Origin: Chitinophagales bacterium
GTDB taxonomy: Bacteria > Bacteroidota > Bacteroidia > Chitinophagales > JADIYW01
Direction: 5' to 3'
DNA: 64,000 nt
Assembly: GCA_023957235.1 (NCBI GenBank)
Contig: JAMLHI010000002.1
Span: 139,836-203,835 of the forward strand
In this document: piece after piece, positions 1 through 64,000 of the stretch
Layout of the letters: each line of letters starts with the position of its first letter
How positions within the stretch are numbered: the stretch's first letter is position 1
Program-made: the position numbers and the translations under genes
Notes under the pieces: model-generated
What the model saw: only the letters and a program-made list of their open reading frames with translations
What the model was told of the DNA's origin: nothing
Databases searched by the model: none

Positions 1-395
1 TTACCGTAGAGGAGAAACACAAGATCATTCAGGAGTTAATTTCTACTCAATGTACCAAGGTGGAGATTTGGGAGAAATACACTGGTGAAGAACAAGAGCA
101 CGGGCAGTTGCTTCGCTGGATGCGACAATTAGGCTACAATACTGGAATCAAAACCAGAAGACCTAACTTTGTATCAAATCTATATCCAATGGTACAGAAA
201 AAAATCAAACCAGACAGAGCAACTAACAATGATGATGAATCATTTGATAACCTGCAATTAAAAAAGCGAATAGTGGAATTAGAAAAGCAATTAAAAGATG
301 CAGAGCTAAAAGCAATTGCTTTCTCTACAATGGTAGATGTTGCTGAAAAGGAGTTTAAAATTCCGATAAGAAAAAAGTTCAATACCAAACCATAG
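1..395 (+). CDS. IS3-family transposase OrfA (5' partial)
   Basis: The frame is open from the first bases of the window (reading TVEEKHKIIQELIS before the first internal GTG at 60), so the true start is upstream. OrfA proteins of IS3 elements are about 100-130 residue DNA-binding subunits with an N-terminal helix-turn-helix (only partly present here) and a C-terminal leucine-zipper-like coiled coil; the stretch LQLKKRIVELEKQLKDAELK at about 250-320 is that coiled coil. It ends at a TAG at 393-395, five bases before the OrfB start codon. A slippery heptamer near its 3' end can shift ribosomes into OrfB. It carries no catalytic residues of its own. Confidence 0.85.
   Translation, partial: TVEEKHKIIQELISTQCTKVEIWEKYTGEEQEHGQLLRWMRQLGYNTGIKTRRPNFVSNLYPMVQKKIKPDRATNNDDESFDNLQLKKRIVELEKQLKDAELKAIAFSTMVDVAEKEFKIPIRKKFNTKP
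371..377 (+). promoter_or_regulatory. Programmed -1 frameshift slippery site (A AAA AAG)
   Basis: In the OrfA frame the codons read AAA AAG at 372-377, preceded by A at 371, giving the classic X XXY YYZ heptamer A AAA AAG. A -1 slip here continues in the frame that begins GTT at 377 and stays open through the OrfB ATG at 401, producing an OrfAB fusion (..RKK|VQYQTIEAMKSN..). This is the established way IS3 elements make their active transposase. Seen directly as sequence; the frameshift itself is inferred from the family. Confidence 0.75.
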
Positions 396-400
396 AAGCC

Positions 401-1324
401 ATGAAAAGTAATTTTTCACACATAGGATTAGCCAAGCTATGTGGATGGTTTGGTATCAGCAGACAGGCTTATTATCAAAACAATTGGGAAGGAATCTCAA
501 CTACCTTGGAAGAAGATTTGGTAATACAACGAGTAAAAGAAATCCGTAAAAAACATCGAAGAATGGGAACACGAAAACTATATGAAATGTTACAACCATT
601 CCTACTTGAACATCAAATAAAAATAGGCAGAGATGGATTATTCAACCTACTGTCTTCCAATCATTTACTCATAAGGAAAAGAAAGCGGAGGATACAGACC
701 ACTAACTCTTACCATTGGCTAAGAAAGTATCCCAATCTAATACGAGAATTTGTACCAACAGCTCCAAACCAGCTATGGGTGAGCGATATCACTTACTGGA
801 AAATTAACACTGGCGAACACCTTTATATCAGCTTGATTACCGATGCCTACTCACATAAAATTGTAGGCTATCAGGTAGCTGAAACAATGGAAGCCATAGA
901 AAGTATTGAAGCTTTGCATAAGGCTCTCTCTGCCTTGGGGGCAGAGAGCCTTATGAATCTTATCCATCACAGTGACAGAGGCATTCAGTATTGTAGCCAT
1001 GCTTATGTAAAGTTATTACAGGACAATGGTATAAAAATTAGTATGACCGAAAATGGAAATCCTTTAGAAAATGCAGTAGCAGAAAGAATAAACGGAATTA
1101 TTAAAGATGAGTATTTAGAAACGTATGACATTAATAATATCAATGAAGCCAAGACACTACTCAAAGACATAGTGAATTTATATAACAGCGAAAGACCTCA
1201 CATGAGTATCAGTAATTTGACACCAAATCATATTCATCATTCAAAAACCAAGATAAAAATAGAAAGATTATGGAAGAATTATTATCGAAAAAATCCTACT
1301 ATTGTAAACCCAAATCAGGACTAA
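401..1324 (+). CDS. IS3-family transposase OrfB (DDE integrase)
   Basis: A 307-residue integrase-core protein. The N-terminal HTH_21-like part (VKEIRKKHRRMGTRKLYEML) is followed by an rve domain with the catalytic triad visible as WVSDITYW, HHSDRGIQY and NAVAERINGIIKDE (the Glu of AER). This matches the length and order of IS3-group OrfB proteins. It is translated either from its own ATG or as the second half of the OrfAB frameshift product. No stop or frameshift interrupts it, so the copy may be active if the left end is intact. A GC-rich hairpin sits inside the gene at 920-952. Confidence 0.92.
   Translation: MKSNFSHIGLAKLCGWFGISRQAYYQNNWEGISTTLEEDLVIQRVKEIRKKHRRMGTRKLYEMLQPFLLEHQIKIGRDGLFNLLSSNHLLIRKRKRRIQTTNSYHWLRKYPNLIREFVPTAPNQLWVSDITYWKINTGEHLYISLITDAYSHKIVGYQVAETMEAIESIEALHKALSALGAESLMNLIHHSDRGIQYCSHAYVKLLQDNGIKISMTENGNPLENAVAERINGIIKDEYLETYDINNINEAKTLLKDIVNLYNSERPHMSISNLTPNHIHHSKTKIKIERLWKNYYRKNPTIVNPNQD
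920..952 (+). repeat. GC-rich hairpin inside orfB
   Basis: AAGGCTCTCTCTGCC (920-934) faces GGCAGAGAGCCTT (940-952); the arms pair over 13 bp with a 2-nt bulge and a loop of about five bases. It is far more GC-rich than the surrounding gene and stays in frame (coding LSALGAES). It could slow transcription or translation or be a captured short repeat; no function is assigned. Confidence 0.6.
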
Positions 1325-1389
1325 AAATGAATTGTAAACTTATAACAGAATTAATCTATTAAACTGTAAACTTTTTTTAGGACGAGTCA

Positions 1390-1757
1390 ATTATACAGCA
1401 ACAAATGCTGTTCGGGGTGGTGTTGGTGCTGGCATGTATAATACGGAGCGTATAATAGCTAATCAGGGTGGCGGAAACTACGCAGCCCAGTCATGTGCCA
1501 ACTATCAAGGTGGGGAATATGGAGATTGGTATCTTCCCTCAAAAGAAGAATTGAATCTAATGTATCAAAATCAAACAGCTATTAATACCACTGCAACAGC
1601 CAATGGTGGTAGCGGTTTTGCTATTGCCGTCTATTGGAGTAGTACGGAGCACGCCGACGATGATTCCAGGGCGTGGGTCTTCTACTTCGGCAATGGGTTT
1701 ACCTACTACACCAAAAAGTACGATACAAACTATGTGCGTGCTGTTCGGGCTTTTTAG
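1390..1757 (+). pseudogene. C-terminal fragment of DUF1566/Lcl-type protein, DGR target, truncated by the IS
   Basis: Directly after the IS right end the frame reads NYTATNAVRGGVGAGMYNTERI and continues to a TAG at 1757. The motifs GDWYLPSKEELNLMY, YWSSTE and YVRAVRAF are the hallmark of DUF1566 (Lcl_C), a C-type-lectin-like fold often used as the displayed variable protein of Bacteroidota diversity-generating retroelements. The N-terminal half and start codon are missing, presumably left on the other side of the IS. An internal ATG exists at 1434 but the homologous frame starts before it. Functional expression is unlikely unless transcription comes out of the IS. Confidence 0.82.
1640..1750 (+). 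other. Probable DGR variable region (VR)
   Basis: Between the conserved YWSSTE and VRAVRAF blocks the codons are unusual for this AT-rich genome: many end in C (cac gcc gac, tcc, gtc ttc tac ttc ggc, acc tac tac acc, tac, aac). In DGRs the template carries AAC/AAT codons and mutagenic reverse transcription changes only the adenines, leaving NNC codons exactly like these. The residues concerned (HADDDS, VFYF, FTYY and so on) sit where Bacteroidota DUF1566 templates encode Asn/Gln runs. The template copy is not in this window, so the exact VR limits are approximate. Confidence 0.65.
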
Positions 1758-1813
1758 CTATTTAACAATTTAACTATTTACAGCGAAGCGGTCGATTTTT
1801 GTTAGGAATGAGT

Positions 1814-1840
1814 GCAATATAAAGCTCGCTTTAATATTGC
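1814..1840 (+). repeat. Hairpin downstream of the variable region
   Basis: GCAATATAAAGC (1814-1825) and GCTTTAATATTGC (1828-1840) pair with one bulged A around a 2-nt loop. It lies about 55 bases after the VR-containing frame ends and just before the avd remnant. DGR target sites are known to carry a hairpin/cruciform a short way after the VR that helps target recognition; this could be its remnant, or a terminator without a U-tract. Confidence 0.5.
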
Positions 1841-1881
1841 CGAGTGACGACACAAAATCACGCAAGTATTTTTTTTGAAAT

Positions 1882-2165
1882 ATGGCATTATATTACGAAT
1901 TGCAGGTTTTTAAGGATGTTTACACACTTGTTCAGAAGGTGTTTTTTATACACAAGACTTTCCTCGTGAGTACAAATACACTCTTGGTCAGGATATGAAG
2001 TGAGATGCCATACAGCTCGTAAGAAGTATTTATAGAGCCAATAAGGCGAAAGACAAGGTTGTTTGTTTAGAAACTTTTTTAGACGACTTTGAGTTGCTCA
2101 AATTTGAAATACGCCTTTGTGGGGATATAAGAATTTTAGCAATAAAAAAAACAACGAAACGCTAA
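1882..2165 (+). pseudogene. avd: Degenerate avd (DGR accessory variability protein)
   Basis: From ATG 1882 the frame reads MALYYELQVFKDVYTLVQKV and ..FIHKTF, then one base is missing near 1960-1963; the next frame continues PREYKYTLGQDMK, hits TGA at 2001-2003 (where an Arg CGA would fit), and goes on DAIQLVRSIYRANKAKDKV, then FLDDFELLKFEIRLCGDIRI to TAA at 2163-2165. Joined, this is the four-helix-bundle family that includes Avd, the small protein that forms a ring and binds the DGR reverse transcriptase. Its place just after a DUF1566 target gene is the standard DGR order. One frameshift plus one nonsense codon make it a pseudogene. Confidence 0.8.
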
Positions 2166-2168
2166 CAT

Positions 2169-2277
2169 GCTACTACTCGCAAGCCGAAAGAATCGCTTCG
2201 ATTAACATTTCTCTTTAGGAAAAAGCCTTATATTCGTATCTAAGTTTAATGTTAAAAGTCGGCCAGCGAGTAGTAGC
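2169..2277 (+). repeat. Long nested stem-loop (about 109 nt)
   Basis: Three nested pairs are visible: GCTACTACTCGC (2169-2180) with GCGAGTAGTAGC (2266-2277), GCCGA (2183-2187) with TCGGC (2259-2263), and TTAACATT (2202-2209) with AATGTTAA (2248-2255). The outer 12-bp stem is perfect. The element starts four bases after the avd remnant stop. It resembles a folded recombination site (attC-like) or a structured RNA; no template repeat is recognisable in it. Function unknown. Confidence 0.65.
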
Positions 2278-2588
2278 TGCCCGTCAGGCTGTAAAAAAAG
2301 TCCTTTTCTTATAAAATACCCCCCGTAAAAATCTAAGAAATGCCTGTATTTGCTTTTTAAGAAAACTTATTTTTAGGCTGCTATACTTTGCTGGTGAAAA
2401 TAAAAGGGCTTAAAATGGCTGAAATAAAGTCTCTTTTCTACAAAAAGGCCACCTCTTGGGTACTTCGGTGTACACACGATAAATACCCATAATTATAGGC
2501 ATTTTTTGTACAAATATTATACTTTAAAAATACAAAATTTTTACTACTTTTGATTGAGTCAGTGAAAGATTTTTTTTTACGGATTGCC
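2278..2588. other. Intergenic stretch without recognisable gene
   Basis: AT-rich and non-coding in all frames. I looked for a DGR template repeat (Asn-rich AAC runs matching the VR) and for reverse-transcriptase motifs and saw neither. A TAnnTTTG-type box (TACTTTTG, 2545-2552) points toward the toxin-antitoxin genes but is 125 bases away and lacks a convincing -33 element. Confidence 0.5.
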
Positions 2589-2639
2589 GCTGTCTGCAAC
2601 CATTTCAGAACAGAGCTCCAAATAAAAATTTTGATTTTA

Positions 2640-2654
2640 TACCAATACTTGGTA
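2640..2654. promoter_or_regulatory. Palindromic operator candidate upstream of the antitoxin
   Basis: TACCAA-TAC-TTGGTA is a perfect 6-bp inverted repeat with a 3-bp spacer, 22 bases before the antitoxin start. ParD/CopG antitoxins autorepress their operon by binding such short palindromes, so this is the natural operator candidate. Confidence 0.5.
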
Positions 2655-2676
2655 TGTTTGAATCAAATTAAAAGTT

Positions 2677-2928
2677 ATGGCTAAAAATACATCGATTTTG
2701 TTGGGCGACTATTTTGACAACTTCATAAACCAACAAATTAAAAGTGGAAAATATTCTTCGGCAAGTGAAGTTGTACGAACAGCATTAAGAATGTTTGAAT
2801 ATGAAGAATCTAAAAAAACGGAATTGATAAACGAACTGAAAAAAGGAGAAAAATCAGGTTTCGTAAAAGAGTTTAACAAAGAAAACTTCCGAAAAGAACT
2901 TCATCAAAAACATCTTGCTGAAAAATGA
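2677..2928 (+). CDS. ParD-like (ribbon-helix-helix) antitoxin
   Basis: An 83-residue protein. The N-terminal part (NTSILLGDYFDNFINQQIKSGKYSSASEVVRTALRMFE) is the ribbon-helix-helix fold with the type II antitoxin ParD signature GKYSSASEVVRTALR. The acidic/basic C-terminal tail (ELINELKKGEKSGFVKEF) is the toxin-wrapping segment of the family. It binds and neutralises the ParE toxin encoded next and represses the shared promoter. The genes overlap by ATGA (2925-2928), typical of translationally coupled toxin-antitoxin operons. A palindrome at 2640-2654 is the likely operator. Confidence 0.88.
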   Translation: MAKNTSILLGDYFDNFINQQIKSGKYSSASEVVRTALRMFEYEESKKTELINELKKGEKSGFVKEFNKENFRKELHQKHLAEK

Positions 2929-3227
2929 ATTACAAAATAAGCGTTGAAGCAAAGAATGATATTGAGAAGATTTGGCTTTACACTTTTGAGAATTGGTCGC
3001 TCAAACAAGCTGACCGCTATTTTGATTTGATAATGGACGAAGTTGAATACATTACTGAAAACCCAAATTCCGAAAAGGATTATAGTGATGTAAGAAAAGG
3101 ATACTTGAGAAGTCGAATAAAGTCGCATTTCATTTTCTACAAAGTGAACAAAAAGCAAAATGAAGTAGAAATTATTAGAGTTCTACACCAAAGCATGGAC
3201 ATTGAAAACAAACTGAATGTCGAATAA
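2925..3227 (+). CDS. ParE/RelE-superfamily toxin
   Basis: A 100-residue protein with the compact RelE/ParE fold. Motifs seen are YKISVEAKNDIEKIWLYTFENW at the start, the central YLRSRIKSHFIFYKV strand and the C-terminal VEIIRVLHQSMDIE, which is the family ending (IxRVLHxxMD). ParE members poison DNA gyrase, while RelE members cut mRNA. Pairing with a ParD-type antitoxin favours ParE. Its start codon overlaps the antitoxin stop, and an intrinsic terminator follows at 3264-3300. Length and motifs are intact, so the module is probably functional. Confidence 0.88.
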   Translation: MNYKISVEAKNDIEKIWLYTFENWSLKQADRYFDLIMDEVEYITENPNSEKDYSDVRKGYLRSRIKSHFIFYKVNKKQNEVEIIRVLHQSMDIENKLNVE

Positions 3228-3263
3228 AAAAGTATGGCTGCAGACAACATTATGACTAATAGC

Positions 3264-3300
3264 AAAAAGCCCTAACACATAATATTGTTTGGGGCTTTTT
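3264..3300 (+). terminator. Intrinsic terminator after parE
   Basis: AAAAAGCCC (3264-3272) pairs with GGGCTTTTT (3292-3300) around a loop of about 19 bases, 37 bases after the toxin stop. The T-run closes the stem, and the A-run on the other side would make it work in both directions. Confidence 0.7.
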
Positions 3301-3377
3301 GCCATTCGTTGTACTTCGACAAGCTATTAGATTTGCCAAAGGACAAATAATTATCTTTATAATGACATAAACTGATA

Positions 3378-3455
3378 CCAAAGAAGAAGAGGTGAACTAG
3401 TTCGACAGTTAAGTTTTCAGCCTTATATTGAGCATTAGTCCTCTTCTTCTCTTGG
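3378..3455 (+). repeat. Inverted repeat, possible relic of IS110 non-coding RNA region
   Basis: CCAAAGAAGAAGAGG (3378-3392) and CCTCTTCTTCTCTTGG (3440-3455) form a stem with one extra base around a 47-nt interior. It lies about 60 bases before an IS110-type N-terminal remnant. IS110 elements carry their bridge RNA in the non-coding end upstream of the transposase, so this may be a piece of it. That link rests on position only. Confidence 0.4.
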
Positions 3456-3515
3456 GTTTATAGAGCCGCTTAAAAAAATTAAGATTAAAGGCTTATTAAT
3501 AGCTAAATGTAAAGT

Positions 3516-3635
3516 TATGAAAAACTCTTTATTGGAATAGATATTTCCAAAGACACCTTTAATTATTGTTTTCAGACAGAAGATAATGAACTACTTCAAT
3601 CTGATGGTATTTGTGAAATTGTATTTCCTTTCATA
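3516..3635 (+). pseudogene. IS110-family transposase N-terminal remnant
   Basis: Without a start codon, the frame reads YEKLFIGIDISKDTFNYCF and then QTEDNELLQSDG before degenerating and stopping. The GIDISKDTF block is the first DEDD (RuvC-like) motif of IS110-family transposases, including its catalytic first Asp. Only about 35 of the usual 300-plus residues survive. I found no convincing C-terminal (Tnp20) remnant downstream. This is a deletion relic of a second mobile element in the same accessory region. Confidence 0.7.
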
Positions 3636-3800
3636 TCTTAAAAATTTTAGTGAATTTTAAAGATATAATGCTTATTTTCGAGAGTTATAATATGGCTTGG
3701 GAGAACGCTCACCGTAGGTGTCGCTTGAACAAGCAGCTTTGTAAGAGTTGGGGTGAAGAATAAAAATCAGTATATATACTTCAATTCAGCAGTAAGTACT

Positions 3801-5113
3801 AAATTCAACAGTAGTACTTCTATTTTCCATCTCTCACAAAATTGATAAAACATTGACAATCAGGTTATTAAGAAATATAAAAGTATATCATTATAAAACA
3901 GAAAATAAGAATGAAAAAAATAAAATTAGCATTACTATTAATTAGCATGGTTTCAATAGGCGAGTTAGCTTATGCCCAAGAGGATGACATCAACAGCGCT
4001 GATAACAAAGCTTACAGCAATTTTGATTTTATTGCTGGCACAAAAACTATTTTCTATGACGACTTCTCTTCCACATTAATTAAGTGGAAAATTATTGAAT
4101 ATGACCAGTCAGATGAAGTAGAAAAACCCGGTATCAAGAAAATTGAAAACGAAAACTATAATTGGTTGAAAACACCAAGACGAGGAATTTTTTACCCTAT
4201 TAATTTAAAAACGCTACCAGAACATTTTACTATTGAATTTGATATGTGGGCTGACTCCGAGAGAATGAGTGAAATGGAAAGTGGCTTAATAATATCCATA
4301 GTTGGAAACAAAGTGATTAGAGATGAATATAGTACGGCATTTGATGAAAATCCTCAAATACAAATAGATATACATCCATCTCAAGAACTTCTTTATTGCT
4401 TGGCTACCAAAGAAAATTATGACGGAGAAAGGCTTTTGGACAGGAAAGACATCAAAAATGGGTGGAAACCAGAAAAGATTCATAGAATCTCTATTTCGAG
4501 AAATGGAACACACATAAAAGTTTACGTTGACGATAAGAAGTTTCTTGACCTCCCTAACGGCTTGCCCACAATAACATCTTACACTTTGATAATGGCAACC
4601 AATATGTGGGGAGATGGATTATATTTTACAAATTTTAAAGTCGCAGAACTTGAATCAAAAGCGATAAAAATAGATAACGAAAATAAATTTGTTACTAATG
4701 CAATTTACTTCAATGTAAATTCAGCAACTATCAAACCAGAATCTTGGCCTGCATTAAAACAAGCAGCAAGTGCCATAAAATCAATACAAGGAACTATAAA
4801 AATTATTGGACATACCGATAGCGATGGTAACGACACAGACAATCTCACATTATCAAAGAAACGTGCTGAAGCAGTTAAATTATTTTTGATAAAAAACTTT
4901 GAAATTGAAGGGTCGAGATTAGTAATAGATGGTGAAGGAGAAGCAAAACCTATAGACAACAATAACACATCTGAGGGAAAAGCCAATAACAGAAGAGTTG
5001 AGTTTGTTCTGCAAAAACAGTAAGCTAGAACCGCTTGAACACAATATTTATAAAATAACTGCATGAAGTAGTGCATGAAACATTTGTAAAAATTCAACAG
5101 TATTACTCCTATT
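3801..5113. repeat. Near-identical 24-bp direct repeats bracketing the OmpA-domain gene
   Basis: The segments 3801-3824 and 5090-5113 (both starting AAATTCAACAGTA) match at 22 of 24 positions in direct orientation. A second shared word, CGCTTGAACA, precedes each copy (3722-3731 and 5032-5041). The gene between them is thus flanked by related sequence, as expected after duplication or insertion of a cassette. Confidence 0.5.
3911..5023 (+). CDS. OmpA-domain outer-membrane/periplasmic protein
   Basis: A 370-residue protein with a signal peptide (KLALLLISMVSIGELAYAQ, cut near residue 22). Residues 40-250 look like a concanavalin/LamG-type beta-sandwich (FDFIAGTKTIFYDDFSS at the start, FTIEFDMWAD, HRISISRNGTHIKVYVDDKKF), a layout seen in other Bacteroidota OmpA proteins. 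Residues 260-370 are a clear OmpA peptidoglycan-binding domain (IYFNVNSATIKPESWPAL, IIGHTDSDG, LSKKRAEAVK, GEGEAKPI, NNRRVEFVL). It probably anchors a ligand-binding module to the cell wall. It stands alone, flanked by direct repeats, in an accessory region. Confidence 0.85.
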   Translation: MKKIKLALLLISMVSIGELAYAQEDDINSADNKAYSNFDFIAGTKTIFYDDFSSTLIKWKIIEYDQSDEVEKPGIKKIENENYNWLKTPRRGIFYPINLKTLPEHFTIEFDMWADSERMSEMESGLIISIVGNKVIRDEYSTAFDENPQIQIDIHPSQELLYCLATKENYDGERLLDRKDIKNGWKPEKIHRISISRNGTHIKVYVDDKKFLDLPNGLPTITSYTLIMATNMWGDGLYFTNFKVAELESKAIKIDNENKFVTNAIYFNVNSATIKPESWPALKQAASAIKSIQGTIKIIGHTDSDGNDTDNLTLSKKRAEAVKLFLIKNFEIEGSRLVIDGEGEAKPIDNNNTSEGKANNRRVEFVLQKQ

Positions 5114-5287
5114 GAGCGTTAGAGCTAAATTCAACTTTAGTTTGTCTCGCCTTAAAAAAGGATTACACTCCATTACTCACTCTTCTCAATTTTGTTACAT
5201 AAAAAATAAGATATCAGCCACCATACATTTATCATCTTTTTATACCTTTACCATTCATTGTGTGATGTAATTTTAATTATTAAATGT

Positions 5288-7039
5288 ATGTGTATAAAGA
5301 CCAATCGTATTATTAAACTCCTCATTTTCATCTTGTTATTACATACTACTTCTGCCTGGGCAGAAAGTCAATTTGTAAATAACCTTATAAAAGATATCGA
5401 AGACTCCTATCTATACAATCCACAAAGGGTGCTTTCAAAATCTAAAGAATTATTAGAATATGGACTAAAAAACCAAGATAGTAGGGCAATAGCTTATGGC
5501 TACTTCCAAATGGGAGTAGGAAACTTTATAATTGGCAAAGTAAGAATATCTAGTGATTACTTCAATAAATCATTACAATTTCCATATACTGAAAATGATA
5601 TCAGTCTTAAAGGAAAAAACCTTAAAGGATTAGCTATCAATGCAGACTTTAATGGAGATGTCAACAAATCACTCAGTCTATACCAAGAAGCATTAAAACT
5701 ATTCGAAAGTGTCAACGATAGTACTGAAATTGCATGGATATGGAATGGAATTGGGTTATTAGACTCTAAGATTCTTCAATTTGCAAATAGTGAAGTTAAT
5801 CTGAAAAAAGCTCATGAGTATTTCAAACGAACCCACCAATCAAAATTTGAGAATATAACTCTTCAGAATATATCAGGCCTCTATATAAAAATGGGCAAAT
5901 ACGATGATGCACTTAAATATGCTAATGAATCGCTGAGTAATTCTATACGTTACAATAACAAGATTGGCGAAGTTCAACAATTGATAAATATATCAAGCAT
6001 ATACAACGAAAATGGAAATAAAGAAAAAGCTATTTCATATCTCGAAAATGCATTGAAAAAAGCTCAAGTGCTTCAACTAGAAGATATGATTGCCAATATT
6101 TACATGATTTTAGCAACTGTAAAAAATAATAATCCTTCTCAAACCTTACAATATATTACAGATGCTAAAAATATTTTCAAGAAAAACGAGAATAACAAAC
6201 AATTATTAGAGACTTATTATCTAGAGATGGATTATTATGCTCGTATTGGGGATACAGCCAATTATTCTAGAGCTAAAGAGCAATTTAAAAAAGCCCAAGC
6301 TCAAATAATGAATCAATATCATATAGAATCATACGAAGATTTGAAAGCACTCTACGAATTGGATAAAAAAGAAGGTGTCATTGCATTGCAAAAAGCTTCC
6401 CTTAAAATCAGAAACTACTGGATATTCTTTTTTGTCATATTATCCTTAGCTCTTTTAGCATTTTCCTTTATTTTTTATAAAATGTATATTCGAATTAAAG
6501 AATACGCATATTCTCTTTATAAAATCAATATAGAACTTAAATCAAAAAACAATCCATTAGGAAAAGTAATAGCAAAGAATGAGGCAAGTACAACCAACTC
6601 TCCTGAAATAGAAGAAAAAGTATCAGAGTTAGAGATTATCAATAATATAGATTCTGAAAATCAAAACGATAAATTCAAAATTTTATATGATGAGATTATA
6701 GCGATAATAGAACATAAAAAGTTATATACTCAACACAGCTTATCTATTTCCTCTCTGAGTAGAGAACTGAATAGTAACGATAAGTATATCTCTCAAGCTA
6801 TCAATACATATAGCAACAGTAATTTTACTACATTAATCAATAATTATCGCATACAGGAAGCTCAAAATTTGATAGAAGAACATCTTGAAGATATCACAAT
6901 AAAAGACTTGGCGAGTCGAGCTGGCTTTAATAGCATCAATACATTTTATAAGAAATTCAAAGATGCTACGGGTCTGACACCTTCTATCTATATAGAGATG
7001 GCTTTAAAAGAAAAGCGCAATTCTTTGGTAAGAGCATAA
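5288..7039 (+). CDS. Membrane TPR-AraC-type transcriptional regulator
   Basis: A 583-residue protein from the ATG at 5288; the longer frame beginning TTG at 5258 would place residues before the signal sequence TNRIIKLLIFILLLHTTSAWA. It has tetratricopeptide repeats through about residues 40-330 (AWIWNGIGLLDSKILQFANSE, KIGEVQQLINISSIYNENGNK), one transmembrane helix at about 376-400 (WIFFFVILSLALLAFSFIF) and a C-terminal AraC helix-turn-helix at about 480-575 (LSISSLSRELN, ITIKDLASRAGFNSINTFYKKFKDATGLTPS). The design puts a periplasmic sensor onto a cytoplasmic DNA-binding domain, a common Bacteroidota architecture. The ligand is unknown. Direct repeats just downstream may be its operator. Confidence 0.9.
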   Translation: MCIKTNRIIKLLIFILLLHTTSAWAESQFVNNLIKDIEDSYLYNPQRVLSKSKELLEYGLKNQDSRAIAYGYFQMGVGNFIIGKVRISSDYFNKSLQFPYTENDISLKGKNLKGLAINADFNGDVNKSLSLYQEALKLFESVNDSTEIAWIWNGIGLLDSKILQFANSEVNLKKAHEYFKRTHQSKFENITLQNISGLYIKMGKYDDALKYANESLSNSIRYNNKIGEVQQLINISSIYNENGNKEKAISYLENALKKAQVLQLEDMIANIYMILATVKNNNPSQTLQYITDAKNIFKKNENNKQLLETYYLEMDYYARIGDTANYSRAKEQFKKAQAQIMNQYHIESYEDLKALYELDKKEGVIALQKASLKIRNYWIFFFVILSLALLAFSFIFYKMYIRIKEYAYSLYKINIELKSKNNPLGKVIAKNEASTTNSPEIEEKVSELEIINNIDSENQNDKFKILYDEIIAIIEHKKLYTQHSLSISSLSRELNSNDKYISQAINTYSNSNFTTLINNYRIQEAQNLIEEHLEDITIKDLASRAGFNSINTFYKKFKDATGLTPSIYIEMALKEKRNSLVRA

Positions 7040-7085
7040 GCAATACTTCTGAATTTTATCTAAATAGTATCCATTCACGCTATAT

Positions 7086-7121
7086 TTTCAGAAAATGAGA
7101 ATCCATTTCAGAAAATGAGAA
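7086..7121. promoter_or_regulatory. Direct-repeat operator candidate (period 20 bp)
   Basis: TTTCAGAAAATGAGAA occurs twice, at 7086-7101 and 7106-7121, exactly 20 bp apart (two helical turns). AraC-type regulators bind such direct repeats. The pair lies 47 bases after the AraC-type gene and ends 32 bases before a TAnnTTTG box (TATCTTTG, 7154-7161), a fitting activator position. That the neighbouring regulator binds here is inference. Confidence 0.45.
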
Positions 7122-7153
7122 AATTATTTTTTAAAAAACAAAACACCATCTAA

Positions 7154-7161
7154 TATCTTTG
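7154..7161 (+). promoter_or_regulatory. Possible promoter -7 box (TATCTTTG)
   Basis: Matches the Bacteroidota TAnnTTTG element. No good TTTG -33 element is present 19-21 bases upstream, as expected for an activator-dependent promoter. No gene follows on this strand before the terminator at 7228-7251, so any transcript would be a small RNA of about 85-90 nt. Confidence 0.35.
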
Positions 7162-7227
7162 CCACTGTAATTAATCGCCAAAATTATTTACAGAAGAGAA
7201 GTATTTAGTGTGTGTGTGACACGTATG

Positions 7228-7260
7228 CGGGAAGTAAGAAATTACTTCCCGTATTATTTT
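7228..7260 (+). terminator. Strong intrinsic terminator with GAAA loop
   Basis: CGGGAAGTAA (7228-7237) and TTACTTCCCG (7242-7251) pair perfectly around a GAAA tetraloop, followed by TATTATTTT. It is oriented for + strand transcription. It could end the AraC-type gene 190 bases upstream or a short RNA started near 7165. It abuts the end of glpD, which is on the other strand. Confidence 0.75.
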
Positions 7261-8822
7261 AGAGGTGATGTTTTCAAAAATTCAGGATGGTATTCCGACC
7301 AATGGAGATAATACTTTTCAATTTGAGTACTCATCCACTCATCGTTTTCTCCTAATTCTTCAGCCATGATCAGAGCAATACTCTTCACTAAGGCAATATC
7401 CCAATCTTTCATTGCATAAGTAATTGTAGTCCGTCTCGTCAACATATCTTCTAGCTGTCTAGCCATCAAAATTCTAGTAAAAAAAACTATTTCAGCAATA
7501 GTATAAAGGTATTTTTCAGAAATGAAAGCACGACTTTCAGGTCTATCGATTAGAATTTGCTCTATTTCATCACCCAGTGTCCCATAGTTTTCTTTCCATT
7601 CTCCATTATATGATTTTTGAGCTTGGCTAATAGACCTCCCATTCATTTGAAATTTCTTTTCTATTTCTTCTATACAGTGCTGACCCATCGACAAAAAGGA
7701 TGTTAATTTTCCACCAGCAATATGAAGTGAATTCTTACACGTCCACCATATCTTATACTCTCTAGACCTACTATAAGCGTTATGACTCCCATCATGCAGC
7801 AAGGGGCGCAATCCGGCAAAGACACCAATCACATCATTTTGTTGTAATTTGACTTTAGGAAAACTCTCATTAAATGCTTGAAGGATATAATCCACATCCT
7901 CTTGAGTAGCAACTACATGGTCAATATTATCCGTATATTCTGTATCTGTAGCGCCTAAGATGGTCATATTATGCTCCCATGGAAGTGTATAGAGCATTCT
8001 TTTGTCTCCAGTCGGCGAGTCCACAATAGCCACATAATCTTTAGGAAATTTTGATGAAGGCACAATAACATGTACTCCCTTTGTTGCCTGCATCTGCTTC
8101 TCTTCATTCAACTGAGCTCTCTCCAAAATATCATCCGTCCAAACCCCGCAAGCATTGACAATTACTTTGGCTTTTAATTGAATAGATTGACCTGCAATAT
8201 GATCTTTACAAATCAAAGAATGAATGGTATTATTATCTTTTTCAAACTTGAGTACTTCGACATAATTCAATAATACAGCTCCATTTTGTGCGGCTAATGC
8301 CATGACATCCACTGTCAATCTAGCATCATTTGTTCGCCCATCCCAATATAAAATTCCTCCTTTCAGATTTTTATCATTGATTCCAGGCAATTTATCCACT
8401 ACTTGCTGTGTACTCAATCTTTTGTGCTTACTAAAATCAGTCTTTCCAGCTAATCTATCATATAAGGACAGACCTATTTCTTTGGTCCATAAATCTATAG
8501 AAGAATGATAAGAAGGTAAAACAAATGGGAAAGGCTTGACTAAATGAGGGAAAGTCTGCAATAAATGTTGTCTTTCATGAAGTGCTTCTTGTACCAATTG
8601 AAGTTGTAAATACTTCAAATATCTTACTCCTCCATGTATCATTTTCGAGGAACGACTACTTGTTCCTGAAGCAAAATCACCTTTATCAACTAATATGACT
8701 TTATAGCCTCTTTCAACGGCTTGATGCAAAATTCCTGCTCCAGTAATTCCACCTCCAATGATACAGAGATCAAAATCTTCTTGGGAAGCTCGGTCAATAT
8801 TTATGATTCTATTGCTCATCAA
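7254..8822 (-). CDS. glpD: Glycerol-3-phosphate dehydrogenase, FAD-dependent (GlpD/GlpA type)
   Basis: A 522-residue protein that oxidises sn-glycerol 3-phosphate to dihydroxyacetone phosphate and passes electrons to the quinone pool at the inner membrane. The N-terminal FAD-binding Rossmann motif is visible (DLCIIGGGITGAGILHQAVERGY), followed by the family block FASGTSSRSSKMIHGGVRYL and later LPWEHNMTILGATDTEY and FAGLRPLL. The C-terminal domain is the DAO_C type. Length fits the family. It overlaps the upstream AGPS-like gene by 14 bases (8809-8822), so the two are translationally coupled. MM at the start leaves two adjacent possible starts. Confidence 0.93.
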   Translation of the reverse strand: MMSNRIINIDRASQEDFDLCIIGGGITGAGILHQAVERGYKVILVDKGDFASGTSSRSSKMIHGGVRYLKYLQLQLVQEALHERQHLLQTFPHLVKPFPFVLPSYHSSIDLWTKEIGLSLYDRLAGKTDFSKHKRLSTQQVVDKLPGINDKNLKGGILYWDGRTNDARLTVDVMALAAQNGAVLLNYVEVLKFEKDNNTIHSLICKDHIAGQSIQLKAKVIVNACGVWTDDILERAQLNEEKQMQATKGVHVIVPSSKFPKDYVAIVDSPTGDKRMLYTLPWEHNMTILGATDTEYTDNIDHVVATQEDVDYILQAFNESFPKVKLQQNDVIGVFAGLRPLLHDGSHNAYSRSREYKIWWTCKNSLHIAGGKLTSFLSMGQHCIEEIEKKFQMNGRSISQAQKSYNGEWKENYGTLGDEIEQILIDRPESRAFISEKYLYTIAEIVFFTRILMARQLEDMLTRRTTITYAMKDWDIALVKSIALIMAEELGENDEWMSTQIEKYYLHWSEYHPEFLKTSPLK

Positions 8823-10509
8823 ATAATTTTCCAGGATTCATGATATGATGAGGATCTAATGTAGATTTTATATTTTGCAATACTTTCTTCGTCAATACAT
8901 CAGTCTTCTCAAGATACCATTTACGATGGTCTGTACCTATACTATGGTGATGAGACACCGCCCCACCTTCAGACACTATAGTATTTGTAACGATATTTTT
9001 AATTTCTTCCCATTGCTGATATTCACTTCCTTTTTGCTGAGCTGTAATGACTGTAAAATAAATACTAGCAGAAGATGTATAAACATGTGAAACATGGGCC
9101 AATATAACCCCTTTTTCTTTTCCAAAAGCATCTGACATTAGAAGATTTGCCTGAACTTTCTTGCGCAATGCATCTACTTTATCCCAAGGAACAACAGTTT
9201 CCATTGTATCTACAAATACACCTCTTTCTACTAAATCATCTCTCAAATAAGGTAAACCAAATCTAGAATGCTCCCATTTTTTTCCAATACCATCACCAAT
9301 ATCAAATCCTTTATTTTTTTCAAATATTGAAGCTGCTAATTTTCTATTCAATTCAGCTTCAGATTGGGTACCATCAAAGCGCACCATCATTATTGTTGGC
9401 TTTTCAATTCCTTTCAATTTCAATACAATATTAGAAATCAATGATTTAACATCTGCTAAGACCCCAACTTCACTGGATACAAGTTTTAAATATTCAGTTT
9501 CTAATTCATCTGAAAATCTGGCTACTGTAGGAAAAATATCCTTCTGAACTAATTGTTTAAGGGCATCTACTCCATGCTGAAAAGAAGGAAACACTGCAAC
9601 CAACCAACTTTTATACTGCGGTAATGGGTGAATGCGAACTTTTGCTTCAGTAATTATACCCAAAGATGCTTCAGAGCCTAGAAATACAGATTTCAAATTG
9701 ATTCCTTCTGCATCTCCTTCATAATTACCAACTGATATTTCACCGACAGGAGTAGCTATACGCATCGAGATAACAATCTCATCTATCCTCCCATAGCCAG
9801 ATGATTCCTGACCAGCAGAACGTGTAGCCAACCAACCTCCAAGTGTTGAATATTCAAAAGATTGAGGAAAGTGTCCCAAAGTATATCCTTTGGCATTCAG
9901 ATGTTTTTCAATTGCAGGGCCATAAATCCCTCCTCCAAAAATTGCAGTATGATTGGTTTCATCCAAATTTAATAACGCATTATTGAGAGACATATCTATA
10001 ACAATTCTTGGTAAATCATTTTTGGGCAAGCTAAAAGCTCTTACTACATTACTCCCACCACCAAATGGAACTATTAAAATTTTATGTTCTAAACAAACCT
10101 TTAATACCTGCAAAATTTCATCGTGATTTTTAGGAAATACCACTACATCTGCAACTTCAATCGGATCATCTGACAATGCAGACAAGACATCAGGATAACT
10201 TTTCCCTAATGCCTTCTTTAGCCGTACAGATAGAGAATTTTCTATTCTAACATGAGAAACTTGCTGTTTCAAAATATTGTAAACATTAGCAGCTCTTTCT
10301 TCATTTGTATGAATAGAAAAAGAAGACTTGAGTGGATGGGTATGATCAAAAGGCTGATTCCATCTATCTTTTAAAAATTGATGTAAAATAGGAAAGTCTG
10401 TTAAAGATTTCCTTTTATACGCATCACCCCATTTCCACCAGTCACTTTCACTATTCGTTGTTGTCATATCCGTATTCATATTTCTTTTAAAGTTAGAAAA
10501 ATCAATCAA
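8809..10509 (-). CDS. AGPS-like FAD-linked oxidase/synthase
   Basis: A 566-residue vanillyl-alcohol-oxidase-family flavoprotein. A PCMH FAD-binding domain runs from about residue 117 (EVADVVVFPKNHDEILQVLK, VPFGGGSNVVRAF, GGWLATRSAGQESSGYGRI) and a FAD_oxidase_C domain follows. HHH at residues 520-522 (AVSHHHSIGTDHRKWYLEK) and the ending DPHHIMNPGKL resemble alkyl-dihydroxyacetonephosphate synthase rather than glycolate oxidase. AGPS swaps an acyl chain on DHAP for a fatty alcohol, the committed ether-lipid step. GlpD, which makes DHAP, follows in the same operon, and a thioesterase precedes it. D-lactate/2-hydroxyacid dehydrogenase activity remains possible. Starts at MIDF, MNTD or MTTT are all possible. 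Confidence 0.8.
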   Translation of the reverse strand: MIDFSNFKRNMNTDMTTTNSESDWWKWGDAYKRKSLTDFPILHQFLKDRWNQPFDHTHPLKSSFSIHTNEERAANVYNILKQQVSHVRIENSLSVRLKKALGKSYPDVLSALSDDPIEVADVVVFPKNHDEILQVLKVCLEHKILIVPFGGGSNVVRAFSLPKNDLPRIVIDMSLNNALLNLDETNHTAIFGGGIYGPAIEKHLNAKGYTLGHFPQSFEYSTLGGWLATRSAGQESSGYGRIDEIVISMRIATPVGEISVGNYEGDAEGINLKSVFLGSEASLGIITEAKVRIHPLPQYKSWLVAVFPSFQHGVDALKQLVQKDIFPTVARFSDELETEYLKLVSSEVGVLADVKSLISNIVLKLKGIEKPTIMMVRFDGTQSEAELNRKLAASIFEKNKGFDIGDGIGKKWEHSRFGLPYLRDDLVERGVFVDTMETVVPWDKVDALRKKVQANLLMSDAFGKEKGVILAHVSHVYTSSASIYFTVITAQQKGSEYQQWEEIKNIVTNTIVSEGGAVSHHHSIGTDHRKWYLEKTDVLTKKVLQNIKSTLDPHHIMNPGKLFDEQ

Positions 10510-10530
10510 CTAAATAGTTAATTGTCAATC

Positions 10531-10974
10531 TTAAGTTATATTAATTTTACCTTTCAAAAATTCAATAAATTGATTGGGAACTCTAACAATCTCCCTTTGT
10601 TCATAATTGAAACAGACGATACCAGTACGAATAATCACCATATTCTTCTGAGCACCTTCTTTTCTACATCTGATAATCATATCAAAAGAACATTCTTTCA
10701 AATAATCAATTCCTACTTCAATCAATATTTCATCTCCTAAAAAGCCTTCAGATTGATAAACAATTGTATGATTAGCGACAATAATTCCTATTTTATCAGA
10801 TGCGCATTGAATATCCCAGCCTATGTGGGTTAAAAACTGAGTTCTGATTTCGTCAGCCCAGACTAATATACGCTCATTGCCCATGTGCTGAGCGAAATTG
10901 ATATCTTGCTCAGCTATGACCTTTCGGGTTCTCCAAAGAGTAGTTTCTGGGAAAAAAATCTTTTCTTTTTTCAT
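10531..10974 (-). CDS. Hotdog-fold acyl-CoA/acyl-ACP thioesterase (4HBT/FadM type)
   Basis: A 147-residue single hotdog domain. The N-terminal strand RTRKVIAEQDINFAQHMGNERILVWADEIRTQFLTHIGWD carries the helix and the acidic residue expected in YbgC/FadM-type thioesterases (here Asn/Glu in HMGNERIL). Such enzymes release fatty acids from CoA or ACP. It is the first gene of a minus-strand operon with the AGPS-like protein (21 bases downstream) and GlpD, and it is divergent from acs with 126 bases between them. The exact acyl substrate cannot be read from the sequence. Confidence 0.8.
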   Translation of the reverse strand: MKKEKIFFPETTLWRTRKVIAEQDINFAQHMGNERILVWADEIRTQFLTHIGWDIQCASDKIGIIVANHTIVYQSEGFLGDEILIEVGIDYLKECSFDMIIRCRKEGAQKNMVIIRTGIVCFNYEQREIVRVPNQFIEFLKGKINIT

Positions 10975-11100
10975 CGCATTTCAAAATTGCTATAATATAT
11001 TCATTAAAAATATTCAAATAAAATCTTTCGTATTTACATAACATTTCATTAAAATTGACTGTTAATCTATTTACACTTTATTCCTTGAAAGATAAGAATT

Positions 11101-13008
11101 ATGAAATCATCTGAATTACGCTCCTTTGAAGATTATCAAAAAGCATACGAACTGTCCGTCAAAGAGCCTGAAATATTTTGGGAAGAACAAGCCATGAAAT
11201 TGAAGTGGATAAAAAAATGGGACAAAACATTACAATGGAATTTTGATGAACCTCATATTAAATGGTTTGAAGGAGGAAAATTTAATATTACTGAAAATTG
11301 TTTAGACAGACATCTCGAAAAACGAGGAAATAAAATTGCTTTAATATGGGAGCCCAATGATCCCAAAGAGAGATTTTTAAGATTAACCTATAAAGAACTT
11401 TATGATAAAGTCTGTCAGATGGCAAATGTGCTCAAAAGAAATGGAATTTCTAAAGGAGATGTGGTCTGCATTTATATGCCTATGATTCCAGAACTTGCTA
11501 TTTCAGTGCTTGCTTGTGCAAGAATAGGAGCCATACATTCCGTAGTATTTGCAGGGTTTTCGGCTTCAGCACTCGCTGGGCGCATCCAAGATGCTAAAGC
11601 TAAACTGATACTTACAAGTGATGGTCTTAATAGAGGTGCCAAACAAATTCCAACAAAAAGAATTGTGGATGAAGCATTAGAGCATTGCCCATCTGTCCAA
11701 AAAGTGATTGTTGTTGATAGATTAGGGTGGGCAGTAGATATGATAGAAGGCAGAGATGTATATCTACATAATGAATTGCCAATGGTAGATAAACATTGTC
11801 CTCCAGAACCAATGGATGCAGAAGATACATTATTTATTTTATACACATCTGGCTCCACCGGCAAACCCAAAGGTGTTGTCCATACAATTGGAGGATATGC
11901 AGTATTTGTGGATTATACATTCAGAAATGTTTTTCAAATGGATGAAAGCGATATCTATTGGTGTACTGCAGATATCGGTTGGGTAACAGGACATAGCTAT
12001 ATTGTCTATGGCCCATTATTAGCAGGTGCTACAACCACGATGTTTGAAGGAATACCGACATATCCTGATCCTGGAAGGTTTTGGCAGGTCATAGACAAAT
12101 ATGGTATCACACATTTTTATACTGCACCTACTGCCATACGTTCGCTGATGGCTGCTGGAGAAGACCATGTATTGTCATATAGTCTAGACTCTTTGAAAGT
12201 GATAGGCTCCGTAGGCGAACCTATTAATGAAGAAGCATGGCATTGGTATAATATTCATGTTGGCAAAGAAAAATGCCCAATAGTTGATACATGGTGGCAG
12301 ACCGAAACTGCTGGAATCATGATTTCATCTTTAGCAGGCGTCACTCCTACTAAACCAACTTATGCTGCTTATCCACTACCCGGCGTACAGCCCGTTTTAT
12401 TAGATGGAGAAGGAAATGAACTTCATGGTAATAATGTAGAAGGATATTTATGTATAAAATATCCATGGCCAGGAATTTTACGCACGACCTATGGCGACCA
12501 TGACAGATGTCGCCAAACCTATTTTTCCAATTATAAAGGATATTACTTTACTGGAGATGGTGCTAAAAGAGATGAAAATGGCTTATATAGAATCATTGGG
12601 CGCGTAGATGATGTCATTAATGTATCTGGACATAGATTTGGCACCGCTGAAATAGAAAATGCTATCAATATCAATAAGAAAGTTGTTGAGTCAGCCGTAG
12701 TAGGATATCCTCATGACATCAAAGGACAAGGGATATATGCTTTTGTTATTTTATGGAATGAGAATGATGAAAACGAATCCCCTGAGCGAGTCAGAAGCGA
12801 AATCAATGAAACTATTACAGCTGAAATTGGCAAAATAGCCAAGCCCGATAAAATACAGATTGTCAGAGGCTTGCCAAAAACAAGATCTGGAAAAATCATG
12901 AGAAGAATTTTAAGAAAAATAGCAGAAAATGATTTAAGTAATTTGGGGGATATTTCTACCCTGCTAGATCCTACAGTAGTTGAAGAAATAATAGAAGGTA
13001 GAATATAG
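11101..13008 (+). CDS. acs: Acetyl-coenzyme A synthetase
   Basis: A 635-residue AMP-forming acyl-CoA synthetase of full Acs length. Key motifs are the P-loop YTSGSTGKPKGVVHT (about residues 247-261), IYWCTADIGWVTGHSY, WWQTETAGIMIS, the hinge region GRVDDVINVSGHRFGTAEIE, and the C-terminal KTRSGKIMRRILRKIA whose Lys is the acetylation-controlled catalytic residue. It converts acetate, ATP and CoA into acetyl-CoA. The WWQTETG-type tryptophan that limits the acyl pocket to acetate is present. It is a single gene ending in a strong terminator, divergent from the thioesterase/AGPS/GlpD operon. Confidence 0.96.
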   Translation: MKSSELRSFEDYQKAYELSVKEPEIFWEEQAMKLKWIKKWDKTLQWNFDEPHIKWFEGGKFNITENCLDRHLEKRGNKIALIWEPNDPKERFLRLTYKELYDKVCQMANVLKRNGISKGDVVCIYMPMIPELAISVLACARIGAIHSVVFAGFSASALAGRIQDAKAKLILTSDGLNRGAKQIPTKRIVDEALEHCPSVQKVIVVDRLGWAVDMIEGRDVYLHNELPMVDKHCPPEPMDAEDTLFILYTSGSTGKPKGVVHTIGGYAVFVDYTFRNVFQMDESDIYWCTADIGWVTGHSYIVYGPLLAGATTTMFEGIPTYPDPGRFWQVIDKYGITHFYTAPTAIRSLMAAGEDHVLSYSLDSLKVIGSVGEPINEEAWHWYNIHVGKEKCPIVDTWWQTETAGIMISSLAGVTPTKPTYAAYPLPGVQPVLLDGEGNELHGNNVEGYLCIKYPWPGILRTTYGDHDRCRQTYFSNYKGYYFTGDGAKRDENGLYRIIGRVDDVINVSGHRFGTAEIENAININKKVVESAVVGYPHDIKGQGIYAFVILWNENDENESPERVRSEINETITAEIGKIAKPDKIQIVRGLPKTRSGKIMRRILRKIAENDLSNLGDISTLLDPTVVEEIIEGRI

Positions 13009-13051
13009 AAAGATCAGGCTTTTACTTTTCGTTTTTAATCCTAAAAATACC

Positions 13052-13098
13052 TCAAAATAGAAATTCTCTTTATAGAGCATTTCTATTTTGATATTTTT
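13052..13098. terminator. Bidirectional intrinsic terminator between acs and the UbiB-type gene
   Basis: TCAAAATAGAAAT (13052-13064) and ATTTCTATTTTGA (13079-13091) form a perfect 13-bp stem that continues inward with CTCT/AGAG, followed by TATTTTTT. It sits between two convergent genes (stops at 13008 and 13114), so it can serve both. Confidence 0.75.
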
Positions 13099-13113
13099 TG
13101 AATGTATTGCGGA

Positions 13114-14817
13114 CTATGATTTCAATGCGAATATACCTCCAATAGCAAACAATGCGGTATATGCTTGCCAAGGTTGCCCAGAGGCTACTAAGACACAAGC
13201 ACCTATTACACATAAGCCACCGAAAATCATATTTTTCATAGAAGCCATAGGAGGAACTTTATCTTCTTTTTTCTCAAATAATTCTATTTCCAGCCTTTTA
13301 AATAATTCTATGATAACCAATGGAGAGCGAGTAATAACATCAAGCATTTCAGGAGCATTTTGCAATGTCGTTTTTGCCAATTCAATTGGATTTACTTCAT
13401 TCAAAACCAATTTTCTAATATGCTTTTTAGATACTTTAGCGATATCAAGTCCAGGCAAAATCACATTACCTACTCCTTCAAAAGTAATGATAGCCTTCAC
13501 CATTAATACCAATTCAAGTGGGAAATACATACGGTGTTTAGCACCCAACACTACCGATTCAAATATCAAAAGTGCCAAAGAAAAATCACTAAAATTAGGA
13601 TTTCTCACCCATCTCATACCTATCTCAATAAATTCCTTTCTGAATGCATCAGGATCGCCACCCTTTCCAGGTCTTGCAACCATAGACAAATATCTTGCCG
13701 CTGACTTAGGATCTCCCATGACAAGAGAATTGTAATAATAGAGCATACTTTTTCTTGTACTCTCCTCAAATCTTCCTACCATTCCCAAATCTATGAAGCC
13801 ACATTTTACGCCTTCTTCTCCTTGAACAATCAATAAGTTGCCTGGATGCAAATCAGCATGAAAAAAGCCATCACTATACAACATCTGTATGATTGCCATA
13901 GCTCCTAGATCTACCACTTTCTCTCTATCTTCTGGAGAAAGCACTTTGGCGCAGTGTTCATCGGGTTTCATCCCTTTGAAAAACTCCATCACAATTACAT
14001 CACTAGTGCAATACTGCTTATATATTTTAGGAAAGATAACATCTGGCACTTTAGCAAAATTGGCAGCAAATGCCTCTGCATTATTGGCTTCTAATCTAAA
14101 ATCTACTTCCTTATTCGTATATTCACAGAACTCAGTAAACATATTCTTGGGTTGAAGCTCTGGAACAAAAAGTTCCATAAATGCTCCTGTTGATTTAATA
14201 ATTTTACTATCCGTCTGAATCAACTCACGCGTGCCTGGTTTTAAAAGTTTAATCACCACTTCTTCACCAGACCTTAAAGTAGCTCTATGAGCCTGTGCAA
14301 TTGAAGCCGAACCCAGTGGATTTTTCTGAATTTCAATAAAAATTTGATGAACAGGTTGTCCCATCTGCTCTTCCACTAATTGGACAAATCGTTCATATTG
14401 CAGGGCAGGTAAAGTATCTAATAATTTCTTAAGTTCATCAGTAATGTCTTTAGGCAATATATCTTCTCTAAGCGACAGAATCTGACCCAGCTTAATATAT
14501 GTTGCTCCCAACATCTCCAACCTCCGCCTCAATTGAATTGAAAAAGGTTGGCGAATCAATTTTTTATTTAAAAACGGCCAATGAAGCCACAAAAAAATCT
14601 TGAGAAAAGTATATTTAATTTTTTTCTTTTGATTAGTTGCTTTTCTATGTCTCAAAAATGCAAAGCCACCTCCTAAAGCTAAAGCCATCAAATGTGATGT
14701 AGTAATCAAATACCTGACAACCAAAGAGCTAGGCTTTTTTTCTATATACTGCTCATAAACTCTTTCTTCTTGCTGCTGATATGTAGTTCCTGTAGCTTCC
14801 TGTATTGGATTTGACAT
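13114..14817 (-). CDS. ABC1/AarF/UbiB-family protein kinase-like
   Basis: A 567-residue atypical kinase-like protein. The family-specific motifs are visible: KLGQ in GATYIKLGQILSLREDILP, the Ala/Ser-rich loop LGSASIAQAHRA, the Lys of VVIKLLKPG, FFHADLHPGNLLI and the metal-binding GFIDLGMVGR. Two hydrophobic helices near the C-terminus (NMIFGGLCVIGACVLVASG, AYTALFAIGGIFAL) anchor it in the membrane, as in UbiB. Family members support isoprenoid quinone biosynthesis; in a Bacteroidota using menaquinone the exact role is not settled. It stands alone, convergent with acs. Confidence 0.9.
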   Translation of the reverse strand: MSNPIQEATGTTYQQQEERVYEQYIEKKPSSLVVRYLITTSHLMALALGGGFAFLRHRKATNQKKKIKYTFLKIFLWLHWPFLNKKLIRQPFSIQLRRRLEMLGATYIKLGQILSLREDILPKDITDELKKLLDTLPALQYERFVQLVEEQMGQPVHQIFIEIQKNPLGSASIAQAHRATLRSGEEVVIKLLKPGTRELIQTDSKIIKSTGAFMELFVPELQPKNMFTEFCEYTNKEVDFRLEANNAEAFAANFAKVPDVIFPKIYKQYCTSDVIVMEFFKGMKPDEHCAKVLSPEDREKVVDLGAMAIIQMLYSDGFFHADLHPGNLLIVQGEEGVKCGFIDLGMVGRFEESTRKSMLYYYNSLVMGDPKSAARYLSMVARPGKGGDPDAFRKEFIEIGMRWVRNPNFSDFSLALLIFESVVLGAKHRMYFPLELVLMVKAIITFEGVGNVILPGLDIAKVSKKHIRKLVLNEVNPIELAKTTLQNAPEMLDVITRSPLVIIELFKRLEIELFEKKEDKVPPMASMKNMIFGGLCVIGACVLVASGQPWQAYTALFAIGGIFALKS

Positions 14818-14917
14818 AATAGTAATAAAATAAATAAATTAGCCAAAAATAGATATTAAAACCTAATCTTAAAAGAAATTTAATAATTTCTATAAAATAA
14901 TATCTACTATATATCGA

Positions 14918-17551
14918 TTATCTAATAAGAGTAAGATTTCCTTTAGAAAAATATTTCTCTTGATTTTCACAAATGATTGTCAAGTAATAAGCATAAGCAC
15001 CAGCTTCTGCTAATTTTCCTTTATATGTTCCATCCCATCCGTTTAATATATTATCTGATTCAAAAACCTTCTCTCCAAACCTATTATAAACAGCAACCGA
15101 ATAGCCTAATGCCGATTCAAAACGTACCATCCATTCATCATTGACTCCATCACCATTGGGAGTAAAAGCATTAGGTATAAATATATTTTCATCACTACAC
15201 CTCAATTTCAAAACCTGAACGCTTACTGTATCTCTTGCCAAACAATCCCCTTTTGTAACCTCCACAATAAAATCTGAATTTTGATAGACAACTGATGATG
15301 GATGAGAGATATCTGGTTGATTAATTTCTGAATTTGCAGAATACCAATAATAACTAGTTAATGAATCTGGTATAACACTCAGTTGTACCGTATCTCCTTT
15401 ATATACAATTAATGGATTGGCATTCGCTTGAATTTGAAGTGGACTATAATAAATAGGCAATGAATCTCTAATTCTACAAGAATCATTATAAAAAATAGTG
15501 AATGGCAAAACTGCATCAACTCCTTTCCACTCATAAACCATTTGAGTAGAATTGACTATCGTATCTTTAGGGGCAAAATCCCATACCATTTGATAATCAA
15601 TAGTTGAATTGATGCCAACAGTCAATAATAGCTCATCCTTCTCAGTTTGACATATATACATTGGCTGAACTTGATAAGAGATATCAGAACGGTCAATTTG
15701 CTCCTTAAATTCAATATTTGCGCTACATTGTTCAGGTCTTGAAAGTAATATACTGTACTCAAATTCTTTATTATATTCAAGTTCTATTTGCACATCCAAT
15801 TCATTTTCAATTGTTTCTCCATTTATATTCCAAATAAAATTTGAAATTTCAGGATTCAAAATTTCAAAATGAAGACGCAAAATTGCTTCGTCACAATGAT
15901 ATAAGACTTCTTTGCTAATTGTATAATCTACTTCTGGTTCAGCACATTTAGTAATTTCAAAATATATTGTGTCTTTTGCAATACAACCATTTAACAAATC
16001 CGTTTTAGTAACTATCGCCCATTGATTAGAGTCAATATACATAGTTGTCTGGGCCTTGTCAGGTGTCGAGTTAGGAGAAGATGAATTCCAATAATAACTA
16101 TATCCTTCTTCATCTTGTACACTTAAAGTTACAGTTGACGGCTCAAAAACCACTGGAGGATTGGCAATAATTTCCAAATTTGGCAAATTCTGAATAACAA
16201 CTTTGATACTGCCTGGATAATAGCAACCCGATTTTGTATGAATGATATAATTTACGGTTTCAGACTTTGTAGGTAAATATGAATATGTCAACTTATCAGT
16301 ATATACAGAAGGAGTCAATAGCCATTGAACATATTGAATATCATCTTGGGAAGCTTCAATTTTCAATAATGCTGAACTACCTTTACAAACATTCACCATT
16401 TGAGATGAGTATTGAAATGTATCTCTTAATAGCGTGATATGCTTTGTAATGGTATCAGAGCAGCCATTTCTACCTATTGCTATCAAGGTCACTGGATAGG
16501 TTCCATAACCCGAAAATGTATGTTCAGGGCTTGTCTCTGTTGAACTCCAGCCATCGCCAAATTCCCAAAAATAATTGGTTGCAGAAATTGACTCATTATT
16601 AAAAGACACTTTTAAACTGTTACAAATTGTATCATAAGTAAAAAATGCTGCCGTAGAAAATTTGCCACACTCTCCTACATTGAACTGAAAATCTCTCCTA
16701 GTCTGAGAGATATATTTACCTTTCCTATATTCATCTACACACACACCGACAACATATTGACCAATTTTATCTGGATAGGCAGTCATCTGACCCGTATGCA
16801 TATCAATTTTTAATTTGTCAGCCCCCCCCAACATATCTTCCATTGAATAAGGCGAACGCCAGCGGACTTCCTGAAATGGAAAATTGTCCTGATTCAACAA
16901 ATAGGGCATATAGGTAGGATTGACGGTGTTCATTGCATCAATAGGAGTACATAACTTATATACAAGCGAATCACCATCTTCATCTTTTGCGCTGTGATCA
17001 AATTCAAATTTTTTATTTGCGCAAATAGCAACAGGAGGATATTTGTTAAATACAGGATTACTATTCTGAATCGTTTTTAACGGTGGCACATACGCATATA
17101 AGTTCATCCCTGAAGAAAGAACGCTATCCACCTTATCATCATAAACATTTAAAATTGTACCATTTCGACAACATCTTTGATAAGAAAGATAATATCCTTG
17201 TTCATTTTCAGGAAGAATACCATCAAATTCATACTGCATCTTTTCCACACAAATATTTGGGGGAGCGGTAAAACATTCATCTTCAATCACTACTGGCAGT
17301 CTTACTCTTGGCTTGCCAAATACAGAAAAATATCCAAGAAAAGCACCACCACCATCATACACCAGCACATAACCCGGGTAATCAAAATCTGCTTGACCTA
17401 AGTAACAATCTCTATACACAGTCAGTGTAACCCGAAAAGAATCACTAGCAAGATGACGATAGTTCATTTCCCCTCCTATAAGATGGGTAGCCTTTAGGGG
17501 TAAACTGAAAAATAATAGTACTAAAACGAATGGAACTTTAAATATTTTCAC
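14918..17551 (-). CDS. Secreted PKD-domain protein with CHU_C (gliding-type, T9SS type B) C-terminus
   Basis: An 877-residue protein with a signal peptide (FKVPFVLVLLFFSLPLKA) followed by THLIGGEMNYRHL, an opening widespread in this Bacteroidota family. A PKD domain lies around residues 300-375 (NYFWEFGDGWSSTETSPEHTF, GYGTYPVTLIAIG). Further Ig/PKD-like units follow, each with DTV or similar linkers. The last 85 residues (FIPNAFTPNGDGVNDEW, YNRFGEKVFES, NGWDGTYKGKLAEAGAYAYY) are the CHU_C/gliding-motility-associated C-terminal domain, which directs export through the type IX system. It is likely a cell-surface adhesin or structural protein. No SprF/PorP-like partner is adjacent. Confidence 0.9.
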   Translation of the reverse strand: MKIFKVPFVLVLLFFSLPLKATHLIGGEMNYRHLASDSFRVTLTVYRDCYLGQADFDYPGYVLVYDGGGAFLGYFSVFGKPRVRLPVVIEDECFTAPPNICVEKMQYEFDGILPENEQGYYLSYQRCCRNGTILNVYDDKVDSVLSSGMNLYAYVPPLKTIQNSNPVFNKYPPVAICANKKFEFDHSAKDEDGDSLVYKLCTPIDAMNTVNPTYMPYLLNQDNFPFQEVRWRSPYSMEDMLGGADKLKIDMHTGQMTAYPDKIGQYVVGVCVDEYRKGKYISQTRRDFQFNVGECGKFSTAAFFTYDTICNSLKVSFNNESISATNYFWEFGDGWSSTETSPEHTFSGYGTYPVTLIAIGRNGCSDTITKHITLLRDTFQYSSQMVNVCKGSSALLKIEASQDDIQYVQWLLTPSVYTDKLTYSYLPTKSETVNYIIHTKSGCYYPGSIKVVIQNLPNLEIIANPPVVFEPSTVTLSVQDEEGYSYYWNSSSPNSTPDKAQTTMYIDSNQWAIVTKTDLLNGCIAKDTIYFEITKCAEPEVDYTISKEVLYHCDEAILRLHFEILNPEISNFIWNINGETIENELDVQIELEYNKEFEYSILLSRPEQCSANIEFKEQIDRSDISYQVQPMYICQTEKDELLLTVGINSTIDYQMVWDFAPKDTIVNSTQMVYEWKGVDAVLPFTIFYNDSCRIRDSLPIYYSPLQIQANANPLIVYKGDTVQLSVIPDSLTSYYWYSANSEINQPDISHPSSVVYQNSDFIVEVTKGDCLARDTVSVQVLKLRCSDENIFIPNAFTPNGDGVNDEWMVRFESALGYSVAVYNRFGEKVFESDNILNGWDGTYKGKLAEAGAYAYYLTIICENQEKYFSKGNLTLIR

Positions 17552-17602
17552 TTAAATTAGATTAGGATTCGTAACAAACTTTAAATTAACATAATTTAAT
17601 CA

Positions 17603-18079
17603 ATGAAACTATTTATACAAACAGTTTTTTTCATTTTCACTTTACTTTTAAATTCATGTACTGAAAATAAAGAATTACCTGAAAATACCGACTCTTCATA
17701 TCTAGAGTCATCAAATACAAGTATTGGGAAAAATCAACAGGAAAGCCTTCAACAAAAATTATCAGATGATTACAGTCAATACAACTGTCCTCCTATTAAA
17801 AAAGAGTTGACAGGGACAATTTATCAAAAAGGCATACCTACTAGTAAAAGTAATGAACTATTACGAGCAAATGTTTTGAGACTACCCAATACCTTTACAA
17901 TGGCTTGTGATGATGGCAAACAAATTAATGTCACAGAAGTCGAACTCAATTTTGAAGCAGAAACAAATATTGATCAATATCTTGGATCATCAGTAATCGT
18001 TATAGGTGAATTGAAAAAAAATAATAATAATTCTACCTTACCTATAAAAATTGATGTCATTCGTATTGAAGCAAGATAA
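17603..18079 (+). CDS. Lipoprotein of unknown function
   Basis: A 158-residue protein with a lipoprotein signal (FIQTVFFIFTLLLNSC, lipobox LLNSC with the acylated Cys at about residue 19). After a Ser/Gln/Asn-rich linker, the mature part ends in a beta-rich domain (ELNFEAETNIDQYLGSSVIVIGELKK) reminiscent of small OB-like folds, but I do not recognise a family. It starts 51 bases from the divergent CHU_C gene and ends 54 bases before the prfC start. Confidence 0.7.
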   Translation: MKLFIQTVFFIFTLLLNSCTENKELPENTDSSYLESSNTSIGKNQQESLQQKLSDDYSQYNCPPIKKELTGTIYQKGIPTSKSNELLRANVLRLPNTFTMACDDGKQINVTEVELNFEAETNIDQYLGSSVIVIGELKKNNNNSTLPIKIDVIRIEAR

Positions 18080-18108
18080 TCTTCTATACAATAAGACTTG
18101 AACTTTCA

Positions 18109-18116
18109 TACATTTG
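18109..18116 (+). promoter_or_regulatory. Promoter -7 box for prfC (TACATTTG)
   Basis: Matches TAnnTTTG and is followed by C. It lies 17 bases before the ATG at 18134 and inside the longer open frame that begins at 18098, which argues against the upstream start. The -33 element is weak. Confidence 0.45.
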
Positions 18117-18133
18117 CAGTCCAATTTACTGCC

Positions 18134-19714
18134 ATGTCAGATATTCAAACAGAAATTAATAAACGAAAAACATTTGCGATCATCAGTCACCCTGATGCAG
18201 GAAAGACGACTTTGACAGAAAAATTCTTATTATTTGGAGGTGCCATTCAAACTGCAGGAGCTGTCAAATCTAATAAAATAAAAAAAGGTGCTACTTCTGA
18301 TTTCATGGAAATTGAAAGGCAAAGAGGAATTTCCGTTGCTACTTCTGTAATGACATTTGAATACAAAGGAAAGTTAGTCAATATTTTAGATACACCTGGC
18401 CACAAAGACTTTGCTGAAGATACCTATAGAACACTTACCGCTGTTGACAGTGTCATTTTGGTTGTAGATAGTGTCAAAGGTGTCGAAACTCAGACTGAAA
18501 AATTAATGGAAGTCTGTAGAATGCGCAAAACGCCAGTGATTGTATTTGTCAATAAATTAGACCGTGATGGGCAAGACCCTTTTACGCTAATGGATGAAAT
18601 TGAAGGGAAATTAAATATTCAGTTACGACCATTAAGTTGGCCTATTAATCGTGGACCTTTTTTCAAAGGAGTATATAATCTTTACGACCATTCCTTAAAC
18701 TTATTTCGACCAAGCTCACAAACACTTTCTGATAATATTATCACTATAAAAGATATCAATGACCCTGAATTGGACAAACAATTAGGAAAAGATGTTCATC
18801 AGCTGAGAGATGATATCGAACTGATTGATGGAGTATATGGTGATTTTGACCCTCAAGAATATTTGACTGGAGATATTGCTCCTGTATTTTTTGGTAGTGC
18901 CATCAATAATTTTGGGATACAAGAATTGCTTGATACCTTTATTAGAATCGCACCAACACCTCGTCCCCGAAATACTGAAACAAGAGAAGTACTTCCTAAT
19001 GAGAATAAATTTTCAGGATTTATCTTTAAAATCCATGCTAATATTGACCCCAATCATCGAAACAGAATTGCTTTTTTAAGAATTTGTTCAGGAACATTTG
19101 AAAGAAATAAATTTTATACCCATACTAGAATTCAAAAGAATCTGAGATTCAGCACCCCTGTTACATTTTTAGCCTCTGATAAAAGTATTATTGACGAAGC
19201 CTTCCCTGGAGATGTAATAGGACTATATGATACAGGCAATTTCAAGATCGGAGATACACTTACAGAAGGAGAAAATCTCCAATTCACCGGAATACCAAGT
19301 TTCTCGCCTGAAATCTTTAAAGAATTGGTCAATAGAGATCCTATGAAGACCAAGCAACTGGAAAAAGGTATTCGACAATTGACAGATGAAGGAGTAGCTC
19401 AGCTCTTCACCATGACTTCTAATAACACTAAAATAATTGGAACCGTAGGCGAACTCCAGTTTGATGTGATTCAATATAGGTTATTGGGAGAATATGGAGC
19501 TTCTTGTACTTTCAAACCCATACAATTTCATAAAGCAGTATGGATTACTTCAAAAAATCCTTTAAAAATAAAAGAGTTTATTCGCACTAAATCAAATTAT
19601 ATGGCAGTAGATAAAGATGAAAAGCCCGTTTTCCTAGCAACATCTGAATGGATTTTAAATCTTACAAAACAAGATTATCCTGAAATCGAATTCCACACTA
19701 CTTCTGAATTTTAA
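18134..19714 (+). CDS. prfC: Peptide chain release factor 3
   Basis: A 526-residue translational GTPase that recycles RF1/RF2 from the ribosome after termination. GTPase motifs are clear: HPDAGKTT (residues 19-26), the switch block [26 protein letters not shown] and the domain II/III region ([18 protein letters not shown], [13 protein letters not shown]). The RF3-specific C-terminal domain is complete. I chose ATG 18134 because it gives the normal family length and start ([20 protein letters not shown]), and the longer frame would run through a promoter box. The next gene, a thioesterase, follows after 9 bases. Confidence 0.96.
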
Positions 19715-19723
19715 TCTTTAATA

Positions 19724-20170
19724 ATGACAAATACGCCCAACGAAAGAATATCACTATTATCTAAAATGATAGGTACGGATCCAAAATTTTGGCCCTATCC
19801 CATTTCAAGAAATTTTAATTTGAGATTGTTAGAGGTCAAAGAAGCTTATGTAAAAATGCAAACAACAGTTCAAAAAGATTGGCTGAACCCATTGCAGATT
19901 ATGCATGGAGGTTATTTAATTACTTTAATGGATGAAGCAATGGGACTCTGTGTATATACTCTTAATCATGACAAAAAGTTTGCTACTATAAACCTAAATG
20001 CAGATTTTTTTGCAAGTTCTAAAGAAGGAGATATTATCATCATTATAGCAGAAATAGAAAAAGTTGGCAAACAAGCCATTCATGCTAGTGCAAGAATAGA
20101 AAATGAAGCTGGAAGAATTCTAACCAAATCTTCTTCAAATTTCTTTGCACTTCAACCGAGAAATATATAA
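19724..20170 (+). CDS. PaaI-type hotdog thioesterase
   Basis: A 148-residue single hotdog domain. The block LNPLQIMHGGYLITLMDEAMGLCVYT is the PaaI signature (HGG, then Asp/Glu on the long helix), with later ATINLNADFFASSKEGDIIII and GRILTKSSSNFFAL completing the fold. Such enzymes hydrolyse acyl- or aryl-CoA thioesters, often as housekeeping. It begins 9 bases after prfC and is probably co-transcribed. The substrate is unknown. Confidence 0.85.
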   Translation: MTNTPNERISLLSKMIGTDPKFWPYPISRNFNLRLLEVKEAYVKMQTTVQKDWLNPLQIMHGGYLITLMDEAMGLCVYTLNHDKKFATINLNADFFASSKEGDIIIIIAEIEKVGKQAIHASARIENEAGRILTKSSSNFFALQPRNI

Positions 20171-20222
20171 CTGATTAACATTCATTAAGATGTTTTAACA
20201 AGGGTATCTGAAAAGTCTTTTT

Positions 20223-20230
20223 TAATTTTG
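20223..20230 (+). promoter_or_regulatory. Promoter -7 box for the PDZ gene (TAATTTTG)
   Basis: Matches TAnnTTTG and sits 21 bases before the TTG start at 20252. The longer frame begins at 20228, inside this box, so it is unlikely to be translated from there. Confidence 0.4.
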
Positions 20231-20251
20231 GTTTGTCAAAATATTGTCATC

Positions 20252-21334
20252 TTGAAATTATCTTTACCTATATTATTTTTATCCGTTTTCCAGCTTTCAA
20301 TTCTACACTTAAAAGCTCAAGATAGCAACAATACTCCACGTATTACTATCCAATCCTTTCAGAAAAATAGGAAAGATATTATAGAGTCAATAGACACCAT
20401 AGACATTCAAGAACTTGACAGTGCGCTGATATTATTAGACTCGATTCTGGGAGAAAGCTCTTTAAATTTGAAAAACATTTTAAGCAGATTAGGAGAAATT
20501 AAAATTACAAAAGAAGATTTCTCTTCAATTGATAGCATTTTTGAAGGTCTTACTCAACCATTTCATTCATCATTGGATGCTGATGTTAATATTTCAAATA
20601 AGAAAGTTTCTTTAGGAGTCATTCTTGATGACAATCCTCTTCATGATGAAAACCATAACAATTTGCCATTCATCCTAGACGTTATTCCTGGCTCACCAGC
20701 AGATAAAGCAGGGTTAAAAAAAGGAGATTTTATTTTAGAACTTGACCGAAAGAAAGTTCATCATATTGAAGATGTAAAAAATGTTCTCCAACAAAAAGTC
20801 GAAAATGATTCTTTGGTAATAAAATACTTCAGCAATCATGATACTCTCTATACTGTGGCATTTTTGAAATGTATGGAGAAAAGACAGGAAAACTGGCTCT
20901 CTTTGATACAGAGAGAATTTTCAAAAGATTCATGTGTGAAAAACCCAGCCCATCCTTTGTGTGAAAAAATTATCATTCAGAAAAGTGGTCCTAGATTGGG
21001 TCTGAAGATTAAAGATTTAAATGAAGAAGGCAAAAAAGCATTAAAGGCTAAAAATGGAAAAGTGATAGTATCAGAAGTCTTCCAATCATCTTTGGCAGAA
21101 AAAATGAATCTTCAAATCAATGATGTTATCATCAGTGTTAACAATCATATCATTCAAAATTCAAAAGATTTTAAAAGTTATATTGAGCAATTAGAAATTC
21201 CTCATCCTATTGAATTAAAATACATTAGATATGGAAAAAAGAAGAAAGCTTCAGGAATTATTGATGAGTATAGCAAACCTTGGGATGACAATTCCCCACT
21301 GAATATCATTGATTTATCTAAAGTCAAACATTAG
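20252..21334 (+). CDS. Secreted/periplasmic protein with two PDZ domains
   Basis: About 360 residues from the TTG at 20252, which gives a clean signal peptide (LKLSLPILFLSVFQLSILHLKAQ); no ATG is available. The first PDZ domain is around residues 120-205 (SLGVILDDNP, PFILDVIPGSPADKAGLKKGDFILELDRKKVHHIEDVKNVL). A second PDZ is near the end (PRLGLKIKDLNEEGKKAL, VIVSEVFQSSLAEKMNLQINDVIISVNNHII). No protease triad is present, so it is not a DegP/HtrA enzyme; it is more likely an envelope adaptor. The acidic N-terminal stretch (DTIDIQELDSALILLDSILG) has no match I recognise. Confidence 0.8.
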   Translation: MKLSLPILFLSVFQLSILHLKAQDSNNTPRITIQSFQKNRKDIIESIDTIDIQELDSALILLDSILGESSLNLKNILSRLGEIKITKEDFSSIDSIFEGLTQPFHSSLDADVNISNKKVSLGVILDDNPLHDENHNNLPFILDVIPGSPADKAGLKKGDFILELDRKKVHHIEDVKNVLQQKVENDSLVIKYFSNHDTLYTVAFLKCMEKRQENWLSLIQREFSKDSCVKNPAHPLCEKIIIQKSGPRLGLKIKDLNEEGKKALKAKNGKVIVSEVFQSSLAEKMNLQINDVIISVNNHIIQNSKDFKSYIEQLEIPHPIELKYIRYGKKKKASGIIDEYSKPWDDNSPLNIIDLSKVKH

Positions 21335-21361
21335 TATTTTTTCAAGAATAGTAAAAGGCAA

Positions 21362-23365
21362 TCAACCAAAATTCATTCGTTGAATTCTTATTGCATTCAT
21401 AATTGCCAGTAGAGCTACCCCAACGTCAGCAAATACAGCTTCCCACATAGTTGCAATTCCTCCTGCACCCAAAATCAATACAATTAGTTTTACCCCAAAG
21501 GCCAATGAAATATTTTGCCATACTATTCGCTGGGTACTCTTTCCTATTTGAATAGTTGTAGAAATTCTGGATGGCTTATCATCTAGAATCACAATATCAG
21601 CTATCTCTATCGTCCCGTCACTTCCTAGGCCTCCCATAGCTATCCCTACATCGCTGAGTGCGACTACAGGTGCATCATTAATTCCATCGCCCACAAAAGC
21701 AACACTTTCTCCTGATAATTTAATCTCATTGACACGTTGGACTTTATCATCTGGAAGCAAATCTCCATAAAAATTATCTATACCTAAAGTCTCACTCACT
21801 AGTTTGACGACAGAAGTTTTATCTCCACTTAACATCGTAGTCTTAACTCCCAATGTATGCAATTTTTGTATTGCCGAATGCGCATCTTCCTTTATCTGAT
21901 CAGCAATAGTCATATAGCCAGCAAATTTTCCATCAAAAGCAAAAGCAATAGTGGTATAGATGATTTCAGAAGAATGGATTTGATTTGAAATGCCAAACTT
22001 ATCTAACAGTTTAAAATTACCTGCCAATATCTCTTTGTTTTCAATTAACGCTCTTAATCCAAAGCCAGGAATCTCTTCAATTTCAGTCAATTGTATAGAA
22101 GTATCTACTGCTCCAATATACTCATGAATAGCAGTAGCAATAGGATGACTACTATGACTTTCAAGGCTATTGACATACTTTAAAATTGTATTTTCATCTA
22201 TATCTCTTTCTAAAAACACTTCCTGCACTTTGAATACACCTTCTGTCATAGTTCCAGTTTTGTCCATCACGACATTTTTAATTTTAGCAATAGCATCCAA
22301 AAAATTGCCACCTTTCACTAAAATCCCATGACGACTTGCAGCCCCTATTCCTCCAAAATATCCTAATGGAATTGATATGACTAAAGCACATGGACATGAA
22401 ATGACTAGAAAGATCAAAGCTCTATAAAGCCACTCATCAAAAACATAATTTCTAACAATAAAATATGGGAAAAAGCACAAAATAACAGCAAAAATTACAA
22501 CTATTGGGGTATAGGTTTTTGCAAACTTTCGTATAAATAATTCTGTTGGAGCTTTCTGTTGACTAGCATCTTGAACCAATTCCAAAATTTTGCTGAGTTT
22601 GCTATCCTCATATAATTTATTGACTCTCACTAAAGCAACCTTATTTAAATTAAGCATTCCAGCCAAGACTTCTTCATTGCAGTATTTAGTATCTGGTTGA
22701 CTCTCTCCAGTTAGCGAAGATGTATTGAAAGATACCGAATCTGAAACTAATATTCCATCTAAAGCAAGTTTCTGACCCGGTTTCAATTGAATAAGCTCTC
22801 CTATCTGAACATGGCTCGCTTCAACCTCAACTGCAACCCCATTTCTTATCACAGTAGCATAATCAGGTCTTTGATCCAACAATGCCTTTATATTTCCCTT
22901 TGCTTTTGAAACAGCCATAGTTTGAAAAACTTCTCCTATTGAATAAAACAACATCACCGCTACTGCTTCAGGATATTCTCCAATAAAAAAGGCTCCCAAA
23001 GTAGCAATACTCATTAGAGAAAATTCAGAAAACCATTCTCCTTGTTTTATACTATGCCATGCATCTTTTATAACTGGGAATCCAACCGGAATAAATGCAA
23101 GAGAATAGCCTAATAATTGAATAGGATGTGAAAACCATATAGGCTGCCAAAAATGCTGCAAAACTAAAACAAAGACTAAAATTGAAAAAGAAACTATCGA
23201 AGGTAAAAACCACTTAAAGTAATGGCTATCAGTATGTTCATGAGAATGGCCATCTTCATGATGATGACCAACTTTATCATGAACTTCTGCTAGTGCCAAA
23301 ATCTTTTCTTCCTTCAGACAACACAATTGCTTTCCTTGCTGGTCATATAAATGTTGATGCGTCAT
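21362..23365 (-). CDS. Heavy-metal P1B-type ATPase (Zn/Cd/Pb exporter)
   Basis: A 667-residue pump. The His-rich N-terminus (HHHEDGHSHEHTDSHYFKW) binds metal and replaces the usual CxxC heavy-metal domain. Family motifs are present: the CPC helix SCPCALVIS (about residues 322-328), phosphorylation site DKTGTMTEG (about 367), SSHPIATAIH, and hinge GDGINDAPVVALSDVGIAMGG. The final helix has the metal-ligand Asp of Zn-type pumps (MWEAVFADVGVALLAIMNAIRI). Together these indicate P1B-2 (ZntA/CadA) specificity for Zn2+, Cd2+ and Pb2+. It exports metal from the cytoplasm. Divergent from emrA-like; no metalloregulator is adjacent. Confidence 0.92.
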   Translation of the reverse strand: MTHQHLYDQQGKQLCCLKEEKILALAEVHDKVGHHHEDGHSHEHTDSHYFKWFLPSIVSFSILVFVLVLQHFWQPIWFSHPIQLLGYSLAFIPVGFPVIKDAWHSIKQGEWFSEFSLMSIATLGAFFIGEYPEAVAVMLFYSIGEVFQTMAVSKAKGNIKALLDQRPDYATVIRNGVAVEVEASHVQIGELIQLKPGQKLALDGILVSDSVSFNTSSLTGESQPDTKYCNEEVLAGMLNLNKVALVRVNKLYEDSKLSKILELVQDASQQKAPTELFIRKFAKTYTPIVVIFAVILCFFPYFIVRNYVFDEWLYRALIFLVISCPCALVISIPLGYFGGIGAASRHGILVKGGNFLDAIAKIKNVVMDKTGTMTEGVFKVQEVFLERDIDENTILKYVNSLESHSSHPIATAIHEYIGAVDTSIQLTEIEEIPGFGLRALIENKEILAGNFKLLDKFGISNQIHSSEIIYTTIAFAFDGKFAGYMTIADQIKEDAHSAIQKLHTLGVKTTMLSGDKTSVVKLVSETLGIDNFYGDLLPDDKVQRVNEIKLSGESVAFVGDGINDAPVVALSDVGIAMGGLGSDGTIEIADIVILDDKPSRISTTIQIGKSTQRIVWQNISLAFGVKLIVLILGAGGIATMWEAVFADVGVALLAIMNAIRIQRMNFG

Positions 23366-23501
23366 TATTTTCCTAAAATTATCTTTACAAAATACAATAA
23401 TGACAACAAAAAAGTTTAACTATCATTCGTTCAAAATAAGATTATTCATCAAAATCCAAATTGACAACATAATAATAAAATACACATTATTTTGATTTTT
23501 T

Positions 23502-23509
23502 TAGATTTG
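23502..23509 (+). promoter_or_regulatory. Promoter -7 box for the efflux pair (TAGATTTG)
   Basis: Exact TAnnTTTG match, 17 bases before the ATG at 23527. A TTTG at 23491-23494 is too close to serve as -33. Confidence 0.4.
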
Positions 23510-23526
23510 TACCCTTAATCGCTTCA

Positions 23527-24678
23527 ATGGAAACAATAACTTCAACATCCTTTACTGAAGAAAAAAGCACTGTAAAAAAGAAATACATATTTATAACATT
23601 GATATTGTGTATTTTGTTTTTTGGATTGTATTATGGGTATAGTAAATATCAATTTAACAAATCACATCAAGAGACTGATAATGCACAGGTCAACGGTGAT
23701 ATTGTGCCGGTTGTTTCTAGAATACCTGGATTTGTAGATTATATTTTAATCGAAGAAAATTCACCAATTCGACAAGGTGAAATTATTCTAAGACTGGATG
23801 ACAGAGAAATGCAAATCCGTCTTAAACAAGCTCAGGCAGGTTTAAATTCTACTCAAAAAAATATTGATGTTTCAAAATCTAGCTTGGGAATATCTCAAGC
23901 AGGAGCTAAAGCCTCAAATGCCAATTTTAACGCTATCAAACAAAATCTACTTTCTGCCAAAGCGCAAATAGATGGTGCAAAAATAAAAGTAGATGCTACT
24001 GAGAAGGAATTTAAAAGATTTTCTAGTCTGCTAGAGCAAGGTGCAACAACACAACAAATTTATGACAAAGTAAAAGCAGAAAGAGATGGAGCCTTGGTAC
24101 AATATGATGTTGCAAAAAATCAATATGAAGTATTGCTCAAACAAGTAGCTGCTGCTCAAGATCAATTATTAGTCAACCAAGAGCAAGTATCTACTAGCTC
24201 TAGCCAAGTGAGTGCAGCTAATTCTGGATTGTCTTTGAGAGAATTGGATATTGAATTGCTTCAATTAAATCTTTCACATACCATAATAACTGCTCCTGTA
24301 AGTGGAATAATTTCTAAAAAGAATGTTCAATTAGGACAATTCATTCAACCAGGTCAATCCTTATTTGCCATTATCAGTGATTCATCTTTATATATCACAG
24401 CCAATTTTAAAGAAACACAAATTGAAAATATGCAGGTAGGTCAATCTGCTAAAGTTCTGCTGGATGCATACCCAGATATCCCAATAGAAGGAAAAGTGGT
24501 TTCATTTTCTCCTGCTACAGGAGCAAAATTTTCTTTACTTCCTCCAGACAATGCTACTGGAAATTTCACCAAAATAGTGCAGCGAGTTCCAGTAAAAATT
24601 TCTATTACTATACCTGAATCTTTGAAAAACAAACTCAAGACTGGGTTAAGTGCAAGAGTAACAGTCAGTACAAAATAA
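23527..24678 (+). CDS. emrA: EmrA-type membrane fusion protein (HlyD family)
   Basis: A 383-residue periplasmic adaptor. It has one N-terminal transmembrane helix (YIFITLILCILFFGLYYGY) and the biotinyl-lipoyl motif split by a long coiled-coil hairpin (ETDNAQVNGDIVPVVSRIPGFVDYILIEENSPIRQGEIIL at the start, TIITAPVSGIISKKNVQLGQFIQPGQ later). This is the HlyD_D23/EmrA architecture. It pairs with the DHA2 transporter 28 bases downstream to move drugs or amphiphiles across the envelope. No TolC-like outer-membrane channel is encoded nearby, so a distant one must be shared. Confidence 0.9.
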   Translation: METITSTSFTEEKSTVKKKYIFITLILCILFFGLYYGYSKYQFNKSHQETDNAQVNGDIVPVVSRIPGFVDYILIEENSPIRQGEIILRLDDREMQIRLKQAQAGLNSTQKNIDVSKSSLGISQAGAKASNANFNAIKQNLLSAKAQIDGAKIKVDATEKEFKRFSSLLEQGATTQQIYDKVKAERDGALVQYDVAKNQYEVLLKQVAAAQDQLLVNQEQVSTSSSQVSAANSGLSLRELDIELLQLNLSHTIITAPVSGIISKKNVQLGQFIQPGQSLFAIISDSSLYITANFKETQIENMQVGQSAKVLLDAYPDIPIEGKVVSFSPATGAKFSLLPPDNATGNFTKIVQRVPVKISITIPESLKNKLKTGLSARVTVSTK

Positions 24679-24706
24679 TTTTCTCTTATATCTCTATATA
24701 ACACTT

Positions 24707-26251
24707 GTGGAAGCCAACCCTTTAAAAAGATGGATGATAACAATTACTGTCATCATGGCGACTCTTCTTGAGTTGATAGATACAACAATCGTCAATGTTT
24801 CTTTGCCACAGATCATGGGCAATTTAGGTGCTACGCTCAGCGAAGTGGGGTGGATTGTTACCGGATATGCTGTTGCCAATGTCATTATTCTTCCAATGTC
24901 AGCATGGCTTAGCCTAAGATTTGGAAGAAAAAATTATTTCATGGCTTCCATTACTGTATTTACAATCTCATCATTTTTCTGTGGTGAAGCAACTTCTATT
25001 GAAATGCTAGTCTTTTTCAGAATCATTCAAGGTCTTGCAGGCGGAGGGCTATTATCCACCTCACAAACTATACTTGTTGAAACTTGGCCAAAAGAACAAA
25101 TAGGCATGGCAACGGCACTATTTGGATTAGGAGTAGTAGTTGGACCGACAATCGGACCGACAATCGGAGGATATATTACTTATCATCTCAACTGGTCATG
25201 GATATTTTTTGTCAATATTCCATTAGGAATATTAGCTCTTGCCATGTCCTACTATTTCATTAAAGGAAGTGAAGGAGAAAAGGATAAGAAAATAGATTGG
25301 TGGGGCATTGTCTTTTTGGCTATTGGAATAGGAAGTTTACAAGTCTTACTTGAAAAAGGAGAAGAAGAAAATTGGTTGGAAAGTAATTTTATTTTGACCT
25401 TAATTATGACTTCTGCATTAGGTATCATTATTTTTATTTGGAGAGAACTCAGCATAGATAATCCAATCGTTAATTTCAGAGTTCTTAAAGACAGAGATTT
25501 AGCAATTGGGATGATAACCTCTTTCATTTTAGGTGTTGGCTTATATGCATCAGTATTTATTTATCCAATTTTTGCACAGAATCTATTAGGTTTCACTTCT
25601 TTAAAAACAGGGGAACTTCTTTTTCCGGGTGGATTGGCCACCATTTTTATGATGCCATTGGTCGGGCTATCGCTCAAAAAAAGATTTCCGCCTCAAATAT
25701 TAGCGACAATCGGCTTTATATTATTTTTTGTTTTCACTGAAATGCTGGCAAAATCTACACTTCAAACAGGTGAAAATGATTTTTTTCTTCCACTCATTAT
25801 CAGAGGAATAGGAATGAGTCTTTGCTTTGTGCCATTAACCAGCTTGGCGCTCTCAGGTCTAGAAGGGAAAGATATTGCTCAAGGAGCTGGTATCAATAAT
25901 ATGATGCGACAATTGGGAGGTTCTTTTGGCATTGCAATTATTACCACAATGATTAATAATAGAGTCGCTTTTCATCGTGGACATTTAATAGATAATATCA
26001 GCGACTACAATCCAGTTTCTGTTGAAAGATTTCAGATGTTATTTCAAGGAATTTTATCAAGGGGCGTTGATGCAGTAAGTGCTCAAAATATGACTTTAAA
26101 AACATTAGATGGACTAGTCACTCAACAAAGCTACCTATTGGCTTATATGGATGGATTTTATATTGTTGGATTTTTTATGCTGATGGCAATACCTTTTATT
26201 TTCTTGCATCGATTCAATAAAGAAATTAAACTTCCCATGGACGCACATTAA
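24707..26251 (+). CDS. emrB: EmrB/QacA-type DHA2 major facilitator transporter
   Basis: A 514-residue inner-membrane drug:H+ antiporter with 14 predicted helices. Signature motifs are LIDTTIVNVSLPQIMGNLG (motif D1), GWIVTGYAVANVIILPM, RFGRKNYFMAS (motif A), FRIIQGLAGGGLLS (motif B) and GLGVVVGPTIGPTIGGYI (motif C). It starts at GTG 24707 (MEANPLKRW) with 28 bases from emrA. Together they form a two-gene efflux operon. It ends overlapping the convergent outer-membrane gene by 4 bases (26248-26251). Confidence 0.92.
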   Translation: MEANPLKRWMITITVIMATLLELIDTTIVNVSLPQIMGNLGATLSEVGWIVTGYAVANVIILPMSAWLSLRFGRKNYFMASITVFTISSFFCGEATSIEMLVFFRIIQGLAGGGLLSTSQTILVETWPKEQIGMATALFGLGVVVGPTIGPTIGGYITYHLNWSWIFFVNIPLGILALAMSYYFIKGSEGEKDKKIDWWGIVFLAIGIGSLQVLLEKGEEENWLESNFILTLIMTSALGIIIFIWRELSIDNPIVNFRVLKDRDLAIGMITSFILGVGLYASVFIYPIFAQNLLGFTSLKTGELLFPGGLATIFMMPLVGLSLKKRFPPQILATIGFILFFVFTEMLAKSTLQTGENDFFLPLIIRGIGMSLCFVPLTSLALSGLEGKDIAQGAGINNMMRQLGGSFGIAIITTMINNRVAFHRGHLIDNISDYNPVSVERFQMLFQGILSRGVDAVSAQNMTLKTLDGLVTQQSYLLAYMDGFYIVGFFMLMAIPFIFLHRFNKEIKLPMDAH

Positions 26252-26982
26252 AGTCCTAAAGATGACTTCTTTGTAATAGATTTCACATGCCATAAATAGG
26301 CAATTTGAATCTGAAAAGTAAATTGACGCTGATTTTGATTGATATAGCCGATTCGATTTAATCTATAGATATCCAATAGTCCGACATTCGTTCTAAATCC
26401 AATATGTAATAACCCTGGCCCCTTCAATATACTCATTCCCGCTCCCATCAATATACTCATATCAAATCTAGAAGTAGGCAATGGCAATGGTCGATTGTAA
26501 ATCAATTGTTGTGAACTAGAAGTCACTACTTCTTTTTCAACAAAAATAGAAGTCTGGTCATAAATTCCCGACACATAAGAAGGAGCTATCCCAAACTCAA
26601 AAAACTCATTAAATTTCTGCGTACCAATAGACGCATGTATTAATGCAGGAATTTCTATGTAATGCAATCTTCTTTGATAGATACTTAAAGTGTCTTTATA
26701 TTCCTTTTTAAACTTAATTCCCTTTAAGGAATAATTAGCTTCAAACATCAATCCAATGTGCTGATTGAATCTCAACCAAAGGGTTGCTCCCATATTAGGA
26801 TTGAGAGCAAATTTGCCATCATTGCCATCAATAACTGTATTTCTTTGTTTTGCACCTCCAAAACCAAATCTAAACCCTGAATATAGACGGACATTATCAG
26901 ATTGAGATATACTATCAGCACTTTCTCCTAGAGCGATAAAACTAGGCAATAAGAGCAAGAATGTGAATAGATAATTTTTCAT
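26248..26982 (-). CDS. Outer-membrane beta-barrel protein (PorT-like/OMP_b-brl type)
   Basis: About 244 residues from the ATG at 26982 (MKNYLFTFLLLLPSFIALG signal peptide; an ATG three codons upstream also exists). The mature part alternates polar/aromatic strands typical of small 8-strand barrels: LYSGFRFGFGG, MGATLWLRFNQHIGLMFEANYSLKG, LHYIEIPALIHASIG, FEFGIAPSYVSG, GAGMSI. The YIEIPALI block is the mark of the Bacteroidota PorT/outer-membrane beta-barrel family. The role is unknown: porin, assembly factor or scaffold. It is convergent with emrB. Confidence 0.8.
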   Translation of the reverse strand: MKNYLFTFLLLLPSFIALGESADSISQSDNVRLYSGFRFGFGGAKQRNTVIDGNDGKFALNPNMGATLWLRFNQHIGLMFEANYSLKGIKFKKEYKDTLSIYQRRLHYIEIPALIHASIGTQKFNEFFEFGIAPSYVSGIYDQTSIFVEKEVVTSSSQQLIYNRPLPLPTSRFDMSILMGAGMSILKGPGLLHIGFRTNVGLLDIYRLNRIGYINQNQRQFTFQIQIAYLWHVKSITKKSSLGL

Positions 26983-27063
26983 TGATTCCAAAGATACATC
27001 TAGAAATTGAGTAACAAAACTCTAATTTTATGTTAAAAACAAAAAAAATAAATCTCAATTTAG

Positions 27064-27093
27064 TTGCAAATGTTCAATTAGGCACTAGATTTG
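27064..27093 (+). promoter_or_regulatory. Promoter of the DUF1573 gene (TTG - 19 bp - TAGATTTG)
   Basis: TTG at 27064-27066 and TAGATTTG at 27086-27093 are 19 bases apart, matching the Bacteroidota primary sigma consensus. The start codon is 31 bases downstream. This is the best full promoter in the window. Confidence 0.6.
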
Positions 27094-27124
27094 AATAGAA
27101 ACTATCAAACTAAATGATTTTTAT

Positions 27125-27526
27125 ATGAAAAAACTAATGTTATCATTGACCTTGCTATTCTCTGTATTTGTAGTAGCTAATGCACAGACTGAAGCAGGTC
27201 CAGCGATTAAATGGGAAGCTACTACTATTGATTATGGTACTGTTCAACAAGGTGCTGATGGAAGCCGTGAATTTGTATTAACAAATACAGGTAATGCTCC
27301 GCTGATCATTTCTAAAGCTACTGGTTCATGTGGATGTACTGTCCCAGTATGGCCAAAAGAACCTATCCTTCCAGGGCAAAAATCAGCAATCAAAGTCCAT
27401 TATGACACTAACAGAATCGGTTCTTTTACTAAAACTGTTACTGTTGTAAGTAATGCAACTAATAATACTGATATCTTGCAAATCAAAGGTAATGTATTAG
27501 CTAAAGAAGGAGCAGAAGGACAATAA
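27125..27526 (+). CDS. DUF1573 secreted protein
   Basis: A 133-residue protein with a signal peptide (MLSLTLLFSVFVVANAQ). Residues 25-130 form one Ig-like DUF1573 domain: IKWEATTIDYGTVQQGADGSREFVLTNTGNAPLIIS, then the family hallmark ATGSCGCTVPVWP, ILPGQKSAIKVHYDTNRIGSF and a final strand. DUF1573 proteins are abundant envelope proteins in Bacteroidota with unknown biochemical role. It has its own promoter and a terminator at 27549-27578. Confidence 0.92.
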   Translation: MKKLMLSLTLLFSVFVVANAQTEAGPAIKWEATTIDYGTVQQGADGSREFVLTNTGNAPLIISKATGSCGCTVPVWPKEPILPGQKSAIKVHYDTNRIGSFTKTVTVVSNATNNTDILQIKGNVLAKEGAEGQ

Positions 27527-27548
27527 TTTATACTTAGTAATGTTTACA

Positions 27549-27578
27549 AAAGCTATCCTAAAAGGGTAGCTTTTTTTA
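27549..27578. terminator. Intrinsic terminator between DUF1573 and DUF983 genes
   Basis: AAAGCTATCC and GGGTAGCTTT pair with one G-T wobble around a short TAAAA loop, followed by TTTTT. It lies 22 bases after the DUF1573 stop and abuts the convergent DUF983 stop. Confidence 0.7.
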
Positions 27579-27995
27579 TTGGCTATCTGGCGTTGAGCTA
27601 GATTCTGGAAAAAGCAATTCCATCATCCATAGATAAAGGACTCTCGAAATTCTGAAAATAATAGGCCAAATTCCTATTAAAATAATTGAATTGGCAATTA
27701 AATATGGAATAATAGGGTCAAACCCAAAAAGTATTAAATAAACCAGAAAGTTTATTCCAGACAATGCTACGCCAAGCCCATAACTTACATACATCGCTCC
27801 AAAATAAAAACCTGTCTCATTTTCAAAGTCCAACTTACAATAACTACAATACTTATTCATTTTATCATAGTTATACAAATGGTATGGATTGGAATCTTTA
27901 AACATATTACCTTCACCACATTGAGGACATTTGGCATGCAAGAGTATTTTGTAAAATTTTCTATTGGGGTATTTAAATTTCTCTTTCTCCATCAA
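27576..27995 (-). CDS. DUF983 membrane protein
   Basis: A 139-residue protein. Two CxxC knuckles (AKCPQCGEGNMF and YCSYCKLDF) form a zinc-ribbon-like N-terminus, followed by ETGFYFGAMYVSYGLGVALS and two transmembrane helices (INFLVYLILFGF, LIANSIILIGIWPIIFRIS). This is the DUF983 pattern. Function unknown in all members I know. It starts 27 bases after the stop of the HemB-like gene on the same strand, so the two may be co-transcribed. Confidence 0.88.
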   Translation of the reverse strand: MMEKEKFKYPNRKFYKILLHAKCPQCGEGNMFKDSNPYHLYNYDKMNKYCSYCKLDFENETGFYFGAMYVSYGLGVALSGINFLVYLILFGFDPIIPYLIANSIILIGIWPIIFRISRVLYLWMMELLFPESSSTPDSQ

Positions 27996-28022
27996 TAATA
28001 TGCTCTTACTTCGTATTCAAAT

Positions 28023-28991
28023 TTATCTATTTCTTTGAGCAAAATCTTTCGCTCCATAAGAAATAACAATATCAGCACCTGCACGACGAATAGAAATTAA
28101 AGTTTCTTCTAAGCATGATGGATAGTCCAACCAGCCATTTTGTGCTGCAGCTTTTAACATAGCATATTCACCACTGACATGAAAAGCAGCAATAGGAAGA
28201 TGGACTTGTTGCTTAATATTCTTTATGACATCCAAATAATGCAAAGCAGGAGAAACCATTATTATATCTGAGCCTTCCTCCGCATCCAACTGAGCTTCTC
28301 TCAATGCTTCTTTAGTATTGGATGGATTCAATTGATAGCTCTCTTTACTTCTAGAAGAAGTATCTGTCCCTATAGCATTTCTGAAAGGTCGGTAAAAAGA
28401 TGAAGCATATTTAACAGAATGAGCCATGATACTAGTATCTGAGAACCCCTGATCTTCAAGTACTTCACGTATATATCCTACACGACCATCCATCATGTCT
28501 GAAGGAGATAATATATCGATGCCTGCATCACATAGTGAGAGTGAGATATTTGCTAAAATTGGCAATGTTCTATCATTATCAACCACATTACCAACGATGA
28601 TTCCATCTGAACCTTCAGGATGATAAGTATTTAAAGCTACATCCCCTATTAAACATGACTCTGGAAACTCTTGTTTCAACATCCTGATAGCATGAAAAAA
28701 AGAGTTTCTAGGATTATAACTATAAGAAGCCTCCGCATCTTTATGAGATGGATCAATGATTGGAAACAATAAAAAATTTGTCAATCCCAATTTCATACAT
28801 GATTCTACTTCTTTAAGAAGATAATCGAGGCTAAATTGAAACATTCCCGAAATCGCAGGAATAGATTTTTTTACATCATTTCCATCTGCAACAAATAATG
28901 GTTGAACTAAATGTTGAACCGAAATAGATGTTTCGGCTATCATACTTCTAATGGCTGGAGACAATCTATTTCTCCTTGGTCTAATAGGCAT
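28023..28991 (-). CDS. Divergent porphobilinogen synthase (HemB) family protein
   Basis: A 322-residue HemB-family TIM barrel. Family blocks are clear: RPRRNRLSPAIRSMIAET, LSPSDMMDGRVGYIRE, KYASSFYRPFRNAIGT, HVSGEYAMLKAAAQNGWLD. Normally it joins two 5-aminolevulinates into porphobilinogen for heme. Here two diagnostic sites are altered: the Schiff-base Lys of MVKPA is Ser (codon TCT, IIMVSPALHYLD), and the metal-site block DPYTSHGHDG is NTYHPEGSDG. The other active-site Lys (SVKYAS) is kept. Start ATG 28991 is preferred because a GTG at 29009 overlaps a promoter box. It may be an inactive or re-purposed paralogue, so I give no hemB symbol. Confidence 0.85.
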   Translation of the reverse strand: MPIRPRRNRLSPAIRSMIAETSISVQHLVQPLFVADGNDVKKSIPAISGMFQFSLDYLLKEVESCMKLGLTNFLLFPIIDPSHKDAEASYSYNPRNSFFHAIRMLKQEFPESCLIGDVALNTYHPEGSDGIIVGNVVDNDRTLPILANISLSLCDAGIDILSPSDMMDGRVGYIREVLEDQGFSDTSIMAHSVKYASSFYRPFRNAIGTDTSSRSKESYQLNPSNTKEALREAQLDAEEGSDIIMVSPALHYLDVIKNIKQQVHLPIAAFHVSGEYAMLKAAAQNGWLDYPSCLEETLISIRRAGADIVISYGAKDFAQRNR

Positions 28992-29008
28992 TATACTTCT
29001 TTCTTCCA

Positions 29009-29016
29009 CAAATTTA
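29009..29016 (-). promoter_or_regulatory. Promoter -7 box for the HemB-like gene (TAAATTTG)
   Basis: On the minus strand TAAATTTG matches TAnnTTTG and ends 17 bases before the ATG at 28991. It overlaps the alternative GTG start, which favours the ATG. Confidence 0.45.
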
Positions 29017-29226
29017 CATATAGATATGAAAAGAAAAAAAACGCTTGTAAAAATACAATTGAGATCATCCTCAAATCAATTGAAATAACAACGCCAATCT
29101 TAAAGAAAACTCTTGAAAAATTGAATTTTGATTGAAAAACATACATGAGAAGGTAATTTATTCCTATAAAAGCAATCGCTTAAATATTTAATTATCAATT
29201 ATTTAAAACTACACCCCTTATTGAAA

Positions 29227-29246
29227 AATACGTCATTTGACGTATT
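29227..29246. promoter_or_regulatory. Perfect 9-bp-arm palindrome, operator candidate
   Basis: AATACGTCA and TGACGTATT are exact reverse complements around TT. It contains TGACGT-like half sites. It is 220 bases upstream of the HemB-like promoter and 340 upstream of fbp, so its target is unclear. Confidence 0.4.
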
Positions 29247-29437
29247 GTATATATTTCATAGAATTAAGAATTTTAATCCATGATAAATTTTATCCCATTG
29301 CCCCACAATAGCAAAACTAAAAATAAGATTTGCAGGATTAAAATTGCTTTTTACTGACATCATTCTAATAGACATCTAAAAAACTTTATCACAACAAAAG
29401 ACAACACAGAAAGCTGTTAGAATATAAGTAAAAAGAC

Positions 29438-29468
29438 AAGAGACTGTTCAAGAGACAGTCTCTTTTTG
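29438..29468 (+). terminator. Terminator-like hairpin with no gene before it
   Basis: AAGAGACTGT (29438-29447) and ACAGTCTCTT (29455-29464) are a perfect 10-bp stem around TCAAGAG, followed by TTTG. On the + strand no gene ends before it; it may end a small RNA. Confidence 0.6.
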
Positions 29469-29557
29469 TTTGCCATTTCAGCTCATTATATTTTAATGCC
29501 TAATCATGGAATTAGAGAACTATTTCAAAGTTTTAAAATTATAATGGTATTAAACTT

Positions 29558-29565
29558 TATATTTG
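29558..29565 (+). promoter_or_regulatory. Promoter -7 box for fbp (TATATTTG)
   Basis: Exact TAnnTTTG match followed by CC, ending 18 bases before the ATG at 29584. It rules out the TTG at 29563 as the start. Confidence 0.5.
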
Positions 29566-29583
29566 CCAAACAGAAATTTTTTC

Positions 29584-30579
29584 ATGGAGAAGTTAATTAC
29601 TTTAGACGAATTTATCATACAAAGTCAAAAAGAAGCCAAAGAAGCCACTGGCGAACTTTCAAGATTACTCAGGGACATTAGCGTTGCAGCCAAAATTATC
29701 AACAGAGATTTGAGTAAAGCCGGATTGGTTGAAAATATTTTGGGAGAGACAGGGACTACTAATATCCAAGGAGAGGAAGTCAAAAAGTTAGATGAATTTG
29801 CTAATACAATATTAATTAAATATCTCAAGACCAGTGGTGAATGTTGTGGAATAGCATCAGAAGAAGAGGATTCTTTCGTTTCTTTTCATGATGAACCTCA
29901 ATGTAAAAATGCAAAATACTTAGTACTGTTCGATCCATTAGATGGCTCATCTAATATTGACTGTAACGCCTCTGTGGGCACTATTTTTTCAATATATAAA
30001 AGAATATCTCCGATAGGCACTCCATGTACTCATGCAGATTTTCTTCAGTCTGGAGAGAAACAAGTTGCATCAGGATATGTCATTTATGGTTCATCTACCA
30101 TGCTTGTCTATACAACTGGCAATGGAGTCAATGGCTTTACATTGGATACAGCGATTGGTGAATTTTGTTTATCTCATTCGAATATTAAAACACCTTCAAA
30201 AGGAAAGATATACTCTGTCAACCAAGGTAATTATCACGACTTTGATCAAAACGTACAAGATTATATCAATTATTGTATTTCATCCGAAGATGACAAGAAA
30301 CCATTATCATTGAGATATATAGGTTCTATGGTAGCAGATTTTCATAGAAATTTACTCAAAGGTGGAATCTTTATCTATCCTCTAAGTAAAAAAACAGGCA
30401 AAGGCAAATTGCGGTTGATGTATGAATGTAACCCTATGGCATTTATTCAAGAGCAAGCTGGAGGCATGGCCAATTCTGGTGAAATCAGAATTTTAGATAT
30501 CGTACCTTCAAAACTCCATCAAAGAGTCCCTATTTTTATTGGTTCGAAATCTAATGTAGAAAAGGCATTAAGCTATTAA
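29584..30579 (+). CDS. fbp: Class I fructose-1,6-bisphosphatase
   Basis: A 331-residue enzyme of gluconeogenesis that hydrolyses fructose 1,6-bisphosphate to fructose 6-phosphate. The metal-binding core [25 protein letters not shown] and the substrate site [20 protein letters not shown] are intact, as are [17 protein letters not shown] near the N-terminus and EEEDSFVSF. The length is normal. I start at ATG 29584 ([17 protein letters not shown]) because a -7 box lies just upstream. It is a single gene; with acs it fits growth on acetate or other gluconeogenic carbon. Confidence 0.96.
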
Positions 30580-30634
30580 GGAGGGCAGATTTCAACCATT
30601 ATTTACTTTCAGCATCCTCCGATCTTAGTACTTA

Positions 30635-31180
30635 CTATTTCTCAGGAAACTTGCCTATATGAGTTTTTGAAGACCCCGCTTTTCTGTCTTCAAAATATTT
30701 TTTAAGTGCAAAATAAGAAGAAGTAAAAGCCATTTCATTCCATGGAATTTGTTCTTCTGTAAACAAGGCAGTTTCAATACTTTCAGGGCCATTTGAATAT
30801 TGCCCGTCTTTTAGTTGGCCTAAAAAATGAATATACACCTGATTGGCTTGTGGCAAATTATACACTGCAAGAACTCCTTCTAAAATAAATTCTGCACCTG
30901 CTTCCTCCATCACTTCTCGGGCAGCTCCTTCTTCTGAACATTCTCCATCCTCTAAATATCCCGCCGGCAAATTCCAATATCCCTTTCGAGGCTCTATAGC
31001 TCTTTTACACAAAAGTACCTTATCCTCCCAATAGACCAAGGCACCCACTACAATTTTGGGATTAGTATAATGAATCGTCTTACAATTCCTACAAACAAAT
31101 CTTTTTCTATTATCACTTTCTACATCCTCAAATTGGACTTCTGAGCCACAATCAGAACAATATCTCATCAATTGCATCAT
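30635..31180 (-). CDS. Nudix hydrolase with zinc-ribbon N-terminus
   Basis: A 181-residue protein. The N-terminus has two CxxC pairs (RYCSDCGSEV, FVCRNCKTIHY), a zinc ribbon as in the Nudix_N_2/NADH-pyrophosphatase-like group. The Nudix box GX5EX7REUXEEXGU is complete: GYLEDGECSEEGAAREVMEEAGAEF, with the metal-binding Glu residues. It likely hydrolyses a nucleotide-linked pyrophosphate such as ADP-ribose or NADH. It begins 43 bases after the BtuG-like gene on the same strand and could be the third gene of that operon. Confidence 0.9.
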   Translation of the reverse strand: MMQLMRYCSDCGSEVQFEDVESDNRKRFVCRNCKTIHYTNPKIVVGALVYWEDKVLLCKRAIEPRKGYWNLPAGYLEDGECSEEGAAREVMEEAGAEFILEGVLAVYNLPQANQVYIHFLGQLKDGQYSNGPESIETALFTEEQIPWNEMAFTSSYFALKKYFEDRKAGSSKTHIGKFPEK

Positions 31181-31223
31181 CTCTCCTAAAAGTAAGAAGA
31201 GATGATGAATTAATATAATCTTG

Positions 31224-32312
31224 TTAGTATTTAAAAATGATATTGCTAGGAAAATATCCTACCCCATAAATTCCTTTCACTGAATTAGTCTTCATATCTA
31301 CTCTCAACATCTCTCCTTTTTGTGTACCATCAATAGCATCCAAAACTATCAGTTCGTCTTTAACTTCGTCAATCTGGAAACCATATACATATCTTTTGGC
31401 ATCACTATATAAAGGTTCTGAAGGCAAAACTTTAGCATCAATGTCAATTTCATAAATATCAAACTGAGTATAAGATCCTGCTGCAGCTAAAGCAAAATAA
31501 ATTTTATTTTTTGAAGAGTTAATTCTTAAAGGAGCACCAAAATAGGCTAACCTTCCAAAATCAAATGACTGTTTGATAGTATAATTACCACCATCTAGTT
31601 TATATAATTTGCCTAGCGCATTATTCCCCCAAAAACCAGTACAATATACCCAAATATCATTATTATAATCAATTTCTACGTCAATAGCACCCTCAGATAA
31701 TTTAATATATTTTTCTACTTGATTTGTTTCTGGATTAATTACTAATATACCTTGCTGATTATCTTCGGTATATTCTACTGATTGGTTGACTGCTACTATC
31801 AACTTATTATTGCTCAATACAATATCCTCAGTTGAACCATTTACGTCAATTGTTGCAATTTTTTCAAATGTCTCAGGATTCAATACAGTAATAACATTAC
31901 TATATAAATCAGTAACAAATGCTTTATTCTTATAAAACTCAATATTTTTGGGAGAAACAAAACCTTCAATCGTCTGAATACTTCTCATCGAAGCACTGTC
32001 AACAACTTCAATTTTAGCAGAGTTATTCACTACTAAAAAACCTTTCCCTTTGTAAAATTTCAAATTTTGAAAGACATCACCTAAAGGTCTAGAATTGATA
32101 CGTTCAAATAAGTCATTTGTGATTTCATTCCTTTCAAAATCATAAAAGCTCAAACTAGAATTACCCATTGTAAAAGCTCCTTCATTGATAATATAAAATC
32201 CTTTAGCGGATTTCAAATCTTCTTTTTCGTAAAACACTTCTGTTTTCCGACAACTAGTGATTAGGACAAAAAAGCCTATTAACCAAACCAACCTTTTGCT
32301 AATTTTTTTCAT
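31224..32312 (-). CDS. BtuG-like surface beta-propeller lipoprotein (B12 binding)
   Basis: A 362-residue lipoprotein (signal KRLVWLIGFFVLITSC, lipobox ITSC) built of YncE-like beta-propeller blades (FYIINEGAF, KGFLVVNNSAKIEVVDSASM, KAFVTDLYSNVITVLNPETFEKIATI, GILVINPETNQVEKYI), a pattern seen in DUF5074 proteins. In Bacteroides, BtuG of this class sits on the surface lid of BtuB and captures cobalamin with very high affinity. Here it overlaps the TonB receptor by 14 bases and both lie behind a cobalamin riboswitch, which makes B12 capture by far the best guess. Cobalamin contacts cannot be judged from sequence. Confidence 0.85.
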   Translation of the reverse strand: MKKISKRLVWLIGFFVLITSCRKTEVFYEKEDLKSAKGFYIINEGAFTMGNSSLSFYDFERNEITNDLFERINSRPLGDVFQNLKFYKGKGFLVVNNSAKIEVVDSASMRSIQTIEGFVSPKNIEFYKNKAFVTDLYSNVITVLNPETFEKIATIDVNGSTEDIVLSNNKLIVAVNQSVEYTEDNQQGILVINPETNQVEKYIKLSEGAIDVEIDYNNDIWVYCTGFWGNNALGKLYKLDGGNYTIKQSFDFGRLAYFGAPLRINSSKNKIYFALAAAGSYTQFDIYEIDIDAKVLPSEPLYSDAKRYVYGFQIDEVKDELIVLDAIDGTQKGEMLRVDMKTNSVKGIYGVGYFPSNIIFKY

Positions 32313-34173
32313 GTTTCCAAGTTATTAATAATGTAAATAAATAATTTATTCCAGGCATAGGGCGATATTTAACTTCTTCATAATAATCGTTCAAAATATT
32401 ATGAAAAGTCATCTTACCTTCTAATTCTATACTTTTAATTTTTTGTAAATATGCAATCGAAGCATTCAGAACAGTATATGCAGGGATATACACTCCTGCA
32501 TCTCTTGTAACAAATCGTTGTGAATAGGTCTGTCCATCTATATCCAATGATAAATTTTTCCAACTGTAAATCATCGACAATTTGCCTGAATGGATAGGAT
32601 AATAAGGCAATTGAACCCACTGTGTCTTATCATTTTGCTGCTTTTTTTGGATATTTCCTGAGCGATGAAAGGAATAATCGGCTTTCAAAGAGATTTTATT
32701 AAAACCCTTTATCCAATTGATTGATTGTTCTACATTGAACCCATAAGCTAAAACTTTCCCCTCATTACTTGGTTGAAAATATCCCCTATTGGTAGGTAGC
32801 CACAAAATCATATTTGACACCTTATTGAAAAAAATATCTATCTGATGCTTCCACTCCCATTTTTCATTCATCAAATGATTGAAAGACACCCCTGAAGTCG
32901 AATTGATACTTGTTTCAGTTCTTAAATCTTCTTTGCCTCCAGGCACCCAAAACCTATCATTCAATGTCGGGAATCTGGCATCTTTGCTGATATTAGCCCA
33001 AATTTTCCATTCATGATTTTTTCCCTTGTAAGTAGTCGCTTCTACAAAAAAAGGCAAAACCCATTGTAAATGGCTTCTCGTAGCCGTTTTAATCATCGCT
33101 TTGAGATGTGTATTTTCGTTGGGGAGAAAAGACATAGCCATATAGGCATCCCAACCATATTCTTTAACTACTGAATGATAATTTTTAGTTTGAACTCCAC
33201 TGATTTTTATATCATTTCCAAAGGAAAATTTCCAATTAGAATGAAATTTAAAGGAGCCTTGATACCTCAAAAGACCTTGATTTTCTTTATTATCTCTCTC
33301 AATATTTAAAACAAAATCTTGATAATACAAATTTTGATATACATACAATCCTCTGATTGAATGTTCAAAATCTCCTTTCTTTTTACTCCATTTAATCATT
33401 TGCCTAACAGCGATATCATTTTGATTCATCAAATTGTTAGGAGAGACCAAATAAGGAGGTATTTCACGATGAATAGATAAAATCTCCTGATACCAATACA
33501 AATGACTACCATTTTTTAAAGCCATACTCCATTGGGGATAAATATTCCATTTATTATATTTTCCATACTTCTGAGTTCTATTAACATTTGGGAAAACTGT
33601 ATAATCATTGTATGAAAAATCATTTTTTGCTTGCTCATAATTCAATAAGATAGACCAAGATTGGCGTTGGCTAGCTCCTTCATAATACAATCCACTAGAT
33701 AGCTGACCAAATGAACCTAAAGACTGTTTGTAGCGCAACAGATGGCCATTATCTACATTTAGAATGTTTTTAATATTAACAACTCCAGCTAAACCTCCTG
33801 TTACAAATTCCTGACTTTTAGAAGAATAGTTGACCTCTTGTCTATATCCAATAGAAAATAAAGACAAATCTGCTACTCCAAGCATGCCTGAACTTACTGG
33901 TACATCATTCCATAAGACTTGCACATATTGAGGAGGTAAGCCTTGAGCAGATACAGATTGGACACCTCCTAAAGTATTTGTACGAACAAATACTCCAGAA
34001 GAAGATTTTAAAACATCACCTACTGTACTCTTAGATATATGATTACTAGACAACGACTGTTTTACAAGCAAAGTATCCAATTCAAGAGAATAAGCAATAC
34101 TATCTTGAGTATCAGCTGAAACTTGAATAATACTAAGGCAAAAACACCCAATTAGTCCGATAATTTTCTGCAT
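32299..34173 (-). CDS. btuB: TonB-dependent cobalamin receptor (BtuB-like)
   Basis: About 624 residues from the ATG at 34173, which gives the signal peptide MQKIIGLIGCFCLSIIQVSA; the longer frame from 34194 adds MLRQILE. A plug domain follows (VGDVLKSSSGVFVRTNTLGGVQSVSAQGLPPQYVQVLWNDVP), then a 22-strand barrel ending in the aromatic strand LFTLLITWKHE. The plug lacks an N-terminal carboxypeptidase-like extension typical of SusC proteins, which favours a BtuB-type receptor. Transcribed behind the cobalamin riboswitch at 34265-34441 and followed by a BtuG-like lipoprotein. Confidence 0.9.
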   Translation of the reverse strand: MQKIIGLIGCFCLSIIQVSADTQDSIAYSLELDTLLVKQSLSSNHISKSTVGDVLKSSSGVFVRTNTLGGVQSVSAQGLPPQYVQVLWNDVPVSSGMLGVADLSLFSIGYRQEVNYSSKSQEFVTGGLAGVVNIKNILNVDNGHLLRYKQSLGSFGQLSSGLYYEGASQRQSWSILLNYEQAKNDFSYNDYTVFPNVNRTQKYGKYNKWNIYPQWSMALKNGSHLYWYQEILSIHREIPPYLVSPNNLMNQNDIAVRQMIKWSKKKGDFEHSIRGLYVYQNLYYQDFVLNIERDNKENQGLLRYQGSFKFHSNWKFSFGNDIKISGVQTKNYHSVVKEYGWDAYMAMSFLPNENTHLKAMIKTATRSHLQWVLPFFVEATTYKGKNHEWKIWANISKDARFPTLNDRFWVPGGKEDLRTETSINSTSGVSFNHLMNEKWEWKHQIDIFFNKVSNMILWLPTNRGYFQPSNEGKVLAYGFNVEQSINWIKGFNKISLKADYSFHRSGNIQKKQQNDKTQWVQLPYYPIHSGKLSMIYSWKNLSLDIDGQTYSQRFVTRDAGVYIPAYTVLNASIAYLQKIKSIELEGKMTFHNILNDYYEEVKYRPMPGINYLFTLLITWKHEKN

Positions 34174-34264
34174 TTCTAAAATTTGTCTCAACAAAAGAGG
34201 AATGCAGTAGATATACTAAATGTAGCTACTTCATCCCCTTTGCCTCGAAAGTTCTGAATTATTT

Positions 34265-34441
34265 TTTTGCTTAAGGCAGGTCTTCTGACTTGTTTCCTTG
34301 ATGACACCTTCCCGCTAAACGCAGTGGTCAATTGTCATAAAGTATAGAAACTTACAGCAGCGAGGACTGTCCCGGACTTGCACCGGAGTTCCCTTTTAAT
34401 CTTCTATCATTATAATAGAAAAACCATTTCGCATTGCAAAT
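34265..34441 (-). promoter_or_regulatory. Cobalamin (AdoCbl) riboswitch
   Basis: On the minus strand the leader contains the core GGTGCAAGTCCGGGACAGTC, then CTCGCTGCTGTAAG, and the B12 box AGTCAGAAGACCTGCC near its 3' end, in the right order and spacing. P1 can form from TTTGC (5') and GCAAA (3'). A TAnnTTTG box overlaps the 5' edge. In the ligand-bound state it blocks ribosome access, lowering btuB-btuG expression when B12 is plentiful. The core is among the most conserved of all riboswitch sequences, so the call is firm; the limits are approximate. Confidence 0.95.
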
Positions 34442-34444
34442 ATA
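34437..34444 (-). promoter_or_regulatory. Promoter -7 box for the riboswitch leader (TATATTTG)
   Basis: Exact TAnnTTTG match on the minus strand at the 5' edge of the riboswitch, giving a start near 34430. The -33 element is not recognisable. Confidence 0.35.
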
Positions 34445-34562
34445 CACTTTCTAAGATAATCCACGACTATGAAAATCAAAGTAAAATTTCCAACAATATC
34501 AATTAAAATAAAAAGAGATATAGGAAATCTAAAAGAAATTGAAGAAGAATAAGAATACCAAT

Positions 34563-34579
34563 CCTTATCAACGATAAGG
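34563..34579 (-). terminator. Weak hairpin after the PP2C-type gene
   Basis: CCTTATC-AAC-GATAAGG, 7-bp arms, eight bases beyond the stop of the phosphatase gene on the minus strand. It lacks a good U-tract, so termination is uncertain. Confidence 0.35.
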
Positions 34580-34587
34580 AGGTTCTA

Positions 34588-35832
34588 TTAAAAAAATCTA
34601 CCGATAAGAACACTCACATCATCTGTAAAGTCTCTACTACATTTATAATCTACCAGATTAGAATATAAATTTTTTACTAAATCATCGCTACTTTGTTGGA
34701 TATTCTCCATAATAAAATCGGTCAGTCTCTCTTCTCCAAACATTTCTGAAGATGTATTTTCCAATTCTGTCAAACCATCAGTATAGCAAAAAACAGTGGA
34801 ATTAGCTGATAATTTAATTCTCTCTGTATGAACTACTGGAATATATTCAAGGATACCTAATAAGGCACATCCCTTATCTAATCTTCTCAACTGACCATTA
34901 TTATATAAAAATGGAGGATTATGACCAGCATTCAAATAAGTTAGTTCACGAGTTAAAAGATTGTATTTAGCAATAAATAAAGTAATAAATTTTTCCCCAT
35001 TTGTAATATTTAAAATTTTCTCATTGAGTCTATCTACTAATGCTCTTCCATTATCCAACTCTATTGGGGGACTTGCATTCAAATAGGCTTGCAAATTAGC
35101 CATCACTAATGCTGCTGAAACACCTTTTCCAGAAATATCTCCTAAACAAAATATAAATTCATCTTTATTGATATTGATAACATCATAATAATCACCACCA
35201 ATATTTCTATGAGGCAAATACAACCCAGCGAATTCATAGAGATGATTTTTGGGTAACTTTTTAGGAATCAGCATTCCTTGTATTTTTGATGCTAATTCCA
35301 TTTCCTTTTTCATCTCATTGTCTTCCAACTCCTTTTCCAACAAGCGTTTATTCTCAATAGCCATTACAATAATATTTGTAATGACCTGAGCATACTGTAT
35401 CAGATAATCTTCATTACCGTTACCATCATCATTCAATTGACCAATCAATGCAACCGACACTGCTACATCATCTAAATAGACTGGTAAGACATATTGATAT
35501 CCACCAATTTTTTCAATATCTGCAACATCAATCTTAGAGTTGTATTTATACTTTAAAGCAACCGGTAAATCAATTTTTATTTCTGGACTTAGCATACTTT
35601 GCATACTAGATGCAATACTCCATCCATCTTGATAATGATATAAAACAAAATCTTCAATGCCTAAAAAAGAGGATAGACAAATTTTATAATAATCATATAA
35701 TTTTGTCACTTCAATTCCAGTATTAATAGCATTGGTAATTTCATAAATGCTTGCCATGTGTTTATGTTTGGTCAGCAATCTAGCTTCCAAGTCACCAAGT
35801 CTGTCTTGTATTTCGACTACACTTTCAGGCAT
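34588..35832 (-). CDS. SpoIIE/PP2C-family serine phosphatase
   Basis: A 414-residue cytoplasmic protein. After a short coiled coil (SVVEIQDRLGDLEARLL), residues 30-170 resemble a divergent GAF sensor (IYEITNAINTGIEVTKLYDYY). The SpoIIE catalytic domain follows: NIGGDYYDVININKDEFIFCLGDISGKGVSAALVMANLQAYL with the metal-binding Asp residues, then TYLNAGHNPPFLY and VFCYTDGLTEL. It probably dephosphorylates an anti-sigma-antagonist-type partner. It lies 87 bases downstream of a NarL-type response regulator on the same strand, likely one operon. No partner kinase or STAS protein is adjacent. Confidence 0.88.
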   Translation of the reverse strand: MPESVVEIQDRLGDLEARLLTKHKHMASIYEITNAINTGIEVTKLYDYYKICLSSFLGIEDFVLYHYQDGWSIASSMQSMLSPEIKIDLPVALKYKYNSKIDVADIEKIGGYQYVLPVYLDDVAVSVALIGQLNDDGNGNEDYLIQYAQVITNIIVMAIENKRLLEKELEDNEMKKEMELASKIQGMLIPKKLPKNHLYEFAGLYLPHRNIGGDYYDVININKDEFIFCLGDISGKGVSAALVMANLQAYLNASPPIELDNGRALVDRLNEKILNITNGEKFITLFIAKYNLLTRELTYLNAGHNPPFLYNNGQLRRLDKGCALLGILEYIPVVHTERIKLSANSTVFCYTDGLTELENTSSEMFGEERLTDFIMENIQQSSDDLVKNLYSNLVDYKCSRDFTDDVSVLIGRFF

Positions 35833-35919
35833 ACAATATCAAGTAATTCCTTGTTAAGATAAATAAATAAGTTTGATTAACATGAACAAATGGCAAAAAG
35901 CACTCAAAAATACCTTTCT

Positions 35920-36567
35920 TTAGTTAGCTATTCCATTGTTAATTGCATACAAAATCATTTCAGAAGAAGAATTCAAATTCAATTTTTTCATAATATTCTT
36001 CTTATGAGTATAAACGGTATGAAGACTTAAAAAAAGTTGTTGTGCTATCTCTTTAGCAGAAAGTCCTTTTGCTGTCAATTGAATAATTTCCAACTCTCTT
36101 AAAGAAAGAGCGTAAGGTCGGCAATCTGCCTCATTAGTATTGAATAGTTTATTATGAATAATTACATCAATTATTCTATGACAAATAAATTTTTCAGATT
36201 TTTCCGTTGCTAATAATGCATTAATAATTTCATCATAGCCACATTCTTTTGTCAAGAAGCTGACAGCCCCATAATTCAATGCTTGAAAGACATGTTGGCT
36301 ATTCGCATCAGAAGAAATAACCAGAATATTGATATTAGGAGAAGTGTCTTTTAAAAATTTCAAATCCTCTAAGCTAAAGTATCCTTCTTGAGCATAATCA
36401 ATAATGACTACATCAGGAATTTCTATTCTTATAGCCTCCCTTAGCTCCCTAGAATCTGAGCATTCAGCAATACACTCAAATCTCTCAAGGCTTCTTACAA
36501 CATCTAATATCCCAGCACGAATGAGAAATTGTGCATCAGAAATTATCACTTTAACCTTACCTTTCAT
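35920..36567 (-). CDS. NarL/LuxR-type response regulator
   Basis: A 215-residue two-domain regulator. The receiver (residues 1-125) has VKVIISDAQFLIRAG, phosphoacceptor Asp in DVVIIDYAQEG, Ser in ILVISSDAN and Lys in FLTKECGYDEI. One of the usual acidic pair is Ser (ISD instead of DD/ED), which may weaken Mg2+ binding. The C-terminal LuxR helix-turn-helix is complete (LSLRELEIIQLTAKGLSAKEIAQQLFLSLHTVYTHKKNIMKKL). No cognate kinase is nearby. It precedes the SpoIIE-type phosphatase. Confidence 0.92.
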   Translation of the reverse strand: MKGKVKVIISDAQFLIRAGILDVVRSLERFECIAECSDSRELREAIRIEIPDVVIIDYAQEGYFSLEDLKFLKDTSPNINILVISSDANSQHVFQALNYGAVSFLTKECGYDEIINALLATEKSEKFICHRIIDVIIHNKLFNTNEADCRPYALSLRELEIIQLTAKGLSAKEIAQQLFLSLHTVYTHKKNIMKKLNLNSSSEMILYAINNGIAN

Positions 36568-36702
36568 TAGAATAAATCCAAATTACTAGATTTGATTGAA
36601 TAAAATAAATATTTAAAGATATAATAGCAGAATTTCATGATTATTTGACAATATCATTATTTAATATTTCAACAATTTCAATATCCGTATTTCCAGTAAT
36701 CA

Positions 36703-36744
36703 CCTAAAAAAAATAAAGGGTAGTTCTTATTTCAAACTACCCTT
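36703..36744 (-). terminator. Intrinsic terminator of the giant adhesin gene
   Basis: On the minus strand AAGGGTAGTT and AACTACCCTT pair perfectly around a 10-base loop, followed by TATTTTTTTT, 20 bases after the giant gene's stop. Confidence 0.8.
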
Positions 36745-36764
36745 CACAAAATCTAGAATATATA

Positions 36765-39700
36765 TTATTGTTTTACAAACTTAGCTTCCATACTTTCCAA
36801 TGTAGCTTTATTCGTAATAGATATCATATATGCCCCTTGAGCAAATTTTTGAGCATCAATCACAAATTTATTTTTGCCCTTCACCAATGGTAATATTTCA
36901 GAATACATCACTTGACCTAGCGTATTGATCACTTTAATCTGGAAGTCAGCTTTCTCCTGAGCTACTGACATTTCTACAGTAGTCAATCCATCAGTAGGAT
37001 TAGGATAAACAGACAAGATGGTAGTTTGATTGTTATTAGCTACATTATCTGCGAGTTCAATATCAATAATATTACTGTATTCAAACTGGTTTCCAAAATC
37101 TACAATTTTCAATCTGTAATAGTTATGTCCAGTGTTAGGTTCAGCATCCACAAATGTATAACTACTCATTTGGCTAGTATTTCCATTAGCTGTAACGATA
37201 CCTATAGCCTCATAGCTTACAGCATCTGTTGATTTCTCAACAATATAACGATCTGTATTTTTCTCTGAAGCAGTTATCCAATTTAACACATTGCTTTCTC
37301 CATCATTATACCCAGTAAATGACACCAATTCTACAGGAAGAACTGGTGGTTCTAAAGGCGATTTGAATATATATATTTGACCGCTACTACCATTATTATC
37401 ATCATCCTCTCCTACTATCTGAACGACATAAGTTTTACACTCTTCTAGGCGATAAGTCTGAGAGAAAGTCATAGAAGGACTACAACCAATACAGTTTCCA
37501 AAAGGAACACAATTAATCAATGTTCCATCAGACACACCATCACAAGGAGTAGCATCTTCATATATGGCTAGCGCAGTATTAGAAGCAACATTGTTCACAC
37601 TAAACACTATCGTCATAGTATCTGGTTCACCATCTGCAGTAGCACCACATTCTGTATTGAAAGTGAAATAGTTAGCAGATGTTGAACCACCTGGAAGACA
37701 ATTGCCATAAAGACCTCCACTGTTATTTTGAGATGAATTATCTTCATCCAAATTCCAACATTGAGGCACTTCATACTCTAAAGTAGGAAGAGTAGGACAA
37801 GTTGATTTTGGTTCACAATGTGTTGATATACATAAACCAAACGTAGGTCTTGTCGGATTAGGTGTACCTTCATTAAATACTTGTAAAAAGATAGTTTCAC
37901 CTGGAGAGGCAGCAATATCAAATTCAACATCTTTGCCTAAGCCACCATTATCGCAACCTAAGAATTGCAATTGACCCGTACATGGATTGCCTCTATAAGC
38001 TCCAACAACCAATTTTGAATTATTTACACCAGCAGCTCCATACTCATCGTCTCCTTGAATTTTAACACCTCCTTCCGAATCAGAAGGCACAGTAAACTTG
38101 TACCAATAATCACTACAATTAGTCATGCCACCACAGCTCAATCCATAAGAAGATCTATTTGCACAATCAATACGAGGAGTTGAAGATGAAATGATATAGT
38201 TATTCGTATAATTCATTGACCCATCAGAACATGGTGCATCCACCACATAAGCTGACAAATCATAAGCTGAAGGCAAATTACATGGTTCATCATTAGGGAC
38301 TGCACTACATACCACTGGAATAGCTTGGTACTGATTGATCACCTTCACTGAATAATCACCTCGATCATCCAAAGCATCTTGACCATCAATTTTAAAGAAA
38401 TAGGTACGACCAGGAATTAAACATTCATTTTCATAATCTAAGTCTCTAGTAATAATATTTGCGCTTTTTTCACCAATCTTATTTAACATAGACCAATCAG
38501 GGACACCAGCTGTACAAATACTAGTTTTACCAGCAGGCAACTCATATAGATTCAGATTCATATCTATAGGGTCAGAAGATAAACTACGACCTTCAATTTT
38601 CACATATCCTTCAGCAGGTGCGACAAACCTATACCACATCGTTTCATCATATGCTTTTATTCCTCCTACAAAAGGATGTTGTGGAGAAGGTGAAACATCT
38701 GGCTCTCCATCTTGGGTACTAGCACATAAATTATTATCTGTATAGGTGGAACCAATCGCTACCAACATTGGAGAGCAGACATTATCATTATTACCTACTG
38801 TTGCTGGTGTATGAATTACATTCACATTGAATGAAGTACCCACCTCTCCAAATATGCCAACATCTTCACCTTGAATTTGAAGATAGTAATTAGTGTTTGG
38901 TTTGAGTTTAAAACACTCCAATGAAATATTTGCATTACCACTTATCACCTCTGCTAAAATAGAACTTGTTCTTTCTGTCAGACTACTCCATACAGGCTGA
39001 CCACCAGTACAAGTTGGAGCTTGAGTCACTTCATACAATACGATTGAAGCACTGATTCTATCGCTAAAAGGACTTTGATTAGTAACAGAAATAGTCCACT
39101 CTCCTATCTGAGCAGGCGTTCTAAATCTATACCATAATGTCTTATCATATCCTATTGAGTTGATATTATAGTAATCACCATTTACATTAGGCTCATCTAT
39201 TTCTTGAGTTGCACATGTATTATTTTGCAAAGGAGTCGTCTGAGTTGTACCTGATATCGTACCCAAATCATAAGCACTACACATCATATCATGATTAGGA
39301 ATACTAGCATCTTTATGTTTGATTGTCAAGTTAAATGGTCCAAAATCATTTCCACCAGCATCATCACCATCGACCTGAATATAATACCATTGATTGTCAT
39401 CTAGACAACTAAACTCAGCACTATTCAATCCTAAAGTACTGCTCATTCGAGTTAATTTACTCCAGTCAGGATTGGTACAATCGAATGTTCCAGAAGTAGA
39501 ACGGTATAAGACAAAGTTGTGAGAAGTGGATACAGAAATTTCATACTGACCTTCCCATGCTGGTCTAAATCTATACCAAACAGTCTCATCATAAGCAATA
39601 GCAGTCACATCATCTCCAGTGCCTCCCATATTACCAGAAGTATTAGGCTCTCCTAATTCTTCCCATGAACAATAATTAGCTCTTGGAAGAGTCACTGTCC

Positions 39701-42700
39701 CATTTTGCACCAAACTTGTAGTAATGTTCTCTGCTTGACATATCAAATCATTCACAGGATTATTACCTGCAATTGTACCATCTCCATTATCAGTAACAGT
39801 CAATATAAAATGCCCTTGATCTGTTCTAGTAGGAACAATATCATTGCCATCAATTTGGACAAAATATTTTGTATTCGGCAATAGACAAGTATAATTTTTA
39901 TTAGTACTCGTACCTGTAATTGCACTTGATTCAGCACCTTCTTGAATTAGTTTTGGTGAAGGAGCTTCTGTAATACGGTAGGTTGGGTTAGAACCATTAT
40001 TATAAAAAATTGCAAAGTTAGGGGTGAAACTTTCTGAAAATGCCGGATCATCTTGAACTTTCACATTGATCACGCCTGGTTTAGGAGGAGTAACAAACCA
40101 ATACCATACTGTTTCATCTTCCAACTCATTTCTATGGTCTGTAGTATTTGAACCATTATACATTGCATCAATTCTAGGTTCATTGTCTTCTCCAGTTGCA
40201 CATAAGTTATGTCCATTAGCAACCAATGTCCCTCCAGATACCAAAGTCCCATTATCTACAGGTATTGCGTTAGCCAAATTATCATTTGCTGGACGAGGGC
40301 TACCACTTCCATTGTCTTTTACTTCAATATTATAAGTAAAGTTATCTGAGAACAACCAACCAGGAGGTGTTATGCCCCAAAGCGCCATATCATAGCCATC
40401 AATTTGCACAAAATAATTCCAATTGGCAGAAGGACAATCTAAAGTAACAGTAGGTTTAATCTTGGTAAATCCACCTAAAGGTGTCCAAGTTCCCATATCT
40501 GAAGCCACTTTTATCAAACCACCAAACCCACTTGAACAAGGATTATAGCTTGCTGAAGTTCCTTTATAAACAGTAATACTTGGTAGCGACACGGCACCAG
40601 CAGACAACAATGCTTCTATTGAGACTTTGATTTCACCAGGATTGCTAGGTGTTCTAAATCTATACCACATTGTTTCATCAAATTCTGGTTCACTTTGAAC
40701 AGCTCCTTGAGATGTTTCAGACTCACCTAATTCTTGAGAAGCACAGAAGTTATTATGATTATTTCTTACTAATGTACCTCCTGAGCTCAGTTGACCTAGA
40801 TTTCCTGCAGTACTTGACATTGCACCACAGATATCATCATTTTCATTTGCCATTATGGAAGTGCCATCCATTTGTATTTTGACATCAAAGGTGCCCATTG
40901 TTGCTCCAAAACCTGGACAAATTGTAGTTCCAATTACTCTCAAGAAATAAGTAGTATTTGGACTAGGACAATCAATCTCTATCGTCTCACTTCTAGGCGA
41001 CAAGATAATAGGCTGACCTTTACCTACTTTTAATAGTTTATTAAACTGAGTATTAGTATTGGATTGAGACTGACAAGTTGCTGGTAAGAAAGTACCATTA
41101 TATTCAAACAAATCAATATCCAAATCCATACATGTTCCACTAGGATTATTTACTGTAATGGTGAATTTGCCCGGTGCTAATGCTCCAAGATTCATACCCG
41201 TATTAAATCTATACCATACACTGCGTAATTGGTCATCAAATAAACTGAAATTCCATCCTGAACTTCCTGGCTCGTTCAATTCCTCGGTAGAACATCTGTT
41301 ATTATCTTGAAGAACGTTCTTAGTGCCTCCAGGGTTGATTTGGCCGAGATTAATAGCATCGCAAAAATCATCATGAGCTGTATGACCACCAACAGGAGGA
41401 GTATGTGATAAATCTGAACGAGGATCACTTGATAAATGGGTAATATTGATATTAAATTCACCTGTCGAACACAAAGATGCTGGAACACAAGCGACAGGGT
41501 TATTAGAACCATCTATCTGCAAATAATAATATCTACCCGGGATTAGACATTCAATTTCCACCTCTTCATCATGTAAGAAGGTCGCAACAGCAGGATCATA
41601 GTCCTCATCCACTTTAAAGCCAGAAGCAGCAAGTTTACAATCCTCACCTGGAAAATCATATAATGCCATTCCCAAATCAATTTTATCATTGAGAGAGTTA
41701 ATAGCTTCGATTTTCACTTTACCAGAAGAAGGTGCTCTAAATTTAAACCAAAGTGTTTTTTTAGCAGTAATATTTATCAAATTAGGAGTTAATGAATTTC
41801 TCATTTTTTCTGCTACCATACCTGAACCTTCAATATTGGGTTCTATAGTAGCACATTCATTATTAAAAAATCCTGTAGTCCTCACACCATTTACTGGTAA
41901 TGAATTGACATTCATGATTTCATAAGCATCACACACATTGTCATTGAGACTCGCTGGAACAGTTGCATAATCTTGAATAGAAATTTTAAAATCCCCATGC
42001 ACATCTTTGATAGTCGCGCCTAAAACTCCTAATGTAGGGTCATTTTCACCATCTACCATAATATAATATTCCTTACCTGGAATCAGACATTTTGCTACCA
42101 AATATTCATCAAAACCATCTGTGCCCAAACTGACAAAATTATCAACATCAGATATATTGTTTTCTTTTATAAGGCCGTCATAGGATGAAGCTTGTTCTGT
42201 AAGCGTGCTTTTATCCATACAATTACCCATCGTATATACAGCTAATTGTAAATTGATTTTCTCATGATAATCCTTGTCTGAAACTGCCAATAGGCCACTA
42301 GGACTATTGGGATTAGCTTTATCTCTTCTATTTAATTGGGCAATATTTTCAGATCTAATTTTCACTTTTCCAGAAGGAGGGGCTATAAATTTATACCATA
42401 CTGTAGCATCAGTAGAAAACCATCCTGTCGGTTGAGGGTCATTAATACCTGAAGCACAAAGGTTGCTCCCTAATTGCCAGTTCAATGAATTGTAGTCCTT
42501 TGTATGAGATTGTACAGGGAGAGATTTTGCATAACATGGTTCATCATTGCCAAAAGCAGTTCCATTTTGAATATCTGCCCAACTATTAGAAGCCATATCA
42601 TATAAACCAGCATCTTTGACCTGCATGGAGAAATATCCCATGGTACAATTACCACCATTAAAGAAGTCACATAAAAGATAATCTTCACCATCGACTTGGA

Positions 42701-45700
42701 TATAATACAATTTGCCTGGATTAAGACAAGTAGCTATCAAACTATTTCCTTCTAAAACGAAATTGGCTTTAGTATCCAAGATATCATAATAAGTAGTGGA
42801 TACTACCGTAGCATCAGTATAATCTTCAATACCATGATTTCTTGATATCAAAGGCGACCATAAGTAACGCGGATCAGAGCAGTTAGGCGTCTGATTGCCT
42901 TGTCCTAAAACTGGATCCCAAACTGCAATGCTCAAATTGATTTGTTTATCTGCATCACTTGGTATGCCACTCGGTGCTGACTGAGCAGTAATCAATACAG
43001 ATCCTGAAGGAGGTGCTATAAAAGTAAACCAAACATCTCTATCCAATACCTGATCTGGATCCGCTAAAAATCCTCTTGTCGGTGTAGCACAAAAATTGTC
43101 AAAAATAGTATTTCCCCCTGGGTCTGAGTTGAGTGTACCTCCCACTGGCACAGTACCCAAAAACAATGCACCACATGGGTCATCATTCACAGGAACTCCT
43201 CTTGTAGTAGGGGCAGTCGTGATAATAGGCTCATATACACCTTCAAAACATGGAGATGCTCCTATTTCTAGCACTTGTACATAATAAGTTGTATTAGGCT
43301 CTGGACAACGCAATCTATACTTTCCAGGTGTTGTAGAAGCAGCATTAACAAAAGGAACTTCCCAAGGCAAGTCATATTCTGATTGCAGCTGTAATGATGG
43401 ATATATACAATCATCCACTTTTGATTTATAAATATTTATTTTAGAGTTAAAGAGTAGGCCTGCACATAGCGCACCTCTCACCCCTCGTCCACTCGTATAG
43501 TCATCGTGATCCCACTCTATCCACTCTGCTGGATTAGCATCTGTAGTAAATTTATACCATACAGAGGAGGTATGGGTACCACTTTCTCCTGGCCCTCCAG
43601 GAGTCACATTATCTGGTTCTCCTGCATCACCTGAAGTACATTTATTGGTATGAGGCAATCCAAAGAAAGGATAGCCAGTCATAGGAGCATTGTTGATTTC
43701 AGTCTGATGATTCAATCCACTTACCACAGATGTAGGGATAGTAGTTGCATCACAAATTTTGTCTCCAGGTCTAAAGGCTGATTTTTTTACTCGAATATTA
43801 AAATCTACATAATCTCCAGTCCCTATAGGATCTACTTGAATATAATAATTAGTATTAGGTGTTAAACACACATCTTTTATATGTCCATTATTATTAATCA
43901 AGCCACCAGCATCGCTATCTATCAATTCAAGGTTATTATAGTCTGATGCGTTGTCACCACATGCTCTAGCATTTGAGGAAGTAGATTTATAAAGGTATAT
44001 ATCTGGGAAAGTAGTAGGTACTCCTAAAGCAGAAGGTGAAGAAGATAAACGCTCGGCTACAATATCATAAATATGCATCAAAGTATTATCAGTATAATCA
44101 GCTGGAGGAGTTGTAAAACGATACCAGACTGTAGCATTGATACTGCTCAAAATGTCTGTATTATCTGGCTCACCACTTGTCGTAGTAGCACATCGAGTCG
44201 TCTGATTGTTAATGACTAAATCTGTATTATTAGCACTGCTGAGTGTACCCATAAAGCCCTGCTGGCCATCAACCGTAGAATTGGCAGGCAAACAGATATA
44301 ATCAGGACCCTGGTTAATAAGAGGACCTCCCTTTAACCTAATATCAAAGCTACCATCATCACATATAGAACCAAGACCAGTATATACTTGTACATAATAC
44401 CAAGTACTAGGCTCTAAACAGGATACTTTAAATGAGCCTTGTGTAGGATCTACCCCAAGTATTTCCTCAACATCATCTACTGCGGATAAACCAGCAATCC
44501 CTGTACAAGCACCTGCTATGGGTCTATTGCTCTTATACACTCTGACTCTAGGGAAGAATGTTCCATTAGCTAAACCAAACCAAAAATTACAATTTCCTCT
44601 CGTATTGGTCAATGAATTGTTATAAGAAGCATCGACAGTCGCCTCTATTGGAGGGTTAGCGTCTGTCTTAAAGCTATACCATATTGTTCTATCTGATGCA
44701 TTTGCACCTCCCAATGCAGCCTCACCCAATTCGGTAGAAGCACACTGATTATTGCCAGTCACCTGAGGATCTGTCACATTGGGATTGACGATTTGATCTG
44801 AACCGCCAATATTTGTAGCACTGCAAATATTGTCATTAGCCGGGCGAGTAAGAGCACCTGAAAGATTATCCATTCTGATTTTTACATCAAACTCTTGGTT
44901 TTCACACAATGCAGGAACTGAGTTTCTAGCCTGTATCTGTATATAATAATATGTATTTGCTGTAGGACACTCTATCTTGATATCACTATCATCACCAAAT
45001 GTACCAGTACCCACTTGGGTAACAAGACTATCTTTAGAACAAGTAATACCATCTGAAGTAGCCATACTATATACTTCGACTTTGGCTCCAGCTAGTAATG
45101 TACCGCCACCTTTACCAGTACAAAATTCTCTTACTCCTGAAGCGTCTATATAAAGATTGTCTCCTACATTGGCTCCAGTCTTTACTTTATACCATATTGT
45201 TTTATCACCAGAACCAGAATTAGGCTCTCCAGCATCTCTGGAAGCGCAAAAGTTATAAAAATTGCCTACTGTCTTCCAAGCTTGCCCTGCAGATACTGCT
45301 CCACCAGGCATCTGAGGAGATAAATCATAAGCATTACATACTTTATCATAAGCTGGATGATCTCCAAATTTTAATTGAAACTGAAAACATCCAGAACTTC
45401 CTCCGTTCAAATCTAGTGCGCAATTATCATCTGAAAATCCAGCTTGGATATAATAATCTGTTCCATAAGCCAGACAAACGTTATATAACCATTCATCTGA
45501 ATTGGTACCCGAACAAGTATAATCTCCTTCCACTCTACTGAGAGCTGTCGGGAAAGAACATCCTACAGCACCTGTGGCTCTAAAAAGTTGAACATTGACA
45601 TTATCACTTCCACAACCATTTTCTTTGATATAGGCTTTAAGGGGTAGAGATGTCTCTCCTATGGGTGCTGCTGGAGTCGTAAACTTATACCATAAGGTAT

Positions 45701-46334
45701 TTTTCATACCATTATTACTGGGCTCATTAGCCTGTCCGGTTGCGCATCTATTATCATAATTGATAGTCTGTGTCCCAGAACCAGGACTTTTCACACCCAA
45801 ATCAGTCGCATTACAGATATTATCATTGGGGGCAGTAAGAAAACTTCCCGACACTTCCCAATGATATGTCATCGTAAAATTTTTACCACTCTGACAACCA
45901 CTGCCACCAGTAGCTGTTCTAGTAACATTACCAAACACACCTGTAGAAACTGGAAGAGTCTCTGTCCAAGTACCGTCTGCTGAACTTCCATCACAAATTG
46001 GAACAGTACAAGATGTAGCACCATCATTTTCACATCCTCTTAAGCCAACACTTATACTAGACGGAGGGCTAAAGGAACAATTATATGTAGCATCATAAAT
46101 AGTATAGTTAATATTTCTAGTACATCCATTACATTCTGTTTCATATGTATCTTTACAATCTCCATTTATATAAAATCTCCATAATGGATCACTATCTCCC
46201 ATAGGCCAATTATCACAATCGCCTATATTAGTGGATACCTGAGTTACTATTAATCGGTATCTCATCTGCGCCATTGTTTCATTCAGAAACAAAAAGACCG
46301 TAATAAATAAGAATATTTTGTATAGAAATTTCAT
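36765..46334 (-). CDS. Giant secreted repeat protein with T9SS type A sorting domain
   Basis: A 3189-residue protein with a signal peptide (FLYKIFLFITVFLFLNETMAQ). From about residue 170 to 2840 it is built of about 15 diverged units of 150-200 residues. Each begins NDxxC-A or similar, carries C-A-T/S-x-E-x-x-E-P, a core of T-V/L-W-Y-R/K-F-x-T/A-P, often I-x-V/L-Y and ends with a Y-Y-I-Q-V-D-G strand and F-x-I/V. Fixed Cys pairs suggest disulfides. A fibronectin-like module (EKNTDRYIVEKSTD) and a type A sorting domain (LSVYPNPTDG, IKVINTLGQVM, GAYMISI) close it. It is likely a long surface fibre or adhesin. A small secreted protein is encoded just upstream. Confidence 0.9.
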   Translation of the reverse strand: MKFLYKIFLFITVFLFLNETMAQMRYRLIVTQVSTNIGDCDNWPMGDSDPLWRFYINGDCKDTYETECNGCTRNINYTIYDATYNCSFSPPSSISVGLRGCENDGATSCTVPICDGSSADGTWTETLPVSTGVFGNVTRTATGGSGCQSGKNFTMTYHWEVSGSFLTAPNDNICNATDLGVKSPGSGTQTINYDNRCATGQANEPSNNGMKNTLWYKFTTPAAPIGETSLPLKAYIKENGCGSDNVNVQLFRATGAVGCSFPTALSRVEGDYTCSGTNSDEWLYNVCLAYGTDYYIQAGFSDDNCALDLNGGSSGCFQFQLKFGDHPAYDKVCNAYDLSPQMPGGAVSAGQAWKTVGNFYNFCASRDAGEPNSGSGDKTIWYKVKTGANVGDNLYIDASGVREFCTGKGGGTLLAGAKVEVYSMATSDGITCSKDSLVTQVGTGTFGDDSDIKIECPTANTYYYIQIQARNSVPALCENQEFDVKIRMDNLSGALTRPANDNICSATNIGGSDQIVNPNVTDPQVTGNNQCASTELGEAALGGANASDRTIWYSFKTDANPPIEATVDASYNNSLTNTRGNCNFWFGLANGTFFPRVRVYKSNRPIAGACTGIAGLSAVDDVEEILGVDPTQGSFKVSCLEPSTWYYVQVYTGLGSICDDGSFDIRLKGGPLINQGPDYICLPANSTVDGQQGFMGTLSSANNTDLVINNQTTRCATTTSGEPDNTDILSSINATVWYRFTTPPADYTDNTLMHIYDIVAERLSSSPSALGVPTTFPDIYLYKSTSSNARACGDNASDYNNLELIDSDAGGLINNNGHIKDVCLTPNTNYYIQVDPIGTGDYVDFNIRVKKSAFRPGDKICDATTIPTSVVSGLNHQTEINNAPMTGYPFFGLPHTNKCTSGDAGEPDNVTPGGPGESGTHTSSVWYKFTTDANPAEWIEWDHDDYTSGRGVRGALCAGLLFNSKINIYKSKVDDCIYPSLQLQSEYDLPWEVPFVNAASTTPGKYRLRCPEPNTTYYVQVLEIGASPCFEGVYEPIITTAPTTRGVPVNDDPCGALFLGTVPVGGTLNSDPGGNTIFDNFCATPTRGFLADPDQVLDRDVWFTFIAPPSGSVLITAQSAPSGIPSDADKQINLSIAVWDPVLGQGNQTPNCSDPRYLWSPLISRNHGIEDYTDATVVSTTYYDILDTKANFVLEGNSLIATCLNPGKLYYIQVDGEDYLLCDFFNGGNCTMGYFSMQVKDAGLYDMASNSWADIQNGTAFGNDEPCYAKSLPVQSHTKDYNSLNWQLGSNLCASGINDPQPTGWFSTDATVWYKFIAPPSGKVKIRSENIAQLNRRDKANPNSPSGLLAVSDKDYHEKINLQLAVYTMGNCMDKSTLTEQASSYDGLIKENNISDVDNFVSLGTDGFDEYLVAKCLIPGKEYYIMVDGENDPTLGVLGATIKDVHGDFKISIQDYATVPASLNDNVCDAYEIMNVNSLPVNGVRTTGFFNNECATIEPNIEGSGMVAEKMRNSLTPNLINITAKKTLWFKFRAPSSGKVKIEAINSLNDKIDLGMALYDFPGEDCKLAASGFKVDEDYDPAVATFLHDEEVEIECLIPGRYYYLQIDGSNNPVACVPASLCSTGEFNINITHLSSDPRSDLSHTPPVGGHTAHDDFCDAINLGQINPGGTKNVLQDNNRCSTEELNEPGSSGWNFSLFDDQLRSVWYRFNTGMNLGALAPGKFTITVNNPSGTCMDLDIDLFEYNGTFLPATCQSQSNTNTQFNKLLKVGKGQPIILSPRSETIEIDCPSPNTTYFLRVIGTTICPGFGATMGTFDVKIQMDGTSIMANENDDICGAMSSTAGNLGQLSSGGTLVRNNHNNFCASQELGESETSQGAVQSEPEFDETMWYRFRTPSNPGEIKVSIEALLSAGAVSLPSITVYKGTSASYNPCSSGFGGLIKVASDMGTWTPLGGFTKIKPTVTLDCPSANWNYFVQIDGYDMALWGITPPGWLFSDNFTYNIEVKDNGSGSPRPANDNLANAIPVDNGTLVSGGTLVANGHNLCATGEDNEPRIDAMYNGSNTTDHRNELEDETVWYWFVTPPKPGVINVKVQDDPAFSESFTPNFAIFYNNGSNPTYRITEAPSPKLIQEGAESSAITGTSTNKNYTCLLPNTKYFVQIDGNDIVPTRTDQGHFILTVTDNGDGTIAGNNPVNDLICQAENITTSLVQNGTVTLPRANYCSWEELGEPNTSGNMGGTGDDVTAIAYDETVWYRFRPAWEGQYEISVSTSHNFVLYRSTSGTFDCTNPDWSKLTRMSSTLGLNSAEFSCLDDNQWYYIQVDGDDAGGNDFGPFNLTIKHKDASIPNHDMMCSAYDLGTISGTTQTTPLQNNTCATQEIDEPNVNGDYYNINSIGYDKTLWYRFRTPAQIGEWTISVTNQSPFSDRISASIVLYEVTQAPTCTGGQPVWSSLTERTSSILAEVISGNANISLECFKLKPNTNYYLQIQGEDVGIFGEVGTSFNVNVIHTPATVGNNDNVCSPMLVAIGSTYTDNNLCASTQDGEPDVSPSPQHPFVGGIKAYDETMWYRFVAPAEGYVKIEGRSLSSDPIDMNLNLYELPAGKTSICTAGVPDWSMLNKIGEKSANIITRDLDYENECLIPGRTYFFKIDGQDALDDRGDYSVKVINQYQAIPVVCSAVPNDEPCNLPSAYDLSAYVVDAPCSDGSMNYTNNYIISSSTPRIDCANRSSYGLSCGGMTNCSDYWYKFTVPSDSEGGVKIQGDDEYGAAGVNNSKLVVGAYRGNPCTGQLQFLGCDNGGLGKDVEFDIAASPGETIFLQVFNEGTPNPTRPTFGLCISTHCEPKSTCPTLPTLEYEVPQCWNLDEDNSSQNNSGGLYGNCLPGGSTSANYFTFNTECGATADGEPDTMTIVFSVNNVASNTALAIYEDATPCDGVSDGTLINCVPFGNCIGCSPSMTFSQTYRLEECKTYVVQIVGEDDDNNGSSGQIYIFKSPLEPPVLPVELVSFTGYNDGESNVLNWITASEKNTDRYIVEKSTDAVSYEAIGIVTANGNTSQMSSYTFVDAEPNTGHNYYRLKIVDFGNQFEYSNIIDIELADNVANNNQTTILSVYPNPTDGLTTVEMSVAQEKADFQIKVINTLGQVMYSEILPLVKGKNKFVIDAQKFAQGAYMISITNKATLESMEAKFVKQ

Positions 46335-46355
46335 TCTAATATTTTAAGAGGTTGA

Positions 46356-46802
46356 TTAATTTTTGATTACAGGTGCTTGTTGGCCATCAAACTCAGCTTT
46401 GCTGATAGCATATAAAGTAATACCTGATTCTAAAGCATCTTTCAAAAACTGCTCGACATTCACATGATTATCAAATACAAATGCGAGCTTTTCTTGATTA
46501 GGTTGTATTTTTATTACAGATTTATCTTTATAGATACTGAATAACATTCTATCAAAAGCATCTCCATTATCTGCATTGACACTAAAATAAATGACTTTGT
46601 GCTGAGCTATATCTTCTTCAGTAATCATACTGATAAATTGTTTGAAAAAACCAGATTCTTTAAGGCTAATTCGCTCATCATCAGTAATTGCAACAGGTGG
46701 ATATTTAGGTAATTGGCCACTATCTTGAGCAGCTATTTTCCCAATACCTATACACACTATGAAAGCAGTAATTATCCATTTGCTTATAATATAAAATTTC
46801 AT
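46356..46802 (-). CDS. Small secreted protein upstream of the giant adhesin
   Basis: A 148-residue protein with a signal peptide (KWIITAFIVCIGIGKIAAQ) and no family I recognise. Visible features are a conserved-looking LPKYPPVAITDDERISLKESGFFKQF and a mixed charge core (VIYFSVNADNGDAFDRMLFSIYKDKS). It ends 21 bases before the giant gene on the same strand, so the two are almost certainly co-transcribed. A role as a partner of the giant protein is inference. Confidence 0.7.
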   Translation of the reverse strand: MKFYIISKWIITAFIVCIGIGKIAAQDSGQLPKYPPVAITDDERISLKESGFFKQFISMITEEDIAQHKVIYFSVNADNGDAFDRMLFSIYKDKSVIKIQPNQEKLAFVFDNHVNVEQFLKDALESGITLYAISKAEFDGQQAPVIKN

Positions 46803-47142
46803 GTCTATATAAATTTATTAGGTCAACACAGTTATTTTTAAAAATTAAAACAGTATATTCTTTACATTAATTAAAATTTCAACAACAATAATTAACAGTT
46901 TAATATACCGTAAATTAAAACAAATTTAATAAGGAAAAAGAAATTAAAACAAGTATTTAACACTATCACGGCAAGTCAACTTCATAATATATATATATGC
47001 CATACATCCTAATAAAATAAGGGTTTTTCAATAAGACAGAATTATTAATTTTAATTTTTTTTTGATAAAAATCAATTGAAATTTTCAAAGTTAAAAGTGA
47101 AAAAAATCTAATATAAAGGCTATTTAGAAATTCAGACAATAT
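46803..47142. other. AT-rich divergent intergenic region
   Basis: About 340 bases of very AT-rich sequence between the divergent adhesin operon and the UbiA-type gene. It has A- and T-tracts (for example 47050-47065) that may bend DNA, and no gene. It must hold the adhesin operon promoter but I could not pick one out. Confidence 0.5.
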
Positions 47143-47150
47143 TATCTTTG
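47143..47150 (+). promoter_or_regulatory. Promoter -7 box for the UbiA-type gene (TATCTTTG)
   Basis: Exact TAnnTTTG match only 8 bases before the TTG at 47159, so transcription would start about there. Either the message is leaderless or translation starts at the next in-frame TTG (47183). Confidence 0.4.
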
Positions 47151-47158
47151 ATAAAATC

Positions 47159-48250
47159 TTGTTAAAAGAAGAAAAAACCAAATTGCTTACCCATATACCC
47201 TATATCAGAGCACATCATTGGTGGTCATATAAGACAACTCCAATTCTAGGATTTATATATTTTTATTGTGACTATTTCAATCATGTACCAAGCACACAAT
47301 TAAGCGCAGTAATATTCTTCTTTATTCTTTCTTACGTGGGATTTGCAGGCCTTGGATATACAATTAATGATATGTATGATATTGAAGTAGATAAAAAAGC
47401 TGGAAAAATCAATCAACTGGGGGGAAAAAGTGTTTTTTTCAAGGTACAATTGATTCTTTTATTATCAATATTAGCATGGGCACCTTGGTTGTATCTGAGA
47501 TCGCCTTGGTACATCCCTCTTAGTTTTGTTATTTTATTGCTTTTATTGCTGACATACTCACATCCTTACACTCGATTAAAAGAACATTCTTTATTGGGTC
47601 CGATTTGGGATGCACTTTATGGACACGTTCTGCCAATATTGATTACTTGTTTCACCTTCCAACAATATCTTCAATATTTACCTTATAATGAGTGGGTCTT
47701 TTATAGCAGCTTAATTATTTGGCAATTCTTAAAGGGCCTTAGAAATATTCTGATACACCAACTTGATGACTATGCCAATGATCTTTCTTCAGGAACCCAA
47801 ACTTTAGTCACTATTTATGGAAAGGAAAGAGTCTATCACCAGATATTGAAATGGATATTGCCGTTAGAGCTTGTTTTTCTTCTCCTATTTTTAACAACTC
47901 TTGGAGTTAGATTTTATCATATATGGATATTTTGCCTCCTTTTTATTTTTATCTATCGTTTTGGACATGGGCTATTTACCCATCGCAATTGGGATAAAGA
48001 AAACCACACTAAAAACACCTATCTCTATATTCTCAATGATTTTTATGAAATGTATCTACCTTTTTATTTTTTATTGTCATTTTGCTTTAAGAGACCTGAG
48101 TATATACTTTTTTTAATCATTCATATCTTATTATTCCCAAGTATTTTACCAAGAATAAAATCTGATTTTTTAAGGGCAATAATTGAGTTTAAAAATTACA
48201 TAAAAAATTATCTATTATTGATTTATAGATATTTTAATAAAGAAAAATGA
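47159..48250 (+). CDS. UbiA-family prenyltransferase
   Basis: A 363-residue integral membrane protein. The first Asp-rich motif is NDMYDIEVDKKAGK (NDxxDxxxD) and the second is QLDDYANDLSSG, both in the positions of UbiA-type enzymes that attach prenyl chains to aromatic or other acceptors. Multiple hydrophobic helices lie between and after. The first start codon in frame is TTG; ATG appears only inside the conserved motif, so TTG 47159 or 47183 is used. The aromatic partner is not predictable. It is convergent with the methyltransferase gene by 1 base. Confidence 0.85.
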   Translation: MLKEEKTKLLTHIPYIRAHHWWSYKTTPILGFIYFYCDYFNHVPSTQLSAVIFFFILSYVGFAGLGYTINDMYDIEVDKKAGKINQLGGKSVFFKVQLILLLSILAWAPWLYLRSPWYIPLSFVILLLLLLTYSHPYTRLKEHSLLGPIWDALYGHVLPILITCFTFQQYLQYLPYNEWVFYSSLIIWQFLKGLRNILIHQLDDYANDLSSGTQTLVTIYGKERVYHQILKWILPLELVFLLLFLTTLGVRFYHIWIFCLLFIFIYRFGHGLFTHRNWDKENHTKNTYLYILNDFYEMYLPFYFLLSFCFKRPEYILFLIIHILLFPSILPRIKSDFLRAIIEFKNYIKNYLLLIYRYFNKEK

Positions 48251-48251
48251 A

Positions 48252-49064
48252 TTAGACTTTTTCTAATAAGGTTTCATAATAAATTAAAAAGATAGGTCCT
48301 GTACCATCATACAACCCTTTTTGTTTCTCGTGAATTGTAATATTATTATCTGCAACGAACTTAGTGCCCACTTCAGTAAAATAAGGTATTTGTAAAGGTC
48401 TGCACATTTTTATTTCAAACCCAGCTTGAATAGCTGCATTTTTTAAATTTTCAATATTCTCAATATAAAGGCAAAAGTCTCTATTAACATTCTGAACAGC
48501 AATATCAATCTCTTTCTTAGTTTTTTTATCCGATGTTACATTGTAGTATTGATCTTTTATATAGACTTTCCCTCCTTTCTTTAAAACCTTTTTACAACTT
48601 TGAAATACTTTGGGTATATCAACAGAGTGAGTGAGTGCTTCCAAAAAATAAACTAAATCAAAAGATGCTGGAGAATAATACTCTTCCAATAGATGAAAAT
48701 CTCCTTGTCGAACAGCAACTTTTCCAATTAAATCCTTTGCTTGTAAAATACTTTTATTAGCAATTTCACATTGATAATCAGAAATGGTCAATCCTTGAAT
48801 ATCTACATTAAGCTTGCTGGCAAAATAGATAGCTGGACCACATACGCCGCAACCAGCATCAATAATCTTCTGACCATCTTGCATCTCTGACCCTGAAATA
48901 ATATAATCAAACAAGCTAGGCAAATCCGTTGTTCTAAAGGACTGAAAAGTGTCACCAAAAACTTTCATATAACGGTCTGTCCATTCTTCATAATATGACT
49001 TTACTTTTTGAGGAGTCAACTCTTCTTTTGGTTTCCGTTGAAATAATTGTCTTAAAAAACTCAT
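48252..49064 (-). CDS. SAM-dependent methyltransferase
   Basis: A 270-residue class I methyltransferase. The SAM motif is IIDAGCGVCGPAIYFASKL, followed by VDIQGLTISDYQCEIA, VAVRQGDFHLLEEYY, FDLVYFLEALTHSVD and the post-motif KKGGKVYIKDQYY. It starts 11 bases after the Wzt-type ATPase stop, so it probably belongs to that operon. In polysaccharide export by Wzm/Wzt pathways, a methyltransferase can cap the non-reducing end and set chain length. Whether this one does so is an inference from position. Confidence 0.85.
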   Translation of the reverse strand: MSFLRQLFQRKPKEELTPQKVKSYYEEWTDRYMKVFGDTFQSFRTTDLPSLFDYIISGSEMQDGQKIIDAGCGVCGPAIYFASKLNVDIQGLTISDYQCEIANKSILQAKDLIGKVAVRQGDFHLLEEYYSPASFDLVYFLEALTHSVDIPKVFQSCKKVLKKGGKVYIKDQYYNVTSDKKTKKEIDIAVQNVNRDFCLYIENIENLKNAAIQAGFEIKMCRPLQIPYFTEVGTKFVADNNITIHEKQKGLYDGTGPIFLIYYETLLEKV

Positions 49065-49075
49065 TGAAAATTGTT

Positions 49076-50188
49076 TTAATCATTTTGGAGCGTTCGCCAA
49101 TCTGCGAAAAGTCGTAATGGATTGGGATAAAAATTTAGAAAGGGTAAAATATTCTCATCGTAATTTAAATCTATATAATAACAATTCTGAAAAAGTTTGG
49201 ATACTGCCTTTCTATCTTTAATTACAGCCAACGTAATAGTATATTTATCTGGTTTAATACTATAAATTGGAACTTTCATTTGAAAAGAAATCTCATTTCC
49301 ATCCAATTCAAATGAAGATTTTGTTTGATTATGCAAAGAAGTCAGACTAAATCGACTATGTACAGAAGAAGATCCATCAAAAATAAGTCCTATATCTATC
49401 CAGTTATAATCTTTCACATCACTCAATTTCATATTGATTTCCAATGTTTCATTTTCTACGATATGCTCTATCTTCTTCAAATTCACCTTTTCATCTTGTT
49501 CAAACTTGGGAAACAAGTCTATAAAAGTTTCCTTTTCTACTATACTACCCTTCTCTATAGCTATAATTTTACTACAAATTGCAATTAGCAATTCAATATC
49601 ATGACTGACGATTACAATAGTCAAACCTTCTTCTTTCTTTTGGCGAAGGACATTCAAGCATTTCCTCATAAAATATTGATCGCCCACAGCCAACACTTCA
49701 TCTAATAAAAGCACATCACATTTTAGATGTATAATGACACTAAACGCCAAACGCAAATACATTCCATTGGAATAAGTTTTTACCGGCTGGTCAATAAATT
49801 TGCCAATTTCGCTAAACTCGACAATCTCATCAAAAGATGCTTCAATCTCCTTTTTTGTAAATCCCAAGATTTGACCATGCAGATATACATTTTCTCGACC
49901 TGTCAATTCGGGATGAAATCCTGCTCCAATATCTAAAATAGATGCTACTTTCCCCTTAATATAAATATCTCCACCTGTAGGAGGAGTTACGCTTGAAAGG
50001 ATTTTCAACAAAGTGCTTTTCCCGCAGCCATTAGGTCCGACAACACCAATTATTTCACCGGCTTTCACTGACAAATTGATACCTTTCAAAACTTCAAGTA
50101 CTTTGTTTTGATTATCATTCTCAAAAGGAGTTCTCAAAGTGTAGCTCTTAGAAAGATTTTTTATTTCTATCAAAGTATTTTCCATCAT
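49076..50188 (-). CDS. ABC-transporter ATPase for polysaccharide export (Wzt type)
   Basis: A 370-residue ATP-binding subunit. Walker A GPNGCGKST, signature YSNGMYLRL, Walker B CDVLLLDEVLAVGD and the His loop IVIVSHD are present. The KxxGKVASILDIGAGFHPELTGRENVYLHG block is the mark of the polysaccharide (TagH/RfbE/Wzt) family. Residues 240-370 form a beta-rich C-terminal domain like the carbohydrate-binding domain of Wzt. ATGA overlap (50185-50188) couples it to the permease. It powers export of an O-antigen or similar glycan. Confidence 0.9.
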   Translation of the reverse strand: MMENTLIEIKNLSKSYTLRTPFENDNQNKVLEVLKGINLSVKAGEIIGVVGPNGCGKSTLLKILSSVTPPTGGDIYIKGKVASILDIGAGFHPELTGRENVYLHGQILGFTKKEIEASFDEIVEFSEIGKFIDQPVKTYSNGMYLRLAFSVIIHLKCDVLLLDEVLAVGDQYFMRKCLNVLRQKKEEGLTIVIVSHDIELLIAICSKIIAIEKGSIVEKETFIDLFPKFEQDEKVNLKKIEHIVENETLEINMKLSDVKDYNWIDIGLIFDGSSSVHSRFSLTSLHNQTKSSFELDGNEISFQMKVPIYSIKPDKYTITLAVIKDRKAVSKLFQNCYYIDLNYDENILPFLNFYPNPLRLFADWRTLQND

Positions 50189-51000
50189 ATCAAATCAATA
50201 TACTTAGTTTCATGTCTGCTAAAAATCCACAAGCCACCAATAAACAGAGGAATTATCGACAATATAGAATATAAATAGTGAGTATCAAATATATAATTTA
50301 AAAACAAAGAGGCTCTCCAAGCTTCTAATAATCCTGCAATAGGATTAAAATAAAGAAGCGGTCTCAAAAAATCAGGATAAGTTGCAACAGGAATAAATAC
50401 CGGTGTAAACCATATTAATAAATTGATGACATAGGGAAGTGCTTGTAAAATATCTCTATTTTTAAAAGAAAAAGCTCCTATCCATATACTGATAGAGATA
50501 GCCAAAATCACAAACCCTAAAAAAATAAATGGAAGAAAAAATATTTTTATAGATATAGGTTCTTGATACAGTATCATCAAAAATATCAGCAATAAAAAAC
50601 TCAACATCACCTCAAAAATGACTACAATAGATTTAGAGATAGGAACTATAATCCTAGGGAAATAGACTTTTTTGATAATGCTAATAGATTCGTTCATGCC
50701 ATTAAGACTCTGCATCATAGAATTGGAAAATAAATTCCATGCTATCAATCCACTCAAAACAAATATAGGATAAACCACTTCAGACGATTCTATATTAAAA
50801 ACATATTGAAAAAAGAAAATATAGAGAGTCGCTTGAATGATAGGATGAAACAAGAGCCATAAAGTACGCAGTCTAGTCTGAGCATATCTTACCTTGATTT
50901 CTCGGCTCACAAAAACACGAATCATAGATTTAAACTCCCAAATCTTATTGAGATATTGAAAAACAGTATCTTGTTTCGCACTAATATGCTTGATAATCAT
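50185..51000 (-). CDS. ABC-2 permease for polysaccharide export (Wzm type)
   Basis: A 271-residue membrane protein with six helices, opening with EFKSMIRVFVSREIKVRYAQTRLRTLWLLFHPIIQATLYIFFF, the diagnostic start of Wzm/TagG permeases. Later segments (ILSGLIAWNLFSNSMM, LPYVINLLIWFTPVFIPVATYP, FNPIAGLLEAWRASLF) match as well. It forms the transport channel with the Wzt-type ATPase encoded next. It is the first gene of the three-gene export operon. Confidence 0.9.
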   Translation of the reverse strand: MIIKHISAKQDTVFQYLNKIWEFKSMIRVFVSREIKVRYAQTRLRTLWLLFHPIIQATLYIFFFQYVFNIESSEVVYPIFVLSGLIAWNLFSNSMMQSLNGMNESISIIKKVYFPRIIVPISKSIVVIFEVMLSFLLLIFLMILYQEPISIKIFFLPFIFLGFVILAISISIWIGAFSFKNRDILQALPYVINLLIWFTPVFIPVATYPDFLRPLLYFNPIAGLLEAWRASLFLNYIFDTHYLYSILSIIPLFIGGLWIFSRHETKYIDLI

Positions 51001-51114
51001 AAAAATTTTAAACTAGTTTCAATATAGGAAATTAGCTTTATATTACTCTCAAAAAATCCGTGATAAGTGAATTATTTTAGATTATCAATTAGGAAGATGA
51101 TATTAAAATTCAAA

Positions 51115-51139
51115 AATAAAAAAGGAGCTAAAAAGCTCC
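51115..51139 (-). terminator. Intrinsic terminator after the small membrane protein
   Basis: On the minus strand GGAGCT-TTTT-AGCTCC is followed by a run of T. It lies 52 bases past the stop of the 75-residue gene. Confidence 0.75.
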
Positions 51140-51190
51140 CTGTATCAGTCTTGGATGGATATTATCGCTCCTTATTTACAAATATACTTC

Positions 51191-51418
51191 TTAGTGCTTA
51201 GTATCTAATTCTCTATCTCTAATCAAAAAGATTCCCAAAATTAAAGTAATAAAAGCCACAAAAAATGGATAGAAAACTCCAGCTTGTGCCATTGACTCCA
51301 ACCCTTTAGAACTGTTATAATCTAAATAAGCTGAACTATTCCAATACAAAAATGTATTAATTGTAATTACTCCTAAACTTAAAATTGTAATTGCTATACC
51401 AAAAACACGTGTCATCAT
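51191..51418 (-). CDS. Small two-helix membrane protein
   Basis: A 75-residue protein of unknown function with two hydrophobic helices (FGIAITILSLGVITINTFLYW and GVFYPFFVAFITLILGIFLI) and the extracytoplasmic loop NSSAYLDYNSSKGLES. No family is recognised. It has its own terminator, so it is probably transcribed alone. It is separated from the Wzm gene by about 190 bases. Confidence 0.6.
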   Translation of the reverse strand: MMTRVFGIAITILSLGVITINTFLYWNSSAYLDYNSSKGLESMAQAGVFYPFFVAFITLILGIFLIRDRELDTKH

Positions 51419-51575
51419 ATCAAATCAAATTTTGACCAAAAATAAAGTATTTATTCAATAAGAAAAAATAAACGCAAAAAAATTATCTATAAGTATAAAA
51501 CTCTAGTCCAATACAATTATTGATTAGAAGAAAAAGTATTGATTACCTTTTGCAATCCCTCTTAAACAATCAGGC

Positions 51576-54500
51576 TTATCTTTCCAAATGTATAAAACCA
51601 TTCTGCTGGACGATAGACTGATTGTGCGCTTCCACACCTTCTAAAATATAAAAATATACTCCTTCAGGAACTTCATTTTCTTTGAAAGTTCCATTCCAAT
51701 ATTCGGAAGCATCTTGCGATTCAAAAACTATATCTCCCCATCGATTGATGATTTTGACGTAATAATCAGATAAACATTCTGTACCTTTCAAACGCCATCT
51801 ATCATGTATTCCATCGTTATTAGGGGTAAAGAAATTAGCACCAAAAATTTGGCAAGAATTTACGCTGACAGTAATATTTGCTTTCTGAACACATCCATTG
51901 TCACTAGTACCTGTGACTGTATATTGGGTCGTTGACAATGGTCTGACAACTATTGAGGCAGTCGATTCTCCAGTACTCCACAAATAAGAAATAGCTCCAC
52001 TTGCAAATAAGGTGACTGGGTTGCCTGGATTAATGATTGTATCCGTGCTATAAGTCATTTGAAGAGCCGGCAAAACTGATATATTGTCAATAACTAAACT
52101 ATCACAACCTTGACTACTTAAATATTTATGTACGATTACAGTATCCTTTGTAATAAGAGTATTCATATATTCTACTCCATAACAAATATTCAAATTGCGT
52201 TCTGTTATCTTTTGGCTGACTGCTTTGATTTGCAAATGGACTGTGCTATCACAACCATAAAAAGATTTTAAATTTAGATGCAATAAAGTATCCTTCTCTA
52301 TGACCACCTGATAAACTATACTACCAAGACACGCACTTTGTTGAACCGTATGTTCATATCTAGGATAAAACTTTAAATGATATTCAATCGTACTGTCACA
52401 ACCATATTGATTGGAATATTTAGAAACAAATATCGTATCTCTGTAATAGTTCACACTACCCACTTTAATGGCTTTCCCATCACAACTATTCAGTTCTTTG
52501 ATTTCATAAAATCTTTCAATCAAGCTAACATTTAATATCACCAAACTATCACAACCAAAAGCACTGTGAAACTTGTATGAAAACTGCCCTCCAGTCTTGA
52601 TGATTATATTTCCCAAAGCTATGCTATCACCTTGACATAAATTGCGGTTAAAAGACTGCTGATACACTGGTCTGACTGTTATTTTTGTCGTTACTACACT
52701 GTCACAACCTCCAGTACTACTTAAAGTATCCATATAAGTGCCAGTTGTAGTATATATATTGTTGCCAATCACTATACTATCCCCTTGGCATAAATTAATA
52801 GTTTGACTATAAGTAATCACGTCTTGTATCATCAGTTTCAACTTGATAATACTATCACACCCAAATACTGAGCGAAGAGTATCTGTATAAAGCCCTTGCT
52901 GATTATATGTATTTGAACCAATAGTAATACTTTGACCTGTGCAGATTGTTCTAGTGATTTGTTCAGTTGTTGGGTTTTTTATAGTCAAAACAGTAGTAAC
53001 AATGCTATCACATAAATTATTGTTTATCAAGGTATCATAATAGGTTCCCGTTACCGAATAAAAATGTGAACCTACCTGAAACTTTTGCCCTTTACACAAA
53101 GTCGGTGTTAAAGTCGTATGAGATTTAGAAGCGATATTTAGCTGAAGGTAAACTGTACTATCACAACCATTCTTAGCTTTCAATATGGTAGTAAAATATC
53201 CTGAAGAAGTATAAACTGAATCTCCCACTACAAAAGACTTTCCTTCACAAATAGTTGTATTTACTGTCTGTGAAACCTTGTCAAGAATAGTCAAATTCAA
53301 GTTGACGATACTATCACAACCAATGATACTTTTTAGCGTGTCTGAATAATAGCCAGTTGAAGAATACACATGATTACCTAGAGAATATGATTGACCATAA
53401 CAGAGCGTAGCAAAGAGTTCTTTGATGGTAGGAGCATAAAATGTAACAATTAATGTCACTATACTATCACAACCCATTTGGCTTACAAGCGTATCTTTAT
53501 ATACTCCATTCTGTTGAATATCTATGCCATTCCAATGGTAAACTTCCCCCTGACAGAGATTGATTTTTCTTGAAATACTATAGGCATTGGTGACTGTCAA
53601 ATGAGTAGTAACAATGCTATCACAATTGGAATGTGAATTTAAAGTATCTATATAGGTTCCACTGACAGAATAAAATTTATTACCTACTTGAAAGGAAGAA
53701 CCAGCACAAATGACCGGTTCTAATATTGTTCTTTCTCTCGGGATAACAGTTAGATTAGTTACCACAATACTATCACATCCTTTTGACGACTTCAAAGAAT
53801 CAGTATAAACTCCTGAAGTTGTGTAAGTATGTATGCCGACACTCACTTTCTCCCCTTCACAAATAATTGGATTTAATTGGACAGTAGTGGGATTAATCAC
53901 TTTCAACTTTAATGTAATAATACTGTCGCAACCTTGTGCATTTTCAAAAACATGCTCATAATTTCCTGATGCAGTATAAGTTTGACCCGCAAAAACATAA
54001 GATTGTCCTTTGCATATTTCTTTATTGATAGTCAAAGTATCTAGTTTCAATACATTCAATTGCAAATGAATGATGCTATCACATCCAGCAGAAGTATTGA
54101 GTGTGTCATGATAAAGACCTGAAGTATAATAAGTATGATTACCTACAGTGTAAGAAGCACCATAACATACAGTTACATTGACAGTCCTTTCAACATTATT
54201 GATAATAGATAATTTCAAAATCAAAATACTATCACAATTCTGATGAGAATTTAATGTATCCTGATAAGTTCCAGCTTGAGAATAGGCTTGTCCATTCCAT
54301 AAATAAGATTTCCCTTGACAAACTGAAGCTATTGTTTCATTCACTACAGGTTCAATAACAGTCAGTTGAGTAAAAACAATACTATCACAACCGATACTAG
54401 TCTTCAGTGTATCTATATATTGACCAGATAACACATAAATATGAGATCCTACTATAACTGATTCTCCTTTACAAATAGTAATATTCTGGCTTGATTGTAA

Positions 54501-54896
54501 TTTGGGGAGGATATTCAATTGTAAATACACTATACTATCACAATCATTTACCGTACCTAGATGAATCTCATAAAGTCCGCTTTCTGTATAAGTATTTCCT
54601 CCAGCGTGATAGGTACTACCATTACATATTGTAACAGATTTTTGAACAATATAAGAAGGATTTACATTCAAATTTAAAGTAACGATACTATCATCTCCGT
54701 CAATATTGAACAGCGAATCAACATAAACCCCTTCATTTACTAGTTCTTTTCCATTAAAAATATATTTTTCTCCTTGACATATTGTGGCTTCAATATTCGT
54801 ATAAGAATCTTCAGCTTTTAACTGAGGTGTGATAAATATCATTATGATAAACATAATAATGATTGAACACAGCTTGGAATATTGGGTATTGAACAT
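51576..54896 (-). CDS. Secreted protein of 18 short Cys repeats with CHU_C (T9SS type B) C-terminus
   Basis: An 1106-residue protein with a signal peptide (LCSIIIMFIIMIFITPQLKA). From about residue 38 to 925 it consists of 18 units of about 49 residues, each carrying C-x-G-x-S/Y near the start, a G-x-H-x-Y-x-x-G-x-Y-x-D-T-L middle and the strongly kept G/N-C-D-S-I/V/L strand. The repeats have about two Cys each. A short Ig-like segment (AISYLWSTGESTASIVV) follows, and the C-terminus (FTPNNDGIHDRWRL, NRWGDIVFES, YWNGTFKENEVPEGVYFY) is the CHU_C type B T9SS domain. It is likely a surface stalk or adhesin. Confidence 0.92.
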   Translation of the reverse strand: MFNTQYSKLCSIIIMFIIMIFITPQLKAEDSYTNIEATICQGEKYIFNGKELVNEGVYVDSLFNIDGDDSIVTLNLNVNPSYIVQKSVTICNGSTYHAGGNTYTESGLYEIHLGTVNDCDSIVYLQLNILPKLQSSQNITICKGESVIVGSHIYVLSGQYIDTLKTSIGCDSIVFTQLTVIEPVVNETIASVCQGKSYLWNGQAYSQAGTYQDTLNSHQNCDSILILKLSIINNVERTVNVTVCYGASYTVGNHTYYTSGLYHDTLNTSAGCDSIIHLQLNVLKLDTLTINKEICKGQSYVFAGQTYTASGNYEHVFENAQGCDSIITLKLKVINPTTVQLNPIICEGEKVSVGIHTYTTSGVYTDSLKSSKGCDSIVVTNLTVIPRERTILEPVICAGSSFQVGNKFYSVSGTYIDTLNSHSNCDSIVTTHLTVTNAYSISRKINLCQGEVYHWNGIDIQQNGVYKDTLVSQMGCDSIVTLIVTFYAPTIKELFATLCYGQSYSLGNHVYSSTGYYSDTLKSIIGCDSIVNLNLTILDKVSQTVNTTICEGKSFVVGDSVYTSSGYFTTILKAKNGCDSTVYLQLNIASKSHTTLTPTLCKGQKFQVGSHFYSVTGTYYDTLINNNLCDSIVTTVLTIKNPTTEQITRTICTGQSITIGSNTYNQQGLYTDTLRSVFGCDSIIKLKLMIQDVITYSQTINLCQGDSIVIGNNIYTTTGTYMDTLSSTGGCDSVVTTKITVRPVYQQSFNRNLCQGDSIALGNIIIKTGGQFSYKFHSAFGCDSLVILNVSLIERFYEIKELNSCDGKAIKVGSVNYYRDTIFVSKYSNQYGCDSTIEYHLKFYPRYEHTVQQSACLGSIVYQVVIEKDTLLHLNLKSFYGCDSTVHLQIKAVSQKITERNLNICYGVEYMNTLITKDTVIVHKYLSSQGCDSLVIDNISVLPALQMTYSTDTIINPGNPVTLFASGAISYLWSTGESTASIVVRPLSTTQYTVTGTSDNGCVQKANITVSVNSCQIFGANFFTPNNDGIHDRWRLKGTECLSDYYVKIINRWGDIVFESQDASEYWNGTFKENEVPEGVYFYILEGVEAHNQSIVQQNGFIHLER

Positions 54897-55001
54897 ATCT
54901 GTTTCTAAATGCTTAAACGCATAAAATTACAAAACATCTGAACTCTATGAATAATATTTAAAGATATTTACTTCATATTGAGTAAAGATATTCTTGAATG
55001 A

Positions 55002-56495
55002 CTACAATTTGAGCCATTGAGGCAAATGAAAACGATTTATATTTTCATTGACAAGTGCTAACAAATCTTTTGAGATCTGCGTTTTTTTCAAAAAAACAAA
55101 TACTGCAACTGAACCCAAAAAACTCTTCACTAAAATTGAAAAAATAGGATGTATAATTTCGGGAATAAAGAACAAAAACAAACCTAAAATGAGATAAAAC
55201 AATATCACTTTCAATATTTGAACATCAAAGACATTATAATTAAAGAACCTTTTAAAGACAATAAATTTTATCACTACAATTATGCTCGTACAAATCAATG
55301 TTGCTAATGCAGCACCTAGAAGTCCATATTTAGGAATAAAAATAAAATTAAACCCCACTGCTAAGCCCATCAAAATGATAATGTATAATAAATTGAAAAT
55401 ATAATATTTTGATGCTAAAATAATCTCATCATTGCTACCTGCAAGCATTTCAATGATTTTGGATAATCCCAAAAATACTACTACGGAAGTTCCACTGACA
55501 TAGAAATGACCATTTGGCATGACTTCATAAATAGATTTAACATTTGAAATTAAAATCACAAAAATAAATCCACTTACAATCATCAGATTTAGAATCGTCT
55601 TATAATGAATCTGAAACACTTTATCCATTTCATTGTTTTTTACAAAGACCCTGATGATGGGTGCCGAAGAAGGCAAAATGACCCTTTTGGGAATCTCAAT
55701 AATAGTTGCCATAAACAAAGCAATCGTATATATTCCTACGCCTTTCAATCCATCCATAGAGCCTAACATGATCATATCTATGCGAATAGCAATAACCGAG
55801 GCTAATCCAGACAAAATAGTCAAAAAACCAAATTTGGATATATTGATTTTCTGCTGACGGTTGAATGCTGGCAATTTGAATTTGAAAACAAATAATTGAC
55901 TATACTTTAAGTATAATAAAATCAAAAAGCCAATCACAACATACATCATATAATGTAAGTAGATATAAGTCTCAAACGTGAACAGATGTAGAGCATAAGC
56001 ACCCAAAAGGATAAAAATTCCAATCCTAATGACTACTTCTTTAAAAAACACGGTGACATGATATCTACCATGAATAATACCAAAATATTCAATCAGCGTT
56101 GCCAAACTCAAAAATATAGACACTATATAAATCCACCAATAATAGGGTAAAATAACAGGAGAATTTTTCTGGTAATAGAAATCAAATATTGGATGAAATA
56201 ATACAAACAATAGTAAAAAGAGTAATGCACCAATAATCGCCAAAACAAAAGAAAAATTAAAAATTTCTTGCTTATCTTGAACATGTGTAAAATACCTGTT
56301 CATAATATGAAGAGCACTTAAATCCAATACTGGATAAACAACAGCAATCACTGAAAATATCAAATTGATCAACCCTATCTGTTCAGGCAATAAAACATAA
56401 GGCATAATAATCATCACATTAATAAATCCAAGTAATATCCCCAAATAATTGGCAATTAGACCTATACTGCTTTGCTTGACTATCGAACTCATCAA
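55002..56495 (-). CDS. Wzx-type polysaccharide flippase / oligosaccharide transporter
   Basis: A 497-residue membrane protein of the MOP superfamily with about 14 helices. It opens IVKQSSIGLIANYLGILLGFINVMIIMPYVL, the classic start of Wzx/RfbX-type flippases, and later has LSGLASVIAIRIDMIMLGSMDGLKGVGIYTIALFMATIIEIPKR. It moves lipid-linked glycan units across the inner membrane. It lies 19 bases from the MATE gene stop on the same strand and may be co-transcribed with it. Confidence 0.88.
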   Translation of the reverse strand: MMSSIVKQSSIGLIANYLGILLGFINVMIIMPYVLLPEQIGLINLIFSVIAVVYPVLDLSALHIMNRYFTHVQDKQEIFNFSFVLAIIGALLFLLLFVLFHPIFDFYYQKNSPVILPYYWWIYIVSIFLSLATLIEYFGIIHGRYHVTVFFKEVVIRIGIFILLGAYALHLFTFETYIYLHYMMYVVIGFLILLYLKYSQLFVFKFKLPAFNRQQKINISKFGFLTILSGLASVIAIRIDMIMLGSMDGLKGVGIYTIALFMATIIEIPKRVILPSSAPIIRVFVKNNEMDKVFQIHYKTILNLMIVSGFIFVILISNVKSIYEVMPNGHFYVSGTSVVVFLGLSKIIEMLAGSNDEIILASKYYIFNLLYIIILMGLAVGFNFIFIPKYGLLGAALATLICTSIIVVIKFIVFKRFFNYNVFDVQILKVILFYLILGLFLFFIPEIIHPIFSILVKSFLGSVAVFVFLKKTQISKDLLALVNENINRFHLPQWLKL

Positions 56496-56514
56496 TTGTA
56501 AATATAATAGATTA

Positions 56515-57861
56515 TTAGGCTATATGATTTTTCTGAAGCTCCATCTTCTTTATTTGCAAATAGAATCTCAAGTTCATTAAAATAGAAGATACTGTCAGTC
56601 CTAATACTAGACCTATCCAAATTCCAAATGCTTCCATCTTAAATTGAACTCCTAAAAAATATCCAAAAGGAAGCCCTATTACCCAATAGGCGATTGAAAC
56701 ACTGATGGTTGGTACTTTTACATCTTTGATTCCACGTAACAATCCAACTCCTATCGCTTGAGTTGAATCTGAAATTTGAAAAACTGCTGCAAAGAGCAAC
56801 AATTGTCCTGCTAGTATCACCACTTCTGTATCCTGATTGAATATATATGGCAGCTGTCCATGAAAAATGACAAAAAATAATGCAAATACTGTCCCAAATG
56901 TAGCCCCAAGTATTAAAGTACTGAACCCTATTGCTTTCATCTTTTGAATCTCTCCTCTGCCATAAGCATTGCTTACTCGAATTGAGCCTGCTGTAGAAAG
57001 CCCGAAAATTATCATGAATGTGAACGAGGCAATGCTCATTGCTATCTGATGAGCCGCTTGTTGGGTGGCTCCAAACCACCCTATAATAATTCCTGAAACA
57101 GAAAAGGCACCTACTTCCATACCGTATTGCATGGCACTAGGGATACCCAGTTTCAAAATTTGAAAAAACGTATCTTTCCTGAGCACCCAGACTTCCTTTC
57201 TAATAGCTATATACTGTTGAAATTTATGATATTTCAATATCACTACAAGCATAACAATAGCCATAATAACACGAGTTATCAGCGTAGCAATACCTGCTCC
57301 CTCTAACTCCATTCTAGGAAAACCCCAATGACCAAAAATCAATAACCAATTTAAAAATACATTGACAGGCAATGACATTAAAGATAAAAACATAGCAATT
57401 TTAGTCATTTCTAATGCATCGCAGAATTGTTTCATTGATAAGAAAAATACCATAGGAATCAAAGACCATCCCATCACTTTCAAATAAGGAATCGCAAGTT
57501 CAACTACTTCTTTGTCCTGACCTAAATGATAAATGATATTATTTGAAAAATATATTCCTATAGCAATAAAAGTAGCTATTATCGTGCACAATATCACTCC
57601 ATTAAAAAGCGTATGACTCACCTGGCGAATATTACCCTGACCATTGGCAATAGCTATAAGAGGAGAAAGGGCCATCGTCAATCCTATTGTAGCTATCATT
57701 GGTATTCCTATCACATTGGTCACTAGTGCCGATGCAGCAAGTTGTAAATAATCAATAGCACCTACCATAGCTGAATCTATCAAACCTAAGGCCATTTGGG
57801 TAACATTTCCCAATATGATAGGCAAAGCGATTCTTAATGTATTTTTCAGTTCTATTTTCAT
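56515..57861 (-). CDS. MATE-family multidrug exporter (NorM type)
   Basis: A 448-residue transporter with about 12 helices in two halves. The N-terminal half starts LRIALPIILGNVTQMALGLIDSAMVGAIDYLQLAASAL and the second half has ILKLGIPSAMQYGMEVGAFSVSGIIIGWFGATQQAAHQIAMSI, the paired motifs of NorM. It exports cationic drugs by Na+ or H+ exchange. It is encoded upstream of the flippase, with 19 bases between them, probably as one transcription unit. Confidence 0.92.
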   Translation of the reverse strand: MKIELKNTLRIALPIILGNVTQMALGLIDSAMVGAIDYLQLAASALVTNVIGIPMIATIGLTMALSPLIAIANGQGNIRQVSHTLFNGVILCTIIATFIAIGIYFSNNIIYHLGQDKEVVELAIPYLKVMGWSLIPMVFFLSMKQFCDALEMTKIAMFLSLMSLPVNVFLNWLLIFGHWGFPRMELEGAGIATLITRVIMAIVMLVVILKYHKFQQYIAIRKEVWVLRKDTFFQILKLGIPSAMQYGMEVGAFSVSGIIIGWFGATQQAAHQIAMSIASFTFMIIFGLSTAGSIRVSNAYGRGEIQKMKAIGFSTLILGATFGTVFALFFVIFHGQLPYIFNQDTEVVILAGQLLLFAAVFQISDSTQAIGVGLLRGIKDVKVPTISVSIAYWVIGLPFGYFLGVQFKMEAFGIWIGLVLGLTVSSILMNLRFYLQIKKMELQKNHIA

Positions 57862-57965
57862 GGCACAAAAGTAAATGGCTTTTTAGATTTTTCAATTAAC
57901 GAATTAATATAAGCCTGTTATATCATCGCTAATCTTCTATTAATTGAAGCAATAAAATCATTACA

Positions 57966-59336
57966 TTAGGACTTAATGACAGTCAGAACAACAACATTTT
58001 TGGTATGCTCAGTCACTTTAAATCTATCATCTATTCTGTAAGGCAGAACCCAAAATACTTTTTCTTTACAAAACAAAATTGGGGTGCGTTCTCTCTCAGC
58101 CAGAGGAATTTGTTCATCTTTAAAAAACTTTGATAATTTCTTTTTGCCTACTTTGTCTGGATTCTGTTTTTTGCCCATTCCGAAAGGATAGAAATAATCA
58201 CCAGCTTCAGCAAATCTTATTTTTATTGGAAACTCAATTTTGTCAGCATCCAAATAAGCATATTTTGATGATTGACGGATATTTAATTTACCAATTGGGC
58301 ATATACGAACATCTATTTTACATTCATTGAAAATGATCTGTTGGGGCCATTTATCAAAAGTAATAAAAGAAGTCAGCTCAAAATTTAAAGGAAGAATATA
58401 AATAGATTTTTTATCTAATATGATTCGAGATGTAGAAGACAGAAATGTCTGTCCAGACGCATTTTCCTTTTTCAAGCCTTTTACTGTACTCAAAATCTCT
58501 TTAACTTGCTCTTTACCAAAAGAATATGGCGACAGTAACTCATAAAACAAAGTATCACAAGAAGGATGGTTCAATAAATAGGTAAAAAAAATCTGATATC
58601 CTTCTTTCCATGGCTGCATCACCTTTTTGCGAATGCGGTCAATATATTCATTAAACACATATTCAGCTTCTCTCATGCGCTGTGAAAAGTCACTAAACTC
58701 CTGAAGATAATTGGGGTTCAATTGTGCGATTAAAGGGCTGATTTGATGGCGAATCAAATTTCTTTTATAATGAGAAGTAGCATTTGAACTATCTTCTCTG
58801 AAGGCTATTTGATGTTCTTGAATATAAAGATCAATTTGTTCTCTAGATACATTCAGCAATGGGCGTAATATCTTATCATTTTTATCTAACATCCCTTTTA
58901 AACCATGAATGCCAGTACCATTTATCAGGTTTAACAATATAGTTTCATATTGGTCATCTTGATGATGCGCAACTAGGATAAGATGCAATCCATGTTTGAT
59001 GCGAATCTTTTCCATCCATTCGTACCGCAGCGTTCTTGCAGCCATCTGAGTTGAAACGCCTTCTTGTTTTGCAAATACTTTGGTATCAAACTTTATAGTA
59101 TGAAAAGGCACATTTATATTCTTACAATACGCTTCTATAAAAGACTGATCACCATCAGACTCCTCCCCTCTCAATTGAAAATTGCAATGAGCCACTTCAA
59201 TGAATTTATATTCCAATTGATGCAAGGCATGTAATAAAGCCATTGAATCCCTACCACCGCTACATGCAACAAGGATTGGAGTAGATTTAGAGAACCATTT
59301 GAAGGAAACAATGGCATTTTGGAGGTCCATTTGCAT
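57966..59336 (-). CDS. tilS: tRNA(Ile)-lysidine synthetase
   Basis: A 456-residue essential enzyme that converts C34 of the tRNA(Ile) CAU anticodon to lysidine. The PP-loop ATP-binding motif is ACSGGRDSMALLHAL (SGGxDS at about residues 26-31). The family blocks HCNFQLRGEESDGDQSF, HHQDDQYETILLNLINGTG and RHQISPLIAQLNPNY follow. The C-terminal TilS domain is present (IRFAEAGDYFYPFGM, KKKLSKFFKDEQIPLAERERTPIL). It is complete. Confidence 0.94.
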   Translation of the reverse strand: MQMDLQNAIVSFKWFSKSTPILVACSGGRDSMALLHALHQLEYKFIEVAHCNFQLRGEESDGDQSFIEAYCKNINVPFHTIKFDTKVFAKQEGVSTQMAARTLRYEWMEKIRIKHGLHLILVAHHQDDQYETILLNLINGTGIHGLKGMLDKNDKILRPLLNVSREQIDLYIQEHQIAFREDSSNATSHYKRNLIRHQISPLIAQLNPNYLQEFSDFSQRMREAEYVFNEYIDRIRKKVMQPWKEGYQIFFTYLLNHPSCDTLFYELLSPYSFGKEQVKEILSTVKGLKKENASGQTFLSSTSRIILDKKSIYILPLNFELTSFITFDKWPQQIIFNECKIDVRICPIGKLNIRQSSKYAYLDADKIEFPIKIRFAEAGDYFYPFGMGKKQNPDKVGKKKLSKFFKDEQIPLAERERTPILFCKEKVFWVLPYRIDDRFKVTEHTKNVVVLTVIKS

Positions 59337-59368
59337 TAAATAAAGTTTACCAATAGATTTAATATAGT

Positions 59369-59695
59369 TTAAATATCCATTTCTAATTGAAGATTTTGAA
59401 AAGCATTTTGCAATTCACTCAATGCATGAAAATCATTATTTTTCTTAGCTATATCTATTCCCATTTTATAAATTTCCAATGCTTTATTCTCCTGACTATC
59501 ATATTCTAAAAGCTTACCCAAGTGATAATAGACTCCAATATAATCTGGATTCAAGTCAATAATTTGATAAAAATATTGCTGCGCACTCTGAATATCACCT
59601 ATTTTTTCCAGCTCTTTTGCAAGTGCAAAGATAGTAAATACATCCTCTTTCCTTTCTTGGAGAAGAACTTTTAGTTTTTCTAACTTGTTAAACAT
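59369..59695 (-). CDS. Small TPR protein
   Basis: A 108-residue cytoplasmic protein with two or three tetratricopeptide-like helix pairs (FTIFALAKELEKIGDIQSAQQYFYQIIDLNPDYIGVYYHLGKLLEYDSQENKALEIYKMGIDIAKK). No signal peptide or enzymatic motif. Located upstream of tilS by 32 bases on the same strand; divergent from etfB. Its partner is unknown. Confidence 0.75.
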   Translation of the reverse strand: MFNKLEKLKVLLQERKEDVFTIFALAKELEKIGDIQSAQQYFYQIIDLNPDYIGVYYHLGKLLEYDSQENKALEIYKMGIDIAKKNNDFHALSELQNAFQNLQLEMDI

Positions 59696-59755
59696 TATAA
59701 TTAATCCTTAAAAATGTATATTTTCGCAAAGTTTAAATAAAATTCATTCAAAAAT

Positions 59756-60499
59756 ATGAAATTCTTAGTATGCATTAGTTTAGTGCCAGATACAACTACA
59801 AAGATTTCTTTTGTAGATAACGACACTAAATTTAACAACGATAAGGTTCAGTGGATTCTGAATCCTTATGATGAGTGGTACGCTTTAGTGCGTGCATTGG
59901 AATTAAAAGAAGCTAATGGAGGAACAGTGACTGTTATTAACGTAGGTCCTGCTGCTAATGACCAGGTTATTCGTAAAGCACTAGCAATTGGAGCTGATGA
60001 TGCAATTCGTGTTGATGGCTCTGACGAATTAGATTCTTATGGTATTGCTGCAAATATTGCTGCTGTAGCAAAAGATGGTGCTTATGATGTGATTTTATCT
60101 GGAAAAGAAACTATCAGCTATAATGGTTCTAATATTGGAGGTATGGTAGCTGAAATTTTGAATCAACCATTTGTTTCTTATGCAACAAGTTTAGACTTAA
60201 ACGGAAATACTGCTAAAATTTCTCGTGAAATTGAAGGTGGTAAAGAAATCGTTGAAGTCAATACTCCATTTGTATTGAGTGCTGCAAAAGGTATGGCTGA
60301 GCAAAGAATTCCTAATATGAAAGGAATCATGCAAGCAAAAACCAAGCCTTTGAAAGTAGTTCCAACTATTGCATTACCTACATTGACTTCAACTGTGAAA
60401 TATGAATTGCCTCCTGCAAAAGCTGCAGTGAAACTCATTTCTCCAGACAATGTAGAGGAACTTGTAACATTATTACATAACGAAGCTAAAGTGATATAA
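59756..60499 (+). CDS. etfB: Electron-transfer flavoprotein beta subunit
   Basis: A 247-residue ETF beta subunit. It opens MKFLVCISLVPDTTTKISFVDND, with LNPYDEWYALVRALELKE, VTVINVGP, ALAIGADDAIRVDGSD and YDVILSGKETISYNGSNIGGMVAEILNQPF, the family's AMP-binding and recognition-loop blocks. It pairs with EtfA to carry electrons from acyl-CoA dehydrogenases to the quinone pool. The alpha gene follows after 4 bases. This subunit shows more G and C than neighbours, as highly expressed genes often do. Confidence 0.95.
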   Translation: MKFLVCISLVPDTTTKISFVDNDTKFNNDKVQWILNPYDEWYALVRALELKEANGGTVTVINVGPAANDQVIRKALAIGADDAIRVDGSDELDSYGIAANIAAVAKDGAYDVILSGKETISYNGSNIGGMVAEILNQPFVSYATSLDLNGNTAKISREIEGGKEIVEVNTPFVLSAAKGMAEQRIPNMKGIMQAKTKPLKVVPTIALPTLTSTVKYELPPAKAAVKLISPDNVEELVTLLHNEAKVI

Positions 60500-60503
60500 T
60501 CTC

Positions 60504-61475
60504 ATGTCAGTATTATTTTTAATAGACGTTGTAAAAGGTCAAGTAAAAAAGGATGGCTTAGAAGCTGCTTCTTATGCTGCTGCTATCGCAAATCAATTAG
60601 GAACTGAAGCTGTCGGTTTGGCTTTAGGATCAATCAATGATAACCAACTTGCTGAAATAGGCGAATATGGTGCAAAAAAAGTAATTCATGTTGCTGATGC
60701 AGCTTTAGATAATTTTGACTCAGGAGTTTATACTTCAGTTGTAGCTGAAATTGCTAAATCTGCTGGTGCATCTGTAATTGTAATCTCACAAAACTCAACT
60801 GGTAAAGCAGTAGCTCCAAGATTATCTGCAAGATTACAAGCAGGATTGGTTTCAGGTGCTGTTTCATTGCCTGACACATCTAATGGTTTTGTGGTGAAGA
60901 AAACTGCCTTCTCTGGAAAAGCATTTGCATTTGTTAAAGTTGAAACTGAAATAAAAATTGTCGGTTTAGTTCCCAATGCTTTTGGTGCTGTAAAAACTGG
61001 TGGTTCTGCGACTGTTGAATCTGCATCTGCAAGTATTCCTTCTTCTGGCGTAAAAGTTCTTGAAGTAAGCCGTGCTGTTGGAGATACCTTACCATTGCCT
61101 GAAGCAGAACTAGTAGTTTCTGCTGGTCGTGGTATGAAAGGTCCTGAAAACTGGGGAATTATAGAAGATTTAGCTAAAGTTTTAGGTGCTACTACTGCAT
61201 GTTCACGTCCTGTAGCTGATATCGGATGGAGACCTCATCACGAACACGTAGGACAGACAGGTGTGGCTATTCGTCCAAACTTGTATATTGCTGTGGGTAT
61301 ATCAGGTGCAATTCAGCATCTTGCTGGTGTCAACCAATCAAAAGTAATCGTTGTTATCAACAAAGATCCAGAAGCTCCTTTCTTTAAAGCTGCTGATTAT
61401 GGTATCATAGGTGATGCTTTTGAAGTGGTCCCTAAATTGACAGAAGCTATCAAAAAATTCAAAGCTGCTCAATAA
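60504..61475 (+). CDS. etfA: Electron-transfer flavoprotein alpha subunit
   Basis: A 323-residue ETF alpha subunit. The C-terminal FAD-binding domain is complete: VVSAGRGMKGPENWGIIEDLAKVLGATTACSRPVADIGWRPHHEHVGQTG, then YIAVGISGAIQHLAGVNQSKVIVVINKDPEAPFFKAADYGIIGD. The N-terminal half has the Ala-rich adenine-nucleotide-like fold. Its start is 4 bases after etfB, so both subunits are made at equal levels. A strong terminator follows at 61495-61527. Confidence 0.96.
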   Translation: MSVLFLIDVVKGQVKKDGLEAASYAAAIANQLGTEAVGLALGSINDNQLAEIGEYGAKKVIHVADAALDNFDSGVYTSVVAEIAKSAGASVIVISQNSTGKAVAPRLSARLQAGLVSGAVSLPDTSNGFVVKKTAFSGKAFAFVKVETEIKIVGLVPNAFGAVKTGGSATVESASASIPSSGVKVLEVSRAVGDTLPLPEAELVVSAGRGMKGPENWGIIEDLAKVLGATTACSRPVADIGWRPHHEHVGQTGVAIRPNLYIAVGISGAIQHLAGVNQSKVIVVINKDPEAPFFKAADYGIIGDAFEVVPKLTEAIKKFKAAQ

Positions 61476-61494
61476 ATTTTGAGTTGAGATTTAA

Positions 61495-61527
61495 TAAAAA
61501 ACCCTTGAGCAATCAAGGGTTTTTTTA
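61495..61527. terminator. Bidirectional intrinsic terminator after etfA
   Basis: ACCCTTGA (61501-61508) and TCAAGGGT (61513-61520) pair perfectly with flanking A/T extensions, giving a run of T on both strands. It serves etfA and the convergent esterase gene. Confidence 0.85.
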
Positions 61528-61531
61528 TTGA

Positions 61532-62452
61532 CTATACTTTATCTAAAAAGGATTTAATATCCCTGAACAAATCCAATCCATTAGATGCCACTAAGGGAAT
61601 ATTGGCAAAGCCATGTATCAACCCTTCATAATTTACATATTTCGTATTTACACCTGCCTGAATAAGATGATCTGCATATTCTTTGCCTTCATCTCTAAGA
61701 GGATCAAATTCTGCAGTTGCAACAAAAGCTGGAGCCAAATCAGAAAAATCTGTATGGTGTAAGGGGGCAGCAAGAGGATTCAGTCGATCTTCAATACGTG
61801 GAACATAAGTCTTCTGAAACCATAATATAGATGATTTAGTCAGCATATATCCTTCTTTGAGCTGTTGGATAGATTTTGAATTGACTCGACCATCCACCCA
61901 TGGGTATATCAATATTTGAGCTGCTAGTTTGATATTGTCATGATTTTTAAAGTGATGAGCCGCACAAGCTGATAGTGTTCCACCTGCACTATCACCAGCA
62001 ACAATAATTTGATGAGCATCTACCTTCAATTCGTCAGCATGATGATAGACAAATTCCACTATTTTGAATGCATCTTCTTGTGCTGATGGAAATGTGTGTT
62101 CAGGTGCCAATCTATAATCAACAGAAATGACAGTACACTGATTCATCTTACACAACCTTCGTGTTACATAATCATGAGAATCAATATTATAAAAACAGAA
62201 ACCTCCACCATGAAAATAAATAATAACTCTCTGACCTTTAGCGTTGCTATTCCTATAAATTCTAACAGGGATACCAGAAAACATTTGGTTTTCAATCAAT
62301 GAAACATTCTCCTTTTTATCAAATAAAAACTGCCCCAAACGACTGACTTCAATATTCTTGGCTCTCTGCTCCTGAATTTGAGAAATATCGACTTCTGCAA
62401 CAGGCTTTAAATACTTGATTATCCACAACAAGGATTTTAATTTCCATTCCAT
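61532..62452 (-). CDS. HSL-family alpha/beta-hydrolase (esterase)
   Basis: A 306-residue carboxylesterase of the hormone-sensitive-lipase type. The oxyanion motif is YFHGGGFCFYNIDSHDY, the nucleophile elbow GDSAGGT, and the Asp/His of the triad are in FDPLRDEGKEY and GLIHGF. YRLAPEHTFPSAQEDA is the family helix before the nucleophile. It hydrolyses short-chain acyl esters; the natural substrate is unknown. It is convergent with etfA and shares its terminator. Confidence 0.9.
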   Translation of the reverse strand: MEWKLKSLLWIIKYLKPVAEVDISQIQEQRAKNIEVSRLGQFLFDKKENVSLIENQMFSGIPVRIYRNSNAKGQRVIIYFHGGGFCFYNIDSHDYVTRRLCKMNQCTVISVDYRLAPEHTFPSAQEDAFKIVEFVYHHADELKVDAHQIIVAGDSAGGTLSACAAHHFKNHDNIKLAAQILIYPWVDGRVNSKSIQQLKEGYMLTKSSILWFQKTYVPRIEDRLNPLAAPLHHTDFSDLAPAFVATAEFDPLRDEGKEYADHLIQAGVNTKYVNYEGLIHGFANIPLVASNGLDLFRDIKSFLDKV

Positions 62453-62762
62453 GATTCATCTTTAAGTTGAATTTAAGCATTTACATTCATTCATTTTCAA
62501 CAAATCCAATAAAAAGTATTTTTGAACCCAAGAGATTGAATAGTAGCGTATTTCACTCTTGTAATTATTAAAAATGGGCAGCTTAAATATTAGCACCCAC
62601 CTAGAAATGAAAAGAAGGAGAATCAGCAAGCACTAAAAAATATAAAACAATGACAAGACATATTGGATATCACCGAAATCAAAATACAAAATTTAAATTA
62701 GTAAAAAACTATGCTAAAAAGCACAAAATTTAATATGTTTATATCCATAAAGTTCCTTTCAC
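62453..62762. other. Intergenic region before the DUF4175-like gene
   Basis: About 310 AT-rich bases. Two short ATG frames are visible on the + strand (a 9-codon basic one, MKRRRISKH, and a 27-codon basic one at 62650-62733), but neither has support beyond being open. No clear promoter or terminator is seen. Confidence 0.4.
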
Positions 62763-64000
62763 TTGTATCAACAAATTATTGCGCAATTAGACCAATTTAT
62801 CAGAAAATATTATCTCAGCAAGGTAATAAAGGGAGGATTATTATTCATTGCAAGTGTTATAAGCATATATATATTATTTAGTTTAGGAGAGTTTGCATTT
62901 TACTTCCCTACATGGGTTAGATGGATATTGCTTTTATGCTTCTTTGCCACTAGCGTATTTGCTTTGGTCAGTTGGATTCTTATTCCAGTAGCACAATATT
63001 TTAAACTAGGCAAAACCTTGTCATATCCACAAGCAGCAGCAATTATAGGAAAACACTTCCCTGAAATAGATGATAAGTTAATCAATATTTTACAACTTAA
63101 TTCTCAACAAGTAACTACTGGCAGTCAGGAATTGTTACAAGCAAGTATTCAACAAAAAATAGAGCAGATACATTATATTCCTTTTGCAAGGGCAGTGGAT
63201 TTAAAAGAAAATAAAAAATTCTTCAGATATGCTATTCCGCCTTTAATTCTATTAATAGCCATTTTATTCATTGCTCCTCAAATTCTCAGTGAAAGCAATG
63301 CTCGGCTAGTACAACCATCAAAAACATTTGAAAAACCAGCTCCTTTTGAATATTTTATCGACCAACAACAGTTAAAAGTCAACCAATTTGAGGATGTAGA
63401 AATCACTGTGATAGTAAAAGGTAAGATATTACCTACAAAAATGGAATGGTTACAATATGGACAAATCAATTCGCTTGTTCGCAAAGATGCTAACACGTTC
63501 GTTTACAAAGTTCAAAGTGTACAAAAAAATATAGAATTCAAACTATTAGCAAATGGTTATACATCGAAAACTTATCACCTTCTAGTCATCAAAAAACCAG
63601 TTGTTTCTTCGATGAATATCAAGTTGATCTATCCATCTTATACCCAAAGAAAAAATGAAACCATCAAAAATACTGGTGATTTGATAGTCCCGATAGGCAC
63701 TATTATCCACTGGAATTTCAACACTACTAATACCCAACAACTCGCCATCTCCTTTTTAGATGAAAATAAAAAATACCTTTCATCAACTGATGGAACTACC
63801 TATAGTTTTCAAAGAACAGCCAATAAAGACATCAGCTATAAATTGTATGCTTATAACAATGACAAGCCCAAAGGCGATTCCGTCTTATATACAATTTCAG
63901 TTATTGAAGACCAATTCCCTGCTATTCAAGTTCAACAAATAGAAGACAGCACACAAAAGGATATCTTATTTTTTATGGGAAATGCCTCAGACGATTATGG
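62763..64000 (+). CDS. DUF4175-like membrane protein (3' partial)
   Basis: Open from a TTG at 62763 (LYQQIIAQLDQFIRKYYLSKVIKGG) to the window edge, 412 codons, with no in-frame ATG before the second helix. Two N-terminal transmembrane helices (GLLFIASVISIYILFSLGEF, WILLLCFFATSVFALVSWILI), then a third (YAIPPLILLIAILFIAPQIL), followed by a large Ig-like periplasmic part (PFEYFIDQQQLKVNQFEDVEITVIVKG) match Bacteroidota DUF4175 proteins, which are about 1000 residues long. The helix-linking segment includes LGKTLSYPQAAAIIGKHFPEIDDKLINILQL. Function is unknown. Confidence 0.75.
   Translation, partial: MYQQIIAQLDQFIRKYYLSKVIKGGLLFIASVISIYILFSLGEFAFYFPTWVRWILLLCFFATSVFALVSWILIPVAQYFKLGKTLSYPQAAAIIGKHFPEIDDKLINILQLNSQQVTTGSQELLQASIQQKIEQIHYIPFARAVDLKENKKFFRYAIPPLILLIAILFIAPQILSESNARLVQPSKTFEKPAPFEYFIDQQQLKVNQFEDVEITVIVKGKILPTKMEWLQYGQINSLVRKDANTFVYKVQSVQKNIEFKLLANGYTSKTYHLLVIKKPVVSSMNIKLIYPSYTQRKNETIKNTGDLIVPIGTIIHWNFNTTNTQQLAISFLDENKKYLSSTDGTTYSFQRTANKDISYKLYAYNNDKPKGDSVLYTISVIEDQFPAIQVQQIEDSTQKDILFFMGNASDDY

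Follow-up and report, generated by a model that had tools for sequence, protein, structure and literature searches.

The window analysed here, a stretch of 64,000 nucleotides from a Chitinophagales genome, starts within an IS3-family insertion sequence on the plus strand (window 1-1389). The element measures 1467 bp in total, the first 78 bases lying upstream of the window, and orfB occupies window 401-1324. Its transposase matched the transpos_IS3 profile over the cut-off (E = 6.8e-73), and the inverted ends and short target duplication of the IS3 family are present as well. Alignment with the other copies in the genome set the left end at L032:12759 and the right end at window 1389. Both flanks carry ATT, a 3-bp duplication of the kind seen at four of the seven IS3 copies compared (the window copy included) and at none of L015, L016 and L017. 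Over the whole 1467 bp the window copy is identical to these last three, and the insertion therefore appears to be recent.

The IS3 element cuts the target gene of a diversity-generating retroelement (DGR) in two, and the reading frame is open in both pieces. The C-terminal piece (window 1390-1757, plus strand) starts at the first base past the IS3 end, terminates with a stop codon at 1755-1757 and contains an Lcl_C (DUF1566) domain (Pfam, E = 2.6e-16), the sole match to this domain in the genome. The front piece, found on the same contig but beyond the edge of the window (L032:12080-12758, corresponding to C10:139079-139757), forms a stop-free frame of 226 codons whose start resembles a signal peptide as judged by eye. 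The gene preceding the target encodes a Por_Secre_tail sorting domain. The original prediction took the sequence from 1390 on for the C-terminal fragment of an Lcl/DUF1566 target, in agreement with the Lcl_C match; the front half is nevertheless present upstream, and the break by the IS3 element had gone unmentioned.

When the N-terminal part of the target was used as query, 7988 of 7992 scored proteins matched with E ≤ 0.001. A precomputed Lcl_C domain was found in 108 of the 120 matches listed, and the best relatives among these were P0126 and P0127 (83-85% identical); in a sequence search of the PDB, the C-terminus of P0127 matched HbP1 (8q4e, E = 1.2e-9). A scan of contigs from genomes with the target piece gave one locus, in a Cloacimonadota MAG, where a second target start comes after a target with 64% identity. 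The lack of avd and reverse transcriptase (RT) genes there means little, since the contig ends about 590 bases further on.

The variable region (VR) of the window target, with its mutagenic-homing end, spans window 1632-1757 on the plus strand (5′ limit approximate, with no template of its own for comparison). Variability was assessed in an alignment of 110 rows, comprising the window piece and 109 of the 119 homologues listed, after 10 homologues without a VR-like end had been dropped. An entropy of at least 3.0 bits was reached in 15 of 121 columns, 14 of them inside the VR and one just ahead of it. Thus, the target is recognisable and hypervariable in its C-terminal VR, as expected for a decayed DGR, and its homologues vary in the way the original prediction had implied. 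Among the 29 codons of the window VR, which were picked after inspection, 15 end in C, compared with 13.7% of codons in three neighbouring genes (p = 1.3e-6) and 19.5% in the N-terminal part of the target (p = 1e-4). Compared with a foreign template, that of the related genome G361 described below, 22 of the 46 mismatches of the window VR fall on template adenines, a weak excess (p = 0.02).

A former target-site hairpin, its stem having one mismatch by eye, follows the VR at window 1780-1792 on the plus strand. A perfect post-VR hairpin of at least 5 pairs was found at 16 of the 19 loci compared (out of the 29 surveyed below), including four with broken avd, and was absent from the window, L079 and L116. 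The stretch between hairpin and avd (window 1792-1881) is about 75 bases longer than in G361 and has a near-perfect palindrome inside.

An avd pseudogene is located at window 1882-2150 on the plus strand, separated from the target stop by 124 nt. Its Avd reading is spread over two frames, with a frameshift near 1945 and an in-frame stop at 2001-2003, and its 3′ end is missing; according to tblastn with the relative P0001 (335 member sequences), residues 1-90 of 113 are retained. By hand count the relic is identical to P0001 at 84 of 88 in-frame residues, and since P0001 is intact, intact avd copies exist elsewhere. For family searches the relic was translated in its own frame, in pieces and with X at the stop. 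It passed the 40-bit cut-off of Pfam bAvd (E = 2.1e-12, 47.9 bits) and matched NCBIfam DivGenRetAVD under the 80-bit cut-off (E = 1.2e-10, 41.7 bits), which the intact P0001 likewise fails to reach (68.6 bits). Taken alone, the last 53 amino acids matched bAvd under the cut-off (1.4e-5), and the first piece of 38 amino acids gave no family match. Avd remains directly 3′ of the target, another mark of a decayed DGR, are thus present. The Avd profile search proposed for 1882-2165 turned out positive with bAvd, and the break in avd that had been read from the sequence is accounted for by the frameshift, the stop and the lost 3′ end. The predicted start at 1882 holds as well, but Avd homology ends at about 2150 and not at 2165. 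No P0001 match was found in viral contigs; plasmids gave 1 record with 28% identity and phages 15 records, all below 60%. A sequence search of the PDB with Avd yielded no useful match (best E = 0.27).

In place of the avd end, at the break itself, lies an inverted-repeat element of roughly 120 bp (window 2155-2284, no strand assigned) with 19-base arms at 2169-2187 and 2259-2277. It has two copies in the genome, the second, 88-89% identical, at C2:68261-68390. The position at which one would expect template and RT is taken by a dispersed repeat of some 300 bp (window 2282-2584, no strand assigned). Its copies in C13 and C1 are 90-91% identical over about 300 bp, and the repeat was located at L034:43-337, L035:1489-1790 and, in part, at L032:11377-11472. 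The copies have a common AT-rich promoter-like core, and those inspected stand 5′ of open reading frames, including two parDE pairs and, in the target operon, the gene with the sorting domain. An intact parDE pair lies directly past the relic (window 2677-3227; ParD, E = 1.6e-24; ParE, E = 4.2e-18). A reading of the repeats after avd as an integron was rejected: TIGR02249 matches stayed under the cut-off (best 103 versus 265 bits), and the best of them resembles an ordinary tyrosine recombinase by eye.

A complete counterpart was found in G361, a genome of the same order. The locus (L078:6910-11682) comprises a full target, avd, template and DGR RT, together with a target-like N-terminal open reading frame and a gene whose start resembles that of the sorting gene upstream of the window target. 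Across 143 bases its template (L078:10280-10422) and its VR (9403-9545) show 23 differences, of which 22 fall on template adenines, and its Avd is about 81% identical to P0001. The window locus shares with G361 the order of target and avd, the preceding gene with a similar start and the end of the VR, the sequence from 1726 on, which runs past the VR end, being 88% identical over 76 nt. In contrast, template, RT, an intact avd and an unsplit target are features of the G361 locus. That target followed by avd is the standard start of a DGR, as originally stated, agrees with this complete element starting in the same way.

The draft assembly containing the window comprises 3,004,017 bases in 17 contigs and is listed as 100% complete. 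RVT_1 matched at four places, all four of other RT classes: an RT-Cas1 fusion preceded by Cas6, a retron-like RT that stays below the NCBIfam cut-offs, and Drt3a and Drt3b, which form a pair. All four (L001 in C1, L002 in C13, L003 and L004 in C17) look like defence RTs. With the DGR RT of G361 as query, no RT other than Drt3a (22 bits) and the RT-Cas1 fusion (48 bits) was retrieved. By DNA similarity, no second VR copy was detected in the assembly among 6 of 6 scored candidates (next best match 21 bases, E = 0.5), nor in a further search in which 40 of 60 candidates were scored. Neither template nor RT was found 3′ of the avd relic, as had already been noted from the sequence, and the genome-wide search for a DGR RT recommended at that time gave none of DGR type. 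Elsewhere in the genome no DGR remains were found; another bAvd match, in C14, scores 143.9 bits as S23-type protein versus 40.9 as bAvd, and six S23-type (PF05635) matches exist outside the locus. Altogether, an active DGR would possess a DGR-type RT, a template repeat (as sought by DNA similarity, which a far-diverged copy could escape) and an intact Avd, none of which was found here. As searches of the 3.0-Mb assembly gave neither template nor DGR-type RT, the VR is likely to be frozen.

We also asked how avd, RT and target are combined at related loci. Within the order, P0001 matched with E ≤ 1e-10 in five of 396 genomes; the avd genes of G000, G054, G243 and G393 have in-frame stops and that of G361 has none. 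Whole-genome searches of six genomes with the G361 RT detected a DGR RT in two of them, G361 and G051, but not in the four whose avd is broken. Only DGR-like RTs are excluded by this result, since a group II RT of G054 with 25% identity escaped the search. In the phylum, P0001 matched in 23 of 395 genomes, 17 of which belong to one genus. The five loci were pooled with 24 further ones, giving 29. Avd was counted as intact when the alignment covered at least 100 of 113 residues and contained no stop (17 loci) and otherwise as broken (12 loci), and an RT as long when the alignment covered at least 350 residues, again with no stop; at the phylum loci RTs were sought within 1.5 kb. A long RT adjoins 13 of the 17 intact avd loci and 0 of the 11 assessable broken ones, L123 being left out because it ends at a contig edge (Fisher p = 6.7e-5, which is too small given that many loci come from one genus).

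The intact avd loci without a long RT are L110, where the RT lacks its first 182 residues, L104 and L117, with none within 1.5 kb, and L115, with an RT fragment of 82 residues and a second piece of 34 residues. Among the 11 broken-avd loci, RT remains consist of a single 37-residue piece at L122. As far as the fetched stretches show, the target is open to a VR-like end at 8 of the 12 broken-avd loci; of the others, L114 shows 50 amino acids, the window target is split, and L081 and L112 show no target. The corresponding number for intact avd is 13 of 17, with 54 amino acids at L105 and none, by motif, at L110, L118 and L120.

Some of these loci show further features. L115 and L122, both in G542, have only RT fragments, and an asparagine-rich, template-like frame still follows avd. 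At L104 (G596), no stop separates the avd frame from the HTH antitoxin-like frame into which it continues (228 amino acids, by eye). At L116, L121 and L119, all of genus g207, the front to which the Lcl_C end of the DGR target is fused looks kinase-like or TIR-like by eye, which brings to mind the targets in conflict systems reported in PMC10907252.

In an intact DGR, as established for the Bordetella phage element BPP-1, RT and Avd copy template RNA into error-prone cDNA, and the resulting adenine mutations enter the VR. By analogy with the complete G361 element, the same mechanism may once have operated at the window locus. We consider it very probable that the locus is the remnant of a DGR that was likely complete, with the target now split, avd broken, and neither DGR RT nor template found. 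The original reading as a decayed DGR is upheld by the Avd family matches, the variability of the VR among homologues and the complete counterpart in G361. The loss of RT and template, whose place repeated elements now occupy, probably came first, and avd would have decayed afterwards. The frame of the target is open on either side of the insertion, so selection probably maintained the target for some time as an invariant surface protein, until the apparently recent IS3 insertion severed it. The parts, their lesions, the clean insertion and the unsuccessful search for RT and template are observations; past activity, this order of events and the lack of a product today are inferred.

The locus might instead be a former satellite, a target copied along with an avd stub and the recognition site, which was diversified in trans by a complete DGR elsewhere in the genome, lost since. 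Such an arrangement can be seen in G741, whose genome holds both a target with an avd stub of 64 residues (L121) and a target-avd-RT locus (L101). Some stubs may accordingly be satellite targets served in trans, and the window locus, whose avd also lacks its 3′ end, may have been one of them. However, most of avd is present (1-90 of 113), it has point lesions in addition to the truncation, and the rest of the genome yielded no DGR remains, which makes this origin rather unlikely. Even less probable, to a degree that we regard as slight, is that the DGR still works in trans, an option left by the original prediction, with RT and template on a separate replicon or missed because of a gap in the assembly. 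The 17 contigs, with contig ends at repeats (C13:43), would leave room for it, yet the assembly is listed as 100% complete, and the failure to find a DGR RT or a second VR copy makes action in trans unlikely; moreover, as the target is split, a mutated VR would lie outside any whole protein.

Lcl_C proteins also occur outside DGRs, and with the six S23-type matches in the genome one could imagine that the locus never was a DGR at all, just an Lcl_C gene beside an unrelated four-helix gene of the S23 type. This is barely credible, as the avd relic passes bAvd and has no S23 match, the VR end and the next bases are common to G361, and the target homologues are hypervariable in the VR. Our preferred reading remains that of a remnant of a DGR.

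Across loci, the likely order of loss is RT first, avd next and target last; an early stage of decay would be represented by L110 and by L115, where avd and target are intact and the RT is broken. The survey, being anchored on avd, is blind to loci that lose avd first, and the order is biased accordingly. In the window itself, two small lesions in avd stand against none in about 1044 target bases, a difference expected by chance in about 4% of cases and only suggestive. In two congeners, for which the amylase gene is the one clear match at this end, no such locus was found beside that gene, and a complete cassette in the ancestry of this lineage is therefore presumptive. Of the open reading frames compared, G001 shares the amylase gene and one weak match (28.7%) and G002 has the amylase in two pieces, which leaves the empty site unreadable in the genus.

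Degraded DGRs and targets without machinery have already been described in cyanobacteria, with the suggestion that DGR components are removed there as soon as a good variant has arisen (PMC7517822). The window locus belongs to this class and, taken singly, is an ordinary relic. As in the cyanobacterial cases, components are lost, transposase genes stand beside the remains and a target occurs without RT; there, however, the RT is left alone (Anabaena sp. 90) or the target alone (all3226) (PMC7517822), whereas at the window locus the target remains in two pieces, together with an avd that is recognisable as a pseudogene. With the BPP-1 DGR the locus shares a target with VR, avd and a post-VR hairpin (PMC3240598; layout, PMC6642488), the structure of that hairpin being required for efficient retrohoming in BPP-1 (PMC3240598). 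Unlike the window locus, BPP-1 belongs to a phage, is active and possesses both RT and template. In the accessible parts of the open-licence literature, we found neither avd pseudogenes used as markers nor an order of loss.

DGR surveys anchored on the RT will miss elements without one. Our data suggest that dead DGRs can be recognised by avd remnants beside Lcl_C targets, and that the decay of avd accompanies the loss of the RT while targets often persist. Marking by avd remnants would allow permanent shut-offs of diversification to be counted, and it could then be asked which variants were kept. Only tentatively do we extend this to a fixed course of decay throughout the phylum, in which the mutagenic RT disappears before avd and selection preserves the final target variant as an invariant gene; if this were true, target-plus-avd relics would be fossils of frozen variants, marking where diversification stopped paying.
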